From: Thioalkalivibrio sulfidiphilus HL-EbGr7
GTDB lineage: Bacteria > Pseudomonadota > Gammaproteobacteria > Ectothiorhodospirales > Ectothiorhodospiraceae
Reading direction: 5' to 3'
Assembly (NCBI RefSeq): GCF_000021985.1
Contig: NC_011901.1
Coordinates: 1,054,001-1,118,000 of the forward strand
Length of the DNA stretch: 64,000 nucleotides
Part shown: positions 1 through 64,000 of the stretch, piece after piece
Numbering within the stretch: position 1 is the stretch's first letter
How the letters are laid out: each line of letters begins with the position of its first letter
Notes under the pieces: generated by a model
Databases searched by the model: none
Told to the model about the DNA's origin: nothing
Seen by the model: the letters and a program-made list of their open reading frames with translations, nothing else
Position numbers and translations under genes: made by a program

Positions 1-553
1 TTTCGGCGTGAAGCGCAACATCCTGCGCATGCTGGTGGATCGCGGCTGCCAGGTCACCGTGGTGCCCGCCCAGACCCCCGCCGCCCAGGTGCTTGCCATG
101 CAGCCCGATGGCGTGTTCCTGTCCAACGGCCCCGGCGATCCGGAGCCCTGCGATTACGCCATCTCCGCCATCCGCGAGATCGTCGACACCGGCATCCCCA
201 CCTACGGTATCTGCCTGGGCCACCAGCTGCTGGGCCTGGCCAGCGGCGCGCGTACGGTGAAGATGAAGTTCGGTCATCACGGTGCCAACCACCCGGTGCA
301 GGATCTGGACAGCAAGCGGGTGATGATCTCCAGCCAGAACCACGGTTTCGCCGTGGACGAGAACACCCTGCCCGGTAACGTGAAGGCCACGCACCGCTCT
401 CTGTTCGACGGCACCCTGCAGGGCATCGCCCGCACCGACCGTCCGGCCTTCAGCTTCCAGGGTCACCCCGAGGCGAGCCCCGGCCCCCACGACGTGGCGC
501 CCTTGTTCGACCGTTTCATCGAGTTGATGAAACCGCAGGGAGTCCGCAAATAA
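1..553 (+). CDS. carA: Carbamoyl-phosphate synthase small subunit, 5'-truncated by the window edge
   Basis: This is the glutamine amidotransferase subunit that hydrolyses glutamine and passes ammonia to CarB for carbamoyl phosphate synthesis (arginine and pyrimidine pathways). Only the C-terminal half, about 183 residues, is visible. The frame is open to base 2, so the GTG at 8 is an internal Val codon and not a start. Class I amidotransferase features are clear: the nucleophile elbow [15 protein letters not shown] with its Cys, and the [10 protein letters not shown] segment carrying catalytic His and Glu. The last codons (GVRK, stop) lie inside the left inverted repeat of an inserted element. 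The native C-terminus was therefore probably different (see findings). carB follows after the insertion. Confidence 0.97.
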
Positions 554-990
554 ACGCGAATGGACGCAAAGAGGAAAAGGATTTCCGAACGGGTGATCGG
601 CTGCGCATTCGAGGTCAGTAATACCTTGGGGGCCGGTTTCCTGGAAAACGTTTATGAGAACGCGCTGGCAGTGGAGTTCGCGCGTGCGGGAATGGATTTT
701 GACAGGCAAGCCGTGCTGCCTGTCAGTTACAAGGGTGAGCTCATCGGTCAATACGTGGCCGATTTCGTGGTCGAGCAGCGCTTGATTGTCGAGATCAAAG
801 CGTTGTCGCGATTGGTGCTGGAGCATGAGGCTCAAGTCATGAACTACCTCAAAGCGACAGGGCTGACGGTAGGCTTGTTGTTGAATTTCGGGACTCCGCG
901 TCTGGGTGTGCGGCGCATCGTCTGGGGTCACGATGACAATCAAGCGCTTTGAGGATTTTATTTGCGTCCATTCGCGTTCATTTGCGGACT
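541..990. mobile_element. 450-bp element with 30-bp terminal inverted repeats carrying a GxxExxY gene, inserted between carA and carB
   Basis: Bases 541-570 and 961-990 are inverted copies of each other, matching at 29 of 30 positions and differing only at base 11 of the arm. The arms contain the blocks CCGCA, CGCG and ACGCA. Between them lies one small gene (560-952) whose ATG is inside the left arm. I see no target-site duplication. Joining base 540 to 991 in silico gives carA an in-frame TAA four bases before the carB ATG, which is what an uninterrupted carAB operon would look like. I see no transposase. GxxExxY proteins belong to a PD-(D/E)XK-related family of unknown role. That this is a mobile unit is inference from structure. 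Confidence 0.7.
560..952 (+). CDS. GxxExxY protein (PD-(D/E)XK nuclease-related family)
   Basis: This 130-residue protein carries the family signature GFLENVY (Gly-x-x-Glu-x-x-Tyr) near residues 26-32. A nuclease-like core follows: YVADFVVEQRLIVEIKAL, where an Asp then Glu-x-Lys resembles the D...ExK active site of PD-(D/E)XK folds. A C-terminal LLNFG segment is typical of the family. The length matches the usual 120-130 residues. The start codon and first codons come from the left inverted repeat of the surrounding element. No biochemical role is established for the family. Its position, splitting carA from carB on an inverted-repeat-bounded cassette, suggests a selfish or passenger gene and not a pyrimidine-pathway gene. 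Confidence 0.85.
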   Translation: MDAKRKRISERVIGCAFEVSNTLGAGFLENVYENALAVEFARAGMDFDRQAVLPVSYKGELIGQYVADFVVEQRLIVEIKALSRLVLEHEAQVMNYLKATGLTVGLLLNFGTPRLGVRRIVWGHDDNQAL

Positions 991-1004
991 AAAGATTTAA
1001 CAAT

Positions 1005-4222
<3,218 letters not shown>

Positions 4223-4223
<1 letters not shown>

Positions 4224-4699
4224 TGAGCAAGACCCCGCTCACCGTGGCCGGCGCCAACAAGCTCAAGGCCGAACTGCAGAAATTGAAGAGCGAGGATCGC
4301 CCCCGGGTGATCGCCGCCATCGCCGAGGCCCGTGAACACGGCGATCTCAAGGAGAACGCCGAGTACCACGCCGCCCGCGAGCAGCAGGGCTTCATCGAGG
4401 GCCGCATCAAGGAGATCGAGGCCAAGCTCTCCAACGCCCAGATCATCGACGTGACCACGCTGAACGCCGGCGGCAAGGTGGTGTTCGGTGCCACGGTGGA
4501 CCTGTCCGACGAGGAGACCGGCAAGGAAGTCACCTACCAGATCGTCGGCGACGACGAGGCGGACATCAAGGAAGGCAAGATCTCGGTGAACTCCCCGATC
4601 GCCCGTGCACTGATCGGCAAGGAAGAGGGTGACGTGGTGACCGTGAAGGCGCCGGGTGGCGACAAGGATTACGAGATCGTGGCGGTGAAATACATCTGA
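4223..4699 (+). CDS. greA: Transcription elongation factor GreA
   Basis: The 158-residue protein stimulates the intrinsic RNA cleavage activity of backtracked RNA polymerase. It has an N-terminal antiparallel coiled coil with the acidic tip motif [13 protein letters not shown] (near residues 40-52), then a C-terminal FKBP-like domain ending in YEIVAVKYI. The frame is open upstream into carB. The ATG at 4223 is chosen because it gives the family-typical N-terminus MSKTPLT, overlaps the carB stop by one base, and is preceded by CAGGAG at about 4209. It is convergent with yhbY. Confidence 0.97.
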
Positions 4700-4816
4700 G
4701 AGACAAGATGCAAGAGACAAGAGTCAAGTTGGGGTGCGTAGCATTCATTTGAATGCCTCGGTAAACGAAGCAACCGCGATCTTTCTTGTCTCTAGAAACT
4801 TGTCTCTTGTCTCTAG
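4698..4816. repeat. Inverted pair of short-word tandem repeats (GAGACAAG type) between convergent greA and yhbY
   Basis: The left arm, 4698-4728, is built from degenerate copies of the word AGACAAGA. The right arm, about 4782-4816, carries the reverse complement words TCTTGTCTCTAG. RNA from either strand could fold into a long imperfect hairpin between the two convergent genes. Related words recur at 8511-8546, 50173-50205 and 51374-51405. A bidirectional terminator role is inferred from position. Confidence 0.6.
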
Positions 4817-5103
4817 AGCTCTACTACCGGCTTCTTGAGGTTGCGCCGGAACAGCGTGGCGATGAAGCCGATGCGCTGCACCAGGTCGGCGCCGGTCTGC
4901 TGGCAGATCTGTTCCACCGCCGCGCTGCGTTCGTCCCGGTCGGCCACGTTGACCTTCACCTTGATGAGCTCGTGATGCTCCAGGGCCAGGTTGATCTCTT
5001 CCATGACGTTGTCGGTCAGGCCCTTCTGACCCACGATAACGATGGGCTTGCGGGGATGGGCGAGGGTTCGGAGTTGTTTGCGTTGTCGGTCGGTGAGGGC
5101 CAT
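4813..5103 (-). CDS. yhbY: YhbY-family CRM-domain RNA-binding protein
   Basis: This 96-residue single-domain protein starts MALTDRQRKQLRTLAH and contains the CRM-domain glycine loop IVIVGQKGLTDNV (near residues 20-32), which contacts RNA. YhbY associates with pre-50S ribosomal particles in E. coli. The open frame runs 58 codons further upstream, but that part is translated repeat sequence. The ATG at 5103 gives the standard family N-terminus. As in E. coli it is divergent from rlmE, but here a large non-coding element separates the two. Confidence 0.93.
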   Translation of the reverse strand: MALTDRQRKQLRTLAHPRKPIVIVGQKGLTDNVMEEINLALEHHELIKVKVNVADRDERSAAVEQICQQTGADLVQRIGFIATLFRRNLKKPVVEL

Positions 5104-5183
5104 GGATCTGCTGGGGCTGCTGTTCAAAGGGCGGAGCTTAGCATGACTTGGTGTGGGCTGGCTGTCCTTGGGTTTCTTTAAAG

Positions 5184-5832
5184 TCAAAGGCTTCCGATCC
5201 CCGTTGCACGGGGCTCGGGTTACTTTTCTTGCTTGTCCAAGAAAAGTAACCAAAAGAAGGACACCCCGATGCCGCACCCGCTATTCGCGGGTGCCCTGCG
5301 TTGCTCGGCTTCGAGGGGGTCGCCTGACAGGCCGTCCCTGGCCTGGCAGGCGACGCGCCGCATCCCTGCGGCGCCCCTTCGGGCTTAATCCCTCGAAGCC
5401 TGCGCTACTCGGTGCGGCATAAGGGGGGGGAGGCAGGTCAAAACCGCTTCGAGCAGTCTTTGGTTTTTATTGTAGGAGCCCCGACCCCGGGGCGAATGGT
5501 GGGAAATTCGCCCCGGGGTCGGGGCTCCTACGAAAGAACAACAAGCCACCCAAGGTAAAGGGGTTGCTGCCTTTGACGTCCCCCCCGTTTTTCTCGCCGA
5601 GCACGGGGGTGTTCCGGGGTAAAAGCCCGCCAGGGGCGCCGCAGGGATGCGGCAGCGTCGGCTGCCAGGCCACGGACGGCCTGTCAGCCGACCTCCCCGG
5701 AACGCCTCCGCGCGCAGGGCACCCCGCAGGGGCGAGAAACTCGGGTGTCTTTTCTTTGGTTACTTTCTTTGGACAAGCAAAGAAAGTAACCCGAGCCCCG
5801 CGAAAAGCGGGGATCGGAAGCCTTTGATTTTG
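5184..5832. mobile_element. Non-coding ~650-bp element with long imperfect inverted repeats, between yhbY and rlmE
   Basis: The two ends are inverted copies. Both contain a palindrome reading GGTTACTTTTCTTG, then CTTGTC, then the complement (about 5219-5251 and 5759-5791). Both are flanked by a short hairpin and a GGCTTCCGATCCCCG block (near 5189 and 5820). Inner segments 5318-5376 and 5635-5693 are also inverted copies with only a few mismatches. The centre holds a perfect hairpin at 5472-5531. Open frames here are short, overlap on both strands and translate repeat sequence; I see no transposase. The region fills the whole yhbY-rlmE interval, so it must also contain or carry the divergent promoters. 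A related solo end occurs at 36821-36912. Confidence 0.65.
5472..5531. repeat. Perfect 26-bp-stem hairpin (GTAGGAGC...CCCCGG family)
   Basis: Bases 5472-5497 and 5506-5531 are exact reverse complements, separated by an 8-base loop. The outer edge reads GTAGGAGCCCCGACC. Palindromes with a GTAGGAG edge and a GC-rich core are common REP-like intergenic elements in gammaproteobacteria. A degraded relative is at 51253-51306. Confidence 0.8.
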
Positions 5833-5872
5833 ATTTCTTAACGAACCTAACCAACTGACGACAGCAAACCCC

Positions 5873-6496
5873 ATGCCCCGAAGCAAAAGCAGCCACCGCT
5901 GGCTCAAGGAGCATTTCGACGACGAGTACGTCAAACGTGCCCAGCAGGAGGGCTACCGCTCCCGCGCCGTCTACAAGCTCCAGGAGATCCAGGAGCGGGA
6001 TCGCCTCCTGCGCCAGGGCATGACCGTGGTGGACCTGGGCGCCGCCCCGGGCGGCTGGACCCAGTACGCGGCGGGCCTGGTGGGTAAGCACGGGCGGGTG
6101 GTGGCCTCGGACATCCTGCCCATGGACCCCCTGCCGGGGGTGACCATCGTCGAAGGGGACTTCCGCGAGGCCGAGGTGCTGGAACGCCTGCTGGCCGTGC
6201 TGGGCGAGGGCGGGGCAGACCTTGTGATGTCGGACATGGCCCCCAATATGAGTGGTATGGACGCGGTGGATCAGCCCCGCGCCATGTACCTGGCGGAACT
6301 GGCGGCGGAACTGGCGCGCACGGTGCTGAAACCGGGCGGGGATTTTCTGGTCAAACTTTTCCAGGGCGCCGAATTCGACGAGTACGTCCGGATGCTGCGC
6401 ACCGAATACGATAAAGTCAGCATACGCAAACCCAAGGCCTCAAGACCCCGCTCCCGTGAGGTGTATGCGGTGGCCCGGGGCCGGAAAGTGGTGTAA
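5873..6496 (+). CDS. rlmE: 23S rRNA 2'-O-ribose U2552 methyltransferase RlmE (FtsJ/RrmJ)
   Basis: The 207-residue protein methylates the A-loop of 23S rRNA during late 50S assembly. The SAM-binding motif [15 protein letters not shown] lies near residues 51-65. The K-D-K-E tetrad of the family is represented by Lys in the N-terminal AYKL-like segment, Asp in [10 protein letters not shown], Lys in FLVKLFQG and Glu in SREVYAV. The start is the ATG at 5873. ftsH follows 42 bp downstream, as in E. coli. Confidence 0.97.
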
Positions 6497-6538
6497 TGTC
6501 CCAACAGGGGCTCACACGTTGATAACCGAGGTAACACC

Positions 6539-8452
<1,914 letters not shown>

Positions 8453-8458
8453 AGGCAA

Positions 8459-8515
8459 GCCCTCCGGGCATGAAAATGGCCGCCTCATGGGCGGCCTTTT
8501 TCATGCCCGGAGGGC
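8459..8515 (+). terminator. Long rho-independent terminator after ftsH
   Basis: A nested hairpin lies just after the ftsH stop. The inner stem GGCCGCC/GGGCGGCC is followed by TTTTT. The outer arms (GCCCTCCGGGCATGAAAA and its complement) extend the stem to about 26 bp in total. A stem this long and an oligo-T run in mid-structure fit efficient termination between ftsH and folP. Confidence 0.8.
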
Positions 8516-8560
8516 AGAGGCAAGAGGCAAGATGCAAGTGACAAGACGGGTGAGGGCGCC

Positions 8561-9400
8561 GTGATGCTGGACTGTGGTGGGCGAGCGCTGGATCTATCGC
8601 GCCCGCGGGTGATGGGGATCCTCAATGTGACCCCGGATTCCTTCTCTGATGGCGGGCGCCATGCCGGCCTGCAGCAGGCTGTGGACCATGCCCTGGCCAT
8701 GGTGGAGGCGGGTGCGGCCATCATTGACGTGGGTGGGGAGTCCACCCGTCCAGGCGCTGAGCCGGTACCGGTGGAGGAGGAGCTGGCGCGGGTCATTCCG
8801 GTGGTCGAGGCCCTGGCCCGGGCCATCCCGGTGCCCGTCTCCGTGGACACCAGCCAGCCGGAGGTGATGCGTGCCGCAGCCGGGGCCGGGGCGGGGCTGA
8901 TCAACGACGTGCGTGGCCTGAGGCTGCCGGGCGCCCTGGAAGCGGCCCGGGACATCGGCCTGCCCGTGTGTCTCATGCACATGAGCACCCTGGATCCGCG
9001 CACCATGCAGCAGGAAGCCCGCTACGGGGACGTGGTGGCCGAGGTCGGGGCCTTTCTCGCCGAGCGGGTGCAGGCCTGCGAGGCCCTGGGTATCGGCCGG
9101 GAGCGCCTGGTGCTGGACCCGGGATTTGGCTTTGGCAAGACCCTGGATCACAATCTGGCCCTGTTTCGCGCCCTGCCGGAACTGGCATCCCTGGGCCTGC
9201 CCCTGCTGGTGGGGGTCTCGCGCAAGGGCATGATCGGTGCGCTGCTGGGCGATCGGCCCATCGACGGGCGTCTGCATGGCAGCGTCGCGGCGGCCCTGCT
9301 GGCTGCCCGGGCCGGTGCCCGCATCCTGCGGGTCCATGACGTGGGGCCCACGGTGGATGCCCTGCGCATGCTCGAGGGCCTCGAGGCCCGGGGGGGCTGA
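8561..9400 (+). CDS. folP: Dihydropteroate synthase
   Basis: The 279-residue TIM-barrel enzyme condenses p-aminobenzoate with hydroxymethyl-dihydropterin diphosphate in folate synthesis, and is the sulfonamide target. Signatures are GILNVTPDSFSDGG (near residues 19-32), the strand VDTSQPEV, LINDVRGL, DPGFGFGKT and the phosphate-binding GVSRKGMIGALL. Two starts are possible, GTG at 8561 or the adjacent ATG at 8564; neither has a clear Shine-Dalgarno. glmM follows 97 bp downstream, the normal order. Confidence 0.97.
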   Translation: MMLDCGGRALDLSRPRVMGILNVTPDSFSDGGRHAGLQQAVDHALAMVEAGAAIIDVGGESTRPGAEPVPVEEELARVIPVVEALARAIPVPVSVDTSQPEVMRAAAGAGAGLINDVRGLRLPGALEAARDIGLPVCLMHMSTLDPRTMQQEARYGDVVAEVGAFLAERVQACEALGIGRERLVLDPGFGFGKTLDHNLALFRALPELASLGLPLLVGVSRKGMIGALLGDRPIDGRLHGSVAAALLAARAGARILRVHDVGPTVDALRMLEGLEARGG

Positions 9401-9497
9401 GGCCTGGAACACGGACATTCGACGGAATCTCGCGATTCTGCAACATCATATATATGTATGCGTCGGCTGATGCCGGCGGCACAGGGAGGATTCAAGG

Positions 9498-10853
9498 GTG
9501 GACAGACGCTATTTCGGGACCGATGGGATTCGTGGCCGGGTGGGGCGTACGCCCATGACACCGGATTTCGCCCTGCGCCTGGGCTGGGCGGCGGGCAGGG
9601 TCCTGGCGCCCAGGGGCAATGGCCTGGTGATCATCGGCAAGGACACCCGGGTCTCCGGTTACATGTTCGAGTCCGCCCTGGAGGCAGGGCTGTCCGCGGC
9701 GGGCACCGACATCCGCCTCCTGGGTCCCATGCCCACGCCGGCGGTGGCCTACCTGACGCGCACCTTCCGGGCCTCGGCGGGCATCGTCATCAGCGCCTCC
9801 CACAATCCCTTCTACGACAACGGCTTCAAGTTCTTCTCCGCCCAGGGCACCAAGCTGCCCGACGAGGTGGAACTGGCCATCGAGGCGGAGCTTGAAAAGC
9901 CCATCGAGACCGTGGATTCCGCGGATATCGGCAAGGCGGAGCGGGTGGTGGACGCCGCCGGGCGATACATCGAGTTCTGCAAGAGCACCATTCCCAACGG
10001 CACCGCCTTCCACGACCTGAAGCTGGTGGTGGATTGCGCCCACGGGGCCACCTACGCGGTGGCGCCCAGCGTGTTCGAGGAACTGGGGGCCGAGGTGGTG
10101 GCCATCGGCGCCGAGCCGGACGGTTTCAACATCAACGAGAAGGCCGGCTCCCTGCACCCGGAGAACCTGCGTGCCGCGGTCCTGGCCCAGCGCGCGGACG
10201 CGGGCATCGCCCTGGACGGTGACGGTGACCGCCTGGTGCTGGTGGACGAGCAGGGCGAGGTCCTGGACGGGGACGAGGCCCTGTGCATCATCGCCCTGGC
10301 CCGGGCCGGGGAGGGCGCCCTGGGCGGCGGGGTGGTGGGCACCCAGATGAGCAACCTGGGCCTGGAACTGGCTCTCAAGGCCCAGGGCATCGCCTTCGAG
10401 CGCGCTGCTGTGGGGGATCGCTACGTGATGGAGATGCTCCAGCAGCGCGGCTGGCTGCTGGGCGGCGAGTCCTCCGGCCACATCCTGTGCCTGGACCGCA
10501 CCAGCACCGGCGACGGCATCGTCTCCGCCCTGCAGGTGCTGGCCATCATGCAGGCCACCGGTCGGCCCCTCTCGGAGCTGCGCAAGGTCATGGCCAAGTT
10601 CCCCCAGACCCTGCTGAACGTGCCCTTGAACGGCGGCGTGGCCCGGGACGCCCTGCTCTCCGCCAAGGCCGTCAAGGAGGCCGTGCGTGCCGCTGAGGGT
10701 GCCCTGGGCGGGGAGGGGCGTGTGCTGCTTCGGCCCTCCGGGACCGAGCCCCTGATGCGGGTCATGGTGGAGGGCAGGGAGCGTCGCCAGGTGGAACAGA
10801 TCGCCCGGGAGATCGCCGAGGCGGTGCGCTCCGTAGCGGATCATGCCGGCTGA
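9498..10853 (+). CDS. glmM: Phosphoglucosamine mutase
   Basis: The 451-residue enzyme converts glucosamine-6-phosphate to glucosamine-1-phosphate for UDP-GlcNAc, feeding peptidoglycan and LPS. The phosphoserine loop VISASHNP has the reactive Ser near residue 101, the metal-binding loop is DGDGDR, and the sugar-binding loop is GGESSGHI. The C-terminal [12 protein letters not shown] phosphate-binding segment is complete. The start is GTG at 9498, supported by an AGGGAGGA ribosome-binding site at 9483-9490 and by the standard N-terminus [14 protein letters not shown]. Confidence 0.98.
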
Positions 10854-10877
10854 GACCAACGGCGGAAGTCGGTGAAA

Positions 10878-10906
10878 TTGATTTATTGGGTGCCGGGCAG
10901 TATGCT
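10878..10906 (+). promoter_or_regulatory. Putative sigma-70 promoter upstream of tpiA
   Basis: TTGATT (10878-10883) and TATGCT (10901-10906) are separated by 17 bases, matching four of six consensus positions each. They lie 42 bp before the tpiA start, in the short glmM-tpiA gap. This is inferred from sequence only. Confidence 0.45.
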
Positions 10907-10948
10907 TGCGCGCTTTCTGGAGAAAAGCTAATACAACGGGGGTATTGC

Positions 10949-11710
10949 ATGCGACAGCCACTGGTGGCAGGCAACTGGAAAATGAACGGTTCCCTGAAGG
11001 CCAATGAGGCGTTGCTGGGCGACCTTCGCAAGGCCCTCTCAGGTGGTATCAAGGCAGAGGTCGCCGTGTGTCCCCCCTTCGTGTATCTCCCCCAGGTGGC
11101 GGGTCTGATCGATGGCCAGCCTATGGCCCTGGGTGCCCAGGATCTCTCCGACCAGGATGCCGGCGCCTTCACCGGCGAGGTATCCGGGACCATGCTCAAG
11201 GACCTGGGTTGTGAATACGTCATCGTGGGTCATTCGGAGCGTCGCAGCCTGTACGGCGAGGGCGACGAGTTCACGGCCCGCAAGTTTGCCGCCGCCCGGC
11301 GCCACGGCCTCAAGCCCATCCTGTGCGTGGGCGAACTGCTCGAGGAGCGCGAGTCCGGCGTGACCGAGCAGGTGGTGGCGCGGCAGCTGGATGCGGTGAT
11401 GGATCTGGAGGGCGTGTCCGCCCTGGCCGACGCGGTGATCGCCTATGAGCCCGTGTGGGCCATCGGTACCGGCAAGACCGCCAGCCCCGAGCAGGCCCAG
11501 GCGGTGCATGCCTTCATCCGCGCTCGCGTGGCCGAACGGGATGCGCAAGTGGCCGAGGGTCTGCGCATCCTCTACGGCGGCAGCGTGAAAGCCGACAATG
11601 CTGCGGAACTGTTTTCGCAGCCGGATATTGACGGAGGCCTGATCGGCGGCGCCTCCCTGAAGGCTGATGATTTCATGGCCATTTGCCGCGCGGCCGAACA
11701 GGCGAGTTGA
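10949..11710 (+). CDS. tpiA: Triose-phosphate isomerase
   Basis: The 253-residue TIM barrel interconverts dihydroxyacetone phosphate and glyceraldehyde-3-phosphate. Catalytic residues are in place: Lys in AGNWKMNGS, His in VGHSERR and Glu in [14 protein letters not shown]. Phosphate-binding GGSVKADNA and GGLIGGASL are at the end. The frame is open further upstream, but the ATG at 10949 gives the conserved N-terminus [11 protein letters not shown]. secG starts 4 bp after the stop, so the two are probably co-transcribed. Confidence 0.98.
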
Positions 11711-11714
11711 ACCT

Positions 11715-12053
11715 ATGTTGTATGGATTGTTACTGGTGGTGCAGGTGGTCGTGGCCCTGGCCCTGATCGCCCTGATCCTGATGCAGCACGGCAAGGGCGC
11801 CGATGCGGGCGCAGCCTTCGGCAGCGGTGCCTCCTCGACGGTGTTCGGCGCGCGGGGCTCGGCCAATTTCCTGAGCCGGACCACGGCCATCCTGGCGACG
11901 GTGTTCTTCGTCAACAGCATGGGTCTGGCGTATCTGGTATCCAACCAGCCCGCGCCTACCAGTGTGATCGACCGTCTGCCCGCCATCGAGCAGCCCGCTC
12001 CGGTTCGCCCGGAGCCGGTGGAGCCCGGGGCCCCGGCCGACGTGCCGCGCTGA
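11715..12053 (+). CDS. secG: Preprotein translocase subunit SecG
   Basis: This 112-residue inner-membrane component of SecYEG has two hydrophobic helices (about residues 2-22 and 51-71). They flank the conserved loop LMQHGKGADAGAAFG and SGASSTVFG. The C-terminal tail is Pro/Glu-rich and variable in the family. The ATG at 11715 is chosen over an upstream in-frame start inside tpiA because it gives the normal N-terminus MLYGLLLVVQ. A leucine tRNA follows, as in E. coli and Pseudomonas. Confidence 0.96.
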   Translation: MLYGLLLVVQVVVALALIALILMQHGKGADAGAAFGSGASSTVFGARGSANFLSRTTAILATVFFVNSMGLAYLVSNQPAPTSVIDRLPAIEQPAPVRPEPVEPGAPADVPR

Positions 12054-12085
12054 GCGGCATTGAGCCCGGCAAAATATTAGTACAT

Positions 12086-12170
12086 GCAGATGTGGTGGAA
12101 TTGGTAGACACGCCGTCTTGAGGGGGCGGTGGCGCAAGCCGTGTCGGTTCGAGTCCGACCATCTGCACCA
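12086..12170 (+). tRNA. tRNA-Leu (anticodon GAG)
   Basis: The 85-nt class II tRNA has acceptor arm GCAGATG pairing with CATCTGC, a D-loop GGAATTGGTAGACAC typical of leucine tRNAs, anticodon loop TTGAGGG, a long variable arm, the T-loop GGTTCGAGTCC, and an encoded CCA end. It is immediately downstream of secG, the conserved position of this gene. Confidence 0.95.
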
Positions 12171-12382
12171 AATTCCGGCAGGGAATGAAATCCCGTGCCG
12201 TGACATCAGGGTGTAAGTCATCTCCCTGATTCACAAAAGCCCGAATCACCAGGGCTCAGGGCATTAGCCCTTCAGCAGCAGAAGCAGACATAAAAGACGA
12301 CCCGGACGTCACGAACGCCCGGGCACAACAGCAAGCCGAGTCCCGTTGATGTGGCCCGACCACTGGCGGGGGGAGTGAGAGC

Positions 12383-12739
12383 ATGTTGGAAAACTATCTG
12401 CCGATCCTGATCTTCATCGGTGTGGGGCTTCTGGTGGGCATCATCCCGCTGGCCCTGGGTATGGTGATCGGTCCCCATCGTCCTGACGGGGCCAAGAACT
12501 CCCCCTATGAATGCGGTTTCGAGGCCTTCGAGGACTCGCGCATGAAGTTCGACGTCAGGTTCTACCTGGTCGCCATCCTGTTCATCATCTTCGATCTGGA
12601 AATCGCCTTCCTGTTTCCCTGGGCCGTGGCCCTGGACAGCATCGGCCTGTTCGGCCTGCTGGCCATGGCGCTGTTCCTGGGGATCCTGGTGATCGGCTTC
12701 ATCTATGAGTGGAAGAAGGGGGCCCTGGAATGGGAATAG
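12383..12739 (+). CDS. nuoA: NADH:quinone oxidoreductase subunit A
   Basis: The 118-residue membrane subunit of complex I has three hydrophobic helices. The conserved loop between the first two carries [12 protein letters not shown] (near residues 43-54), whose Cys and acidic residues lie near the quinone site. The ATG at 12383 has a GGGGGGAG ribosome-binding site. It is the first gene of a 14-gene nuo operon and its 3' end overlaps nuoB. I see no clear promoter in the 212 bp after the leucine tRNA. Confidence 0.97.
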
Positions 12740-13206
12740 AAGGCGTCCTTGAAAAGGGCTTCGTCACCACTTCGGCCGACAAGCTCATCAACTGGGCCCG
12801 CACCGGGTCACTGTGGCCCATGACCTTCGGTCTGGCCTGCTGCGCGGTGGAGATGATGCACGCCGGCGCGTCCCGCTATGACCTGGACCGCTTCGGTGTC
12901 GTGTTCCGTCCCAGCCCGCGCCAGTCCGACGTGATGATCGTGGCCGGCACCCTGGTGAACAAGATGGCGCCCGCGCTTCGCAAGGTCTACGACCAGATGG
13001 CCGAGCCCCGCTGGGTGATCTCTATGGGTTCCTGCGCCAACGGCGGCGGCTACTACCACTACTCCTATGCGGTGGTGCGCGGCTGCGACCGCATCGTGCC
13101 CGTGGACATCTACGTCCCCGGCTGCCCACCCACGGCGGAAGCGTTGCTTTACGGCATCCTGCAGTTGCAGAACAAGATCCGCCGTACCAACACCATCGCC
13201 CGATAA
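12730..13206 (+). CDS. nuoB: NADH:quinone oxidoreductase subunit B
   Basis: The 158-residue peripheral-arm subunit holds the terminal cluster N2 and donates electrons to quinone. The ligands are visible as the tandem Cys pair in GLACCAVEM, Cys in SMGSCANGG and Cys in VPGCPPTAE. The start at 12730 overlaps the nuoA stop, giving the conserved MGIEG N-terminus. The frame is open further upstream only within nuoA. Confidence 0.98.
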
Positions 13207-13231
13207 ACCCGTCCCAACCCGGTCTTTGATC

Positions 13232-13951
13232 ATGAGCGAGCGACTCGAGAAACTGGCTGCGCGTCTTACGGAACGCTTCAAGGCGGCGGGCGGCAAGGTG
13301 GACAGCGCCTACGGCGAGCTGACCCTGACCGTTCCGGCGGCTGCCATGACCGACACGGCCAAGGCGCTGCGTGACGATCTGGGCTTTGAGATGCTGATCG
13401 ACCTGTGCGGCGTGGACTACCAGGAATACGGCGTGGCCGAATGGTCCACGGAAGAATCCTCCAACCAGGGCTTCAGCCGCGGCGTGGAAAAGGCCACCTT
13501 CGGGCGCTTCATCTTCGACGAGGTCGCCGAGCGCAAGGCCCACGAAGGTCCGCGCTTTGCCGTGGTCTACCACCTTCTGTCCATCAGCGCCAACCAGCGC
13601 CTGCGCATGAAGGTGTTCTGCGAAGATGAGGAGTTCCCCGTGGTTTCCACGGTGACCGATGTCTGGACCTCCGCCGACTGGTACGAGCGCGAGGCATTCG
13701 ACCTGTTTGGCATCATGTTCGAGGGTCATCCCGACCTGCGTCGCATCCTCACCGACTACGGCTTCGTGGGCCACCCGTTCCGCAAGGACTTCCCGCTCGT
13801 CGGCCACGTGGAAATGCGCTACGACCCCGAGCAGGCCCGCGTCGTCTACCAGCCGGTGAGCATCGAGCCCCGGGTGCTGGTGCCCAAGGTGATCCGCCAG
13901 GATCACCGCTATGTCCATGAATCGGCCCAGGAGAAGTCCGCCGATGCCTGA
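13232..13951 (+). CDS. nuoC: NADH:quinone oxidoreductase subunit C
   Basis: The 239-residue 30-kDa subunit of the hydrophilic arm carries the family signature [20 protein letters not shown] near residues 152-171. It is a separate gene here, not fused to nuoD as in E. coli. The ATG at 13232 is chosen because the longer open frame upstream lies within nuoB. The end overlaps the nuoD start. Confidence 0.97.
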
Positions 13952-15197
13952 GATTCGCAATTACACGCTGAACTTCGGTCCCCAGCATCCCTCCGCCCAC
14001 GGCGTGCTGCGCCTGGTGCTGGAACTGGACGGCGAGGTGGTGCAGCGCGCCGACCCGCACATCGGCCTGCTGCATCGCGGCACCGAGAAGCTGGCCGAGA
14101 GCAAGCCCTACAACCAGAGCATCGGCTACATGGACCGTCTCGACTACGTGTCCATGATGTGCAACGAGCACGGCTACGTGCTGGCCATGGAAAAGCTCCT
14201 GGGTGTCCAGGCGCCCATCCGTGCCCAGTACATCCGGGTGATGTTCGACGAGATTACCCGCATCCTGAATCACCTGCTGTGGCTCGGCGCCCATGCCCTC
14301 GACATCGGCGCCATGACCGTGTTCCTGTACGCCTTCCGCGAGCGTGAGGACCTGATGGACTGCTACGAGGCGGTGAGCGGCGCGCGCCTGCACGCCACCT
14401 ATTACCGTCCCGGCGGCGTGGCCCGTGACCTGCCGGGCAGCATGCCCCAGTACCAGGCCTCCCGCTTCAAGAGCCAGAAGGAAGTGGACGCCCTCAACCA
14501 GGTGCGCCAGGGCTCCATGCTGGATTTCATCGAGGCCTTCACCGAGCGCTTCCCCGGCTGCGTGGATGAGTACGAGACACTGCTCACCGACAACCGCATC
14601 TGGAAGCAGCGCACCGTGGGCGTGGGTGTGGTCAGCCCCGAGCGCGCCATGCAGATGGGCTTCACCGGCCCCATGCTGCGCGGCTCGGGTATCGAGTGGG
14701 ACCTGCGCCGCAAGCAGCCCTACGAGGTCTACGACCGGCTCGACTTCCAGATCCCGGTGGGCGTGAACGGCGACTGCTACGACCGCTACCTGGTGCGCAT
14801 CGAGGAGATGCGCCAGTCCAACCGCATCATCAGGCAGTGCGTGGACTGGCTGCGCAAGAACCCCGGCCCGGTGATGCTGGAGGATCACAAGATCGCCCCG
14901 CCGCGCCGCGAAGAGATGAAGGCGGACATGGAGTCCCTCATTCACCACTTCAAGCTGTTCACCGAGGGCTTCTGCCTGCCCGAGGGCGAGGCCTATGCCG
15001 CGGTGGAACATCCCAAGGGCGAGTTCGGCGTGTACCTGGTCTCCGACGGGGCCAACAAGCCCTACCGGCTCAAGGTGCGCGCCCCCGGATTTGCCCACCT
15101 GGCCGGCCTCAACGAGATGGCCACGGGCCACATGCTGGCCGACGTGGTGGCCATCATCGGCACCCAGGACATCGTATTCGGGGAGATTGACCGCTGA
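13944..15197 (+). CDS. nuoD: NADH:quinone oxidoreductase subunit D
   Basis: The 417-residue 49-kDa subunit is related to NiFe-hydrogenase large subunits and forms the quinone-binding cavity with NuoB. The N-terminal [14 protein letters not shown] carries the quinone-site His, followed by HRGTEKLAE and a C-terminal DIVFGEIDR. The start at 13944 overlaps the nuoC stop and matches the usual MPEIRNYT N-terminus. Confidence 0.98.
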
Positions 15198-15703
15198 TGC
15201 CCAAGATCCAGACCGAACACAAGGCCGCACTGCTCAACGATCACCTGCGCGAGGAGATCGACGACTGGCTGCGCCGCTATCCGCAAGACCAGCGCCAGTC
15301 GGCGGTGCTCGGCGCCCTGCGCGCCGTGCAGCACGAGCACGGCTATCTCAGCACCGAGATGATGGACGCCGTGGCCGAGTATATCGGCATGCCGGACATC
15401 GCCGTCTACGAGGTGGCGAGCTTCTACTCCATGTTCGAGTTGAAGCCCGTGGGCCGACACACCATCGCCGTGTGCACCAACATCTCCTGCATGTTGCGCG
15501 GCTCCGACAGGATCGTCGAGCACATCGAGAACAAGCTGGGCATCAAGACCGGCGAGAGCACCCCCGACGGCAAGTTCTACATCAAGCGCGAAGAGGAATG
15601 CCTCGCCGCCTGCTGCGGCGCGCCCATGATGCAGGTGGATCACGTCTACTACGAGCATCTCACCCCCGAACGGGTGGACGAGATCCTCGACGGTCTGGAG
15701 TGA
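15197..15703 (+). CDS. nuoE: NADH:quinone oxidoreductase subunit E
   Basis: The 168-residue thioredoxin-like 24-kDa subunit binds the [2Fe-2S] cluster N1a. Its four Cys ligands are in CTNISC and [10 protein letters not shown]. It forms the NADH dehydrogenase module with NuoF and NuoG. The ATG shares its first base with the nuoD stop. Confidence 0.97.
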
Positions 15704-15710
15704 GCAAGCC

Positions 15711-16988
15711 ATGAACCGAATCTGCTTCACGACCCTTCAGTTCGACGAGCCCTGGACCCTGGAGAGCTATCTCAAGGTGGGCGGTTACCAGGCGTGGAAG
15801 AAGATCCTCACCGAGAAGATGTCCCAGGAGGACGTCATCGAGGAGGTGAAGAAATCCAACCTGCGCGGCCGTGGCGGCGCGGGCTTCCCCACGGGCCTGA
15901 AGTGGAGCTTCATGCCCCGCAATGCCCCGGGCCAGAAATACATCGTGTGCAACTCGGATGAATCCGAGCCGGGTACCTGCAAGGACCGCGACATCCTGCG
16001 CTTCAACCCCCACGCCCTGGTGGAGGGCATGGCCATCGGCGGCTACGCCATCGGCGCCACGGTGGGTTACAACTACATGCGCGGCGAGTTCATGGACGAG
16101 CCCTACCAGCGCTTCGCCCAGGCGGTGCGCGAGGCCTACGAACAGGGCTTCCTGGGCAAGGACATCCTGGGCTCCGGCGTGGATTTCGACCTCTACCCGA
16201 CGCTGGGTGCCGGCGCCTATATCTGCGGCGAGGAGACCGCGCTGCTGGAGTCCCTGGAAGGCAAGAAGGGCCAGCCCCGCTTCAAGCCGCCGTTCCCGGC
16301 CAACTTCGGCCTCTACGGCCGGCCCACCACCATCAACAACACCGAGTCCCTGTCTTCCATCCCGAGCATCATCCGCGAGGGTGGAGACTGGTTCGCGGCG
16401 CTCGGCATCCCCAAGTCCGGCGGCGAGAAGCTGTTCTCCGTCTCCGGTCACGTGAACAAACCGGGCAACTTCGAGATCCCCCTCGGTACCCCGTTCAAGG
16501 ACCTGCTGGAGATGGCCGGCGGCGTGCTGGGCGGCCGCAAGCTCAAAGCGGTGATCCCCGGCGGTTCCTCGGTGCCCGTGGTGCCCGGCGACGTGATGCT
16601 GACTGCCAACATGGACTACGACTCCATCGCCAAGGCCGGTTCCATGCTGGGCTCTGGCGCGGTGATCGTGATGGACGAGACCACCGACATGGTCAGGGCG
16701 TTGCAGCGCATCTCGCGCTTCTACTTCTCCGAGTCCTGCGGCCAGTGCACCCCCTGTCGCGAGGGCACCGGCTGGCTGTACCGCATGCTCACCCGCATCG
16801 TGGAAGGCAAGGGCCGGCCCGAGGACCTGGAGCGCCTGGACGACGTGGCCAGCAAGATCGAGGGCCGCACCATCTGCGCCCTGGGTGATGCCGCCGCCAT
16901 GCCGGTGCGCAGCTTCGTGAAGCACTTCCGCCACGAATTCGAATACTACATTCAGCACGGGCGCAGCCTGGTCGCGAACGCGGCCTGA
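15711..16988 (+). CDS. nuoF: NADH:quinone oxidoreductase subunit F (NADH- and FMN-binding)
   Basis: The 425-residue 51-kDa subunit accepts hydride from NADH. It shows the NADH-binding glycine loop [13 protein letters not shown] (near residues 52-64), the FMN-binding [15 protein letters not shown], and the 4Fe-4S cluster N3 ligands [12 protein letters not shown] plus a later Cys. It lies 7 bp after nuoE. Confidence 0.98.
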
Positions 16989-17028
16989 GCCTGCCCGGAC
17001 TGAACCCCAGCGAGTCGAGACACAGAAC

Positions 17029-19404
17029 ATGAGTCAGGACCTGGTCAACATCGAGATCAACGGCATTCCCCTGCAGGCACGCAAGGGCGCCATGCTGATC
17101 GAGGTGGCGGACGAAGCGGGCATCAAGATCCCGCGCTTCTGCTACCACAAGAAGCTGTCCGTGGCGGCCAACTGCCGCATGTGCCTGGTGGAGGTGGAGA
17201 AGGCGCCCAAGCCGCTGCCCGCCTGCGCCACGCCGGTGATGGACGGCATGAAGGCCTTCACCCAGTCGCCCAAGGCCCTGGCCGCCCAGAAGGGCACCAT
17301 GGAGTTCCTGCTCATCAACCATCCGCTGGACTGCCCCATCTGCGACCAGGGCGGCGAGTGCGAGCTGCAGGACGTGGCCATGGGCTACGGCGAGGACGTG
17401 TCCCGCTACAGCGAGGCCAAGCGCGTGGTGAAGGACAAGGACATCGGTCCCCTGATCGCCACCGAGATGACCCGCTGCATCCACTGCACCCGCTGCGTGC
17501 GCTTCGGCGAGGAGATCGCCGGCATCCGTGAACTGGGCGCCACCGGCCGCGGCGAGTTCATGCAGATCGGCACCTACATCGAGAAGTCGGTCAGCTCCGA
17601 GATGTCCGGCAACGTGATCGACCTGTGCCCGGTGGGCGCGCTCACCGCCAAGCCGTCCCGCTACACGGCGCGTCCCTGGGAACTGGTGCAGCACGCCACC
17701 GTGGCGCCCCATGACAGCATCGGCTCCAACCTGTTCCTGCACACCCGCGAGGGTCGCGTGATGCGCGCCGTGCCCCGGGACAACGAGGCGGTCAACGAGA
17801 CCTGGATCTCCGACCGGGACCGCTTCAGCTACACCGGCCTGTATGCCGATGACCGCCTCACCACGCCCATGGTGAAAGACAACGGCAAGTGGGTGGCCAC
17901 CGACTGGGAAACGGCCCTGGCCCGCACCGTAGAAGGCTTGAAGGGCACCGCCGCCAGCGAGATCGGCGCACTGCTCTCGCCCCACGCCAGCCTGGAAGAA
18001 CTCTACCTGGCCCAGAAGCTGCTGCGCGGTCTGGGCGTGAGTGCCATCGATCACCGCCTGCGCCAGGGCGATTTCGCGCATGGCGACGCCGATCCCGTGT
18101 TCCCCTACCTGGGTCTGCCCGTCGCGGATCTTGAGAACCTCAACGCCGCCCTGCTGGTGGCCTCCAACGTGCGCAAGGAACAGCCCATCGCGGCCCATCG
18201 CCTGCGCAAGGCGGGGCTCAAGGGCGCCCGCCTGATGGCCATCAACACCCGGGACTACGGCTTTGCCTTCCCGGTGACGGCCCAGTGCATCACCGACCCC
18301 CATGGCATGGTCGGTGTCCTGGCGGGCGTGGCCGGTGCCGCGCTCAAGGCCGCCGGCGCCAAGGCGCCGGCGAGCCTGGCAAAGATCATCGACGCCGCCG
18401 AGATCGACGAGACCACCCGCGCCATGGCCGAACAGCTCAAGGCCGGCGAACAGGCCGTGGTGCTGCTGGGCAGCCAGGCCTTTGCCCATCCCCGCTTCAG
18501 CCTGCTGCGCGCCCTGGCCGCCGTGGTGGCCGAGCACACCGGCGCCGCCCTGGGCTACCTGCCCGAGGCCGCCAACAGCGCCGGCGCCTGGCTGGCCGGT
18601 GCCGTGCCCCATCGCGGTCCCGCCGGTGAGCGGCTGGTCAGCTCGGGCCTGGATGCCCAGGCCATGCTGGACAAGCCGCGCCAGGCCTATGTGCTGCTGG
18701 GCGTGGAGCCGGATCTGGACTGCGCCGACGGCGTGCGTGCCCGGGAGGCCATCGAGGGGGCGAACTTCGTGGTCTCGCTCAATGCCTTCGCCTCCGAGGC
18801 CACCCGCAACCTGGCCGACGTGCTGCTGCCCATCGCCACCTTCGCCGAGACCTCCGGCACCTTCGTCAATGCCGAGGGCCGCTGGCAGTCCTTCCAGGGT
18901 GTCGCCCGGCCCCTGGGCGAGGCCCGCCCCGGCTGGAAGGTGCTGCGTGTGCTGGGCAACATGGCCGGGCTCAATGGTTTCGAGCACGTCTCTTCCGAGA
19001 ACGTGCGCGACGAACTCAAGGGGCTGTTCGGCGCCGACCTGTCCTTCGATACCGGCGTCTCCCTGGAAGGAGCGGCCTTCGAGGCGGCCACGGTACCCAC
19101 CGGCCTGCAGCGCGCCGGTGGCGTGGCCATCTACGCCCTGGATCCCCTGGTGCGCCGCGCGCGGCCGCTGCAGGAGACCGCCGACGGCCGCCAGGCCGGT
19201 GCCTACATCAGCGAGGCCCAGGCCCGCGCCCTGGACCTGCTCAATACGGACCGGGTGCTGGTGCGCCAGAACGGCCGCACCGCCACCCTGGACCTGGTGA
19301 TCGACGACGGCGTCGCCATGGGCTGTGTATGGATTCCCGCCGGGATGCCGGAGACCGCTGCCCTGGGCGCGGCCTTCGGACCCGTGGAACTGCAGAAGCT
19401 CTAA
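17029..19404 (+). CDS. nuoG: NADH:quinone oxidoreductase subunit G
   Basis: The 791-residue 75-kDa subunit has an N-terminal [2Fe-2S] ferredoxin-like domain (Cys in PRFCYHKKLSVAANCRMC), then a His/Cys-ligated cluster (HPLDCPICDQGGECELQD). A CIHCTRCVRFGEE 4Fe-4S site comes next, and finally a molybdopterin-oxidoreductase-like domain that carries no cofactor in complex I. The length is normal. The C-terminal half is Ala-rich and less conserved. Confidence 0.97.
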   Translation: MSQDLVNIEINGIPLQARKGAMLIEVADEAGIKIPRFCYHKKLSVAANCRMCLVEVEKAPKPLPACATPVMDGMKAFTQSPKALAAQKGTMEFLLINHPLDCPICDQGGECELQDVAMGYGEDVSRYSEAKRVVKDKDIGPLIATEMTRCIHCTRCVRFGEEIAGIRELGATGRGEFMQIGTYIEKSVSSEMSGNVIDLCPVGALTAKPSRYTARPWELVQHATVAPHDSIGSNLFLHTREGRVMRAVPRDNEAVNETWISDRDRFSYTGLYADDRLTTPMVKDNGKWVATDWETALARTVEGLKGTAASEIGALLSPHASLEELYLAQKLLRGLGVSAIDHRLRQGDFAHGDADPVFPYLGLPVADLENLNAALLVASNVRKEQPIAAHRLRKAGLKGARLMAINTRDYGFAFPVTAQCITDPHGMVGVLAGVAGAALKAAGAKAPASLAKIIDAAEIDETTRAMAEQLKAGEQAVVLLGSQAFAHPRFSLLRALAAVVAEHTGAALGYLPEAANSAGAWLAGAVPHRGPAGERLVSSGLDAQAMLDKPRQAYVLLGVEPDLDCADGVRAREAIEGANFVVSLNAFASEATRNLADVLLPIATFAETSGTFVNAEGRWQSFQGVARPLGEARPGWKVLRVLGNMAGLNGFEHVSSENVRDELKGLFGADLSFDTGVSLEGAAFEAATVPTGLQRAGGVAIYALDPLVRRARPLQETADGRQAGAYISEAQARALDLLNTDRVLVRQNGRTATLDLVIDDGVAMGCVWIPAGMPETAALGAAFGPVELQKL

Positions 19405-19422
19405 GGGCGCTGGGGATACGAG

Positions 19423-20487
19423 ATGCTGGAAACCATCATGAATGTCTGGGAAGGGTTGCCGCTGGTCATGCAGATCATGGCCAAGATCACCCTGATCGTC
19501 GCGCCCCTGATGCTGGCGGTGGCCTACGTCACCTACGCCGAGCGCAAGGTGATCGGCTACATGCAGGTGCGCCTGGGTCCGAACCGGGTGGGTCCCAAGG
19601 GCTGGCTGCAGCCCATCGCCGACGCGGTCAAGCTGCTGACCAAAGAGGTGATCGTCCCCACCAACGCCAACCGCTACCTGTTCCTGATCGCCCCGGTGCT
19701 GTCCATCGCCCCGGCGCTGGCGGCCTGGGCGGTGATCCCCTTCGACGACGGCATGGCGCTGGCCAATATAAACGCCGGTCTGCTGTACATCCTGGCCCTG
19801 AGTTCGCTCGGCGTGTACGGCGTGATCATTGCCGGCTGGGCGTCCAACTCCAAGTACGCCCTGCTGGGCGCCATGCGTTCCGCGGCCCAGATCGTGGCCT
19901 ACGAGATCGCCATGGGCTTCGCCCTGGTGGGCGTGATCATGGTGGCCGGCAGCCTGAACCTGGGCGAGATCGTCAGCGCCCAGTCCGGCAGCATCTATCA
20001 CTGGTACCTGCTGCCCCTGCTGCCCCTGTTCCTGGTGTTCTTCATCTCCGGCGTGGCCGAGACCAACCGCGCACCCTTCGACGTGGCGGAAGGCGAGTCG
20101 GAGATCGTGGCCGGTTTCCACGTGGAGTATTCGGGCATGGCCTTCGCCGTGTTCTTCCTGGCCGAATACGCCAACATGATCCTGATCTCGGCGCTCACCG
20201 CGTTGCTGTTCCTGGGCGGCTGGCTGTCTCCCTTCCAGGGCATCCTGCCGGAGTCCGCCTTTGCGATTCCCGTGATCGGCTGGTTCCTGGACAGCGGCAT
20301 CCACTGGTTCCTGCTCAAGACCGCCTTCTTCCTGTTCCTGTTCCTGTGGTTCCGTGCCACCTTCCCCCGCTATCGCTATGACCAGATCATGCGCCTGGGC
20401 TGGAAGGTGCTGATCCCGGTGACCATCGTGTGGCTGTTTGTCCTGGGCGTGGGTGTCGCCTTCGGCATCGGCCCCTGGTTCGCGTGA
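19423..20487 (+). CDS. nuoH: NADH:quinone oxidoreductase subunit H
   Basis: The 354-residue membrane subunit has about eight hydrophobic helices and joins the peripheral arm to the proton-pumping arm. Conserved segments include [20 protein letters not shown] (near residues 40-59) and [19 protein letters not shown] (near residues 208-226), the cytoplasmic loops around the quinone tunnel. Confidence 0.98.
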
Positions 20488-20498
20488 GAGGTTCGATG

Positions 20499-20990
20499 AT
20501 GAGTGCTGCGATTCGCAACTTCTTCAAGAGTTTTATGCTGTGGGAACTGCTCATCGGCATGCGGCTGACCGGGCGTTATCTGTTCGCCCGCAAGATCACC
20601 GTGCAGTACCCGGAAGAGAAGACGCCCATGTCGCCGCGCTTCCGCGGCCTGCACGCCCTGCGCCGCTATCCCAACGGCGAGGAACGCTGCATCGCCTGCA
20701 AGCTGTGCGAGGCGGTGTGCCCGGCGCTGGCCATCACCATCGAATCCGAGCAGCGGGCCGACGGCACCCGGCGCACCACACGCTATGACATCGACCTGTT
20801 CAAGTGCATCTTCTGCGGCTTCTGCGAGGAGGCCTGCCCGGTGGACTCCATCGTCGAGACCCACCTGTTCGAGTACCACTTCGAGAACCGGGGCGAGCAG
20901 ATCATGACCAAGGACAAGCTGCTGGCCATCGGCGACCGGTACGAGCAGCAGATCGCGGCCGCCCGCGCCGCCGACGCGCCGTACCGATAA
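20499..20990 (+). CDS. nuoI: NADH:quinone oxidoreductase subunit I
   Basis: The 163-residue subunit carries two 4Fe-4S clusters (N6a and N6b), bound by [12 protein letters not shown] and [12 protein letters not shown]. An amphipathic N-terminal region anchors it to the membrane domain. Adjacent ATGs at 20496 and 20499 are possible. The second has the better seven-base spacing from AGAGG at 20487-20491. Confidence 0.97.
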
Positions 20991-21011
20991 GTTTCGAGGA
21001 CGATTCCGACC

Positions 21012-21605
21012 ATGAACTTTGAAGCCTTCCTGTTCTACTTCTTCTCCGTGATCCTGGTGGGCGCGGCGGTGGCCATGATCACCGTGCGCAACCCGGTGCA
21101 CGCGGCCCTGTTCCTGGTGCTCACCTTCTTCACCAGCGCCGCCCTGTGGATCATGCTGGAGGCGGAGTTCCTGGGCATCGTGCTGGTGCTGGTCTACGTG
21201 GGCGCGGTGATGGTGCTGTTCCTGTTCGTGGTGATGATGCTGGACATCAACCTGGCGCGCATGCGCGAGGGCTTCATCCGCTTCCTGCCGGTGGGCATCG
21301 TGGTGGCGGTGGCCATGGTGAGCGTCATGACCCTGGTGATCGTGCGCCACTTCCACATGGAGGCCCCGGAGCGGGCCGGCGCCGATTACAACAACACCGA
21401 GGCCCTGGGCCAGATCCTGTACACCGAATACGTCTACCCCTTCGAGATCGCCGCGGTGATCCTGCTGGTGGCCATCGTCGCGGCCATCGCGCTGACCATG
21501 CGCCGCCGGCCGGGTACCAAGGCCATCGATCCGGCACAGCAGGTGCGCATCACCCGCAAGGGCCGGGTGCGCATGGTGGACATGAAGTCGGAAGACAAGT
21601 CCTGA
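21012..21605 (+). CDS. nuoJ: NADH:quinone oxidoreductase subunit J
   Basis: The 197-residue membrane subunit has five hydrophobic helices. The second and third contain the conserved NPVHAALFLVLTFF and the pi-bulge segment EFLGIVLVLVYVGAVMVLFL. The C-terminal tail after the last helix is basic. It sits between nuoI and nuoK in the standard order. Confidence 0.97.
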   Translation: MNFEAFLFYFFSVILVGAAVAMITVRNPVHAALFLVLTFFTSAALWIMLEAEFLGIVLVLVYVGAVMVLFLFVVMMLDINLARMREGFIRFLPVGIVVAVAMVSVMTLVIVRHFHMEAPERAGADYNNTEALGQILYTEYVYPFEIAAVILLVAIVAAIALTMRRRPGTKAIDPAQQVRITRKGRVRMVDMKSEDKS

Positions 21606-21685
21606 TCCGGGAAGACGGAATCACGAACAGACATGAAGAGGCGGGCCGGTCGACGGTCTGCCCGGGCTAACAAACGGGACCCATC

Positions 21686-21991
21686 ATGATTTCTTTGTCA
21701 CATTATCTGGTCCTCGGGGCGATCCTGTTCTCCCTGAGCATCGCCGGGATCTTCCTCAACCGGAAGAACGTCATCATTCTGCTCATGTCCATCGAGCTGA
21801 TGCTGCTGGCGGTGAACATGAACTTCGTCGCCTTCTCCCATTTCTCCGGGGATCTGGCAGGCCAGGTGTTCGTGTTTTTCATCCTCACCGTCGCCGCCGC
21901 CGAGGCCGCCATCGGCCTGGCCATCCTGACCCTGCTGTTCCGCAACCGCCAGACCATCAACGTCCAGGATCTGGACGAGATGAAGGGATAA
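21686..21991 (+). CDS. nuoK: NADH:quinone oxidoreductase subunit K
   Basis: The 101-residue three-helix MrpC-like subunit carries buried Glu residues in [13 protein letters not shown] (helix 2) and [11 protein letters not shown] (helix 3), which belong to the proton channel. The 80-bp gap from nuoJ is the longest inside the operon and contains nothing I recognise. nuoL begins 4 bp later. Confidence 0.97.
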
Positions 21992-21995
21992 GGTC

Positions 21996-24023
21996 ATGGA
22001 GAACATCTATCTCGCCATCGTCCTCGCCCCCCTGTTCGGCGCCATCGTGGCCGGCCTGTTCGGCCGCCAGATCGGCCGGGTAGGGGCCCACACGGTCACC
22101 ATCCTGGGCGTGGCCGTGTCCTTCCTGCTGTCGGTGTGGGTGTTCAAGGCCCACGTGTTCGACGGTGCGGAGGTCTACAACGCCACCGTCTACACCTGGA
22201 TGGTGAGCGACGGCATCCGCTTCGAGGTGGGCTTCCTGGTGGACAACCTCACCGCCATGATGATGCTGGTGGTGACCTTCGTGTCCCTGATGGTGCACAT
22301 CTACACCATCGGCTACATGCAGGACGACCCGGGCTACCAGCGCTTCTTCGCCTACATCTCCCTGTTCACCTTCTCCATGCTGATGCTGGTGATGGCGAAC
22401 AACTTCATGCAGCTGTTCTTCGGCTGGGAGGCCGTGGGCCTGGTCTCCTACCTGCTGATCGGCTTCTGGTACAAGCGCCCCACGGCCATCTACGCCAACA
22501 TGAAGGCCTTCATCGTCAACCGCGTGGGCGACTTCGGCTTCATCCTGGGCATCGGCGCGCTGCTGTTCTACGCCGGCAGCCTGGATTACTGGGAGGTGTT
22601 CGCCGAGGCCGAGGGCATGTCCCAGGCCACCATCAGCATCATCCCGGGCACCGAGTGGTCCCTGCTGACGGTGGCCTGCATCCTGTTGTTCATCGGCGCC
22701 ATGGGCAAGTCCGCCCAGGTCCCCCTGCACGTGTGGCTGCCGGACTCCATGGAAGGCCCGACCCCCATCTCCGCCCTGATCCACGCGGCCACCATGGTGA
22801 CCGCCGGCATCTTCATGGTGGCGCGCATGTCGCCCCTGTTCGAGCTGTCCACGGCGGCCCTGTCCTTCGTGCTGGTGATTGGCGCGCTGACCGCCTTCTT
22901 CATGGGCCTGATCGGTATCGTGCAGAACGACATCAAGCGGGTGGTGGCCTACTCGACCCTGTCCCAGCTGGGCTACATGACCGTGGCCCTGGGTGCCTCG
23001 GCCTACGCCGCGGGTGTGTTCCACCTGATGACCCATGCCTTCTTCAAGGCCCTGCTGTTCCTGGCCGCGGGTTCGGTGATCATCGCCATGCACCACGAGC
23101 AGGACATGCGCCGCATGGGCGGCCTGCGCAAGTACATGCCCATCACCTACATCACGGCCCTGATCGGCTCGCTGGCCCTGATCGGTTTCCCGGGCTTCGC
23201 CGGCTTCTTCTCCAAGGACGGCATCATCGAGGCGGTTTCCCTGTCCACCACGCCGGGGGCGACCTTCGCCTACGTGCTGGTGCTGGCCGGCGTGTTCGTG
23301 ACGGCCTTCTACTCCTTCCGCATGTTCTTCCTGGTGTTCCACGGCGAGGAGCGCTTCCGTAACCTGGAGCACCACGCCCATCATGACGCGCATCACGGCG
23401 ATGAACATGGCGACGACCACGGCGATGACCACGGCCATGGCCACCACGGTCCGGTGGAGCCGAAGGAGTCACCCTGGGTGGTGACCGTGCCCCTGATCCT
23501 GCTGGCCATCCCTTCTGTACTGGCCGGTTACGTGGTGGGCCCGATGCTGTTCGGCGACTTCTTCGGCGATGCCATCTTCGTGGCCGAGGCCAACGACGTG
23601 CTGGCCCGCCTGGGCGAGGGCTACACCGGGGTGATGGGCTTCATCGTCCACGGCATGATGATGCCGCCCTTCTGGCTGGCCATGGCCGGTCTGGCCAGCG
23701 CCTGGTACATCTACATGCGCAAGCCCTCCATCGCCGCCGCCGCCAAGGCGCGCTTCGAGTGGCTGTACAAGGTGCTGGACCGCAAGTACGGCTTCGATGA
23801 GTTCAACGCCTTCGTGTTCGCCGGCGGCAGCGTCGGCCTGGGCCGCGCCCTGTGGCGCTTCGGCGACCGGATGTTCATCGACGGCCTGCTGGTCAACGGC
23901 AGCGCCCGGGCGGTGGGCTTCATCTCCAGATATGCCCGCTTCAGCCAGACCGGATACCTGTATCACTACGCCTTCGCCATGATCATCGGCCTGCTGGTGC
24001 TGATCACGGTGTTCGCGTTCTGA
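21996..24023 (+). CDS. nuoL: NADH:quinone oxidoreductase subunit L (antiporter-like)
   Basis: The 675-residue distal proton-pumping subunit has the antiporter-type core with Glu in FFGWEAVGLVSYLLIGFW and Lys/His in SAQVPLHVWLPDSMEGPTP. The long amphipathic lateral helix is at the C-terminus. A loop at about residues 455-490 is remarkably rich in His and Asp (HHAHHDAHHGDEHGDDHG), just before the segment SPWVVTVPLILLAIPSV. Confidence 0.98.
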   Translation: MENIYLAIVLAPLFGAIVAGLFGRQIGRVGAHTVTILGVAVSFLLSVWVFKAHVFDGAEVYNATVYTWMVSDGIRFEVGFLVDNLTAMMMLVVTFVSLMVHIYTIGYMQDDPGYQRFFAYISLFTFSMLMLVMANNFMQLFFGWEAVGLVSYLLIGFWYKRPTAIYANMKAFIVNRVGDFGFILGIGALLFYAGSLDYWEVFAEAEGMSQATISIIPGTEWSLLTVACILLFIGAMGKSAQVPLHVWLPDSMEGPTPISALIHAATMVTAGIFMVARMSPLFELSTAALSFVLVIGALTAFFMGLIGIVQNDIKRVVAYSTLSQLGYMTVALGASAYAAGVFHLMTHAFFKALLFLAAGSVIIAMHHEQDMRRMGGLRKYMPITYITALIGSLALIGFPGFAGFFSKDGIIEAVSLSTTPGATFAYVLVLAGVFVTAFYSFRMFFLVFHGEERFRNLEHHAHHDAHHGDEHGDDHGDDHGHGHHGPVEPKESPWVVTVPLILLAIPSVLAGYVVGPMLFGDFFGDAIFVAEANDVLARLGEGYTGVMGFIVHGMMMPPFWLAMAGLASAWYIYMRKPSIAAAAKARFEWLYKVLDRKYGFDEFNAFVFAGGSVGLGRALWRFGDRMFIDGLLVNGSARAVGFISRYARFSQTGYLYHYAFAMIIGLLVLITVFAF

Positions 24024-24087
24024 GCGCGGAACATAACGACAAGACGATCCAGCAGGATCGAATCGCGGAACATTTTGGGACTGATCA

Positions 24088-25602
24088 ATGTTTGCTGACT
24101 GGCCACTTCTGAGTCTGGTGATCTGGACGCCGATCATCGGCGGCATCCTGGTGCTGATGGCGGGGGACAAGATGCCCGACGGCGCGCGCCGTCTGTCGCT
24201 GTTCTTCTCGGTGCTGACCTTCCTGATCAGCATCCCGCTGTTCGTGCACTTCGACCGGGGCACCCACGAGATGCAGTTCGTGGAGCTGCTGCCCTGGATC
24301 AGCACCTTCAACGTCAACTACCACCTGGGCGTGGACGGCATCTCCATGCCGCTGATCCTGCTCACCACCTTCACCACGGTGCTGGTGGTGATCGCCGCCT
24401 GGGAGGTGATCCAGAAGCGGGTGTCCCAGTACATGGCCGCCTTCCTGATCATGGAAGGTTTCATGAACGGCGTGTTCGCGGCCCTGGACTCGGTGCTGTT
24501 CTACGTGTTCTTCGAGGGCATGCTGATCCCCATGTTCCTGGTGATCGGCCTGTGGGGCGGGCCGAACCGGGTCTACGCCACCCTCAAGTTCTTCCTCTAC
24601 ACCTTCCTGGGCTCGGTGTTCATGCTGGTCGCGCTGATCTACATGTACACCCGCTCCGGCAGCTTCGCGATCCTGGACTTCCACCAGCTGCAGCTGGGCA
24701 TGACCGCCCAGGTGCTGATCTTCCTCGCCTTCCTGGCGGCCTTCGCGGTGAAGATCCCCATGTGGCCGGTGCACACCTGGTTGCCGGACGCCCACGTGGA
24801 GGCGCCCACCGGCGGCTCGGTGGTGCTGGCGGCCATCATGCTCAAGATCGGCGGCTACGGCTTCCTGCGCTTCAGCCTGCCCATTACGCCGGACGCCTCC
24901 ATGGCCCTGGACTGGCTGCTGATCACCATGTCGCTCATCGCCGTGGTCTACATCGGCTTCGTGGCCCTGGTGCAGCAGGACATGAAGAAGCTCATCGCCT
25001 ATTCGTCCATCGCCCACATGGGCTTCGTGACGCTCGGCATCTTCATCGTGTTCATGATCTACAACAACACCGGCAACTGGCAGGGCGCGGCACTGGGCAT
25101 CGAGGGCGCCATGGTGCAGATGATCTCCCACGGCTTCATCTCCGCGGCCATGTTCCTGTGCGTGGGCGTGCTCTACGACCGCCTGCACAGCCGCCAGATC
25201 GCCGACTACGGCGGCGTCGTGAACACCATGCCCTGGTTCTCCGCCTTCTTCGTGCTGTTCGCCATGGCCAACACCGGCCTGCCGGGCACCTCCGGCTTCG
25301 TGGGTGAGTTCATGGTGATCCTGGCCAGCTTCAAGGCCAACTTCTGGATCGCCTTCCTGGCCGCCACCACCCTGATCCTGGCCGCCGGATACACCCTGTG
25401 GCTGGTTAAGCGGGTGGTGTTCGGCGAGATCGCCAATGACAACGTGGCCAAGCTCCAGGATCTCAACCGCCGCGAGTTCCTGGTGCTGGGCATCCTCGCC
25501 TTCGTGGTGCTGCTGCTGGGTGTGTGGCCCGCGCCGCTGCTGGAGGTGATGCATGCCACGGTGGACAACCTGATCCAGCACATCGCTGTATCCAAGCTCT
25601 GA
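24088..25602 (+). CDS. nuoM: NADH:quinone oxidoreductase subunit M (antiporter-like)
   Basis: The 504-residue antiporter-like subunit has [18 protein letters not shown] with the channel Glu and [20 protein letters not shown] with the central Lys. About fourteen hydrophobic helices are present and the length is normal. It lies between nuoL and nuoN. Confidence 0.98.
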
Positions 25603-25615
25603 CCCGGATAACGAC

Positions 25616-27058
25616 ATGACCTTCGAGATCCCAGACTTCATGCCCGTGATCCCCGAGCTGTTCGTGCTCGGGATGGCCTGCGCCATTCTCGTGATCGACC
25701 TGTTCGTGCCCCAGTCGCGCCGGGACATCACCTACGGGCTGTCCCAGTTCACCCTGATCGGCGCGGCAATCCTGACCATCGCCCTGGCGAGCCCCGAGAC
25801 CCGCTTCACCTTCAACGACACCTTCATCGCCGACGGGCTCTCGGACCTGCTCAAGGTGGCGGTGTATCTCATCACCGCGGTGGTGTTCCTGTATTCCCGT
25901 CCCTACCTGCAGGACCGGGACATCTACAAGGGGGAGTACTACGTGCTCGGCCTGTTCGGCGTGCTGGGCATGATGATCATGATCTCCTCCTACAGCTTCC
26001 TGACCCTGTACCTGGGCCTGGAGCTGCTGTCCCTGTCCCTGTACGCCATGGTGGCCTTCAACCGGGATTCCGCCCGGGCCTCCGAGGCGGCCATGAAGTA
26101 CTTCATCCTGGGCGCCATCGCCTCGGGCATGCTGCTCTACGGCATGTCCATCCTCTACGGCATCACCGGCAGCCTGGACATCAAGGAGGTGAGCGATTAC
26201 CTGATCACCTCCGGCGCCGGCCTGAACGTGCCCCTGGTGTTTGCCCTGTCCTTCGTGATCGTGGGCCTGGCCTTCAAGCTGGGCGCCGTGCCGTTCCACA
26301 TGTGGGTGCCCGACGTCTATCACGGCGCGCCCACCTCGGTGACCCTGTTCATCGGCACCGCCCCCAAGCTGGCGGGCCTGGCCATCATCATGCGCCTGCT
26401 GGTGGACGGCCTGGGCCCCCTGCACCACGACTGGCAGGGCATGCTCACCATCCTGGCGGTGCTCTCCCTGGCGGTGGGCAACGTGGTGGCCATCGCCCAG
26501 ACCAACATCAAGCGCATGCTGGCCTACTCGACGATCTCCCACGTGGGCTTCATCCTCATGGGCATCCTGGCCGGGACCCACGAGGGCTACGCCGCGGCGC
26601 TGTTCTACACCCTGGTGTACGCCATCGTGGCCGCCGGCGGCTTCGGCATGATCATCCTGCTGTCCCGCCGGGGCTTCGAGGCGGAGAACCTGGACGACTT
26701 CCGGGGACTGAACGAGCGCAGCCCCTGGTTCGCCTTCATCATGCTGCTGATCATGTTCTCCATGGCCGGCGTGCCGCCCACCGTGGGCTTTTACGCCAAG
26801 CTCGCCGTGCTGCAGGCGGTAGTGCAGGTGGAGATGATCTGGCTGGCCATCTTCGCGGTGATCTTCTCCATCGTCGGCGCCTTCTACTACCTGCGGGCGG
26901 TGAAGATCATGTACTTCGACAAGCCCGAGGACGAATCCCCGCTGCCGAAGGCCCTGGATATGAACGTGGTGCTGAGCATCAACGGTCTGCTGGTCATCGT
27001 ACTGGGGATCTTTCCCGGCCTGCTGATGTCTCTAGCTACCGGAGCCATCAGTTGGTAG
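25616..27058 (+). CDS. nuoN: NADH:quinone oxidoreductase subunit N (antiporter-like)
   Basis: The 480-residue antiporter-like subunit has conserved [20 protein letters not shown] and [20 protein letters not shown]. It is the last canonical complex I gene in the operon. The stop is followed 14 bp later by a DUF2818 gene in the same direction. Confidence 0.98.
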
Positions 27059-27072
27059 GGGGAATCTGAATC

Positions 27073-27396
27073 ATGGGTATGAGCGCAACCTGGCTGGTCT
27101 GGGTGTTCTTCGGGCTGGCCTTCGTGGTGGCCAACCTGCCCTGGCTCAGCGAGCGGATCTTCTTCGTCATCGAGCCGAAGCAGGGCGAGAAGGGGCCGGC
27201 CATGCGCCTGCTGGAGTGGTTCGTGCTGTATCTGGTGGTGGGTCTGATCGCCCTGGCCTTCGAACGCCAGGTCACCGGCAGCAACCACCCCCAGGACTGG
27301 GAGTTCTACGCCATCACCCTGTCCCTGTTCACGGTGTTCGCGCTGCCGGGCTTCATCTACCGCTACGACCTGCGCAAGCTGCTGCAGCGGCGCTGA
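27073..27396 (+). CDS. DUF2818-family membrane protein, appended to the nuo operon
   Basis: The 107-residue protein has three predicted hydrophobic helices (about residues 6-25, 45-62 and 76-95). The motif VVANLPWLSERIFFV is characteristic of DUF2818, a family I know mainly as the gene after nuoN in beta- and some gammaproteobacteria. Tight spacing and the same direction imply co-expression with complex I. A role in assembly or stability is plausible but unproven. Confidence 0.85.
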   Translation: MGMSATWLVWVFFGLAFVVANLPWLSERIFFVIEPKQGEKGPAMRLLEWFVLYLVVGLIALAFERQVTGSNHPQDWEFYAITLSLFTVFALPGFIYRYDLRKLLQRR

Positions 27397-27413
27397 GGCA
27401 CTGTCACCCCGCG

Positions 27414-27476
27414 GGTCGGGCTTCAGCCCGACAGCCAGCCCTCAGGGAGGCAGCATCGTCGGGCTGAAGCCCGACC
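27414..27476. repeat. Paired REP-like palindromes after the nuo operon
   Basis: Two 19-base palindromic units (27414-27432 and 27458-27476), built around GTCGGGCTTCAGCCCGAC and GTCGGGCTGAAGCCCGAC, stand in inverted orientation 25 bp apart. They lie between the operon end and the initiator tRNA. REP-like units of this form are common in gammaproteobacteria and may protect the 3' end of the nuo mRNA. Confidence 0.75.
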
Positions 27477-27562
27477 CTACGGGCCTGTTTCGGGGGCGTG
27501 CCCCGCTCCCGAAGTTGCACTTGAAATCCGAAGCGCAAGTGACTATAGTATGCAACCTCTGA

Positions 27563-27639
27563 TGCGGGGTGGAGCAGTCTGGCAGCTCGTCGGGCTCATA
27601 ACCCGAAGGTCGCAGGTTCAAATCCTGCCCCCGCTACCA
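27563..27639 (+). tRNA. Initiator tRNA-fMet (anticodon CAT)
   Basis: The 77-nt tRNA has anticodon loop CTCATAA flanked by three consecutive G-C pairs (GGG/CCC), the initiator hallmark. The T-arm is GGTTCAAATCC and CCA is encoded. Position 1 is unpaired with position 72, as in initiators, but the mismatch is T-T instead of the E. coli C-A. It precedes rimP, the conserved metY position. Confidence 0.95.
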
Positions 27640-27650
27640 AGGACTTAGAA

Positions 27651-27673
27651 AAGGCCCCATCAGGGGCCTTTTT
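27651..27673 (+). terminator. Rho-independent terminator after tRNA-fMet
   Basis: An eight-base-pair stem AAGGCCCC/GGGGCCTT with a four-base loop is followed by TTT, starting 11 bp after the tRNA CCA end. Confidence 0.8.
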
Positions 27674-27731
27674 GTTACCGGGTCCCGGCAGGCGGTCGCC
27701 GGGAATCCGATCAATGCCTGGGTATTTCGAC

Positions 27732-27753
27732 AAGGGCCGCGTGCCCTTTTTTT
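27732..27753 (+). terminator. Second terminator-like hairpin just upstream of rimP
   Basis: The stem AAGGGC/GCCCTT with a five-base loop runs into seven T residues, ending 14 bp before the rimP start. It could be a back-up terminator for the tRNA or an attenuator in the rimP-nusA-infB leader. NusA is known to autoregulate this operon in E. coli. Confidence 0.55.
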
Positions 27754-27767
27754 GTGGGTGGTGAACG

Positions 27768-28250
27768 GTGGCGGATTCGGATTCCTTGCAGCTCAAGGCC
27801 CTGCTGGAGCCCCTGGTGACCCGCATGGGCTACCAGCTCTGGGGCATGGAGTTTCGTGTCGCCAAGCACAGCGCCCTGCTGCGTCTGTTCATCGACAGCG
27901 AACAGGGCATCACCCTGGACGACTGCACCGAGGTGAGCCGCCAGGTGAGCGCCCTGATGGATGTGGAAGACCCCATCCAGGTGCCCTATACCCTGGAGGT
28001 GTCCTCCCCCGGCGTGGATCGGCCCCTGTTCGAGGCCGGCCAGTACGCTCGCTACGTGGGCGAGCAGGTGCGGGTGCGTACCCAGTGGCCCATTGACGGT
28101 CAGCGCAACTTCGCCGGTGCGATCGTCTCGGCGGATGAGGACTCGGTGACCCTGGACGTGGACGGCCGCGAGGTGCGGCTGCCCCTGGAGGCCATTGCCC
28201 GGGGTCGGCTCAAGGGCACCCTGCCGCCGGCGACCCAGGTCGAGGAATAG
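27768..28250 (+). CDS. rimP: Ribosome maturation factor RimP
   Basis: The 160-residue two-domain protein is needed for 30S subunit maturation. Family segments LRLFIDSEQGITLDDCTEVSR (near residues 36-56) and VSSPGVDRPLFEAG (near 77-90) are clear. The SH3-like C-terminal domain follows. The start is GTG at 27768 with only a weak ribosome-binding site. It heads the rimP-nusA-infB-rbfA-truB-rpsO-pnp cluster. Confidence 0.95.
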   Translation: MADSDSLQLKALLEPLVTRMGYQLWGMEFRVAKHSALLRLFIDSEQGITLDDCTEVSRQVSALMDVEDPIQVPYTLEVSSPGVDRPLFEAGQYARYVGEQVRVRTQWPIDGQRNFAGAIVSADEDSVTLDVDGREVRLPLEAIARGRLKGTLPPATQVEE

Positions 28251-28368
28251 GGCGCAGACAGCTTATTTGACGTCCGGTGCGGTTATGCGCCGGGTGGAGA
28301 TCGAGGATTGAGTCGCCGGAACGGCCTGCCAGCCCCCGGGGGTCGTTCGGTTTACTGGAGATGCAGTT

Positions 28369-29874
28369 ATGAACAAAGAGATCCTGATGGTGGTGGACGC
28401 CGTTTCCAACGAGAAGGGCGTCGAGAAGGAAGTGATCTTTGAGGCCATCGAGGCCGCGCTCGGCTCCGCCACGCGCAAGAAGCACGGCGGCGAGATCGAC
28501 GTGCGCGTCAGCATCCACCGGGAGACCGGCGACTACGAGACCTTCCGCCGCTGGCTGGTGGTGGACGACGAGGACCCGGAATTCGAGAGCCCGGAGCGCC
28601 AGAAGCTGCTGTCCTACGCGCACCAGACCCATCCCGACATCCAGGTGGGCGAGTACATCGAGGAGCCCATGGAATCCGTGGACTTCGGACGCATCGCCGC
28701 CCAGACCGCCAAGCAGGTGATCGTGCAGAAGGTGCGCGAGGCCGAGCGTGCCAAGGTGGTCGAAGAGTTCAGACACCGGGTCGGCGAGCTGGTGATGGGC
28801 GTGGTCAAGCGCACCGAGCGCAGCGGCGTGTTCCTGGACCTGGGCGGCAATGCCGAGGCCTTCATCCCCCGCGAGGAGATGATCCCCCGGGAGACGGTGC
28901 GCCCCAACGATCGCCTGCGCGGTTACCTCAAGGAGGTGCGTTCCGAGCCCCGCGGCCCGCAGCTGTTCGTCAGCCGCACGGCGCCGGAATTCCTCATCGA
29001 GATGTTCAAGCTGGAAGTGCCCGAGGTGGGCCAGGGCCTGATCGACATCATGGGCGCCGCCCGTGACCCGGGTCTTCGCGCCAAGATCGCGGTGCGTTCC
29101 AATGATTCGCGCCTGGATCCCGTGGGCGCCTGCGTGGGCATGCGCGGTTCCCGGGTGCAGTCGGTGTCCAACGAGCTGGCCGGCGAGCGCGTCGACATCA
29201 TTCTCTGGGACGATAACCCGGCCCAGTTCGTGATCAATGCCATGTCGCCCGCCGAGGTGCTGTCCATCGTCATGGACGAGGACCGCCACAGCATGGACAT
29301 CGCCGTGGCCGAGGAGAAGCTCTCCCAGGCCATCGGGCGGGGCGGGCAGAACATCCGCCTGGCCTCCCAGCTCACCGGTTGGGAACTGAACGTGATGAAC
29401 GAGGCCCAGGCCGCCGAGAAGAGCGAGGCCGAGGCCGCCGAGCTGCAGCGCATGTTCATGGAGAACCTGGACGTGGACGAGGAGGTCGCCGCCATCCTGG
29501 TCCAGGAAGGTTTCTCCAGCATCGAGGAAGTGGCCTACGTGCCCACCTCGGAGATCATGCAGATCGAGGAGTTCGACGAGGAGATCGTCGAGGAGCTGCG
29601 TGCCCGTGCCCGGGACGCCCTGCTCACCAAGGCCATCGCTACGGAGGAACAGGGTGGCGGTGAGCCCGCCGAGGACCTGCTCAACATGGAGGGCATGGAC
29701 CGGGATCTGGCCTTCAAGCTGGCTGCCAAGGGCATCTGCACCATGGAAGATCTGGCCGAGCAGGCCGTGGACGACCTGGTGGAGATCTCCGGTCTGGACG
29801 CCGAGAAGGCCGGCGAGCTGATCATGACCGCCCGGGCGCCCTGGTTCGCGGAGGATGCGGGCGAGGCCAAGTAA
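28369..29874 (+). CDS. nusA: Transcription termination/antitermination factor NusA
   Basis: The 501-residue protein binds RNA polymerase and modulates pausing, termination and antitermination. In order it has the N-terminal polymerase-binding domain (1-130), an S1 domain (about 135-200), two KH domains ([15 protein letters not shown] near 247 and [16 protein letters not shown] near 318), and two C-terminal acidic repeats as in E. coli. The length matches. An 118-bp gap from rimP contains no gene. Confidence 0.98.
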
Positions 29875-30056
29875 TTCAGCGCGTCATGACGCCCGCAGCG
29901 GCGTCGCCGACGCAGGCGCCCGCAGGGGCGCAAGGCAAGATCGATACGGCGCCAGGACGGGCCCGGGTCGCGACGGTCATACCGGAAGGGATGGTGCGGA
30001 GCGCGATGAGGGGCCTGAACGGGGCCGAGACAGCAAGTTAGCGGAGGTGATGGTTT

Positions 30057-32618
30057 ATGACCGATGTAACGGTTAAACAGTTGTCCGAGGTGGTGGGCAC
30101 CCCGGTTGAGCGGCTGATCGAGCAGCTCGGCGAGGCGGGTGTGAGCGTCTCCGATGCGGATCAGACTGTCACCGAGGAACAGAAACTCAAGCTCCTGGAG
30201 CACCTGCGCAAGAGCCACGGCAAGTCGTCGGCCGCCGGCGAGGGCAAGAAGATCACCCTGCGGCGCAAGAGCACCACGGAGTTGCGGGTCACCGGCTCAC
30301 AGGGTCGCGCCAAGACCGTGAGCGTTGAGGTGCGCAAGCGCCGCACCTACGTCAAGCGCGACGAGGCCGAGGTCGCCGCTCCCGTTGAGGAGGCCGCCCC
30401 GGCCCCGGTGCTGGAGAGCAAGGCCGCGCAGATCGCCAAGCAGGTGGAAGAAGAACGCAAGGCCGCCATGGACGCCTCACGCAGGGCCGATGAGGAGCGC
30501 AAGGCCGCCGAGGCCGCCCGCAAGGCCGAGCAGGAACGCAAGGCCGCCGAGGAGGCTGCCCGCCTGGAGGCCGAGGAGGCCGCCCGCCGCGAGGCCGAAG
30601 AGGCCGCCCGGGCCGCCGAACCCGAGACCGTCGCCGAGGCCGTGGAGGCCGCTGTCGCCCCGCCGCCCTCCGATGCCGCCCGTCCCGCCCGCCGCCGTCG
30701 CGGTCCCAAGGAGCGCGAGGACGAGAAGGGCGGTCGTCGCGAGGAACTGCACGTGGCCAGCGACAAGCGTGGCCGGCGCAAGGGCAAGGGCAAGGGCGCC
30801 ACGCGCGTCGCCGCGGCCGCCGTGGCAAGCAAGCATGGTTTCGAGCGCCCCACCGCACCGGTGGTGCGCGAGGTGGCCCTGCCTGAAACCCTCACCGTGG
30901 GCGAACTGGCGCAGAAGCTCGCCATCAAGGCCCCGGAACTGATCAAGTCCCTGATGGGCATGGGCGTCATGGCCACCATCAACCAGGCCATCGACCGGGA
31001 TACCGCCACCCTGGTGGTGGAGGAACTGGGCCACGTGGCTGTGCCCATGCAGGTGGAGGACCTGGACGAGGAACTGGCCGTGGCCACTGCCGAGCCGGTG
31101 GGCGAGCTCAAGCCCCGTCCGCCGGTGGTCACCATCATGGGTCACGTGGACCATGGCAAGACCTCGCTGCTGGACTACATCCGCTCCTCGCGGGTGGCCT
31201 CCGGCGAGGCCGGCGGCATCACCCAGCACATCGGTGCCTACCACGTGCAGACCAACCGGGGCGGCATCACCTTCCTGGACACCCCGGGCCACGCGGCCTT
31301 TACCGCCATGCGTGCCCGCGGCGCCAAGGTGACCGACATCGTCATCCTGGTGGTCTCCGCCGATGACGGCGTGATGCCCCAGACCATCGAGGCCGTGCAG
31401 CATGCCAAGGCCGCCGGCGTGCCCATGGTCGTGGCGGTGAACAAGATCGACAAGCCCGAGGCCGATCCGGACCGGGTCAAGAACGAACTGTCCGTTCACC
31501 AGGTCATCCCCGAGGAGTGGGGTGGCGACACCCAGTTCATCCACGTCTCCGCCCTCAAGGGCACCGGCGTGGAAGACCTGCTGGAGGCCGTCAACCTGCA
31601 GGCCGAGGTGATGGAGCTGAAGGCCCCCGTTGAAGGCCCCGCCGCGGGCGTGGTGATCGAGTCCCGCCTGGACAAGGGCCGCGGCCCCGTGGCCACGGTG
31701 CTGGTGCAGCGCGGCACCCTGAACAAGGGCGACGTGATCCTTACCGGCCAGGAGTTCGGCCGGGTGCGCGCCATGTTCGACGAGAACGGCAAGCCGGTGA
31801 AGTCCGCCGGTCCGTCCATGCCCGTGGAGGTGCTGGGCCTGTCCGGCACCCCCAATGCCGGCGATGACGTGCTGGTGCTGGAAGACGAGCGCAAGGCCCG
31901 CGAAGTGGCCCTGTTCCGCCAGGGCAAGTTCCGCGAGTCCAAGCTGGCCACCCAGCAGGCCGCCAAGCTGGAGAACCTGTTCAGCCAGATGCAGGAAGGC
32001 CAGGTGGGTACCGTCAACATCCTGCTCAAGGCGGATGTGCAGGGCAGCGCCGAGGCCATCCGCGACGCCCTGGAGAAGCTCTCCACCGACGAGGTGAAGG
32101 TGAAGATCATTGCCGCCGGCGTGGGCGGTATCACCGAGTCCGACATCAACCTGGCCAAGGCCTCCGAGGCCATCGTTATCGGCTTCAACGTGCGAGCCGA
32201 TGCCGGTGCCCGCAAGGCCGTGGCGGAGCAGGAAGTGGATCTGCGCTACTACAGCGTGATCTACGAGGCCATCGACGACGTGCGCCAGGCCCTGACCGGT
32301 CTGCTGTCGCCGGAGATGCGCGAGGAGATCATCGGTCTCGCCCAGGTGAAGGACGTGTTCAAGTCCTCCCAGTTCGGCGCGGTGGCCGGCTGCCTGGTGG
32401 TGGAAGGCACCATCAAGCGCGGCAATCCGATCCGCGTGCTGCGCAACAACGTGGTTATCTACGAGGGCGAGCTGGAATCCCTGCGCCGCTTCAAGGACGA
32501 CGTCAACGAGGTGCGCGCCGGTACCGACTGCGGTATCGCGGTGAAGAACTACAATGACGTGAAGCCGGGCGACCAGATCGAGGTCTACCAGCGCGTCGAG
32601 GTGGCCCGCACCCTGTAA
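30057..32618 (+). CDS. infB: Translation initiation factor IF-2
   Basis: The 853-residue GTPase brings initiator tRNA to the 30S subunit. There is an IF2-N domain at 1-50, then a long Ala/Glu/Arg-rich charged helix (about 120-210) and a second IF2-N module near 285. The G domain has GHVDHGKTS (362-370), DTPGHAAF and NKID, and domains II-IV follow. The start at 30057 has a strong GGAGGTGA at 30043-30050. The 182 bp between nusA and infB hold no credible gene. Internal starts producing shorter IF-2 forms are known in E. coli but not determined here. Confidence 0.98.
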
Positions 32619-32651
32619 GGCGGTCCGCCGCCCTGCAGGGGGTCATGTCCT

Positions 32652-33041
32652 ATGCCCAGAGACTTTTCCAGAACCGAGCGGGTGGGTGACCAGATCCAGC
32701 GTGAGCTGGCCGAACTGATCCGCATGGAGCTCAAGGACCCCCGGGTGGGCATGGTGACGCTCGCGGGCGTCGAGGTCAGCCGCGACCTGGCCCACGCCAA
32801 GGTGTGGTTCACGGTGCTGGGCAGTGAGCAGCAGATCGCTGACACCACCGAGGGCCTGCAGCGCGCCGCCGGTTTCCTGCGCCGGGAACTGGGTCGACGC
32901 ATGCGTCTGCGCACCGTGCCCCATCTGCACTTCCAGTACGACGACACCCAGGAAAAAGGTGCGCGCCTGTCCGCGCTCATCGACAAGGCCGTGGCCGAGG
33001 ATCGCGCCCAGCATCCGGACGACGACGAAGATCGGTCATAA
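32652..33041 (+). CDS. rbfA: Ribosome-binding factor A
   Basis: The 129-residue KH-fold protein binds the 30S subunit and is required for 16S 5'-end maturation and cold growth. Typical segments are RVGDQIQRELAELI and LRTVPHLHFQYDDTQEKGARLS. The ATG at 32652 follows an AGGGGGT ribosome-binding site. A nested palindromic element separates it from truB. Confidence 0.96.
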   Translation: MPRDFSRTERVGDQIQRELAELIRMELKDPRVGMVTLAGVEVSRDLAHAKVWFTVLGSEQQIADTTEGLQRAAGFLRRELGRRMRLRTVPHLHFQYDDTQEKGARLSALIDKAVAEDRAQHPDDDEDRS

Positions 33042-33047
33042 ACGTCC

Positions 33048-33194
33048 GCCGCAGAGGCGCGGAGACGCAGAGAAAAAAGATCGGACAGGATTTACATGAT
33101 TAACAGGATTCAAAAAGCGGTGTAGTGACCCTGGTGTTGAATCCCGTTAATCATGTAAATCCTGTCAAAAAGCATTTCTCCGCGCCTCTGCGGC
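33048..33194. repeat. Nested palindromic element between rbfA and truB
   Basis: The outer arms 33048-33065 and 33177-33194 are perfect 18-bp inverted repeats containing CCGCAGAGGCGCGGAGA. The inner arms 33084-33110 and 33140-33166 match at 26 of 27 positions and are built from repeated ACAGGATT/ACATGATT words. The whole folds into one stem of about 147 nt around a centre containing AAAGCGGTG. It belongs to the same family as 41981-42146. No coding capacity. Confidence 0.8.
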
Positions 33195-33218
33195 AAATCC
33201 TCCAGGCCTGAGCACCGA

Positions 33219-34142
33219 ATGAACAAACCCAAGATCCAGCGCCGGGACGTGCATGGCATCGTGTTGCTGGACAAGCCCCAGGGCTACAGTTCCAACCAGG
33301 CCCTGCAGCGGGTGAAGTATCTGTTCCGGGCGCGCAAGGCGGGTCATACCGGCAGCCTGGATCCGCTGGCCACCGGCCTGCTGCCCCTGTGCTTCGGCGA
33401 GGCCACCAAGGTGTCGGGCTTCCTGCTGGACGCGGACAAGCATTACCGCACCCGTTGCCGCCTGGGACAGACCACCGACACCGCCGATGCCGAGGGCCAG
33501 GTGCTGGCGACCCGGCCGGTGCCGGCCCTGGACGAGGCGCTGATCGAGGCCGCCCTGGCCCCGTTCCGCGGCCCCATCCACCAGGTGCCGCCCATGTACT
33601 CGGCGCTCAAGCACCAGGGGCAACGGCTCTACGAACTGGCCCGTAAGGGCGAGGAAGTGGAGCGCAAGGCCCGGGATGTCACCATCCATGCCCTGAGCTG
33701 CCTGGGATTCACGGCGGACACCCTGGAGCTGGACGTGCACTGTTCCAAGGGCACCTACATCCGCACCCTGGTGGAGGACATCGGCGAGCGGCTCGGCTGT
33801 GGTGCCCACGTGATCGAGTTGCGCCGTCTGGGGCTCGGGCCCTTCGAGGCCCCGGCCATGGTCACCCTGGAGGAGATTGAGGCCCGCGCGGAGCAGGGCG
33901 AGGCGGCCCTGGATGCCCTGCTGGCCCCCATCGACAGCGCGCTCACCCAGTGGCCGGCGGTGCGCCTGGACCGGGACAGCGCCTATTACCTTCGCCAGGG
34001 TCAGGCGGTGTTCGTGCCCGGCGCGCCGACCCGGGGCATGGTGCGGGTCTATGGCCCGGGGGAGACCTTCCTGGCCATGGGCGAGATCCTGGACGATGGC
34101 CGGGTGGCCCCCCGGCGTCTGATGATGATGGGGCAGGCCTGA
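33219..34142 (+). CDS. truB: tRNA pseudouridine(55) synthase
   Basis: The 307-residue enzyme makes pseudouridine 55 in the T-loop of tRNAs. The active-site motif [14 protein letters not shown] carries the catalytic Asp at residue 48. Other family segments are [10 protein letters not shown] at the N-terminus and [15 protein letters not shown] near 176. A C-terminal PUA-like domain ends the protein. The length is normal. Confidence 0.97.
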
Positions 34143-34281
34143 CAGGCAGGATGGACAGCACCCTGTACCCCTTGCAAATCCGGCCAATGCCTATTCCATC
34201 GGCCCCCCGGCGTGATAGAATTGCCGACCTTTACCATAAGCACAGCCTTCTCGAGAGAGTTTTTCAGGAGTAAATGAAGTC

Positions 34282-34551
34282 ATGTCTCTGAATGCCGAAA
34301 CCAAGGCCGGTATTGTTGAAAAGTACCGCCGCGACCCCTCCGACACCGGTTCCCCTGAAGTCCAGGTGGCACTGCTGTCCGCCCGCATCGATCACCTGAT
34401 GGGGCACTTCGCCAGCCACAAGAAGGATCACCATTCCCGCCGTGGTCTGCTGAAGATGGTCAACCAGCGCCGCAAGCTGCTGGACTACCTGAAGTCCCAG
34501 GATCAGCAGCGCTACCAGGACCTGGTCAGCAGCCTGGGTCTGCGTCGCTAA
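34282..34551 (+). CDS. rpsO: 30S ribosomal protein S15
   Basis: The 89-residue four-helix protein binds the central domain of 16S rRNA. Conserved segments are [16 protein letters not shown] and [26 protein letters not shown]. The ATG follows a CAGGAG ribosome-binding site. Its 139-bp upstream region is AT-richer than its surroundings and probably has a promoter, but I could not settle on one. pnp begins 30 bp downstream. Confidence 0.98.
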
Positions 34552-34581
34552 AAAACACTAGAAGAAACACCGGGAGTCGCC

Positions 34582-36663
34582 GTGACAGCCATCAAGAAGT
34601 CCTTCCAGTACGGTCAGCATACCGTCACCTTCGAAACCGGAGAGATTGCGCGCCAGGCCAGCGGCGCGGTCCTGGTCAACATGGCCGACACCGTGGTGCT
34701 GGTCACCGCCGTGGGTCTGAAGGACGTGGCGCAGGGCCGGGACTTCTTCCCGCTGACGGTGAACTACCAGGAACGCACCTATGCCGCGGGTCGCATCCCC
34801 GGCGGGTTCTTCAAGCGTGAGGGTCGTCCCACCGAGAAGGAGACCCTGACCTCCCGGCTGATCGACCGTCCTATCCGGCCGCTGTTCCCGAAGGGCTTCA
34901 TGAACGAGGTGCAGGTCATCGCCACGGTGATGTCCATGAACCCCGAGGTGGATCCCGACGTCCCGGCCATGCTGGGCGCCTCCGCTGCCCTGGCCCTGTC
35001 CGGCCTGCCCTTCAAGGGCCCCATCGGTGCCGCCCGCGTGGGTTACCTGAATGGCGCCTACGTGCTCAATCCGAGCATGTCCGAACTCAAGCACTCCGAT
35101 CTGGACCTGGTGGTCGCCGGCACCGAGAAGGCCGTGCTCATGGTGGAGTCCGAGGCGAAGCTGCTCTCCGAGGAGGTCATGCTGGGCGCGGTGATGTACG
35201 GCCATGAGCAGATGCAGGCCGCCATCAAGGTGATCAACGAACTGGCCGCCGAGGCCGGCAAGCCCGCCTGGGACTGGGTCGCGCCGGAAGAGAACGTGGC
35301 GCTCAAGGAAGCCGTGGCCGCCGCCTGCGAGGCGGAGCTGACCGCCGCCTACCAGATCGCCGAGAAGCAGGCCCGTAACCAGCAGGTCAACGCCCTGCGC
35401 GATGCCGTGGTCGCCAAGCTGGCCACCGGCGAGGAGGGCGCGCCCTCCGCCGAGAAGGTCAAGGGTGCCTTCGGCGCCCTGGAAAAACGCATCGTGCGCA
35501 GCCGGGTGCTCAAGGGCGAGCCCCGCATCGACGGACGCGACACCCGCACCGTGCGCCCGATCACCGTCAAGACCGGCGTGCTGCCGCGCACCCATGGTTC
35601 CGCCCTGTTCACCCGTGGCGAGACCCAGGCCATCGTGGTGGCCACCCTGGGCACGGATCGCGATGCCCAGCTGATCGAGGCCATCGAGGGTGAGCGCCGC
35701 GAGCGATTCATGCTGCACTACAACTTCCCCCCCTTCTGCACCGGTGAGACCGGCATGGTGGGTTCGCCCAAGCGCCGCGAGATCGGTCACGGCCGTCTGG
35801 CCAAGCGCGGTGTGCAGGCCGTGATGCCCGGCGAGGCGGAATGCCCCTACGTGCTGCGCGTGGTCTCCGAGATCACCGAGTCCAACGGTTCCAGCTCCAT
35901 GGCCTCCGTGTGCGGCACCAGCCTGGCCCTGATGGACGCCGGCGTGCCCCTGAAGGCCCCCGTGGCCGGTATCGCCATGGGCCTGATCAAGGAAGGCGAC
36001 GCCTTCGCCGTGATCTCCGACATCCTGGGTGACGAGGATCACCTGGGCGACATGGACTTCAAGGTGGCCGGCAGCAAGGACGGTGTGTCCGCCCTGCAGA
36101 TGGACATCAAGATCGATGGTATCACCCGCGAGATCATGGAAAAGGCCCTGGCCCAGGCGAAGGAAGGCCGTCTGCACATCCTGGAAAAGATGAACGCGGT
36201 GCTCAGCGAGCCCCGCACGGAGGTGTCCGCCTACGCGCCGCGCTTCACCACCCTCAAGATCCATCCGGACAAGATCCGCGACGTGATCGGCAAGGGCGGC
36301 GCCACGATCCGCGCCCTGACCGAAGAGACCGGCACCAGCATCGATATCTCCGACGACGGTACCGTGAAGATCGCCTCCGTGGACAAGGCCGCCGGTGATG
36401 AGGCCCGCCGCCGCATCGAGGAGCTCACCGCCGACGTGGAAGTGGGCCGCATCTACGAGGGCCGCGTGGTCAAGATCATGGACTTCGGCGCCTTCGTCAC
36501 CATCCTGCCCGGCCGCGACGGTCTGGTGCACATCTCCCAGATCTCCGAAGAGCGGGTGGAGAGTGTCTCCGACCGCCTGACCGAGGGGGATCTGGTGAAG
36601 GTGAAGGTGCTGGAAGTGGATAAGCAGGGGCGTATTCGTCTCAGCATGAAGGAAGTTGGCTGA
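34582..36663 (+). CDS. pnp: Polyribonucleotide nucleotidyltransferase
   Basis: The 693-residue phosphorolytic 3'-5' exoribonuclease is a component of the RNA degradosome. Two RNase PH domains flank an all-alpha linker. A KH domain follows ([18 protein letters not shown] near residue 566), and then an S1 domain ([18 protein letters not shown] near 622). The start is GTG at 34582 with GGGAG upstream. A strong terminator closes the cluster. Confidence 0.98.
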
Positions 36664-36687
36664 GGGGTTGATCTCTGAAGTTGTGTG

Positions 36688-36719
36688 ATGAAAAGGGGCC
36701 TGATCGGGCCCCTTTTCAT
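36688..36719 (+). terminator. Rho-independent terminator after pnp
   Basis: A 13-bp stem ATGAAAAGGGGCC and its complement, with a five-base loop, starts 24 bp after the pnp stop. The 3' arm contains TTTT followed by CATTTTG. Confidence 0.85.
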
Positions 36720-36820
36720 TTTGGGTTCGTTGGGTTGTCTGGTTGAAGTGTTCGCGTTCTTGGGCGGAATTTGAGTTCAAGCCGAGGCGAAAGCCGATGT
36801 CCAATTCAAAGGCGTTTCGA

Positions 36821-36912
36821 TCCGGCTTGCAGCCGGCTCGAGTTACTTTTCTTGCTTGTCCAAGAAAAGTAACCCGAGCCCCGGGCAACGGGGATCGGAA
36901 GCCTTTGACTTT
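36821..36912. repeat. Solo copy of the GTTACTTTTCTTG palindrome family
   Basis: The central palindrome GTTACTTTTCTTG-CTTGTC-CAAGAAAAGTAAC (36842-36873) is nearly identical to the one at 5219-5251. It is flanked by a short CCCCG...CGGGG hairpin and the same CGGAAGCCTTTGA block as the ends of the large element at 5184-5832. It lies between convergent pnp and the YheT-like gene. Confidence 0.75.
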
Positions 36913-36939
36913 ATGACTTCAGCCGAAACACAAGAGAGC

Positions 36940-37905
36940 CTATGTCGGATCGAAACGGTATCCAAACCTTTCCCCCAACCACGCCACACACCGCCGCTCC
37001 AGCCAGGACCGCCCGCGGCTGTCCATGAATCCCACATGCCCACCCCCCTCGGCCACCTCGAGCCGAACCGAATCCGACAGCTCGTCCGCCCCGGGAATGA
37101 CGTCGGGCGTCATGAAGGGATCGTTGCGCGCATGCAGGATCAGGGTCGGTACCCGGATACCGCGCAGCCAGGGGCGGCAACTGGCTCGGGTGTAGTAGTC
37201 GTCCACGTCCCGGTAGCCGGCCAGGGGGGCGGTCACCGCATCGTCGAAGCTGCGGAAGTCCCGCAGCCGGGCGATCTCGCGGCAGTCCAGGGGCATGTCC
37301 AGGCGCCGGCACTTGCGCAGCACGGAGCGGCGCAGCTGCCGGACCAGGTGCCACTGGTATATTCGGGACAGGCCCCGTTCCATGCGGTCGGCTGCCCGGT
37401 GCAGATCGAAGGGCACGGAGATGCCGATGGCGGCATCCACCCGGGGGCTGGTGGCGTGATCCCCCAGCCAGCGCAGCAGGGCATTGCCGCCCAGGGACAC
37501 GCCGATCAGCGCGAGTGGCCGGTCGGGTGCCCGTCGGCGCAGGTGATCCACCACGTGGGCGATGTCGCCGGTCTCACCGGCGCTGTAGGCCCGGGGCAGG
37601 CGGTTCGGTTCGCCGCTGCAGCCCCGGAAATGCATCACCAGACCCTGGCAGCCGGCCTGTGCCAGGCGGCGCATCAGGCCGGCGGCGTAGGGGCTGCGGC
37701 TGGAGCCCTCCAGACCATGGAGCAACAGCACCAGGGGTCCCTCGCGTTGAGGACCCCAGTCCAGGTCCAGGAAATCCCCGTCGGGCATTTCCAGGCGCTC
37801 CCGGCGCAGGGCGACGCCCCGGCGGGGCAGCAGGTTGGGGACCAGGGTCTGCAGGTGGGCACCCGGCAGCCACCAGGCGGGGGTGAAATCGGCAGGATGG
37901 ATCAT
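36940..37905 (-). CDS. YheT-type alpha/beta hydrolase
   Basis: The 321-residue protein resembles E. coli YheT. The oxyanion region is LLLHGLEGSSRSPY. The nucleophile elbow GVSLGGNALLRWLGD has Ser near residue 137. The Asp in HARNDPFMTP and the His in GGGHVGFMDSRG complete the triad. The N-terminal WWLPGAHLQTL is characteristic of this family. The physiological substrate is unknown. It is convergent with pnp and divergent from the methyltransferase gene 89 bp away. Confidence 0.88.
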   Translation of the reverse strand: MIHPADFTPAWWLPGAHLQTLVPNLLPRRGVALRRERLEMPDGDFLDLDWGPQREGPLVLLLHGLEGSSRSPYAAGLMRRLAQAGCQGLVMHFRGCSGEPNRLPRAYSAGETGDIAHVVDHLRRRAPDRPLALIGVSLGGNALLRWLGDHATSPRVDAAIGISVPFDLHRAADRMERGLSRIYQWHLVRQLRRSVLRKCRRLDMPLDCREIARLRDFRSFDDAVTAPLAGYRDVDDYYTRASCRPWLRGIRVPTLILHARNDPFMTPDVIPGADELSDSVRLEVAEGGGHVGFMDSRGRSWLERRCVAWLGERFGYRFDPT

Positions 37906-37994
37906 GACTTGAGACCGGTTCTAAAAGTGGGCGGCCCTTGAAACCCGGAGCTGGAGCCGGTACAACAGGGGCACGCCTTCACCCAAGGTTTGCC

Positions 37995-38651
37995 ATGGAT
38001 CTGCCTTCCATTCGAAGCGCCTACAAGCGTTACGCACGCACCTACGACGCCCTGTTCGGCCCCATCTTCTCCGGCGGCCGGCGCATGGCGGTCAGGCTCG
38101 CCAATACTGAGCCCAACCAGCGTATCCTGGAGGTGGGGGTCGGTACGGGGCTGTCCCTGCCGGACTACCGGGAGGATGCCCGGGTGGTCGGCATCGACAT
38201 CAGTCCGGACATGCTGAAGATCGCCCGGGAACGGGCCCGTGACCTTCCCCAGGTGGAGGCCCTGCTGGAGATGGATGCCGAACAGCTGGCCTTCCCGGAC
38301 AACAGTTTCGACAGCGTGGTGGCCATGTACGTGGCCTCGGTGGTGCCCCACCCGGAGCGCCTGCTGGAGGAGATGCAGCGGGTCTGCGTACCCGGTGGGG
38401 ATGTGCTGGTGATCAACCACTTTGCCTCCAGTCATCCGGTGATCCGCCGTATGGAGCGCACCCTGCGCCCGCTGTCCAAGGTGCTGGGCTTTCGCACCGA
38501 CATGGAACTGGACGCCCTGCCGAGGCTGCCGGGGCTCGATCGCCTCGACGTGCTCAATGCCAATCTGTTCGGTTACTGGAAGCTGGTGCATTACCGCAAT
38601 GGTGAGGCAGTGGCGGAACAGACCGTGGGTGAAGAGGCGCTGGCGGGGTGA
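37995..38651 (+). CDS. Class I SAM-dependent methyltransferase, PmtA-like (phospholipid N-methyltransferase candidate)
   Basis: The 218-residue protein has SAM motif I ILEVGVGTGLSLPDY (near residues 36-50), acidic post-I VVGIDIS, and motif IV SFDSVVAMYVASVV. The N-terminal YDALFGPIFSGGRR resembles Rhodobacter-type phosphatidylethanolamine N-methyltransferases. That substrate is inference, and other small-molecule methyl transfers are possible. The frame is open upstream, but the ATG at 37995 gives the best family alignment. Confidence 0.75.
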   Translation: MDLPSIRSAYKRYARTYDALFGPIFSGGRRMAVRLANTEPNQRILEVGVGTGLSLPDYREDARVVGIDISPDMLKIARERARDLPQVEALLEMDAEQLAFPDNSFDSVVAMYVASVVPHPERLLEEMQRVCVPGGDVLVINHFASSHPVIRRMERTLRPLSKVLGFRTDMELDALPRLPGLDRLDVLNANLFGYWKLVHYRNGEAVAEQTVGEEALAG

Positions 38652-38658
38652 AGAGAGT

Positions 38659-38730
38659 ATTCAAGATTCAAGATTCAAGATTCAAAGGCTGGGTTTAATC
38701 CCTTTGAATTTTGAATTTTGAATCTTGAAT
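38659..38730. repeat. ATTCAAG tandem-word hairpin at a convergent junction
   Basis: The left arm is four copies of ATTCAAG/A. The right arm is four inverted copies (TTTGAAT/CTTGAAT). The loop is GGCTGGGTTTAATCC. It fills the entire space between the methyltransferase stop and the stop codon of the convergent gene. The same words recur at 59980-60069. Confidence 0.8.
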
Positions 38731-39020
38731 TATGACTTTCGTGTCAGCAGCGGCAGTTCATGCCGACGCGCGTTGGCCGCCAGAAAGGTTCCCCGGCCGT
38801 TCTGTTCCAGATCCAGCCTCTCCCGACACTCCGATGCCTCGCCCAGGATCGTGGCGAAGATCACTTCCAGTTCACAGGCATCCACCCGCATGGTCCCGAA
38901 GGGGCCGCCCCTGTCATCGGGCAGCCAGAACAGCCTGGGCGCCCAGTTCCTGCCCTGGATGGTCTCGTGCCGGTACCAGCGGATGAGTTTCTCTTCCAGG
39001 CTTTCCTGTGACTCGCTCAT
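38730..39020 (-). CDS. Conserved-looking hypothetical protein (96 aa)
   Basis: I do not recognise this family. The 96-residue soluble protein is rich in Glu and Arg, with a Trp-containing N-terminal half (LIRWYRHETIQGRNWAPRLFWLPDDRGGP) and a basic C-terminus. Its start directly abuts the stop of the upstream gene (39021-39371), so the two are a translationally coupled pair. The stop lies in the ATTCAAG hairpin. The strict coupling argues it is a real gene. Confidence 0.65.
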   Translation of the reverse strand: MSESQESLEEKLIRWYRHETIQGRNWAPRLFWLPDDRGGPFGTMRVDACELEVIFATILGEASECRERLDLEQNGRGTFLAANARRHELPLLTRKS

Positions 39021-39371
39021 TCAGTCCTCCCGTGGCACCTTGACCTTGGGTTGCAGGGCGCGACCGCTGTTCGCGTCGTAGAAGGTTGCGCCGATCTCCG
39101 GCAGTTCCGGGCAGGCCGATTTGAGGCGCTGATACCAGGCGACGGGCAGGGCGTGAAATACCAGGTGCTGCAGTTCACGCCGGGTAAGCACAACCTCCAC
39201 GCCGCCGCTGCGGTAGCGGTAGCCCGGTTCGCCGCTGATCACACTGGCGGGACCGGGTTCACCCAGGTCCAGGGGCTTGTGCCCGGCATAGTCGCCGGCC
39301 ATGGCCACCAGCAGGGCATCGTCATCAAAACGGCGCAGCTTGCCGTCCGCTCCCTCGATCTCGATATTCAT
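39021..39371 (-). CDS. Hypothetical protein (116 aa), first gene of a coupled pair
   Basis: I do not recognise this family. The ATG at 39371 is chosen over an upstream in-frame start at 39497 because it is preceded by AGGTGAGGG on the minus strand. The 116-residue soluble protein has an acidic N-terminus and the segment FHALPVAWYQRLKSACPEL. It is divergent from the ATP-grasp gene across 191 bp, which makes shared regulation with the ATP-grasp/transglutaminase cluster possible. Confidence 0.65.
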   Translation of the reverse strand: MNIEIEGADGKLRRFDDDALLVAMAGDYAGHKPLDLGEPGPASVISGEPGYRYRSGGVEVVLTRRELQHLVFHALPVAWYQRLKSACPELPEIGATFYDANSGRALQPKVKVPRED

Positions 39372-39562
39372 ATCCCTCACCTGAAAAAATGACCGTCGCG
39401 AAATTGTCAGGCTTTGTCCGCCGGATGCCGGATCGTGATTGTGACTGAAAGTCTGCCGCTTCTCTAATCCCCATGGCGATGCACGGGGCATGGACACTTG
39501 TTTATCGTGGCCTCAGGGCTTAACGTGAAAACACGAGCATTCGAACCCGGATCCGATCAGCC

Positions 39563-41011
39563 ATGAGCATCGACTGGAAGAGTTACGACCCCAACGGCTT
39601 CTACGACGAACTGATCAGTTCGCCCGGCTATCCCCGCGCAGCAGCCCGCACACTGACCTCCTATCTGCGCTCCCTGAGCGACGAGGAGATCCACGAGCGC
39701 AAGGCGGCCGCGGAGCATGCCATCGTGGAAATGGGCATCACCTTCACGGTGTATACGGAAGGCGGCAACATCGACCGCGCCTGGCCCTTCGACATTATCC
39801 CGCGCATCATCCCGCGCAAGGAATGGATGCGCGTGGAGGAGGGCCTCAAGCAGCGGGTCACCGCGCTCAACCTGTTCATCAACGATCTCTACAACGAGCA
39901 GAAGATCGTCAAGGACAAGGTGTTCCCCAAGGAGGTGCTGGCCCAGTCCAAAAATTTCCGTGAGCAGTGCGTCGGCATCCAGCCGGCCCACGGGGTCTGG
40001 GCGCACATCTGCGGCTCCGACCTGGTGCGCGACAAGGACGGCACCCTATACGTGCTGGAGGACAACCTGCGCGTGCCTTCGGGGGTCTCCTATATGCTGG
40101 AGAACCGCCAGGTCACCAAGCGGGTGTTCCCGGAACTGTTCGAGAACTACTCCATCCTGCCGGTGGACGAATACCCATCGCAGCTGTTCGACATGCTGGC
40201 CTCCCTGTCGCCCCGGCCCCTGGATTATCCGGAGGTGGTGGTGCTCACCCCGGGCATCTACAACTCCGCCTACTTCGAGCACTCCTTCCTGGCCCAGCGC
40301 ATGGGCGCGGAACTGGTGGAGGGCAGTGACCTGCTGGTGGGTGAGGACGACTGCGTGTACATGCGCACCATCGGCGGCCTGGAACGGGTGGATGTGATCT
40401 ACCGTCGCGTCGATGACCTGTTTCTGGACCCGGAGGCCTTCAACCCCGACTCCATGCTGGGGGTGCCCGGCCTGATGCGCGCCTGGCGCAAGGGCAACGT
40501 GGCACTGGCCAATGCGCCCGGGGCGGGCGTGGCCGACGACAAGGTGGTCTACGCCTTCGTGCCGGAGATCATCCGCTACTACCTGGACCAGGATCCCATC
40601 ATCCCCAACGTGCCCACTTTCCGCTGCATGTACCCCGACGAGCGCGAGCACGTGCTCAAGCACCTGGACGAACTGGTGATCAAACCCGCCAACGAGTCCG
40701 GCGGTTACGGCATGCTGATCGGCCCCCATGCCAGCAAGCGCCAGCGCGCGGAGTTCGCCGACCTGATCAAGAAGGATCCGCGCAATTACATCGCCCAGCC
40801 CACCCTGGCCATCTCCACCACGCCGACCCTGTGCGACGGACACCTGGAGCCCCGTCACGTGGACCTGCGCCCCTTCATCCTCCAGGGGGTGCGCACCGAC
40901 GTGACCGCCGGCGGACTGACCCGGGTGGCCCTGCGCAAGGGTTCCCTGGTGGTCAATTCCTCCCAGGGCGGGGGCAGCAAGGACACCTGGATCGTGGATA
41001 CGGAGTCATAA
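39563..41011 (+). CDS. Circularly permuted ATP-grasp protein (CP_ATPgrasp, DUF404/DUF407 type)
   Basis: The 482-residue protein belongs to a circularly permuted ATP-grasp family predicted to form amide or peptide bonds at the expense of ATP. Family landmarks are EGGNIDRAWPFDIIPRII (near residues 67-84), LYVLEDNLRVPSGVSYMLEN (near 162-181), VIKPANESGGYGMLIGP with the ATP-contacting Lys and glycine loop (near 372), and RPFILQG. The alpha-E gene begins 3 bp after the stop. Substrate and product are unknown. A second ATP-grasp copy lies at 45789. Confidence 0.9.
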   Translation: MSIDWKSYDPNGFYDELISSPGYPRAAARTLTSYLRSLSDEEIHERKAAAEHAIVEMGITFTVYTEGGNIDRAWPFDIIPRIIPRKEWMRVEEGLKQRVTALNLFINDLYNEQKIVKDKVFPKEVLAQSKNFREQCVGIQPAHGVWAHICGSDLVRDKDGTLYVLEDNLRVPSGVSYMLENRQVTKRVFPELFENYSILPVDEYPSQLFDMLASLSPRPLDYPEVVVLTPGIYNSAYFEHSFLAQRMGAELVEGSDLLVGEDDCVYMRTIGGLERVDVIYRRVDDLFLDPEAFNPDSMLGVPGLMRAWRKGNVALANAPGAGVADDKVVYAFVPEIIRYYLDQDPIIPNVPTFRCMYPDEREHVLKHLDELVIKPANESGGYGMLIGPHASKRQRAEFADLIKKDPRNYIAQPTLAISTTPTLCDGHLEPRHVDLRPFILQGVRTDVTAGGLTRVALRKGSLVVNSSQGGGSKDTWIVDTES

Positions 41012-41014
41012 GCG

Positions 41015-41953
41015 ATGCTTTCACGCGTAGCCGAACGCCTGTACTGGATGGCCCGCTACATCGAGCGTGCCGAGAACACCGCGCGCATGGTGATGGCCTT
41101 CTCCCACCTGGCCCTGGACATGCCCCGCTCGGTGCAGCTGTCCTGGAAGAGCATGGTCTCCACCACCGGCGGTGATGCCGCCTTCGATCATCACTACCAG
41201 CGGGATGATGAGCGCAACTGCGTCAAGTTCCTGCTCGCCGACCTGGACAATCCCGGCTCCATCATGAGTTCGCTCTCAGGGGCCCGGGAGAACGTGCGCA
41301 CCACCCGGGACCTGGTGCCCTCCGAGGCCTGGGAATCGGTCAACGAGCTGTACCTGTTCGGCAAGGCCAACGCGGAGGCCGGCGTGGGCAAGCGCGGCCG
41401 CTATGCCTTCCTCTCGGAGATCATCAGCCGTTGCCAGCAGATCACCGGCCTGCTGGCGGGCACCATGAGCCACGACCATGCCTATGATTTCATCCGCGCG
41501 GGGCGCAACCTGGAGCGGGCCGACATGAGTTCGCGCCTGCTGGACGTGGCTGGCATCGGCCTGCTCAGCAAGGACGAGGACATGCAGCCCTTCGAGAACC
41601 TGCTGTGGATCAACATCCTGAAATCCGTGAGCGGCTTCCAGATGTACCGCCAGCACGTGCGCCGGCGCGTAAACGGTGCCCTGGTGATCCAGTTCCTGCT
41701 CCAGGACAAGCAGTTCCCCCGCGCCATCGCTCATGCCCTGGGCGAGGTGGAGACCAGTCTCGCCAACCTGCCGCGCAACGAACTGCCGCTGCGCTTCATC
41801 GCCCAGGTCAAGCGACACGTGCAGGACGCCAAGGTGGAGACCCTGCTCAAGCCCGAGGAACTGCACCAGTTCCTGGACCAGATCCAGATGGAGATGGCCG
41901 AGACCCATGCCAGCATCGCGGACAACTGGTTCCGACTGGACCGGGCGGCGTGA
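41015..41953 (+). CDS. Alpha-E domain protein (DUF403)
   Basis: The 312-residue all-helical protein opens with MLSRVAERLYWMARYIERAENTARM, the hallmark of the alpha-E family, whose repeated helices carry conserved Glu and Arg. These proteins are almost always encoded next to, or fused to, circularly permuted ATP-grasp proteins, as here and at 45789-48344. The biochemical role is unknown. Confidence 0.9.
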   Translation: MLSRVAERLYWMARYIERAENTARMVMAFSHLALDMPRSVQLSWKSMVSTTGGDAAFDHHYQRDDERNCVKFLLADLDNPGSIMSSLSGARENVRTTRDLVPSEAWESVNELYLFGKANAEAGVGKRGRYAFLSEIISRCQQITGLLAGTMSHDHAYDFIRAGRNLERADMSSRLLDVAGIGLLSKDEDMQPFENLLWINILKSVSGFQMYRQHVRRRVNGALVIQFLLQDKQFPRAIAHALGEVETSLANLPRNELPLRFIAQVKRHVQDAKVETLLKPEELHQFLDQIQMEMAETHASIADNWFRLDRAA

Positions 41954-41980
41954 GACGGCGGTTTGGTCTTTGCTAAGGAA

Positions 41981-42146
41981 CATCTGCCGCAGAGGCGCGA
42001 AGACGCAGAGAATGTATTTTGACAGGATTGACATGATTTACAGGATTAATCGAAAAGCGGTGCAAGCGTGCTTATTCATCATGTGAATCATGTAAATCCT
42101 GTCAGATCCCTTCTTTCTCTGCGTCTCCGCGCCTCTGCGGCAGATG
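41981..42146. repeat. Nested palindromic element between alpha-E and transglutaminase genes
   Basis: The outer arms 41981-42012 and 42115-42146 match at 31 of 32 positions. The inner arms begin GACAGGATT (42021-42038 versus 42086-42103, 17 of 18). The centre contains AAAAGCGGTG, as in the copy at 33048-33194. It separates two genes of the ATP-grasp cluster, so it may break or attenuate the operon. Confidence 0.8.
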
Positions 42147-42181
42147 TCATCACTTCCGCGCCATAGAAAACCGGAGCCCCC

Positions 42182-45100
42182 ATGGCCATTCGAGTCGCGC
42201 TGAACCATCGCACGGTGTATCGCTTTGACCGGCGGGTGCGGATCTCGCCCCATGTGATCCGGCTGCGCCCGGCGGTGCACACGCGCACCCCGATCCTCAG
42301 CTACTCCCTGGACATCCAGCCGAAGGATCACTTCATCAACTGGCAGCAGGACCCCTTCGGCAACCTGCTCGCCCGGGTGGTGTTCCCGGAGGCCATGCGC
42401 GAGCTCTCGGTCACCGTGGACCTGGTGGCGGAGATGACCGTCATCAATCCCTTCGACTTCTTCGTGGAGAAGTACGCGGAGACCTTCCCCTTCGGGTACG
42501 ACGGCATCCTGGCCAAGGAGTTGATCCCCTATCTGGAGATCACCGATCGCGGTCCCCTGCTCATGGCGTGGCTCGAGCAGGTCCAGCGCGACGACCGCGG
42601 CATCGTGGATTTCCTGGTGGATCTCAACCGCCGCTTGCACCAGGACATCGCCTACAGCGTGCGCATGGAGCCCGGCGTGCAGACCTGCGAGGAGACGCTC
42701 ACCCGGCGCATCGGCTCCTGCCGGGATTCCGCCTGGCTGCTGGTGCAGATCCTGCGACACCTGGGGCTGGCGGCCCGCTTCGTCTCCGGTTATCTCGTCC
42801 AGCTCACCGCCGACGAGAAGTCCCTGGACGGCCCCTCGGGACCGGAGGCGGACTTCACCGACCTGCACGCCTGGACCGAGGTGTTCGTGCCCGGGGCCGG
42901 ATGGATCGGGCTCGATCCCACCTCGGGGCTGTTCGCCGGGGAGGGGCACATCCCGCTGGCCTGCACGCCCAGCCCCCTGAGCGCCGCGCCCATCACCGGC
43001 TACACCGAGGTGTGCGAGGTAGCCTTCGAGCACGAGAACCGGGTCAGCCGCATCCACGAGGACCCCCGGGTCACCAAGCCCTACAGCGACGACCAGTGGG
43101 CCGCCATCGATGCCCTGGGCCGCAAGGTGGACCAGGATCTGCTGGATGGCGACGTGCGCCTGACCATGGGCGGCGAGCCCACCTTCGTGTCCATCGACGA
43201 CATGGAGGCCGCCGAGTGGAACACCCGGGCCGACGGCCCCCACAAGCGCCGCCTGGCCCGGGAACTGGCTGGGCGTCTGCTCAGGCGCTTCGGCCCCGGC
43301 GGCATGTTCCACCACGGCCAGGGCAAGTGGTATCCCGGCGAGCCCCTGCCGCGCTGGTCCCTGGGCTGTTTCTGGCGCAAGGACGGTGAGCCGGTGTGGC
43401 GGGATCCCGCGTGGCTCGCGGACATCAGCCGGGACTACGGCCACGGCCGCGACCAGGCCCTGGCCTTCGCCCGGGAACTGGCGCAGCACCTGGGCGTGCC
43501 GGAGAGCTACCTGGTGCCCGGTCACGAGGACCCCCTCTACTACCTGTGGCGGGAAGGCAACGAGCCCGTCAACCGGGATCCCCTGAAGGCGGATCTGAAG
43601 AGTCCCGCGGAACGCCGCCGCCTGGCCCGCATCCTCTCCCAGGGTCTGGACGAGCCGGCGGGCTACGCCCTGCCGCTCACCTGGGACCACGAGCACGACC
43701 ACTGGCGCAGCGGCGTCTGGGCGTTTCGCCGCGGCCGGCTGTTCCTGATCCCCGGCGATTCCCCCATGGGCCTGCGCCTGCCCCTGGACAGCCTGCCCTG
43801 GGTGGCGCCCGCAAAGCGGGACGAGCCCCAGGCCCCGAGCCTGTTCGAGGCGCGTCCGGAGCTGGGGGATTACTTCGGCGAGGTGACCCGGCGCTACAGC
43901 GAGCGGGTGGCCCCGGAGGATCCCCGGGCCGACACGGGCCTGCAGCCCCAGGCCCCGGGCGATGATCCGGATGACACCCGCTGGGCGGAGGTGCCCCACA
44001 CCAGCCTGTGCGTGGAGGCGAGGGAAGGGCGCCTGCACGTGTTTCTGCCGCCGCTCAATTTCCTGGAGCACTACCTGGACCTGGTCTGTGCCGTGGAGGC
44101 CACCGCCACGAAGCTCAGGCTGCCCGTGGTGCTGGAGGGCTACGAGCCGCCCCGGGACAACCGCCTGGAACGGCTGCTGGTGACCCCGGACCCGGGGGTG
44201 ATCGAGGTGAACATCCATCCCGCTGCCAGCTGGGAAAAGCTTCGGGACAACACCCTGGCCCTCTACGAGGAGGCCCGCCAGTCGCGCCTGGGCACGGAGA
44301 AGTTCATGCTGGACGGCCGCCACACGGGCACCGGCGGCGGCAACCACGTGACCCTGGGGGCGGCCACGCCCGTGGACAGCCCGCTGCTGCGCCGTCCGGA
44401 CCTGCTGGGCTCACTGGTGAGCTTCTGGCAGCACCACCCGGGGCTCTCCTACCTGTTCTCCGGCATGTTCATCGGCCCCACCAGCCAGGCGCCACGCATC
44501 GACGAGGCGCGCAACGAGTCCCTCTACGAGCTGGAGATCGCCCTGTCGCAGTTGCCGCAAGGCGAGGAGCCCCGTCCCTGGCTGGTGGACCGGCTGTTTC
44601 GCAACCTGCTGGTGGACATCACCGGCAACACCCACCGGGCCGAGTTCTGCATCGACAAGCTCTACTCCCCGGACAGCCCCACGGGGCGCCTGGGCCTCCT
44701 TGAGCTGCGCGCCTTCGAGATGCCGCCCCACGCGCGCATGAGCCTGGTGCAGATGCTGCTGCTGCGGTCCCTGGTGGCCTGCTTCTGGCGCGAGCCCTAC
44801 CGTCATCGCCTGGTGCGCTGGGGCACGGCCCTGCACGACCGCTTCATGCTGCCCCACTTCGTGGAGCGGGACATGGCCCAGGTGGTGGAACACCTCAACC
44901 GCGCCGGTTACCCCTTCCAGGCGGACTGGCTGGCGCCGTTCTCCGAGTTCCGCTTCCCCCATTACGGGCGGGTCAGCATCGGCGACATCCAGATCGAGCT
45001 GCGCATGGCGCTGGAGCCCTGGCACGTGCTGGGCGAGGAGGTGACGACGGCGGGCACGGCACGCTACGTGGACTCCTCCGTGGAGCGCCTGCAGGTGCGC

Positions 45101-45568
45101 GTGACCGGCCTCACCGAGGGCCGCTACGTGCTGGCCTGCAACGGCCGGCGTGTGCCCCTGCAGTCTACCGGCACCCACGGCGAGTACGTGGCCGGTGTAC
45201 GCTACCGGGCCTGGCAGCCGCCCTCGGCCCTGCACCCCAACATCGGCGTGCACGCACCCCTGGTGTTCGACCTGATCGACACCTGGAACGGCCGGGCCAT
45301 CGGTGGCTGCACCTACCACGTCTCCCACCCGGGCGGACGCAACTACGACGTCTTCCCGGTCAACGCCTTCGAGGCCGAGGCCCGGCGCATCACCCGCTTC
45401 TGGGACCACGGCCACACCCCCGGCACCCTGCAGCCGCCGCCGGCCCTGCGCTCCCTGGCGCAATTTCACCCCGAGGGCAGCCTTCTGGGCCCCATGGCCC
45501 CGCCCACCGAGCGGCCCGACCCGGAGTATCCCTGCACGCTGGATCTGCGTCGGCCGCCTTCGGTTTAG
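42182..45568 (+). CDS. Giant transglutaminase-like protein with DUF2126
   Basis: The 1128-residue protein has an N-terminal bacterial transglutaminase-associated beta domain (about residues 3-85). A transglutaminase/papain-like core follows, with the Cys-His-Asp triad visible at Cys180 (RIGSCRDSAW), His229 (DLHAWTEVF) and Asp245 (GLDPTSGL). The remaining 800 or so residues are DUF2126, containing GGEPTFVSIDDMEAAEWN, LPPLNFLEHYLDLV and HTGTGGGNHVTLGAATP. This architecture is known from ATP-grasp/alpha-E neighbourhoods. The core may cleave or exchange peptide or isopeptide bonds. No signal peptide, so it is cytoplasmic. Confidence 0.9.
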   Translation: MAIRVALNHRTVYRFDRRVRISPHVIRLRPAVHTRTPILSYSLDIQPKDHFINWQQDPFGNLLARVVFPEAMRELSVTVDLVAEMTVINPFDFFVEKYAETFPFGYDGILAKELIPYLEITDRGPLLMAWLEQVQRDDRGIVDFLVDLNRRLHQDIAYSVRMEPGVQTCEETLTRRIGSCRDSAWLLVQILRHLGLAARFVSGYLVQLTADEKSLDGPSGPEADFTDLHAWTEVFVPGAGWIGLDPTSGLFAGEGHIPLACTPSPLSAAPITGYTEVCEVAFEHENRVSRIHEDPRVTKPYSDDQWAAIDALGRKVDQDLLDGDVRLTMGGEPTFVSIDDMEAAEWNTRADGPHKRRLARELAGRLLRRFGPGGMFHHGQGKWYPGEPLPRWSLGCFWRKDGEPVWRDPAWLADISRDYGHGRDQALAFARELAQHLGVPESYLVPGHEDPLYYLWREGNEPVNRDPLKADLKSPAERRRLARILSQGLDEPAGYALPLTWDHEHDHWRSGVWAFRRGRLFLIPGDSPMGLRLPLDSLPWVAPAKRDEPQAPSLFEARPELGDYFGEVTRRYSERVAPEDPRADTGLQPQAPGDDPDDTRWAEVPHTSLCVEAREGRLHVFLPPLNFLEHYLDLVCAVEATATKLRLPVVLEGYEPPRDNRLERLLVTPDPGVIEVNIHPAASWEKLRDNTLALYEEARQSRLGTEKFMLDGRHTGTGGGNHVTLGAATPVDSPLLRRPDLLGSLVSFWQHHPGLSYLFSGMFIGPTSQAPRIDEARNESLYELEIALSQLPQGEEPRPWLVDRLFRNLLVDITGNTHRAEFCIDKLYSPDSPTGRLGLLELRAFEMPPHARMSLVQMLLLRSLVACFWREPYRHRLVRWGTALHDRFMLPHFVERDMAQVVEHLNRAGYPFQADWLAPFSEFRFPHYGRVSIGDIQIELRMALEPWHVLGEEVTTAGTARYVDSSVERLQVRVTGLTEGRYVLACNGRRVPLQSTGTHGEYVAGVRYRAWQPPSALHPNIGVHAPLVFDLIDTWNGRAIGGCTYHVSHPGGRNYDVFPVNAFEAEARRITRFWDHGHTPGTLQPPPALRSLAQFHPEGSLLGPMAPPTERPDPEYPCTLDLRRPPSV

Positions 45569-45715
45569 CACTGTTGTTAACGCGGAGTACGCAGAGACGC
45601 AGAGGGCGCAAAGATTCTGAAGGGTGAAGCCAAGCCATACCCGGCCGGTTTTGATCCCTATTCCGACTTTCTTTGCGTTCTCTGCGTCTCTGCGACCTTT
45701 GCGTTGACAGCAGTG
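45569..45715. repeat. Inverted repeat with ACGCAGAG-word arms after the DUF2126 gene
   Basis: The arms 45569-45614 and 45670-45715 match at about 38 of 46 positions. Each arm is a run of degenerate 8-9-nt words (AACGCGGAG, TACGCAGAG, ACGCAGAG, GGCGCAAAG). It begins at the stop of the DUF2126 gene. The words resemble the ends of the GxxExxY element at 541-990. Confidence 0.75.
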
Positions 45716-45788
45716 CCAGGCAGGACCCGATCCCGTGATGTGGTTTATCCTTCATCCATAATCCATCAGCCATCATCCTTAGTAGCGA

Positions 45789-48344
45789 ATGTCCGCCAGC
45801 CCCGACGATCGCCAGTTGCTGCATGAACGCTACGCGCCCCCCGGGGATGCGTACGACGAGCTGTGCCTGGCGCCGGGCACGCCCCGGCCCCACTGGGCGG
45901 GGGTGATGGAGTCCCTGGAGGCCCTGGGGCGCGACGGGCTGCTTGCCCGGGCGGCGGAGGCGCGGCGCCTGCTTCGGGACAACGGGGTCACCTACAACGT
46001 CTACTCCGATCCCCAGGGCATGGAACGGCCCTGGCCCCTGGATCCGCTGCCCTTGCTCATGGACAGCGGCGAGTGGGCGGGCATCGAGACCGGCCTGATC
46101 CAGCGGGCGGAACTGCTCAACCTGGTGCTCCGGGATCTCTACGGTCCCCGCACCTTGATCCGCAAGGGCCTGCTGCCCCCCGAACTGGTGTTCGGCCAGC
46201 CGGGCTTCCTGCACGCCTGTGACGACCTGCCCCTGCCGGAACACGCCCTGAGCCTCTACGCCTCAGACCTGGCCCGAGGTCCCGACGGCCAGCTCTGGGT
46301 GCTGGGGGACCGCACCCAGGTGCCCTCGGGGGCGGGCTATGCCCTGGAGAACCGGGTGGTGCTGTCCCGGGTGTTCCCGAGCCTGTACCGGGATGCGGGC
46401 GTGCACCGGCTCACGGGCTTCTTCCAGGCCCTGCGCGCCCGCCTGGCGGCGCTCTCGCCCCGGCGCGACGTGGAGCCGCGGGTGGTGCTGCTGTCCCCGG
46501 GGCCGCTCAACGAGACCTGGTTCGAGCACGTCTACCTGGCTGGCTACCTGGGCTACACCCTGGTGCAGGGCCAGGACCTGGTGGTCTCCGGGGGACGGGT
46601 CTGGCTGCGTTCCCTGGGCGGCCTGGAGCCGGTGGACGTGATCCTGCGCCGGGTGGACGATGCCTTCTGCGATCCCCTGGCCCTGAACCAGGACTCCCGG
46701 CTCGGGGTGGCCGGCCTGCTGGAGGCGGTGCGCCGGGGCCGGGTGGCGGTGGCCAATCCCCTGGGCTCGGGCCTGCTGGAATCCCCGGCCCTGGCCGCGT
46801 TCCTGCCCGCCATCGCGCGCCATTTCCTCGGCCAGGACCCCCTGCTGCCCGGCGTGCAGACCTGGTGGTGCGGGGAGCGGCTGGGCAGGGCGCACGTGCT
46901 GGCCAACCTGGAGCGACTGGTGGTGCGCTCCGTGGACCGCTCCGAAGCGGCAGGCCGGCCGGTGTTTGCGGCCCTGCTGTCCCGGGCTGAACGGGAGGCC
47001 CTCGGGGTGCGCATCCAGACCCATCCGGAACGTTACGTGGGCCAGGATCAGGTCAGCCTCTCTACCGTGCCGGTGCTGGCGGAGGACGGCGGCCTGGAGG
47101 CCCGCCACGGGGCTGTACGCGCCTTCCTGTGTGCCCGGGAGGACGACTACGTGGTCATGCCCGGGGGGCTCACCCGGGTGGCGGGCCGGGCCGGGGACAT
47201 GGTGGTCTCCAACCAGGAAGGGGGGCTCAGCAAGGACACCTGGGTGCTGGCCTCGGAGCCGGAACCCGTGGCCGGCCCGGTGCTCTCCGAGGGCCTGGCC
47301 GAGGGCTCGGTGCTGGGGATGCAGGCCTCCCTGCCCAGCCGCGTGGCGGAGAACCTGTTCTGGCTGGGCCGCTATGCGGAGCGCGCCGAGGCCACCCTGC
47401 GCCTGCTGCGGGTGGCTCTCAAACGCCGTCGCCTGGCCCAGGAACTGCCCGCGCCCCACGAGGACGCGGCCCTGCACACCCTGCTGCGGACCCTGACCCA
47501 TCTGACCACCTGCTATCCCGGTTTCGTGGGACCGGGTGCGTCGGAGCGTCTGGCCGCCCCCGAGGCAGAGCTCTGCGCCCTGATCACCGATGCCCAGCGT
47601 CCAGGCAGCCTGCGCTTCACTTTGAACGCACTGTTCCAGTCCGCCTACGCCCTGCGCGACCGGGTGTCCGGGGACAGCTGGCGGGTGCTCGCGGCCCTGC
47701 GCGACCAGACCCGTGGCCTGAATTGCCCGGCGAGCAAGGATCCGGAGCAACTGCGCGAACCCATGGACGAGGTGGTGACCCGGTTGTTGGCCCTGGCGGG
47801 TCTGGCCCAGGAGAGCACCCTGCGCCAGACCGGCTGGCTGTTCCTGGATGCCGGCCGGCGCCTGGAACGCGCCCTGCTGCTGTCGAACCTGCTGCGAGCC
47901 ACCCTGGTGGCCCGCCACGAGTCGGTGGCCGAGGGGCTGCTGCTGGAGGCGGTGCTGGCCTGGGGCGAGAGCCTCGCGGCCTATCGTACCGGCCACCGGG
48001 CGCCGCCGGAGCCTTCGCGGGTCCTGGACCTGCTCCTGCTGGAGCCTGCCAACCCGCGCTCCCTGATGTTCCAGCTGGAGCACCTGGAGCAGCACGTACG
48101 GGCCCTGCCGGATCAGCCGGGCAGCGGCCGGCTGTCCGCTGCGGCACGCCCCCTGGTGGAGGCGCTCAGCGCCCTGCGCCTGGCCGAGTCTCCCACCCTG
48201 GCCCGGGTGGATGGAGACAGCGGCCTGCGCCGGGATCTGGACCAGTTGCTGAGCCGTCAGGTCTACCTGCTGAGCCAGGCCTCCGAGGCCCTGGTGGCCC
48301 AGTACTTCGCCTTTGCCCACAGCCAGCATCCGCTGCAGTCCTGA
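45789..48344 (+). CDS. Circularly permuted ATP-grasp / alpha-E fusion protein
   Basis: In the 851-residue protein, residues 1 to about 495 repeat the ATP-grasp family of 39563-41011 (VLGDRTQVPSGAGYALENR, MPGGLTRVAGR, SNQEGGLSKDTWVL). From about residue 515 (LPSRVAENLFWLGRYAERAEATLRL) it is an alpha-E domain. It is thus the fused counterpart of the two separate upstream genes. The usual ATP-binding KPANESGGYG segment reads VRSVDRSEAAGRPVF here, so this copy has lost the glycine-rich loop and possibly catalysis. The downstream transglutaminase starts 7 bp later. Confidence 0.88.
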   Translation: MSASPDDRQLLHERYAPPGDAYDELCLAPGTPRPHWAGVMESLEALGRDGLLARAAEARRLLRDNGVTYNVYSDPQGMERPWPLDPLPLLMDSGEWAGIETGLIQRAELLNLVLRDLYGPRTLIRKGLLPPELVFGQPGFLHACDDLPLPEHALSLYASDLARGPDGQLWVLGDRTQVPSGAGYALENRVVLSRVFPSLYRDAGVHRLTGFFQALRARLAALSPRRDVEPRVVLLSPGPLNETWFEHVYLAGYLGYTLVQGQDLVVSGGRVWLRSLGGLEPVDVILRRVDDAFCDPLALNQDSRLGVAGLLEAVRRGRVAVANPLGSGLLESPALAAFLPAIARHFLGQDPLLPGVQTWWCGERLGRAHVLANLERLVVRSVDRSEAAGRPVFAALLSRAEREALGVRIQTHPERYVGQDQVSLSTVPVLAEDGGLEARHGAVRAFLCAREDDYVVMPGGLTRVAGRAGDMVVSNQEGGLSKDTWVLASEPEPVAGPVLSEGLAEGSVLGMQASLPSRVAENLFWLGRYAERAEATLRLLRVALKRRRLAQELPAPHEDAALHTLLRTLTHLTTCYPGFVGPGASERLAAPEAELCALITDAQRPGSLRFTLNALFQSAYALRDRVSGDSWRVLAALRDQTRGLNCPASKDPEQLREPMDEVVTRLLALAGLAQESTLRQTGWLFLDAGRRLERALLLSNLLRATLVARHESVAEGLLLEAVLAWGESLAAYRTGHRAPPEPSRVLDLLLLEPANPRSLMFQLEHLEQHVRALPDQPGSGRLSAAARPLVEALSALRLAESPTLARVDGDSGLRRDLDQLLSRQVYLLSQASEALVAQYFAFAHSQHPLQS

Positions 48345-48351
48345 GGTGGCG

Positions 48352-49233
48352 ATGAGATACCGCATCCGCCATGTGACCGAATACAGCTACCCGGAGACGG
48401 TGAGCCTGTGCCACAACGAGGCCCGGCTCAATCCGCGCTCCACCACCCGGCAACGATGCGTGCAGGCCTCGGTGAGCTGTGAACCGGGCGCCGCCTATCG
48501 CAGCGAGCGGGAGGATTTCTTCGGCAACCGGGTGAGTTTCCTCACCATCGAGCAGCCTCACATCCTGCTGAGGGTGGTGGCCGAAAGTCTGGTGGAGGTG
48601 CTGCCCGAGATCGGGCAGCTGGATCTCGGGCGCGACACGCCCTGGGACGAGGCCCGGCAGCGGCTGGACACGGAGCTCAGCGAGGCGATGCTGGAGGCGC
48701 GTCCCTACCGGCTGGAATCGCCGCGTATCCCCACCCTGGAGGACCTGGCGGACTACGCCCGGCCCTCGTTTGGGCCTGGTCGGCCCCTGGGCGAGGCGGT
48801 GGCGGACCTGATGGCCCGCATCCACGGGGATTTCGAATACGACCCCGGCTTCACCACGGTCAGCACGCCGCTTGAGACCGTGCTGGAGCATCGCAAGGGG
48901 GTCTGTCAGGACTTCGCCCACCTGGCCATTGGCTGCCTGCGCGCCATGGGCCTGGCGGCCCGCTACGTGAGCGGCTACCTGGAGACCCGGCCGCCGCCGG
49001 GCCAGGAGAAGCTGCAAGGGGCGGATGCCTCCCACGCCTGGTTCTCGGTGTTCGATCCGGAGCGGGGCTGGCTGGATTTCGACCCCACCAACAACCTGGT
49101 GCCCATGGATCGCCACATCACCCTGGCCTGGGGTCGGGACTACACGGACGTGGCGCCGCTCAAGGGGGTGCTGTTCGGGGGCGGGGAGAGCCACGGCTTG
49201 AGCGTGGCGGTGGACGTGACTGCTGAAAGCTGA
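48352..49233 (+). CDS. Transglutaminase-like cysteine protease
   Basis: The 293-residue protein has an N-terminal transglutaminase-associated beta domain (MRYRIRHVTEYSYPETVSLCHNEARL start) followed by the catalytic core. The triad is Cys185 (HRKGVCQDFAHLA), His228 (DASHAWFSV) and Asp244 (LDFDPTNN). The ATG at 48352 has GAGGTGG upstream and the frame is open further back only in the preceding gene. Such proteins typically accompany the ATP-grasp/alpha-E pair. It is convergent with Anbu. Confidence 0.92.
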   Translation: MRYRIRHVTEYSYPETVSLCHNEARLNPRSTTRQRCVQASVSCEPGAAYRSEREDFFGNRVSFLTIEQPHILLRVVAESLVEVLPEIGQLDLGRDTPWDEARQRLDTELSEAMLEARPYRLESPRIPTLEDLADYARPSFGPGRPLGEAVADLMARIHGDFEYDPGFTTVSTPLETVLEHRKGVCQDFAHLAIGCLRAMGLAARYVSGYLETRPPPGQEKLQGADASHAWFSVFDPERGWLDFDPTNNLVPMDRHITLAWGRDYTDVAPLKGVLFGGGESHGLSVAVDVTAES

Positions 49234-49238
49234 TTGAA

Positions 49239-49300
49239 GTGGGAAGTGTGAATTGGGAAGTACGAAGTGAAATTCTTACTTCCCAATTCACACTTCCTAC
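49239..49300. repeat. GGGAAGT-word inverted repeat overlapping the Anbu stop codon
   Basis: The arms 49239-49263 and 49276-49300 match at 23 of 25 positions and consist of GGGAAGTGTGAATT-type words. The right arm contains the stop codon of the convergent Anbu gene. The structure sits between the two 3' ends and could act as a bidirectional terminator. Confidence 0.75.
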
Positions 49301-50097
49301 TTTTTCTTTTTCACCGTCTTCTTCTTTTTCGCGCTCACCTGGGTGCCGCGGCGCTTGCGGCCCTGGGCCGCCTCCCAGTCGAAACGGGGCAGTTCCCGGA
49401 AGGCCTTCTTGATGTTCTCGTCCCAGGCCCGCTTGAGGGTCAGCAGATAGTCGTCGTCGGTTTCCAGGCACAGGTAATGGTCGAAGGCCAGCTTGTCCTT
49501 CTCGTAGATCAGCACCTCGATGGGCGGGCCCACGGTGACGTTGGAGCGCATGGTGGAATCGATGGACACAAGGGCACAGCGGGTGGCGTCGCCCAGGGGG
49601 GTGGAGGGCTCGATGATGCGGTCCAGGATGGGCTTGCCGTACTTGCTCTCGCCGATCTGCAGGAAGGGCGTGTGGGATGAGGTGGTGATGAAGTTGCCCT
49701 GGGGATAGACCATGAAGATCTCCGGCGGCTCGCCTTCGATCTGCCCGCCCAGGATGAAGGTCGCATCCGGCGTGAAGCCTGCCTTGGACAGGGCGTCGGT
49801 GTGCTTTTCCTGTTCCTGGCGGTTGAGACGGCCCACGTAGGCGGCCGCCTCGGCCATGTGGGTCACGGTGTAGAGGCTCTCCTCGGCGCCGTCCTCCATG
49901 TCCCGCCGCATCTGGTTGAGTACCGCCTGGGTGGTGGCCAGGTTGCCCGCCGCCAGCATCACGAACACCCGCTCCCCCTCCACGTCGAAGGTGTGCATCT
50001 TGCTGTAGGTGCTCACCTGGTCCGCGCCGGCATTGGTGCGGGAGTCGGAGGCAAAGATCAGCCCCTCGTCCAGGGCGATGGCGACGCAGTAGGTCAT
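49297..50097 (-). CDS. Anbu, proteasome-like Ntn hydrolase
   Basis: The 266-residue protein is related to HslV and proteasome beta subunits (the Anbu or bacterial proteasome homologue group). After Met removal the N-terminal Thr of TYCVAIALDEGLIFASDSRTNAG would be the nucleophile. The ATG at 50097 is chosen for that reason, although the frame is open upstream. Further segments are FVMLAAGNLATTQ, DATFILGGQIEGEPP and ALVSIDSTMRSNVTVGPPIEV. Anbu genes are usually grouped with the alpha-E, ATP-grasp and transglutaminase genes found next door. The C-terminal tail is unusually Lys-rich (11 Lys or Arg in the last 20 residues). Confidence 0.92.
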   Translation of the reverse strand: MTYCVAIALDEGLIFASDSRTNAGADQVSTYSKMHTFDVEGERVFVMLAAGNLATTQAVLNQMRRDMEDGAEESLYTVTHMAEAAAYVGRLNRQEQEKHTDALSKAGFTPDATFILGGQIEGEPPEIFMVYPQGNFITTSSHTPFLQIGESKYGKPILDRIIEPSTPLGDATRCALVSIDSTMRSNVTVGPPIEVLIYEKDKLAFDHYLCLETDDDYLLTLKRAWDENIKKAFRELPRFDWEAAQGRKRRGTQVSAKKKKTVKKKK

Positions 50098-50172
50098 GTG
50101 AGCGGGTCGGGGAAAGGTGGAATGGTGAGTTGGAAATGGTAGGCGGGACGGGGGCGGTGGGTCAATGAAAGG

Positions 50173-50205
50173 GAGATACAAGATACAAGATGCAGGAGAC
50201 AAGAG
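50173..50205. repeat. ATACAAGATGCAGGAGACAAG-type direct words
   Basis: Degenerate tandem words (GATACAA, GATACAA, GATGCAG, GAGACAA) lie in the 203-bp Anbu/DUF4382 divergent region, related to the words at 4698-4728. I see no inverted partner close by and no clear promoter in the interval. Confidence 0.5.
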
Positions 50206-50300
50206 GGGGAGGCACGAGGAACGTGATGGTGGTCAGGGCTGAGGGCAGGGTTCTTGACTATGTTATGTGATGACAATCCATCTGAACTGCGAGGTGTCGC

Positions 50301-51229
50301 ATGACATCGATCCTACCCAAATCCGCGCTCCTGGCCGCTTCGGCCCTGCTTCTGACCGCCTGCCTGGGCGGCGGTGGGGGGACCTCCGGCGGCACGGGGC
50401 AGCTGACCCTGTCGGTGACCGATGCGCCGGTGGCCTCCGCCGAGAAGGTGGTGGTGAGTTTCACTGGGGTTGCCGTGAAGCCCGAGTCCGGTGCTGCGAT
50501 AGAGTTTCTGTTTGAGGAACCCCGGGAGATCGACCTCCTGGCACTGACCGGCTCCCTGCACGAGGTGTTGCTGGACGGTGAAACCGTGCCGGCCGGGCGC
50601 TATGAGTGGATCCGCCTCTACGTGATCAGCGACAACAACGATTACTCCTACATTCTCAGGAATGGCATTGCCGATCCCCTGCGGGTGCCCAGTGGTGATC
50701 AGACCGGGCTGAAACTGGTGAGCGGTTTCACGGTGCCCGAGGATGGCCATGCGGCTTATACCATCGACTTCGATCTCATGAAGGCCGTGGTCTGCCCGCG
50801 TGGACAAGGAGGTACCTGCCTGCTCAGGCCGGCTCTCAGGCTGGTGGAGACAGAGCTCTCCGGCGCCATCGCCGGCAGCATTCACCCGGTGTCATTGCCG
50901 CGGCTCAGGGCGAGCGTGAGGCCTGTTTTCCGGCGGTCTATGTCTACGACGGGGACGTGACCGTGCCGGCAGACGTGGGTGGTCCCGAGGACCGGACACC
51001 CGTGACCACCACCGTGGTGAGCATCGCGACGGAAGGGGATCAGGCCGGTTATGGCTTCTACGAGGTGGGTTTCCTGCCGTCGGGGTATTACCTGCCGGCA
51101 TTCACCTGCGATGCGGATCAGGATGATCCGGAGGAATATGACAACGAGTCGGAGATCCTGGTGCGTCTGCTCGAAGGTGAGGTGGTAGAGGTGCTTGCAG
51201 GAGAGACCACGGTCTATCACTTCGAATAG
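50301..51229 (+). pseudogene. DUF4382-type lipoprotein, interrupted by a -1 frameshift
   Basis: The N-terminus is a lipoprotein signal (KSALLAASALLLTAC, lipobox Cys21) followed by a Gly-rich linker and GQLTLSVTDAPVASAEKVVVSF, the start of a DUF4382 domain. The first frame ends at 50960 after an unnatural tail. The family-like continuation (ACFPAVYVYDGDVTVPADVGG ... VVEVLAGETTVYHFE) is in the -1 frame through 51229. The two frames join if one base is missing near 50883-50890, around the CACCCGG stretch. An intact protein would be about 309 residues. It could be a true pseudogene or a sequencing error. Confidence 0.75.
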
Positions 51230-51252
51230 GTGCTGCCGGCTGAGGTGGTTCG

Positions 51253-51306
51253 CGGCGGGGTCGCCGCTCCTACGGTTACTGTAGTAGGCCCGACCCCGGG
51301 CCGAAT
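51253..51306. repeat. Degraded REP-like inverted repeat
   Basis: The words GCGGGGTCGCCGCTCCTAC and GTAGTAGGCCCGACCCCGGG stand in inverted orientation. They are an imperfect relative of the perfect hairpin at 5472-5531. Confidence 0.45.
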
Positions 51307-51342
51307 CAGCCGCGCTGCCTCATTATCGAAATAGCTGTACGC

Positions 51343-51375
51343 AAAAAAGCCCCGGGTAGAACCCGGGGCTTTTTC
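51343..51375. terminator. Bidirectional terminator between the DUF4382 gene and acs
   Basis: The stem AAAAAGCCCCGGGT and its complement with a three-base loop has A residues on one side and T residues on the other. It can therefore stop transcription from both convergent genes. Confidence 0.85.
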
Positions 51376-51412
51376 TTGCCTCTAGCAACTTGCCTCTTGT
51401 CTCCGCGCCTTC

Positions 51413-53356
51413 CTACTTATTGAGGCGATTGTCGATCAGGTTGTCCACCACGCCGGGATCGGCCAGGGTCGAGGTATCACCCAGGTTGTCCAGTTCGTTG
51501 GCGGCGATCTTGCGCAGGATGCGGCGCATGATCTTGCCGGAACGGGTCTTGGGCAGGCCCGGGGCGAACTGCAGCAGGTTGACCTTGGCGATGGGGCCGA
51601 TCTCCTCGCGCACCAGGTTGACCAGTTCCTTCTTCAGCTCCTCGCTGCCCTGTTCGCCGGCCATCAGCGTGACGTAGGCGTAGATGCCCTGGCCGGTGAT
51701 CTCGTGGGGATAGCCCACCACGGCGGCCTCGGCCACCTTGGGATGCAGCACCAGGGCGGATTCGATCTCGGCGGTGCCGAGGCGGTGGCCGGAGACGTTG
51801 AGCACGTCGTCCACGCGGCCGGTGATCCAGTAATAGCCTTCCTCGTCCCGGCGCGCGCCGTCACCGGAGAAGTAATAGCCGGGATAGAGCTTGAAGTAGG
51901 TCTCGATGAAGCGGGGATGATCGCCGTAGACCGTGCGCATCATCCCCGGCCAGGGATGCTTGATGCACAGGTTGCCGGTGGCGGGATTGCCGGTGATCTC
52001 CTTGCCCTGATCATCCAGCAGCACCGGCTGCACGCCGAAGAAGGGATGGGTGGCGGATCCGGCCTTGAGCCTGGTGGCACCGGGCAGGGGGGTGATCATG
52101 TGGCCGCCGGTCTCGGTCTGCCACCAGGTGTCCACGATCGGGCAGCGCTCGTCGCCCACCACCCGGTAATACCACTCCCAGGCCTCGGGGTTGATGGGCT
52201 CGCCCACGGTGCCCAGCAGGCGCAGGGACGAACGCTTGTGCTTCTTGACGAAGTCGTCTCCCGCGCCCATGAGCATGCGGATGGCTGTGGGCGCGGTGTA
52301 GAAGGTGGACACCTTGTGCTTGTCGCACACCTGCCAGAAGCGTCCGGTGTCGGGGTAGGTGGGGATGCCCTCGAACATCAGCGAGCGCGCGCCGTTGGCC
52401 AGCGGGCCGTAGACGATGTAGGTGTGGCCGGTGACCCAGCCCACGTCGGCGGTGCACCAGTAGGTCTCACCGTCCTTGTAGTCGAAGACCAGCTTGTGGG
52501 TCATGGCCGCCTGCAGCAGGTAGCCGCCGGTGGTGTGCAGCACGCCCTTGGGTTTGCCGGTGGAGCCGGAGGTGTAGAGGATGAACAGCGGGTCCTCGGC
52601 GTTCATCTCCTCCGGCGGACACTCGGCGGAGGCCTCCTTCATGGCCTCGTGGTACCAGACGTCACGATCATCATGCCAGTTCACCTGCTCGCCGCCGCGC
52701 TTGACCACAATGCAGGTGTGCACGTTGGGACACTGGGCGATGGCCTTGTCGGCGTTGGCCTTGAGCGGCACCTTCTTGCCGCCGCGCAGGCTCTGGTCGG
52801 AGGTGATCACCACCTGGCAGTCGGAGTCCTGGATGCGGTCGCGCAGGGCGTCGGGGGAGAAACCGCCGAACACCACGGAATGGATGGCACCGATGCGGGT
52901 GCAGGCCAGCATGGCCACGGCCGCCTCGGGGATCATGGGCATGTAGATGGAGACCCGGTCGCCCTTCTTCACGCCGCGTGACTTGAGCACATTGGCGAAG
53001 CGGCTGACCTCGGCGTGCAGCTCCCGGTAGGTGAGGGTGCGGTCCTCGTTGGGATCATCCCCCTCCCAGATGATGGCGGGCTGGTCGCCGCGGGTCTCCA
53101 GGTGGCGATCCAGGCAGTTGTAGGAGACGTTGAGCTTGGCGCCCTCGAACCAGCGGATGTGCACGTCGCCGGCGAAGGACCAGTCCAGCACCTTGTCCCA
53201 CTTCTTGAACCAGGTGACGTATTTGTCGGCCTGCTCTGACCAGAAGCCCTCCGGGTCGTCCACGGAGCGCTGGTACATCTCCTGGTACTGCTGGGCGTTG
53301 ACGTGGGCCTGGGCGGCGAACGCCTCGGGGATCTCGTGGACTTTGACTTCAGACAT
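51413..53356 (-). CDS. acs: Acetyl-coenzyme A synthetase
   Basis: The 647-residue AMP-forming enzyme converts acetate, ATP and CoA to acetyl-CoA via acetyl-AMP. Visible motifs are the phosphate loop [15 protein letters not shown] (near residue 264), [30 protein letters not shown], and the C-terminal [11 protein letters not shown], whose Lys is the usual acetylation switch. The ATG at 53356 has GGAGAGAGG upstream. Together with the symporter genes at 54904-57026 it forms an acetate uptake and activation module. Confidence 0.98.
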
Positions 53357-53407
53357 GGGCCTCTCTCCTCGTGTTATGCAGGGCTTTCGGGAAAGCTCGG
53401 TTCACCG

Positions 53408-53444
53408 GTCTTGTTATGGGGTGCGTCAGCCCGGGGGCTGATGC
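53408..53444 (-). promoter_or_regulatory. Candidate regulatory region upstream of acs
   Basis: The word CATAACAAGAC on the minus strand (53408-53418) also occurs upstream of the symporter operon (57066-57076). Next to it is an imperfect palindrome (53423-53444), GCGTCAGCCC facing GGGCTGATGC. Both lie 52-88 bp before the acs start. A shared binding site is inference. Confidence 0.35.
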
Positions 53445-53611
53445 CAAGGATACATACATATGAATTGATTTAGGATAACACGCCGGATGCCGGCTGCGGA
53501 CCGGCTCGGCGTGTGTTTCTTGACCTCGGGCAGGGTTTGCCGCTACGGTCGCTGAGTAACGCCGCCCCGGGGCGAGCCCGCCAAATTCAGAGCCGCGAAC
53601 CAGCATCGATC

Positions 53612-54325
53612 ATGACTACCCGAACCCCCACACAGTCCTCGCTTCTCGGCCGCGTCACCGGTCTCTGGCAAGTGCTGCACGAATACCTCTTCGCCGGGGC
53701 CCGGCGCAACAAGGCACCCATCGTCGACCCCGCCGGGCTGCGCCATTTCGTGCAGACCCGCGCAAGCTACATCGCCCAGACCTCCCTGTATGGCTACCTG
53801 CGCACCCGCGCCGGGATGCGCTATCCGGAGCTGTTCGATGACGATCCCTTCGTGGTGTCCATCAACATCGCCAAGTGGCACATGTTCCTGGCCTGCCTCT
53901 CGGACCTGTCGGTGTATGCGGGCGGGATGCTGCGTCTGAAGGCACCGGGTTCGTCCGTGGACGTGGGGCGCTTCATGGAGGAACTGGTGCAGTCCATCCT
54001 GGACGAGACGGGCGTGCCGGAGGATGCCGGCGAGGAATACCCCGCCCATGCCGAGCGGGTCATGGCACGGGTGCGCGCCAGTGTCTGGCGTGACGTGACC
54101 GACGACGAGTCGGTATTCGTGGAGAGCCCCGAGGGACTGGTGAAGTATGCGCCCATCGTCGAGGAACTGAAGGCGCTCGATGACGAGATCGTGCGCAACT
54201 CGGTGCGCTTCCACTGGCAGGAGATTCGGCGGGATATGCGAGAACTGCTGAATGCCCAGGCGGTGCTCGCCCAGGTCGAGAACGCCCCGTCAGGTCCCGG
54301 CGCGCCCACCTCCATGCTGCCCTGA
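53612..54325 (+). CDS. Hypothetical protein (237 aa) between acs and the symporter genes
   Basis: I do not recognise this family. The ATG at 53612 is preferred over an upstream start at 53513, which would read through the acs promoter region. The 237-residue soluble protein has an N-terminal helical region (LWQVLHEYLFAGARR), an aromatic-rich middle (ASYIAQTSLYGYLRTRAGMRYPELFDDDPFVVSINIAKWHMF) and a charged helical C-terminus. It is divergent from acs across 255 bp, so shared regulation is possible. Confidence 0.75.
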   Translation: MTTRTPTQSSLLGRVTGLWQVLHEYLFAGARRNKAPIVDPAGLRHFVQTRASYIAQTSLYGYLRTRAGMRYPELFDDDPFVVSINIAKWHMFLACLSDLSVYAGGMLRLKAPGSSVDVGRFMEELVQSILDETGVPEDAGEEYPAHAERVMARVRASVWRDVTDDESVFVESPEGLVKYAPIVEELKALDDEIVRNSVRFHWQEIRRDMRELLNAQAVLAQVENAPSGPGAPTSMLP

Positions 54326-54417
54326 AGCCCGTCAACCGGACCCTCAGGTCCGCCAGGCAATCCCTCAAACTTCCCTGATACCGCAGTCGTGCCCGTCTGC
54401 GGGCGTCCCGCGTGTGC

Positions 54418-54777
54418 TCAGTTCAGGAACTGGCTGAACAGATAGTAGATGCCGCGGGCGATCTCGCCTTCCAGCGGGAAGGACAGCATGCCCATGACCG
54501 AATAGCCCAGCAGCCAGGGCATCAGGTAGAAACGGATCATGAAGAAGAACCACGCCACGTACAGGGGCACCATGATCGGGATCAGGAAGCCGGGCGTGAT
54601 GGGTCTGAACAGCCGCAGCAGCGGGTCCGTGACCCGGATGAAGAAGCGGCTGAAGAAGAATTTGCTGTCCTCGGGCAGGAACAGACGCATGCCGGAACGG
54701 CCGATCAGGGTCCACATGATCATGCCGAGGAGGTAGTCGAGGATGACTGCCCAGAGGGGAATTTGATCAATCAACAT
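54418..54777 (-). CDS. Small membrane protein, YggT-like
   Basis: The 119-residue protein has hydrophobic helices near residues 5-28 and 66-90, plus a shorter one near 90-100. The segment RVTDPLLRLFRPITPGFLIP resembles the YggT family loop between helices. Assignment is tentative. No good ribosome-binding site precedes the ATG at 54777. It reads toward the hypothetical gene ending at 54325. Confidence 0.65.
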   Translation of the reverse strand: MLIDQIPLWAVILDYLLGMIMWTLIGRSGMRLFLPEDSKFFFSRFFIRVTDPLLRLFRPITPGFLIPIMVPLYVAWFFFMIRFYLMPWLLGYSVMGMLSFPLEGEIARGIYYLFSQFLN

Positions 54778-54832
54778 GAGTAATAGTCGAATCCGGGTTA
54801 CCGGCGGGGATGGTACCCCACGGGGTGTTCAG

Positions 54833-54864
54833 AAAAAAGCCGGGGCGAGTCGCCTCGCCCCGGC
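54833..54864 (-). terminator. Rho-independent terminator of the symporter operon
   Basis: On the minus strand, the 11-bp stem GCCGGGGCGAG and its complement with a four-base loop is followed by TTTTTT. It lies 40 bp after the symporter stop. Confidence 0.85.
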
Positions 54865-54903
54865 CCTCATACACTGACCACGAAGGTCAGCACTTCCGGC
54901 GCA

Positions 54904-56748
54904 TCAGCCCTTGGAAGGGATGATGGTTTCGCCGCGCGGGATACGCACTTCATCCACCATGGCCTGAGTCTCAGCATCAGGCGCAGGTGTCAGCAGGGTC
55001 ACCACGACCATGGCGATCAGGCTCGCGGTGATGCCGACGATGCCGAAGCGCAGGTCGTTGAGGCCCAGCCACGGGGCGGAGATGCCGTACCAGGCATCGG
55101 GGTTACGCACCGCGACGAGGTACCACCAGCCCACGAACAGACCCACCAGCATACCTGCCAGCGCACCCTGCCGGTTGGCCCGTTTCCACCACACGCCAAG
55201 CACGAGCGGGAAGAACAGGCCCGACATGGCGAAGCAGAATGCCCAGGCCACCGCACCGAGGATACCGGTGAGCTGCATACTCGCCACCAGCGCGCCGCCG
55301 GCACCGATCACGATCAGCAGCACGCGGGCGGTGAGCAGACGCTTCTTGGTCTCCGCCTTCGGGTCGATGATCTTGTAGTACAGATCGTGGGACAGGGCGT
55401 TGGCCATGGCCAGCAGCAGACCGTCGGCGGTGGACATGGCGGCAGCCATACCACCCGCGGCTACCAGACCCGAGATCACGTAGGGCAGACCGGCCATTTC
55501 AGGCGTGGCCAGCACGATGATGTCGGGGTTCAGGTAGAACTCGTTGATCTGCAGGATGCCGTCGCCATTACTGTCGACAACAGCCAGCAGGCCGATGGCG
55601 CTCCACTTCTGGATCCAGTCCAGAGCCAGCACAGCCTCGATGGGCTGACCGATGATGGCCGTGGGCAGGTTCGGGTCGATCATCGACAGCTTGCTGAACG
55701 TGGCCAGAGCAGGGGCCGAGAAGTACAGCAGGAAGATGAAGAACAGCGACCAGGCCACGGAGTTACGGGCAGCACGCACGGAGGGCGTGGTGAAGTAGCG
55801 CATGAGGATGTGCGGCAGGGAAGCCGTACCGATCATCATACAGGCCACCAGGGTCACGAACTGCCAGGCAGCCATGGCGCCTTCACGCGGCGTGGCGTGC
55901 AGCTGCGTCAGCGTGGACAGGCCACGTATCGACTCCTGGGCGGTCAGGGTACCCACACCGATCACCGGCTCCAGGTCCATGATGCGCTCCACCGCCGGGC
56001 CGTACATCAGCTGCGGCAGCGGGCCGAAGCCCTGGGCCATGGACATCCAGAAGATCGGGATCAGGTAGGCGATGATCAGCACGATGTACTGGGCCACCTG
56101 GGTCCAGGTCACCGCGCGCATGCCACCCAGCATGGAGCACACCAGGATACCTGCCAGACCGAACCACACACCCACGGCGAACGGGATCTGCAGGGCGCGG
56201 GCGGCGATGGTGCCGGTCGCGGTGATCTGCGCGGTCACGTAGGTGAAGGAAGCCACCACCAGTACCAGGATCGCCGCGAAGCGGGTCACCTTGCCGCCGT
56301 AGCGGGTACCGATGAAGTCCGGCACCGTGTAGCAGCCGAACTTGCGCAGGTACGGCGCCATCAGCGTGGCCACCAGGATGTAGCCGCCGGTCCAGCCCAC
56401 CACGAACGCCATGTAGCCATGGCCGCCCATGAAGATGCCGCCCGCCATGGCCACGAAGGACGCACCGGACATCCAGTCCGCCGCGGTGGCCATGCCGTTG
56501 AACACCGGAGGCACGCTGCGTCCGGCCACGTAGTAGGCCTCCACCGCCATGGTTCTCGACAGGATACCGATGAACGCATAGATACCGATGGTGAACGCCA
56601 CGAACAGGATGCCGATGGTGTCCGCGCCCATGCCCATCTGTTCAAAAAAGGCCATCAGGAAAAAGAATGCCAGGAATCCACCGGTGTACACACCGTAGAT
56701 CTTCGGCAGGTTTTCAATGAAGGATTTACCTTCCCATTGCATGCCCAT
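54904..56748 (-). CDS. Sodium:solute symporter, VC_2705-type large subunit (probable acetate/monocarboxylate uptake)
   Basis: The 614-residue membrane protein has about thirteen hydrophobic helices. SSS-family signatures include AADWMSGASFVAMAGGIF and GLVAAGGMAAAMSTADGLLL. It belongs to the subfamily that pairs with a DUF4212 small subunit, encoded 14 bp upstream. A soluble loop at residues 392-403 (55540-55575) reads DSNGDGILQINE, a textbook EF-hand calcium-binding pattern. The nearby acs gene makes acetate the likeliest substrate, but that is inference. Confidence 0.9.
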   Translation of the reverse strand: MGMQWEGKSFIENLPKIYGVYTGGFLAFFFLMAFFEQMGMGADTIGILFVAFTIGIYAFIGILSRTMAVEAYYVAGRSVPPVFNGMATAADWMSGASFVAMAGGIFMGGHGYMAFVVGWTGGYILVATLMAPYLRKFGCYTVPDFIGTRYGGKVTRFAAILVLVVASFTYVTAQITATGTIAARALQIPFAVGVWFGLAGILVCSMLGGMRAVTWTQVAQYIVLIIAYLIPIFWMSMAQGFGPLPQLMYGPAVERIMDLEPVIGVGTLTAQESIRGLSTLTQLHATPREGAMAAWQFVTLVACMMIGTASLPHILMRYFTTPSVRAARNSVAWSLFFIFLLYFSAPALATFSKLSMIDPNLPTAIIGQPIEAVLALDWIQKWSAIGLLAVVDSNGDGILQINEFYLNPDIIVLATPEMAGLPYVISGLVAAGGMAAAMSTADGLLLAMANALSHDLYYKIIDPKAETKKRLLTARVLLIVIGAGGALVASMQLTGILGAVAWAFCFAMSGLFFPLVLGVWWKRANRQGALAGMLVGLFVGWWYLVAVRNPDAWYGISAPWLGLNDLRFGIVGITASLIAMVVVTLLTPAPDAETQAMVDEVRIPRGETIIPSKG

Positions 56749-56762
56749 GTCTTTTCTCCCCC

Positions 56763-57026
56763 TTATTCGTCTTCAGCCACGCCGAATTCACGGTCGATGG
56801 CGTGCTGCTGACGGTTGAAGGCAAAGAGCTGGATCACGAAGACTGCCAGCGCCCCCTGTGCTGCCATGTAATAGCCCAGCGGCCAGCCGAACAGGCTGAA
56901 GTTGTTCAGCGCCGGGGCGAACCAGTGGACTACGAAGGCGAAGATGAACCAGATGACCAGGTGTACGACCATCAGGTTGCGGGTCTTCCGCCAATGCGCC
57001 TCTCTTTGTGCCAAGTCGAGTGTCAT
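56763..57026 (-). CDS. DUF4212 small subunit of the sodium:solute symporter
   Basis: The 87-residue protein has two hydrophobic helices (about residues 17-37 and 47-68) and the family motif AHWRKTRNLM at the N-terminus. It is encoded just before the large symporter gene, the standard pairing. GGAAGGAG precedes the ATG. Confidence 0.9.
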   Translation of the reverse strand: MTLDLAQREAHWRKTRNLMVVHLVIWFIFAFVVHWFAPALNNFSLFGWPLGYYMAAQGALAVFVIQLFAFNRQQHAIDREFGVAEDE

Positions 57027-57065
57027 TGTGTGACTCCTTCCTGTGCGATTGTTTATGAATAAAAC

Positions 57066-57076
57066 GTCTTGTTATG
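57066..57076 (-). promoter_or_regulatory. Word shared with the acs upstream region
   Basis: CATAACAAGAC on the minus strand lies 40 bp before the DUF4212 start and is identical to 53408-53418 upstream of acs. The 160-bp interval back to the exonuclease gene must hold the symporter promoter. I see no convincing -24/-12 sigma-54 site. Confidence 0.35.
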
Positions 57077-57186
57077 ACCCAACCGTTTCCTTGTTGTGTT
57101 GATCAGACGTCCTCCTGAATGTTGGTTTGGTTGTGGTGGCTATCTCCTCCCTTGCTTGCGGATGTGTGAATGAGACCGTGGTGTCT

Positions 57187-57897
57187 TTAGTGGCGCATCA
57201 GGTGCAGCTTCGCCTGGGTCTGCGCCAGCCCGTCCAGGGCCCTGAGATCGTTATGGTTCTGGCGTCGTGCCTCGGCCAGCGCCAGGAGCAGGAGTTCCGC
57301 CGTCACCAGGGCATCCGCCGAGGCCCGGTGGCGCACCGGGCAGGGGATGGCGAAATGGCCGAGCCAGTCGTCCAGGCCCTTGAGGCCTGCGGTGCCCTCG
57401 CTGTAGAGGGCGGGCAGCAGCATGGCCAGATCCAGGAACGGGTTGCGCAGCTTCACGCCCAGCTGCTTGCGCAGGGTGCGGCCCAGGATGATGCGATCGA
57501 AGTCGGCGTGGAAGGCCACCAGCCAGGTCTTGCCGATGCGCTCCAGCACGCTGGAGAGGGCCTCGTGGATGTCCACGCCGGCGGCGGATTCCGTGGGCGA
57601 GATGCCGTGCACCACCAGGTTGTCCTTGTCGATGCGGGTCACCTCGCGGCGCAGCACGATCTCGTCCAGGCCGCCCAGTTCAATCCCATGAGGGCCCACC
57701 GGCACCAGGCCCACGGACAGCAGCTCGCTGCGGCTGAGATCGAGACCGGTGGTCTCCACGTCGATGACCACGAAGCGGGCCTCGTCCAGGCTGGTGCGGG
57801 CCGAGGGCTCCGGCAGGGCGCGCCAGCGGGCGAGGCGGTCCTCGATGCCCGGATCGAGGTTGGGGTGGTTGCCGAACAGAGTGCTCAGGAAACTCAT
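57187..57897 (-). CDS. DnaQ-like DEDDh 3'-5' exonuclease
   Basis: The 236-residue protein has exonuclease motifs I (VVIDVETTGLD), II (FHADFDRIIL) and III (HRASADALVTAELLL), with the conserved Asp-Glu-Asp-His-Asp residues. The start overlaps the stop of the DUF294 gene (ATGA), so the two are coupled. This exonuclease/DUF294 pair recurs near VC_2705-type symporters. It is not the replicative epsilon subunit. Confidence 0.9.
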   Translation of the reverse strand: MSFLSTLFGNHPNLDPGIEDRLARWRALPEPSARTSLDEARFVVIDVETTGLDLSRSELLSVGLVPVGPHGIELGGLDEIVLRREVTRIDKDNLVVHGISPTESAAGVDIHEALSSVLERIGKTWLVAFHADFDRIILGRTLRKQLGVKLRNPFLDLAMLLPALYSEGTAGLKGLDDWLGHFAIPCPVRHRASADALVTAELLLLALAEARRQNHNDLRALDGLAQTQAKLHLMRH

Positions 57898-59831
57898 AGC
57901 TGGTAGTCCAGGGTGATGCGCGACTGCAGCTTGCGCGCCTGGCGGAAGGCCTCCTTGAGGATGCGCCGGTCCAGCTCGCTCAGGGTGTCCGGGTTGACCC
58001 GGTTGCTGGGCGTCTCACCCGCGGCCTGCTGGCGTCGGTGCTGGCGCATGCGCAGCAGCTGGATGTAGCTGAAGGCCTGAATCCAGGACTGGGCCTCGCC
58101 CTTGGTGATGTGCTGGCTGCGGGCCAGGGCATTGAGGCGCTCCAGGGTGGAGGTCTCCTCGATGCGGTGGGCGAGCGCCAGGATGCGCGCGCCGTCCACG
58201 AAGGGGGTCAGCCCCTGGAGCTTGAGATCGAGGGTGTTGGGGTGCTTGGCGTCGTCGGAGACCACGAAGTCGCGCACCAGGCCCAGGGGCGGACGGTTGA
58301 GCAGGGCATTGCGCGCCATCAGGTGCAGGAAGCGGGAGTTGCCCACCATCTTGCTGGTCAGCCAGTGGCGCAGGGCCTCCACCGGGCGGCTGTCGCCCTC
58401 GATGGTGCGGAAGTCGAAGAAGATGCTCGCCTTGAGCAGGTGCTCCGGGTTGCCGCCGTCGACCCAGCGGGAAAAGCGCTCGCGCCACTCCGTCGTGCTC
58501 AGGCAGCACTCCGGATTGCTGGCCATGATGTTGCCGGGGCACAGGGGGTAGCCGCACTGGTCCAGGGCCTCGTTGATGCGCCGGGCGACGGGCAGCAGGG
58601 TCTGGCGGATGTCCTCGGCGGACTTGCCCTCGGGGACCTCGAAGATGATGCCGTTGTCCTGATCGGTCTTGAGGGTCTGTTCCTGGCGTCCCTCGCTGCC
58701 GAAGGCCATCCAGGTGAAGGGCACCGGCGGGGGCGGGAACTCCCGGGTGCAGATGTCGATGATGCGCCGGGTGATGTGGTCGTTGAGCAGGGTGATGATC
58801 TGGGTGATCTGCGCCACCTGGGCGCCCTGGGCGATCATCTGGGTGATCAGCTGCTGGATGTCGCCCCCCAGGGCGGCCAGGGCGGGGATGTCGTCGGCGT
58901 GGGCGATGGCACGGCTCAGATTCACCAGGCCCACTCGCTGCAGGGAGAATAGGTCCCGCTCCGAGATCACCCCCTTGAGGCGGCCGCGCTCCACCACGCA
59001 CACGTGGTGAAAGCCGTGGTTGGCCATGAGCATGGCGGCCTCGAAGGCGAAGGCCGAGGGCGGCAGGGTGATGGGCTCCGGGCTCATCACCTCGCCCATG
59101 GGTTCGTCCATGCGGCGGCCCGGCAGGGCCACCCGGGACAGCAGATCGTGCAGGGTGAACACGCCCAGCGGGTGCATGTGCTCGTCCACGATGACGATGC
59201 TGCCCACGTTCTCCCGCTCCATGGTCTCCAGGGCCTCGCGGATGGGCGTGGTGGGCAGGCAGGACACCGGTTCACGGCGCAGGCGTTCACCCAGGGTGAT
59301 GTTCAGGGAGGTGTCGCCGCCGGGGCCGGTGGTGGCGGCGCTGGCCTGCACCTGGCGATGCACCTGGTCCAGCAGGCTCGCCAGGCGGCGGGTGCAGAAG
59401 TCGTTGAATTCCGGGGAGAGCTTATTGAGCTGCAGGAAGTCATCGCGCTCCAGCTCGAAACAGAAGGTGTCCTCGGCGGCCCGGTGCACGGTGCGCACCG
59501 GGCGGCGGGAGAGCAGGGCGCCGATGGGGAAGCATTCCCCGGGCACCAGTTCCCAGGCGTTGCCGGAGATCTGTTCGTCCTCGCTGGGAGTCTCCCCCCG
59601 CACCCGGCCCTGCTTGATGATGTAGAAGCGCGAGGCGGGGCCGCCCTTGGGGTCGGTGATCTTCTCGCCCCGGGCGTAGAAGGTCAGCTTGAGCCGCTTG
59701 GCCAGGAATTCCAGGTGCTCCGGCTCCACCTGGTCGAAGGGCGCATGGCGACGCAGGAACTCGAGCACCGGCAGCAGGACGCCCGCCTGGCGATCGTGTG
59801 CTTCTGCGTGGCTGTGGCTCGGCTCGCTCAT
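57894..59831 (-). CDS. Cyclic-nucleotide-binding, CBS-pair and DUF294 nucleotidyltransferase protein
   Basis: In the 645-residue protein, a cNMP-binding domain (about 20-135) is followed by two CBS domains (about 165-285). A DUF294 nucleotidyltransferase-like domain follows, with FGSEGRQEQTLKTDQDNG (near 385-402) resembling the GlnD/GlnE active site, and then the DUF294 C-terminal helical domain. The ATG at 59831 gives MSEPSHSHAEAHDR. An upstream start at 59855 is also possible. Likely a regulator of the neighbouring acetate transport genes, by family context only. Confidence 0.88.
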   Translation of the reverse strand: MSEPSHSHAEAHDRQAGVLLPVLEFLRRHAPFDQVEPEHLEFLAKRLKLTFYARGEKITDPKGGPASRFYIIKQGRVRGETPSEDEQISGNAWELVPGECFPIGALLSRRPVRTVHRAAEDTFCFELERDDFLQLNKLSPEFNDFCTRRLASLLDQVHRQVQASAATTGPGGDTSLNITLGERLRREPVSCLPTTPIREALETMERENVGSIVIVDEHMHPLGVFTLHDLLSRVALPGRRMDEPMGEVMSPEPITLPPSAFAFEAAMLMANHGFHHVCVVERGRLKGVISERDLFSLQRVGLVNLSRAIAHADDIPALAALGGDIQQLITQMIAQGAQVAQITQIITLLNDHITRRIIDICTREFPPPPVPFTWMAFGSEGRQEQTLKTDQDNGIIFEVPEGKSAEDIRQTLLPVARRINEALDQCGYPLCPGNIMASNPECCLSTTEWRERFSRWVDGGNPEHLLKASIFFDFRTIEGDSRPVEALRHWLTSKMVGNSRFLHLMARNALLNRPPLGLVRDFVVSDDAKHPNTLDLKLQGLTPFVDGARILALAHRIEETSTLERLNALARSQHITKGEAQSWIQAFSYIQLLRMRQHRRQQAAGETPSNRVNPDTLSELDRRILKEAFRQARKLQSRITLDYQL

Positions 59832-59930
59832 GGCAGGACCTGGGTGGAATTCCACTGCAAAATGCAGGTTCCATGCCGGGCGAGTGTTTCCCCGTAAATC
59901 AGCAGCTTGGCCCTCCGTGACGGGCTGCGG

Positions 59931-59967
59931 GTGTTACCTCGGGTAACAAAGTGTTACTGATGGTAAC
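59931..59967. promoter_or_regulatory. Two tandem GTGTTAC-N4-GGTAAC palindromes upstream of the DUF294 gene
   Basis: The copies at 59931-59947 and 59951-59967 share GTGTTAC and GGTAAC with four unlike bases between. They are repeated with a 20-bp period, two helical turns, placing two dyads on one face of DNA. They lie about 100-136 bp before the DUF294 start. This arrangement is typical of a dimeric repressor or activator operator. The regulator is unknown. Confidence 0.5.
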
Positions 59968-59979
59968 GGGTGGATTGCA

Positions 59980-60069
59980 ATTCAAGATTCAAGATTCAAG
60001 ATTCAAAGCTGTGTGGGCGGGCATGCCCTTTGAATCTTGAATCTGCCCCTTTGAATCGCCTTGAATCAG
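59980..60069. repeat. ATTCAAG tandem-word inverted repeat
   Basis: Four direct ATTCAAG/A words (59980-60008) face inverted CTTTGAAT/CTTGAAT words (60028-60069). It is the same word family as 38659-38730. It overlaps the stop codon of the hypothetical gene at 60066. Confidence 0.75.
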
Positions 60070-60470
60070 TGCCTCGGCACCGGCTGGATGATGGCCTCGT
60101 CCAGGTGCCAGTGGCGCGCGATGTCTCGGGCGCGGGTCTTGTCCTCCTCGTGGACGAAGACCTGCAGCCGGGCCTGGTGTTTCTCCGCCCAGGCGGCCAG
60201 CCCCTGCCAGCGGCGACCGCAGGCCTCCTCACCCAGGTCGGTCTCCGGCTCCACCACCCCGAGCAGGGTGCCCTGCTCGGGGTGGAAGGCGCGCAGGTCG
60301 GGGGTGATGTGGATGTTGAGCACCGGCACGGTGACCGGCTCCGGTTGCGGGTGGCCCGGCAACTCATGGGCCTCGAACTGCTCGAAGCCCTGCCGGCGCA
60401 ACAGCTTCATGGAGGCCTCCAGCAGGGTTTCCCGTTCCCGTTCGATGGCATCAGGCAGCATCGTGGTCAT
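60066..60470 (-). CDS. Hypothetical protein (134 aa)
   Basis: I do not recognise this family. The 134-residue soluble protein starts with a charged helix (MLPDAIERERETLLEASMKLLRRQGFEQFE). Its middle segment VPVLNIHITPDLRAFHPEQGTLLGVVEPET is followed by a Trp-containing helix and FVHEEDKTRARDIARHWHLD. The overall pattern recalls small endonuclease-like folds, but I see no catalytic motif. GAGGAAA precedes the ATG. Confidence 0.7.
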   Translation of the reverse strand: MTTMLPDAIERERETLLEASMKLLRRQGFEQFEAHELPGHPQPEPVTVPVLNIHITPDLRAFHPEQGTLLGVVEPETDLGEEACGRRWQGLAAWAEKHQARLQVFVHEEDKTRARDIARHWHLDEAIIQPVPRH

Positions 60471-60606
60471 GGCGACATTTCCTCATGACAGGATCTGGAC
60501 TGAGTGTAGTTGACGGCGGGTGGGTCGGTGGCGACATCCGGCTGTCATGAACAGTGTTTAGCTTACCCAGTGGGTGATTCCATCAAGCTGCCCCGGGGGG
60601 ATTGCA

Positions 60607-60864
60607 ATGCACGTCAAGGCCCATCTCATCAGCCGTGGTCCGGTCAACGAACAGCAGCAACTGCAATTGCGCGGTGTCGTGGAGGGTTTGAGCAGCCACC
60701 CGGATCATGTGCTCGTTTACGAGCATGAAGGCAAGGAAGGCGGCTTGATCGCCGAGTTCGGTGTGGCGGACGAACCCCAGGCGCTCCTCCTGGAGCGCCT
60801 CAGTCGTGCCCTGTTCACGGCCATTTCCGGTGTGGAAGACGTGGTGATTGCTTTCCACGAGTGA
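60607..60864 (+). CDS. Hypothetical small protein (85 aa)
   Basis: I do not recognise this family. The 85-residue soluble protein begins MHVKAHLISRGPVNEQQQLQL and has an alternating beta-alpha pattern (VLVYEHEGKEGGLIAEF, ALFTAISGVEDVVIAF). The ATG at 60607 follows GGGGGG. It is convergent with the response regulator gene. The 136 bp between this gene and the one at 60470 must hold divergent promoters. Confidence 0.65.
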   Translation: MHVKAHLISRGPVNEQQQLQLRGVVEGLSSHPDHVLVYEHEGKEGGLIAEFGVADEPQALLLERLSRALFTAISGVEDVVIAFHE

Positions 60865-60877
60865 CCAGTGTTTTCTT

Positions 60878-62272
<1,395 letters not shown>

Positions 62273-62304
62273 GGCCGTTCAATGGGTTCGTGCATGGGTG
62301 TGTG

Positions 62305-64000
62305 TCAGCCGCTGGCGCGCAGCCTGGGCGTCGTGCTCAGGGGCAGGCGCAGGGTGAAGCAGGCGCCGCCCTGGGGCAGGTTGTCCACGTACACGGCGCC
62401 GCCGTGGTCCTGGATGATGCTGTAGACCACGGACAGGCCGAGCCCGGTGCCCTCGCCCGGCGGCTTGGTGGTGAAGAAGGGTTCGAAGACCCGGTCGAGC
62501 AGGGTCTCGGGGATGCCGGTGCCTTCGTCCTCCACCAGGATCTCGGCGAAGCCTGCCGTGGCCTCACCCTGGATGCGGATACGGTCGCCGGGTCCCGAGG
62601 CCTGCATGGCGTTGTTGATCAGGTTGACGAACACCTGCAGCAGCTTCTGGTGGCTGCCGCGCACGGTGATTCCCGGGGGCAGGCGGTTCTCGAACAGGTG
62701 CGCCCGGGCGGTGTCGCTCAGCTGCACCAGCTGCATGGCCTCGTCCACGCAGATCTTGATGTCCACCGCGCCCATGGCGGTGCTGGGCACCTCGCCGGTG
62801 TGGCTGAAGGTGATCAGGCTCTGCACGATGTTGTTGATGCGCCGGGTCTGCTCGAGGATCTGCTGGGCGCTGAGCTCACGTTCCGACTCGTCGGGCTCGT
62901 AGTGCAGGTTCTGGGCGAGGGAGGCGATGCCGGTGAGCGGATTGCCGATCTCGTGGGCCACCCCGGCGGCCAGCCGGCCGATGGAGGCCAGGCGGTTGTT
63001 GTGGGCCACTTCGCTCTCCAGGGTGTGCAGTTCGGTGAGGTCCTCCACCAGGATCACGGTGCCGCCCACCACGGCGCCGGGATTGAGGGCACCGGGGGCC
63101 TCGATCTCCGACTTGTGCAGGTTGATCCAGCGGCTGCGGCCCTGGAGGTTGATCTGCAGCTTGTAGAGGTGCTTGTCGTCGCCCTGCAGGAAGCCGCGCA
63201 GGATGCCGTGCCAGGGATCGCCCAGCAGGCGCAGCTCCTGGCCCACGGCGTCGCGGCTGGGGATGCCGGAGATCAGTCCCATGGCGCTGTTCCAGATGAT
63301 GATCTCGCCGCCGGGGGTCAGGGAGCAGACCCCCAGGGGCAGTTCGTGCAGCACCTGGCGGTGGTAGCGGCGCAGGGTGTCCAGCTCCGCCGCCAGGCCC
63401 TGCAGGCGCACGTTGGAGTGCTCCAGCTGCTCCTCCACGAAACGCAGGCTGTCGGCCAGGGCCATCTGGGTGTGGGGGTCCACCCGCAGGCGGTGGTCCA
63501 CGATCATGCGCGAGAGCAGCGGACCCATGAGGCCGGAGAGGTTGCGCTCCAGGCGTTCACGCAGGCGACGCAGTTCACCGGGGTGGGTCTCGTCGGATTT
63601 CAGCCCCAGGTCCGCCAGGGCGCGGCTCACCTCCAGGGCGGCGGTCTGTGGACCCACGGTCTGGGCCAGCTGTTCCTCGAAGTGCTGCACGCTGCGCACC
63701 TCCAGCTGGCCCCGGGGCGGTTCCATCTGCTCGCGGCGGCAGGCGAGTGCCGCCTCGGTCTCCTCGGGGCTGGGCCGGGTGAGCAGGGAGCCGGCCACGA
63801 ACAGCACCGCGTTCAGCGCCAGGGACCAGAAGGTGGCGAAGGCCCAGTGGTTCTGTTCCGTGGCGCGGAACCAGGTCTGCAGTTCCAGCTGCCCGGGCAT
63901 GAGTCCCGACTGCTGCAGCAGGGGCACGATCAGGGCCAGGGCCCAGACGGTGATGCCGCCGGCGAGCCCGGCGATGAAGCCCCAGCGGGTGGCTCGGGGC
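62305..64000 (-). CDS. Sensor histidine kinase with symporter-like membrane domain, 5' end beyond the window
   Basis: The frame is open through base 64000, so the 540-residue stretch from the internal GTG at 63927 is only the C-terminal part. The leftmost visible residues (WGFIAGLAGGITVWALALI and a second hydrophobic segment) look like the end of a sodium:solute-symporter module, as in CbrA-type kinases. Next come a helical linker, a PAS domain (about 62990-63390), the H-box LAAGVAHEIGNPLTG, the N-box NLINNAMQAS, and G-boxes DEGTGIPE and GEGTGLGLSVV. It is paired with the NtrC-type regulator. Confidence 0.9.
   Translation of the reverse strand, partial: PRATRWGFIAGLAGGITVWALALIVPLLQQSGLMPGQLELQTWFRATEQNHWAFATFWSLALNAVLFVAGSLLTRPSPEETEAALACRREQMEPPRGQLEVRSVQHFEEQLAQTVGPQTAALEVSRALADLGLKSDETHPGELRRLRERLERNLSGLMGPLLSRMIVDHRLRVDPHTQMALADSLRFVEEQLEHSNVRLQGLAAELDTLRRYHRQVLHELPLGVCSLTPGGEIIIWNSAMGLISGIPSRDAVGQELRLLGDPWHGILRGFLQGDDKHLYKLQINLQGRSRWINLHKSEIEAPGALNPGAVVGGTVILVEDLTELHTLESEVAHNNRLASIGRLAAGVAHEIGNPLTGIASLAQNLHYEPDESERELSAQQILEQTRRINNIVQSLITFSHTGEVPSTAMGAVDIKICVDEAMQLVQLSDTARAHLFENRLPPGITVRGSHQKLLQVFVNLINNAMQASGPGDRIRIQGEATAGFAEILVEDEGTGIPETLLDRVFEPFFTTKPPGEGTGLGLSVVYSIIQDHGGAVYVDNLPQGGACFTLRLPLSTTPRLRASG

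Follow-up and report, generated by a model that had tools for sequence, protein, structure and literature searches.

The systems closest to the locus described here are the RAYT genes with their REPINs, the intervening sequences (IVSs) of 23S rRNA, MITEs with their parent IS, and nucleases of the Cas4, lambda-exonuclease and RecB type. RAYT/REPIN systems resemble the GxxExxY cassettes reported below in that one small gene lies between inverted repeats of its own type, while many intergenic inverted doublets occur without the gene. The RAYT enzyme is an HUH tyrosine enzyme, whereas the GxxExxY cassette encodes a predicted Cas4-like PD-(D/E)XK nuclease; the cassettes also differ in their arrays of 8–10-nt iterons, in a gene that lies in sense inside operons, and in having several unrelated iteron types per genome. 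GTAG or CGTC, the foot tags of REP palindromes named in the title of PMC3733652, were absent from the palindrome foot of the cassette studied here and of its other copies. The 23S rRNA IVSs are similar in size (~430–450 nt), carry a single ORF, have terminal inverted repeats of 28–30 bp that pair into an RNA stem, and are regarded as selfish and patchily distributed. They encode a four-helix bundle, are located in rRNA and use ~7-nt iterons, in contrast to the nuclease, the location between protein genes (here carA and carB, not inside rRNA) and the 8–10-nt iterons of the cassette. With MITEs the cassettes share gene-less derivatives, including internal-deletion forms, that retain the termini of a longer copy with the gene; they differ from MITE/IS pairs in lacking a transposase, in showing no detected target site duplication, and in their iteron ends. 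The nucleases provide the closest solved fold (Cas4, 4ic1) and the conserved PD-(D/E)XK residues. An excerpt of PMC5704561 defines Cas4 by the four conserved cysteines of an Fe-S module, which are lacking in our protein (one cysteine, C15, in 130 aa), and the gene stands alone between its own repeats. By the features tested, the cassette works like REPIN/RAYT and is built like an IVS, and it belongs to neither. Our main reading, to which we give a probability of roughly 0.57, is that the locus is a copy of a widespread, REPIN/RAYT-like family of dispersing cassettes using a Cas4-like nuclease, the mobility of which we infer.

The window, meaning the whole 64,000-nt stretch of Thioalkalivibrio sulfidiphilus DNA that was analysed, contains the 3' part of carA (2–553, + strand) and carB (1005–4223, + strand), both identified by profile matches. 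Between them, positions 541–990 form a discrete single-gene cassette bounded by inverted repeats. The left terminal repeat (541–570, + strand) is made up of three 10-nt iterons of the type CGC(A/G)AATNNA and the right one (961–990, − strand) mirrors it; the 30-nt arms are complementary at 29 of 30 positions and are separated by 390 nt. The only gene enclosed (560–952, + strand, 130 aa) has its ATG within the left arm. The arms begin and end with AGTCCGC and GCGGACT, respectively, where other copies have TCC/GGA. A predicted RNA fold of positions 531–1004 pairs both cassette ends in a strong stem (z −6.4). The preliminary description, drawn from the sequence alone, had recognized these 30-bp ends and a single GxxExxY gene between them, which sequence and profiles confirmed, and its picture of a discrete cassette with a nuclease-like protein and no transposase was supported. 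It had also proposed that the element supplies the C-terminus of carA. This was borne out, as the present end (…MKPQGVRK-stop) is encoded in its last codons, GTC CGC AAA TAA (542–553), by the left arm. The further proposal that joining position 540 to 991 restores a carA reading frame held as arithmetic, giving a carA ending in …MKPQGKI-stop with its TAA four bases 5' of the carB ATG (1005). Among 29 carA ends that were read, QGKI did not occur, and 540/991 is not established as the true junction of an exact excision.

Curated profiles placed the window protein in the GxxExxY/PDDEXK_3 family (TIGR04256, 143.7 bits with a cut-off of 35; PF13366, 145.8 bits with a cut-off of 22). PDDEXK_3 was the sole match in the Pfam search, which returned neither an HUH (Y1) transposase domain nor an S23/IVP four-helix bundle, and as the sole enclosed gene it leaves no transposase gene within the parent cassette. 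Across 61 proteins, G26, E29, D68 and N109 were invariant, while E78, K80, Q92 and Y96 were conserved in at least 90%; Q92 and Y96 presumably resemble the RecB-family motif. The AlphaFold2 model (mean pLDDT 93) predicts a Cas4-like fold, with Cas4 SSO0001 (4ic1) as its closest PDB match (Foldseek E 6e-5, Z 9.2) and lambda-type exonucleases likewise near the top of the list, and sequence profiles gave weak Cas4 hints. The intact PD-(D/E)XK residues on this model agree with the earlier view of the protein as nuclease-like. A defense-system assignment was considered and dropped, with PADLOC giving a weak Cas4 hint (E 0.05). Nine pairs of GxxExxY genes were compared, and dN was lower than dS in all eight that were computable, which indicates that the gene is under purifying selection. 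Together with the conserved catalytic residues, this argues for an enzymatic role.

The carA–carB junctions of relatives were read for the history of the insertion. Of the congeners examined (four genomes), the sister strain G003 had the same cassette at carAB and the other three had no GxxExxY gene there, so the observation that could have undone an insertion, namely the gene in all relatives, was not made. The aligned junctions also failed to provide the clean 540/991 empty site anticipated in the preliminary description. In two congeners (G001 and G004), the junction held another hairpin, of 76–77 bp and the CACAGAGG type, and carA ended in LMQDR-stop and LMENR-stop, respectively. In the fourth (G002), the contig stopped near the junction, with GAGGGGT-like repeats visible and no strong inverted repeat at the contig end (best score 8). 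Consequently, a clean empty site at carAB within the genus was rejected. A carB search of the same order matched 45 of 47 genomes and returned at least 30 loci, 29 of them with a recognized carA end. The 25 from outside the genus had carA–carB spacers of 46–160 nt, which do not align position by position, and inverted-repeat scores of at most 10. Since these spacers are free of strong inverted repeats, the cassette was likely inserted within the genus, with breakpoints that are not fixed.

All five GxxExxY genes in the window's genome (G000) were bounded by inverted repeats, as were all 16 genes scored in the genus, one of which was missing the N-terminal part of the domain. The genus repeats were ~20–40 bp long and mostly consisted of tandem units of ~8–10 nt, the sequence of which differed from gene to gene. 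The suggestion that further genes would carry the same 30-bp ends was thus right as to bounded genes and wrong as to shared ends, each protein clade having its own iteron type. The ends of the window cassette recurred 22 times in G000 at up to three mismatches (reversed-pattern control, 0). Two of these were the window cassette itself and sixteen formed eight inverted pairs, 153–198 bp in length, with no GxxExxY gene; three of the remaining four, unpaired ends had a diverged partner, giving hairpins of 76–96 bp. Some copies were nested, with a second type of inverted repeat placed symmetrically within the first. A scan of the window found 11 strong inverted repeats, seven of them of the iteron type including the cassette, and none in two block shuffles. 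Gene-less examples were an ACAGGAT-type hairpin at 33084–33166, with iterons as at the ends of another G000 GxxExxY gene (L012), a CGCAGAGGCGCGAAG-type hairpin at 41980–42147, and, at 45568–45716, a ACGCAGAG-type hairpin that also has an outer palindrome. Hairpins of the CACAGAGG type occurred in G000 as well, yet no G000 GxxExxY gene has such ends, a counter-example to hairpins tracking their cognate gene; a gene of that type precedes glyS in G001 and G004. Elsewhere on the chromosome, matches to TCTC-type iteron hairpins were clustered (G000:C1, ~287–316 kb). A non-iteron type of inverted repeat (GGGTTACTTTTCTT…CAAG) was observed in the window at 5209–5266/5743–5800 and at 36835–36880.

Two loci supported a derivation of gene-less hairpins from cassettes by internal deletion. 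Specifically, a cassette ortholog in G001 (L131) retained both repeats and both gene ends and lacked ~274 nt, and a cassette in G002 (L127) lacked 234 nt of the gene relative to its G001 ortholog; by comparison, both are visibly gene-deleted cassettes. The number of hairpins was also related to the gene. A 3.35-kb query around one cassette (L046) matched G000 100 times and G003 107 times, both of which carry that gene type, and G001, G002 and G004 8, 4 and 5 times, where 0 of the 14 matches listed of 17 fell in the repeat part of the query. In this family, the only one counted, the number of hairpin copies goes with the presence of the cognate gene. At the level of the arms, entered by hand in this comparison, six of seven G001 hairpin arms were closest to the ends of that genome's own clade-1 gene (22–25 of 25 positions, versus 14–17 for two other ends), and the seventh (L119) was one position closer to the ends from another genome. 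Ten G000 arms, two of them mis-anchored (L387 and L391), gave five closest to the G000 gene ends, two to those of the G003 ortholog and one (L389) to those of G001.

Orthologous sites of the gene-less hairpins were located in the four congeners by flank searches. Among 12 window-type sites, G003 had the same element as G000 at seven, a hairpin of another family at m1, m2, m5 and m8, and a remnant at one (m9), and none was a clean empty site. For a second hairpin family, the corresponding places in G004 and G002 showed no strong inverted repeat (7/7 stretches, scores 8–9), and those in G001 showed hairpins of other types (4/4, scores 20.5–38); in these more distant congeners, L385 and L388 were placed by a single matching flank. 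A GxxExxY cassette lies between glyQ and glyS in G001, and G004 shares the start of the downstream gene. At fabD–fabG, Sphingomonas parapaucimobilis has a cassette, and four other alphaproteobacterial records have junctions of 14–32 nt. These congener sites and fabD–fabG yielded presence, absence and swaps, and neither movement nor a base-exact empty/filled pair was seen in them. From these comparisons, presence, absence and replacement are common. Given the different family at four of 12 sites and the lack of empty ones in G003, one hairpin replacing another seems to describe the turnover better than simple insertion does.

The architecture was scored in a wider survey. The first set comprised 85 loci (16 from the genus and, from 299 Pseudomonadota genomes, 29 new and 40 hand-chosen near-full-length matches), one of which was dropped for a short flank; short matches were left out, as were two genus loci with truncated genes (L043 and L047), so that 16 of 18 were kept. 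An inverted-repeat score of at least 16 was reached by 59 of the 84 loci and by 3 of 168 mispaired controls. In the second set, 72 of 80 named loci were used (eight had short flanks; L203 duplicates L046, and L206 duplicates L039), and 51 reached a score of at least 14, including one above threshold with arms that are not iteron-like (L221), compared to 0 of 137 windows shifted inside these loci. The titles of the loci reaching 14 cover about a dozen phylum-level groups. The mispaired control of this set was high (50/216 at 14 or more) because iterons are common to that clade, and the shifted control is the informative one. The loci below the score used, which count against the main reading, numbered 25/84 and 21/72, respectively. 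These data bear on the simplest alternative, in which a gene passed on vertically merely has an ordinary inverted repeat or terminator next to it and nothing is mobile. Some gene-less hairpins do adjoin T runs, and the seven of 12 window-type copies common to the sister strains would be expected of such a repeat, but this reading is already contradicted by the survey controls, the internal-deletion derivatives and the congeners without the gene at carAB, and we consider it scarcely credible.

Iteron sequence and spacing follow the protein clade. The commonest spacing was 8 nt in clade 1, 9 nt in clades 2 and 3, and 10 nt in clades 4 and 5. In a Mantel test on the 120 loci scoring at least 14 out of 163 attempted (loci with less than 30 nt of flank dropped), repeat similarity dropped with protein distance (rho −0.49, 0/2000 permutations), and for pairs more than 35% apart rho was −0.36 (0/2000 permutations). 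Linked DNA would co-vary at short distance too, although persistence of the correlation at large protein distance, together with the identical 27-nt repeat core in the glyQ/glyS pair (dN 0.065, dS 1.28), argues for constraint as the probable cause of the iteron–protein co-variation. The distribution across genomes was also investigated. PF13366 genes were present in 57 of 299 Pseudomonadota genomes. With counts that take in the cassettes' own ends, the gene was found in 33/45 genomes with a 9-nt iteron pattern (12/45 had no PF13366 gene) versus 24/254 without it, and in 24/32 genomes with a 10-nt pattern versus 33/267 without it. Within family f33, the association held for the 9-nt pattern (32/39 versus 13/35, p 1e-4) and gave p 0.056 for the 10-nt pattern; outside f33, iterons and gene showed no significant association. 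Reversed-pattern controls also had hits: in one scan ~10 of the 299 genomes showed between one and three, and in the other scan two genomes were hit.

Gene orientation was strongly biased. Where strand calls were available for mutually codirectional neighbors, the GxxExxY gene lay in sense with them at 69 of 70 loci. Across 163 loci, the upstream neighbor was codirectional in 96 of 102 callable cases and the downstream one in 100 of 112; these calls were ORF-based and heuristic, with 61 upstream and 51 downstream neighbors uncalled. The immediate neighbors shown at five annotated plasmid-record loci were codirectional as well. We read the sense orientation as potentially indicating dependence on read-through transcription, while a sense-specific, RNA-linked route of insertion may also account for it. 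It could also reflect a host function, in which the gene would encode a domesticated nuclease or regulator, and selection would have spread or maintained the hairpins as the sites that it binds or processes. The purifying selection on the gene and its persistence at glyQ/glyS in G001 and G004 agree with this, as does the sense orientation in operons. The patchy distribution across the 299 genomes, the several unrelated iteron types per genome and the turnover of hairpins between sister strains speak against it, and we find such a function improbable.

Flanking sequences showed no excess of 3-, 5- or 8-nt direct repeats (98 of the 120 loci), and thus no target site duplication at these lengths; RAYTs likewise are not known to make any. 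Movement in trans by a known transposase, for example the RAYTs reported in T. sulfidiphilus or a DDE transposase, would provide an enzyme of established activity, but the missing 3-, 5- or 8-nt duplication and ends that are iteron arrays varying with the GxxExxY protein make it very improbable. Insertion into pre-existing palindromes was rejected as a rule, the signal being weak (7 of 98 loci with at least 9/15 outer matches, versus 1.6% in controls). Spread by phages or plasmids was set aside too. One scan of viral contigs found no relatives of query A2, and a search of phages with one query protein found none. Two query proteins matched eight and seven plasmid records, six of the eight larger than 400 kb, and three of the six plasmid-record loci examined reached an inverted-repeat score of at least 14.

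We propose a mechanism in which the GxxExxY gene is apparently transcribed by read-through from the host operon and its protein would bind its own iterons. Once the palindrome is single-stranded or extruded, the protein would nick or cut it. Repair or replication by the host would then place a copy, either of the whole cassette or of a hairpin derivative that has lost the gene, at a new site, in many cases directly behind a stop codon. With this bind-cut-copy scheme, the cassette would work like a RAYT with its REPINs, using a different nuclease. The 23S_rRNA_IVP genes (PF05635), a second family of the same design, complicate the assignment of the nuclease as the mover. These four-helix-bundle genes were often bounded by inverted arrays of ~7-nt units (AGTAGGC, GTGAGGA, TTCAAGA and others, with spacing judged by eye; L283–L332). 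Scores of at least 14 were reached at 21 of 29 loci in one set (30 loci, one dropped for a short flank) and at 12 of 20 hand-picked loci in another, against 10/87 and 4/80 mispaired controls, respectively, and 0/57 shifted controls for the first set. As these genes have this architecture and encode no nuclease, something other than the nuclease may move the cassettes; by analogy, the hairpin may be spread by a host process and the protein may have another role.

This leads to a reading in which the element proper is the hairpin, and the gene travels with it as a passenger or guardian. Host processes (replication slippage, or RNA- or repair-level copying) would spread the hairpin, which may also apply to the 23S rRNA IVSs, and the small iteron-binding protein, be it a nuclease or a four-helix bundle, would be kept as a protector or processor. 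The IVP genes, with an unrelated fold, are consistent with it, as are the different hairpin families held by sister strains at the same site and the strong RNA stem predicted for the cassette ends. The Coxiella 23S rRNA IVS, described in an excerpt of PMC4990558 as 428 nt with an S23 ORF and, at its termini, a 28-bp stem that RNase III cleaves in vitro, points in the same direction and, by analogy, fits the design of the iteron-hairpin cassettes. The conserved catalytic residues under purifying selection stand against the reading, as do iterons that track the protein clade and a hairpin number that tracks the gene in the family counted. Although it deserves serious consideration, we judge it unlikely. 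Returning to dispersal by the nuclease, a broader version is that GxxExxY cassettes and hairpins form a mobile DNA class of their own. Its dispersal would be driven by a single Cas4-like nuclease that recognizes its own iteron palindromes, with no transposase, integrase or reverse transcriptase involved. The 23S rRNA IVSs, with a four-helix-bundle protein and ~7-nt iterons, would be a second branch of one superclass competing for the same intergenic sites. This proposal is tentative, and we hold it at somewhat less than even odds.

If the nuclease were shown to be the mover, GxxExxY cassettes would become a class of their own. The GxxExxY name occurs in an excerpt of PMC8934634. A literature search over titles and the beginnings of abstracts, with subscription journals and preprints mostly outside its coverage, found no paper on GxxExxY cassettes, and a prior description is possible; PDDEXK_3 returned no papers, and six iteron strings returned only papers unrelated by title and abstract beginning. 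A named family without a function would gain a concrete role as the single gene of a repeat-bounded cassette in many bacterial groups, and the dispersal reading would account for the many hairpins between genes in genomes of this sort (the 64-kb window has seven). It would also add a nuclease-based counterpart to REPIN/RAYT, set the old puzzle of the 23S rRNA intervening sequences within a wider class, and suggest that small DNA elements dispersing with no known transposase have been overlooked. The iteron dialects make protein–DNA specificity directly testable by clade swaps.

The IVP family was also represented in the window's genome (L313–L315). TTCAAGA units bound one of these genes (L313), and hairpins of the same type were found in the window at 38659–38730 and 59992–60044 and, in congeners, at sites m1 and m8. 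A AAGTGGGAAGTGTGAA hairpin at 49237–49302 in the window resembled the repeats that flank the L315 IVP gene.
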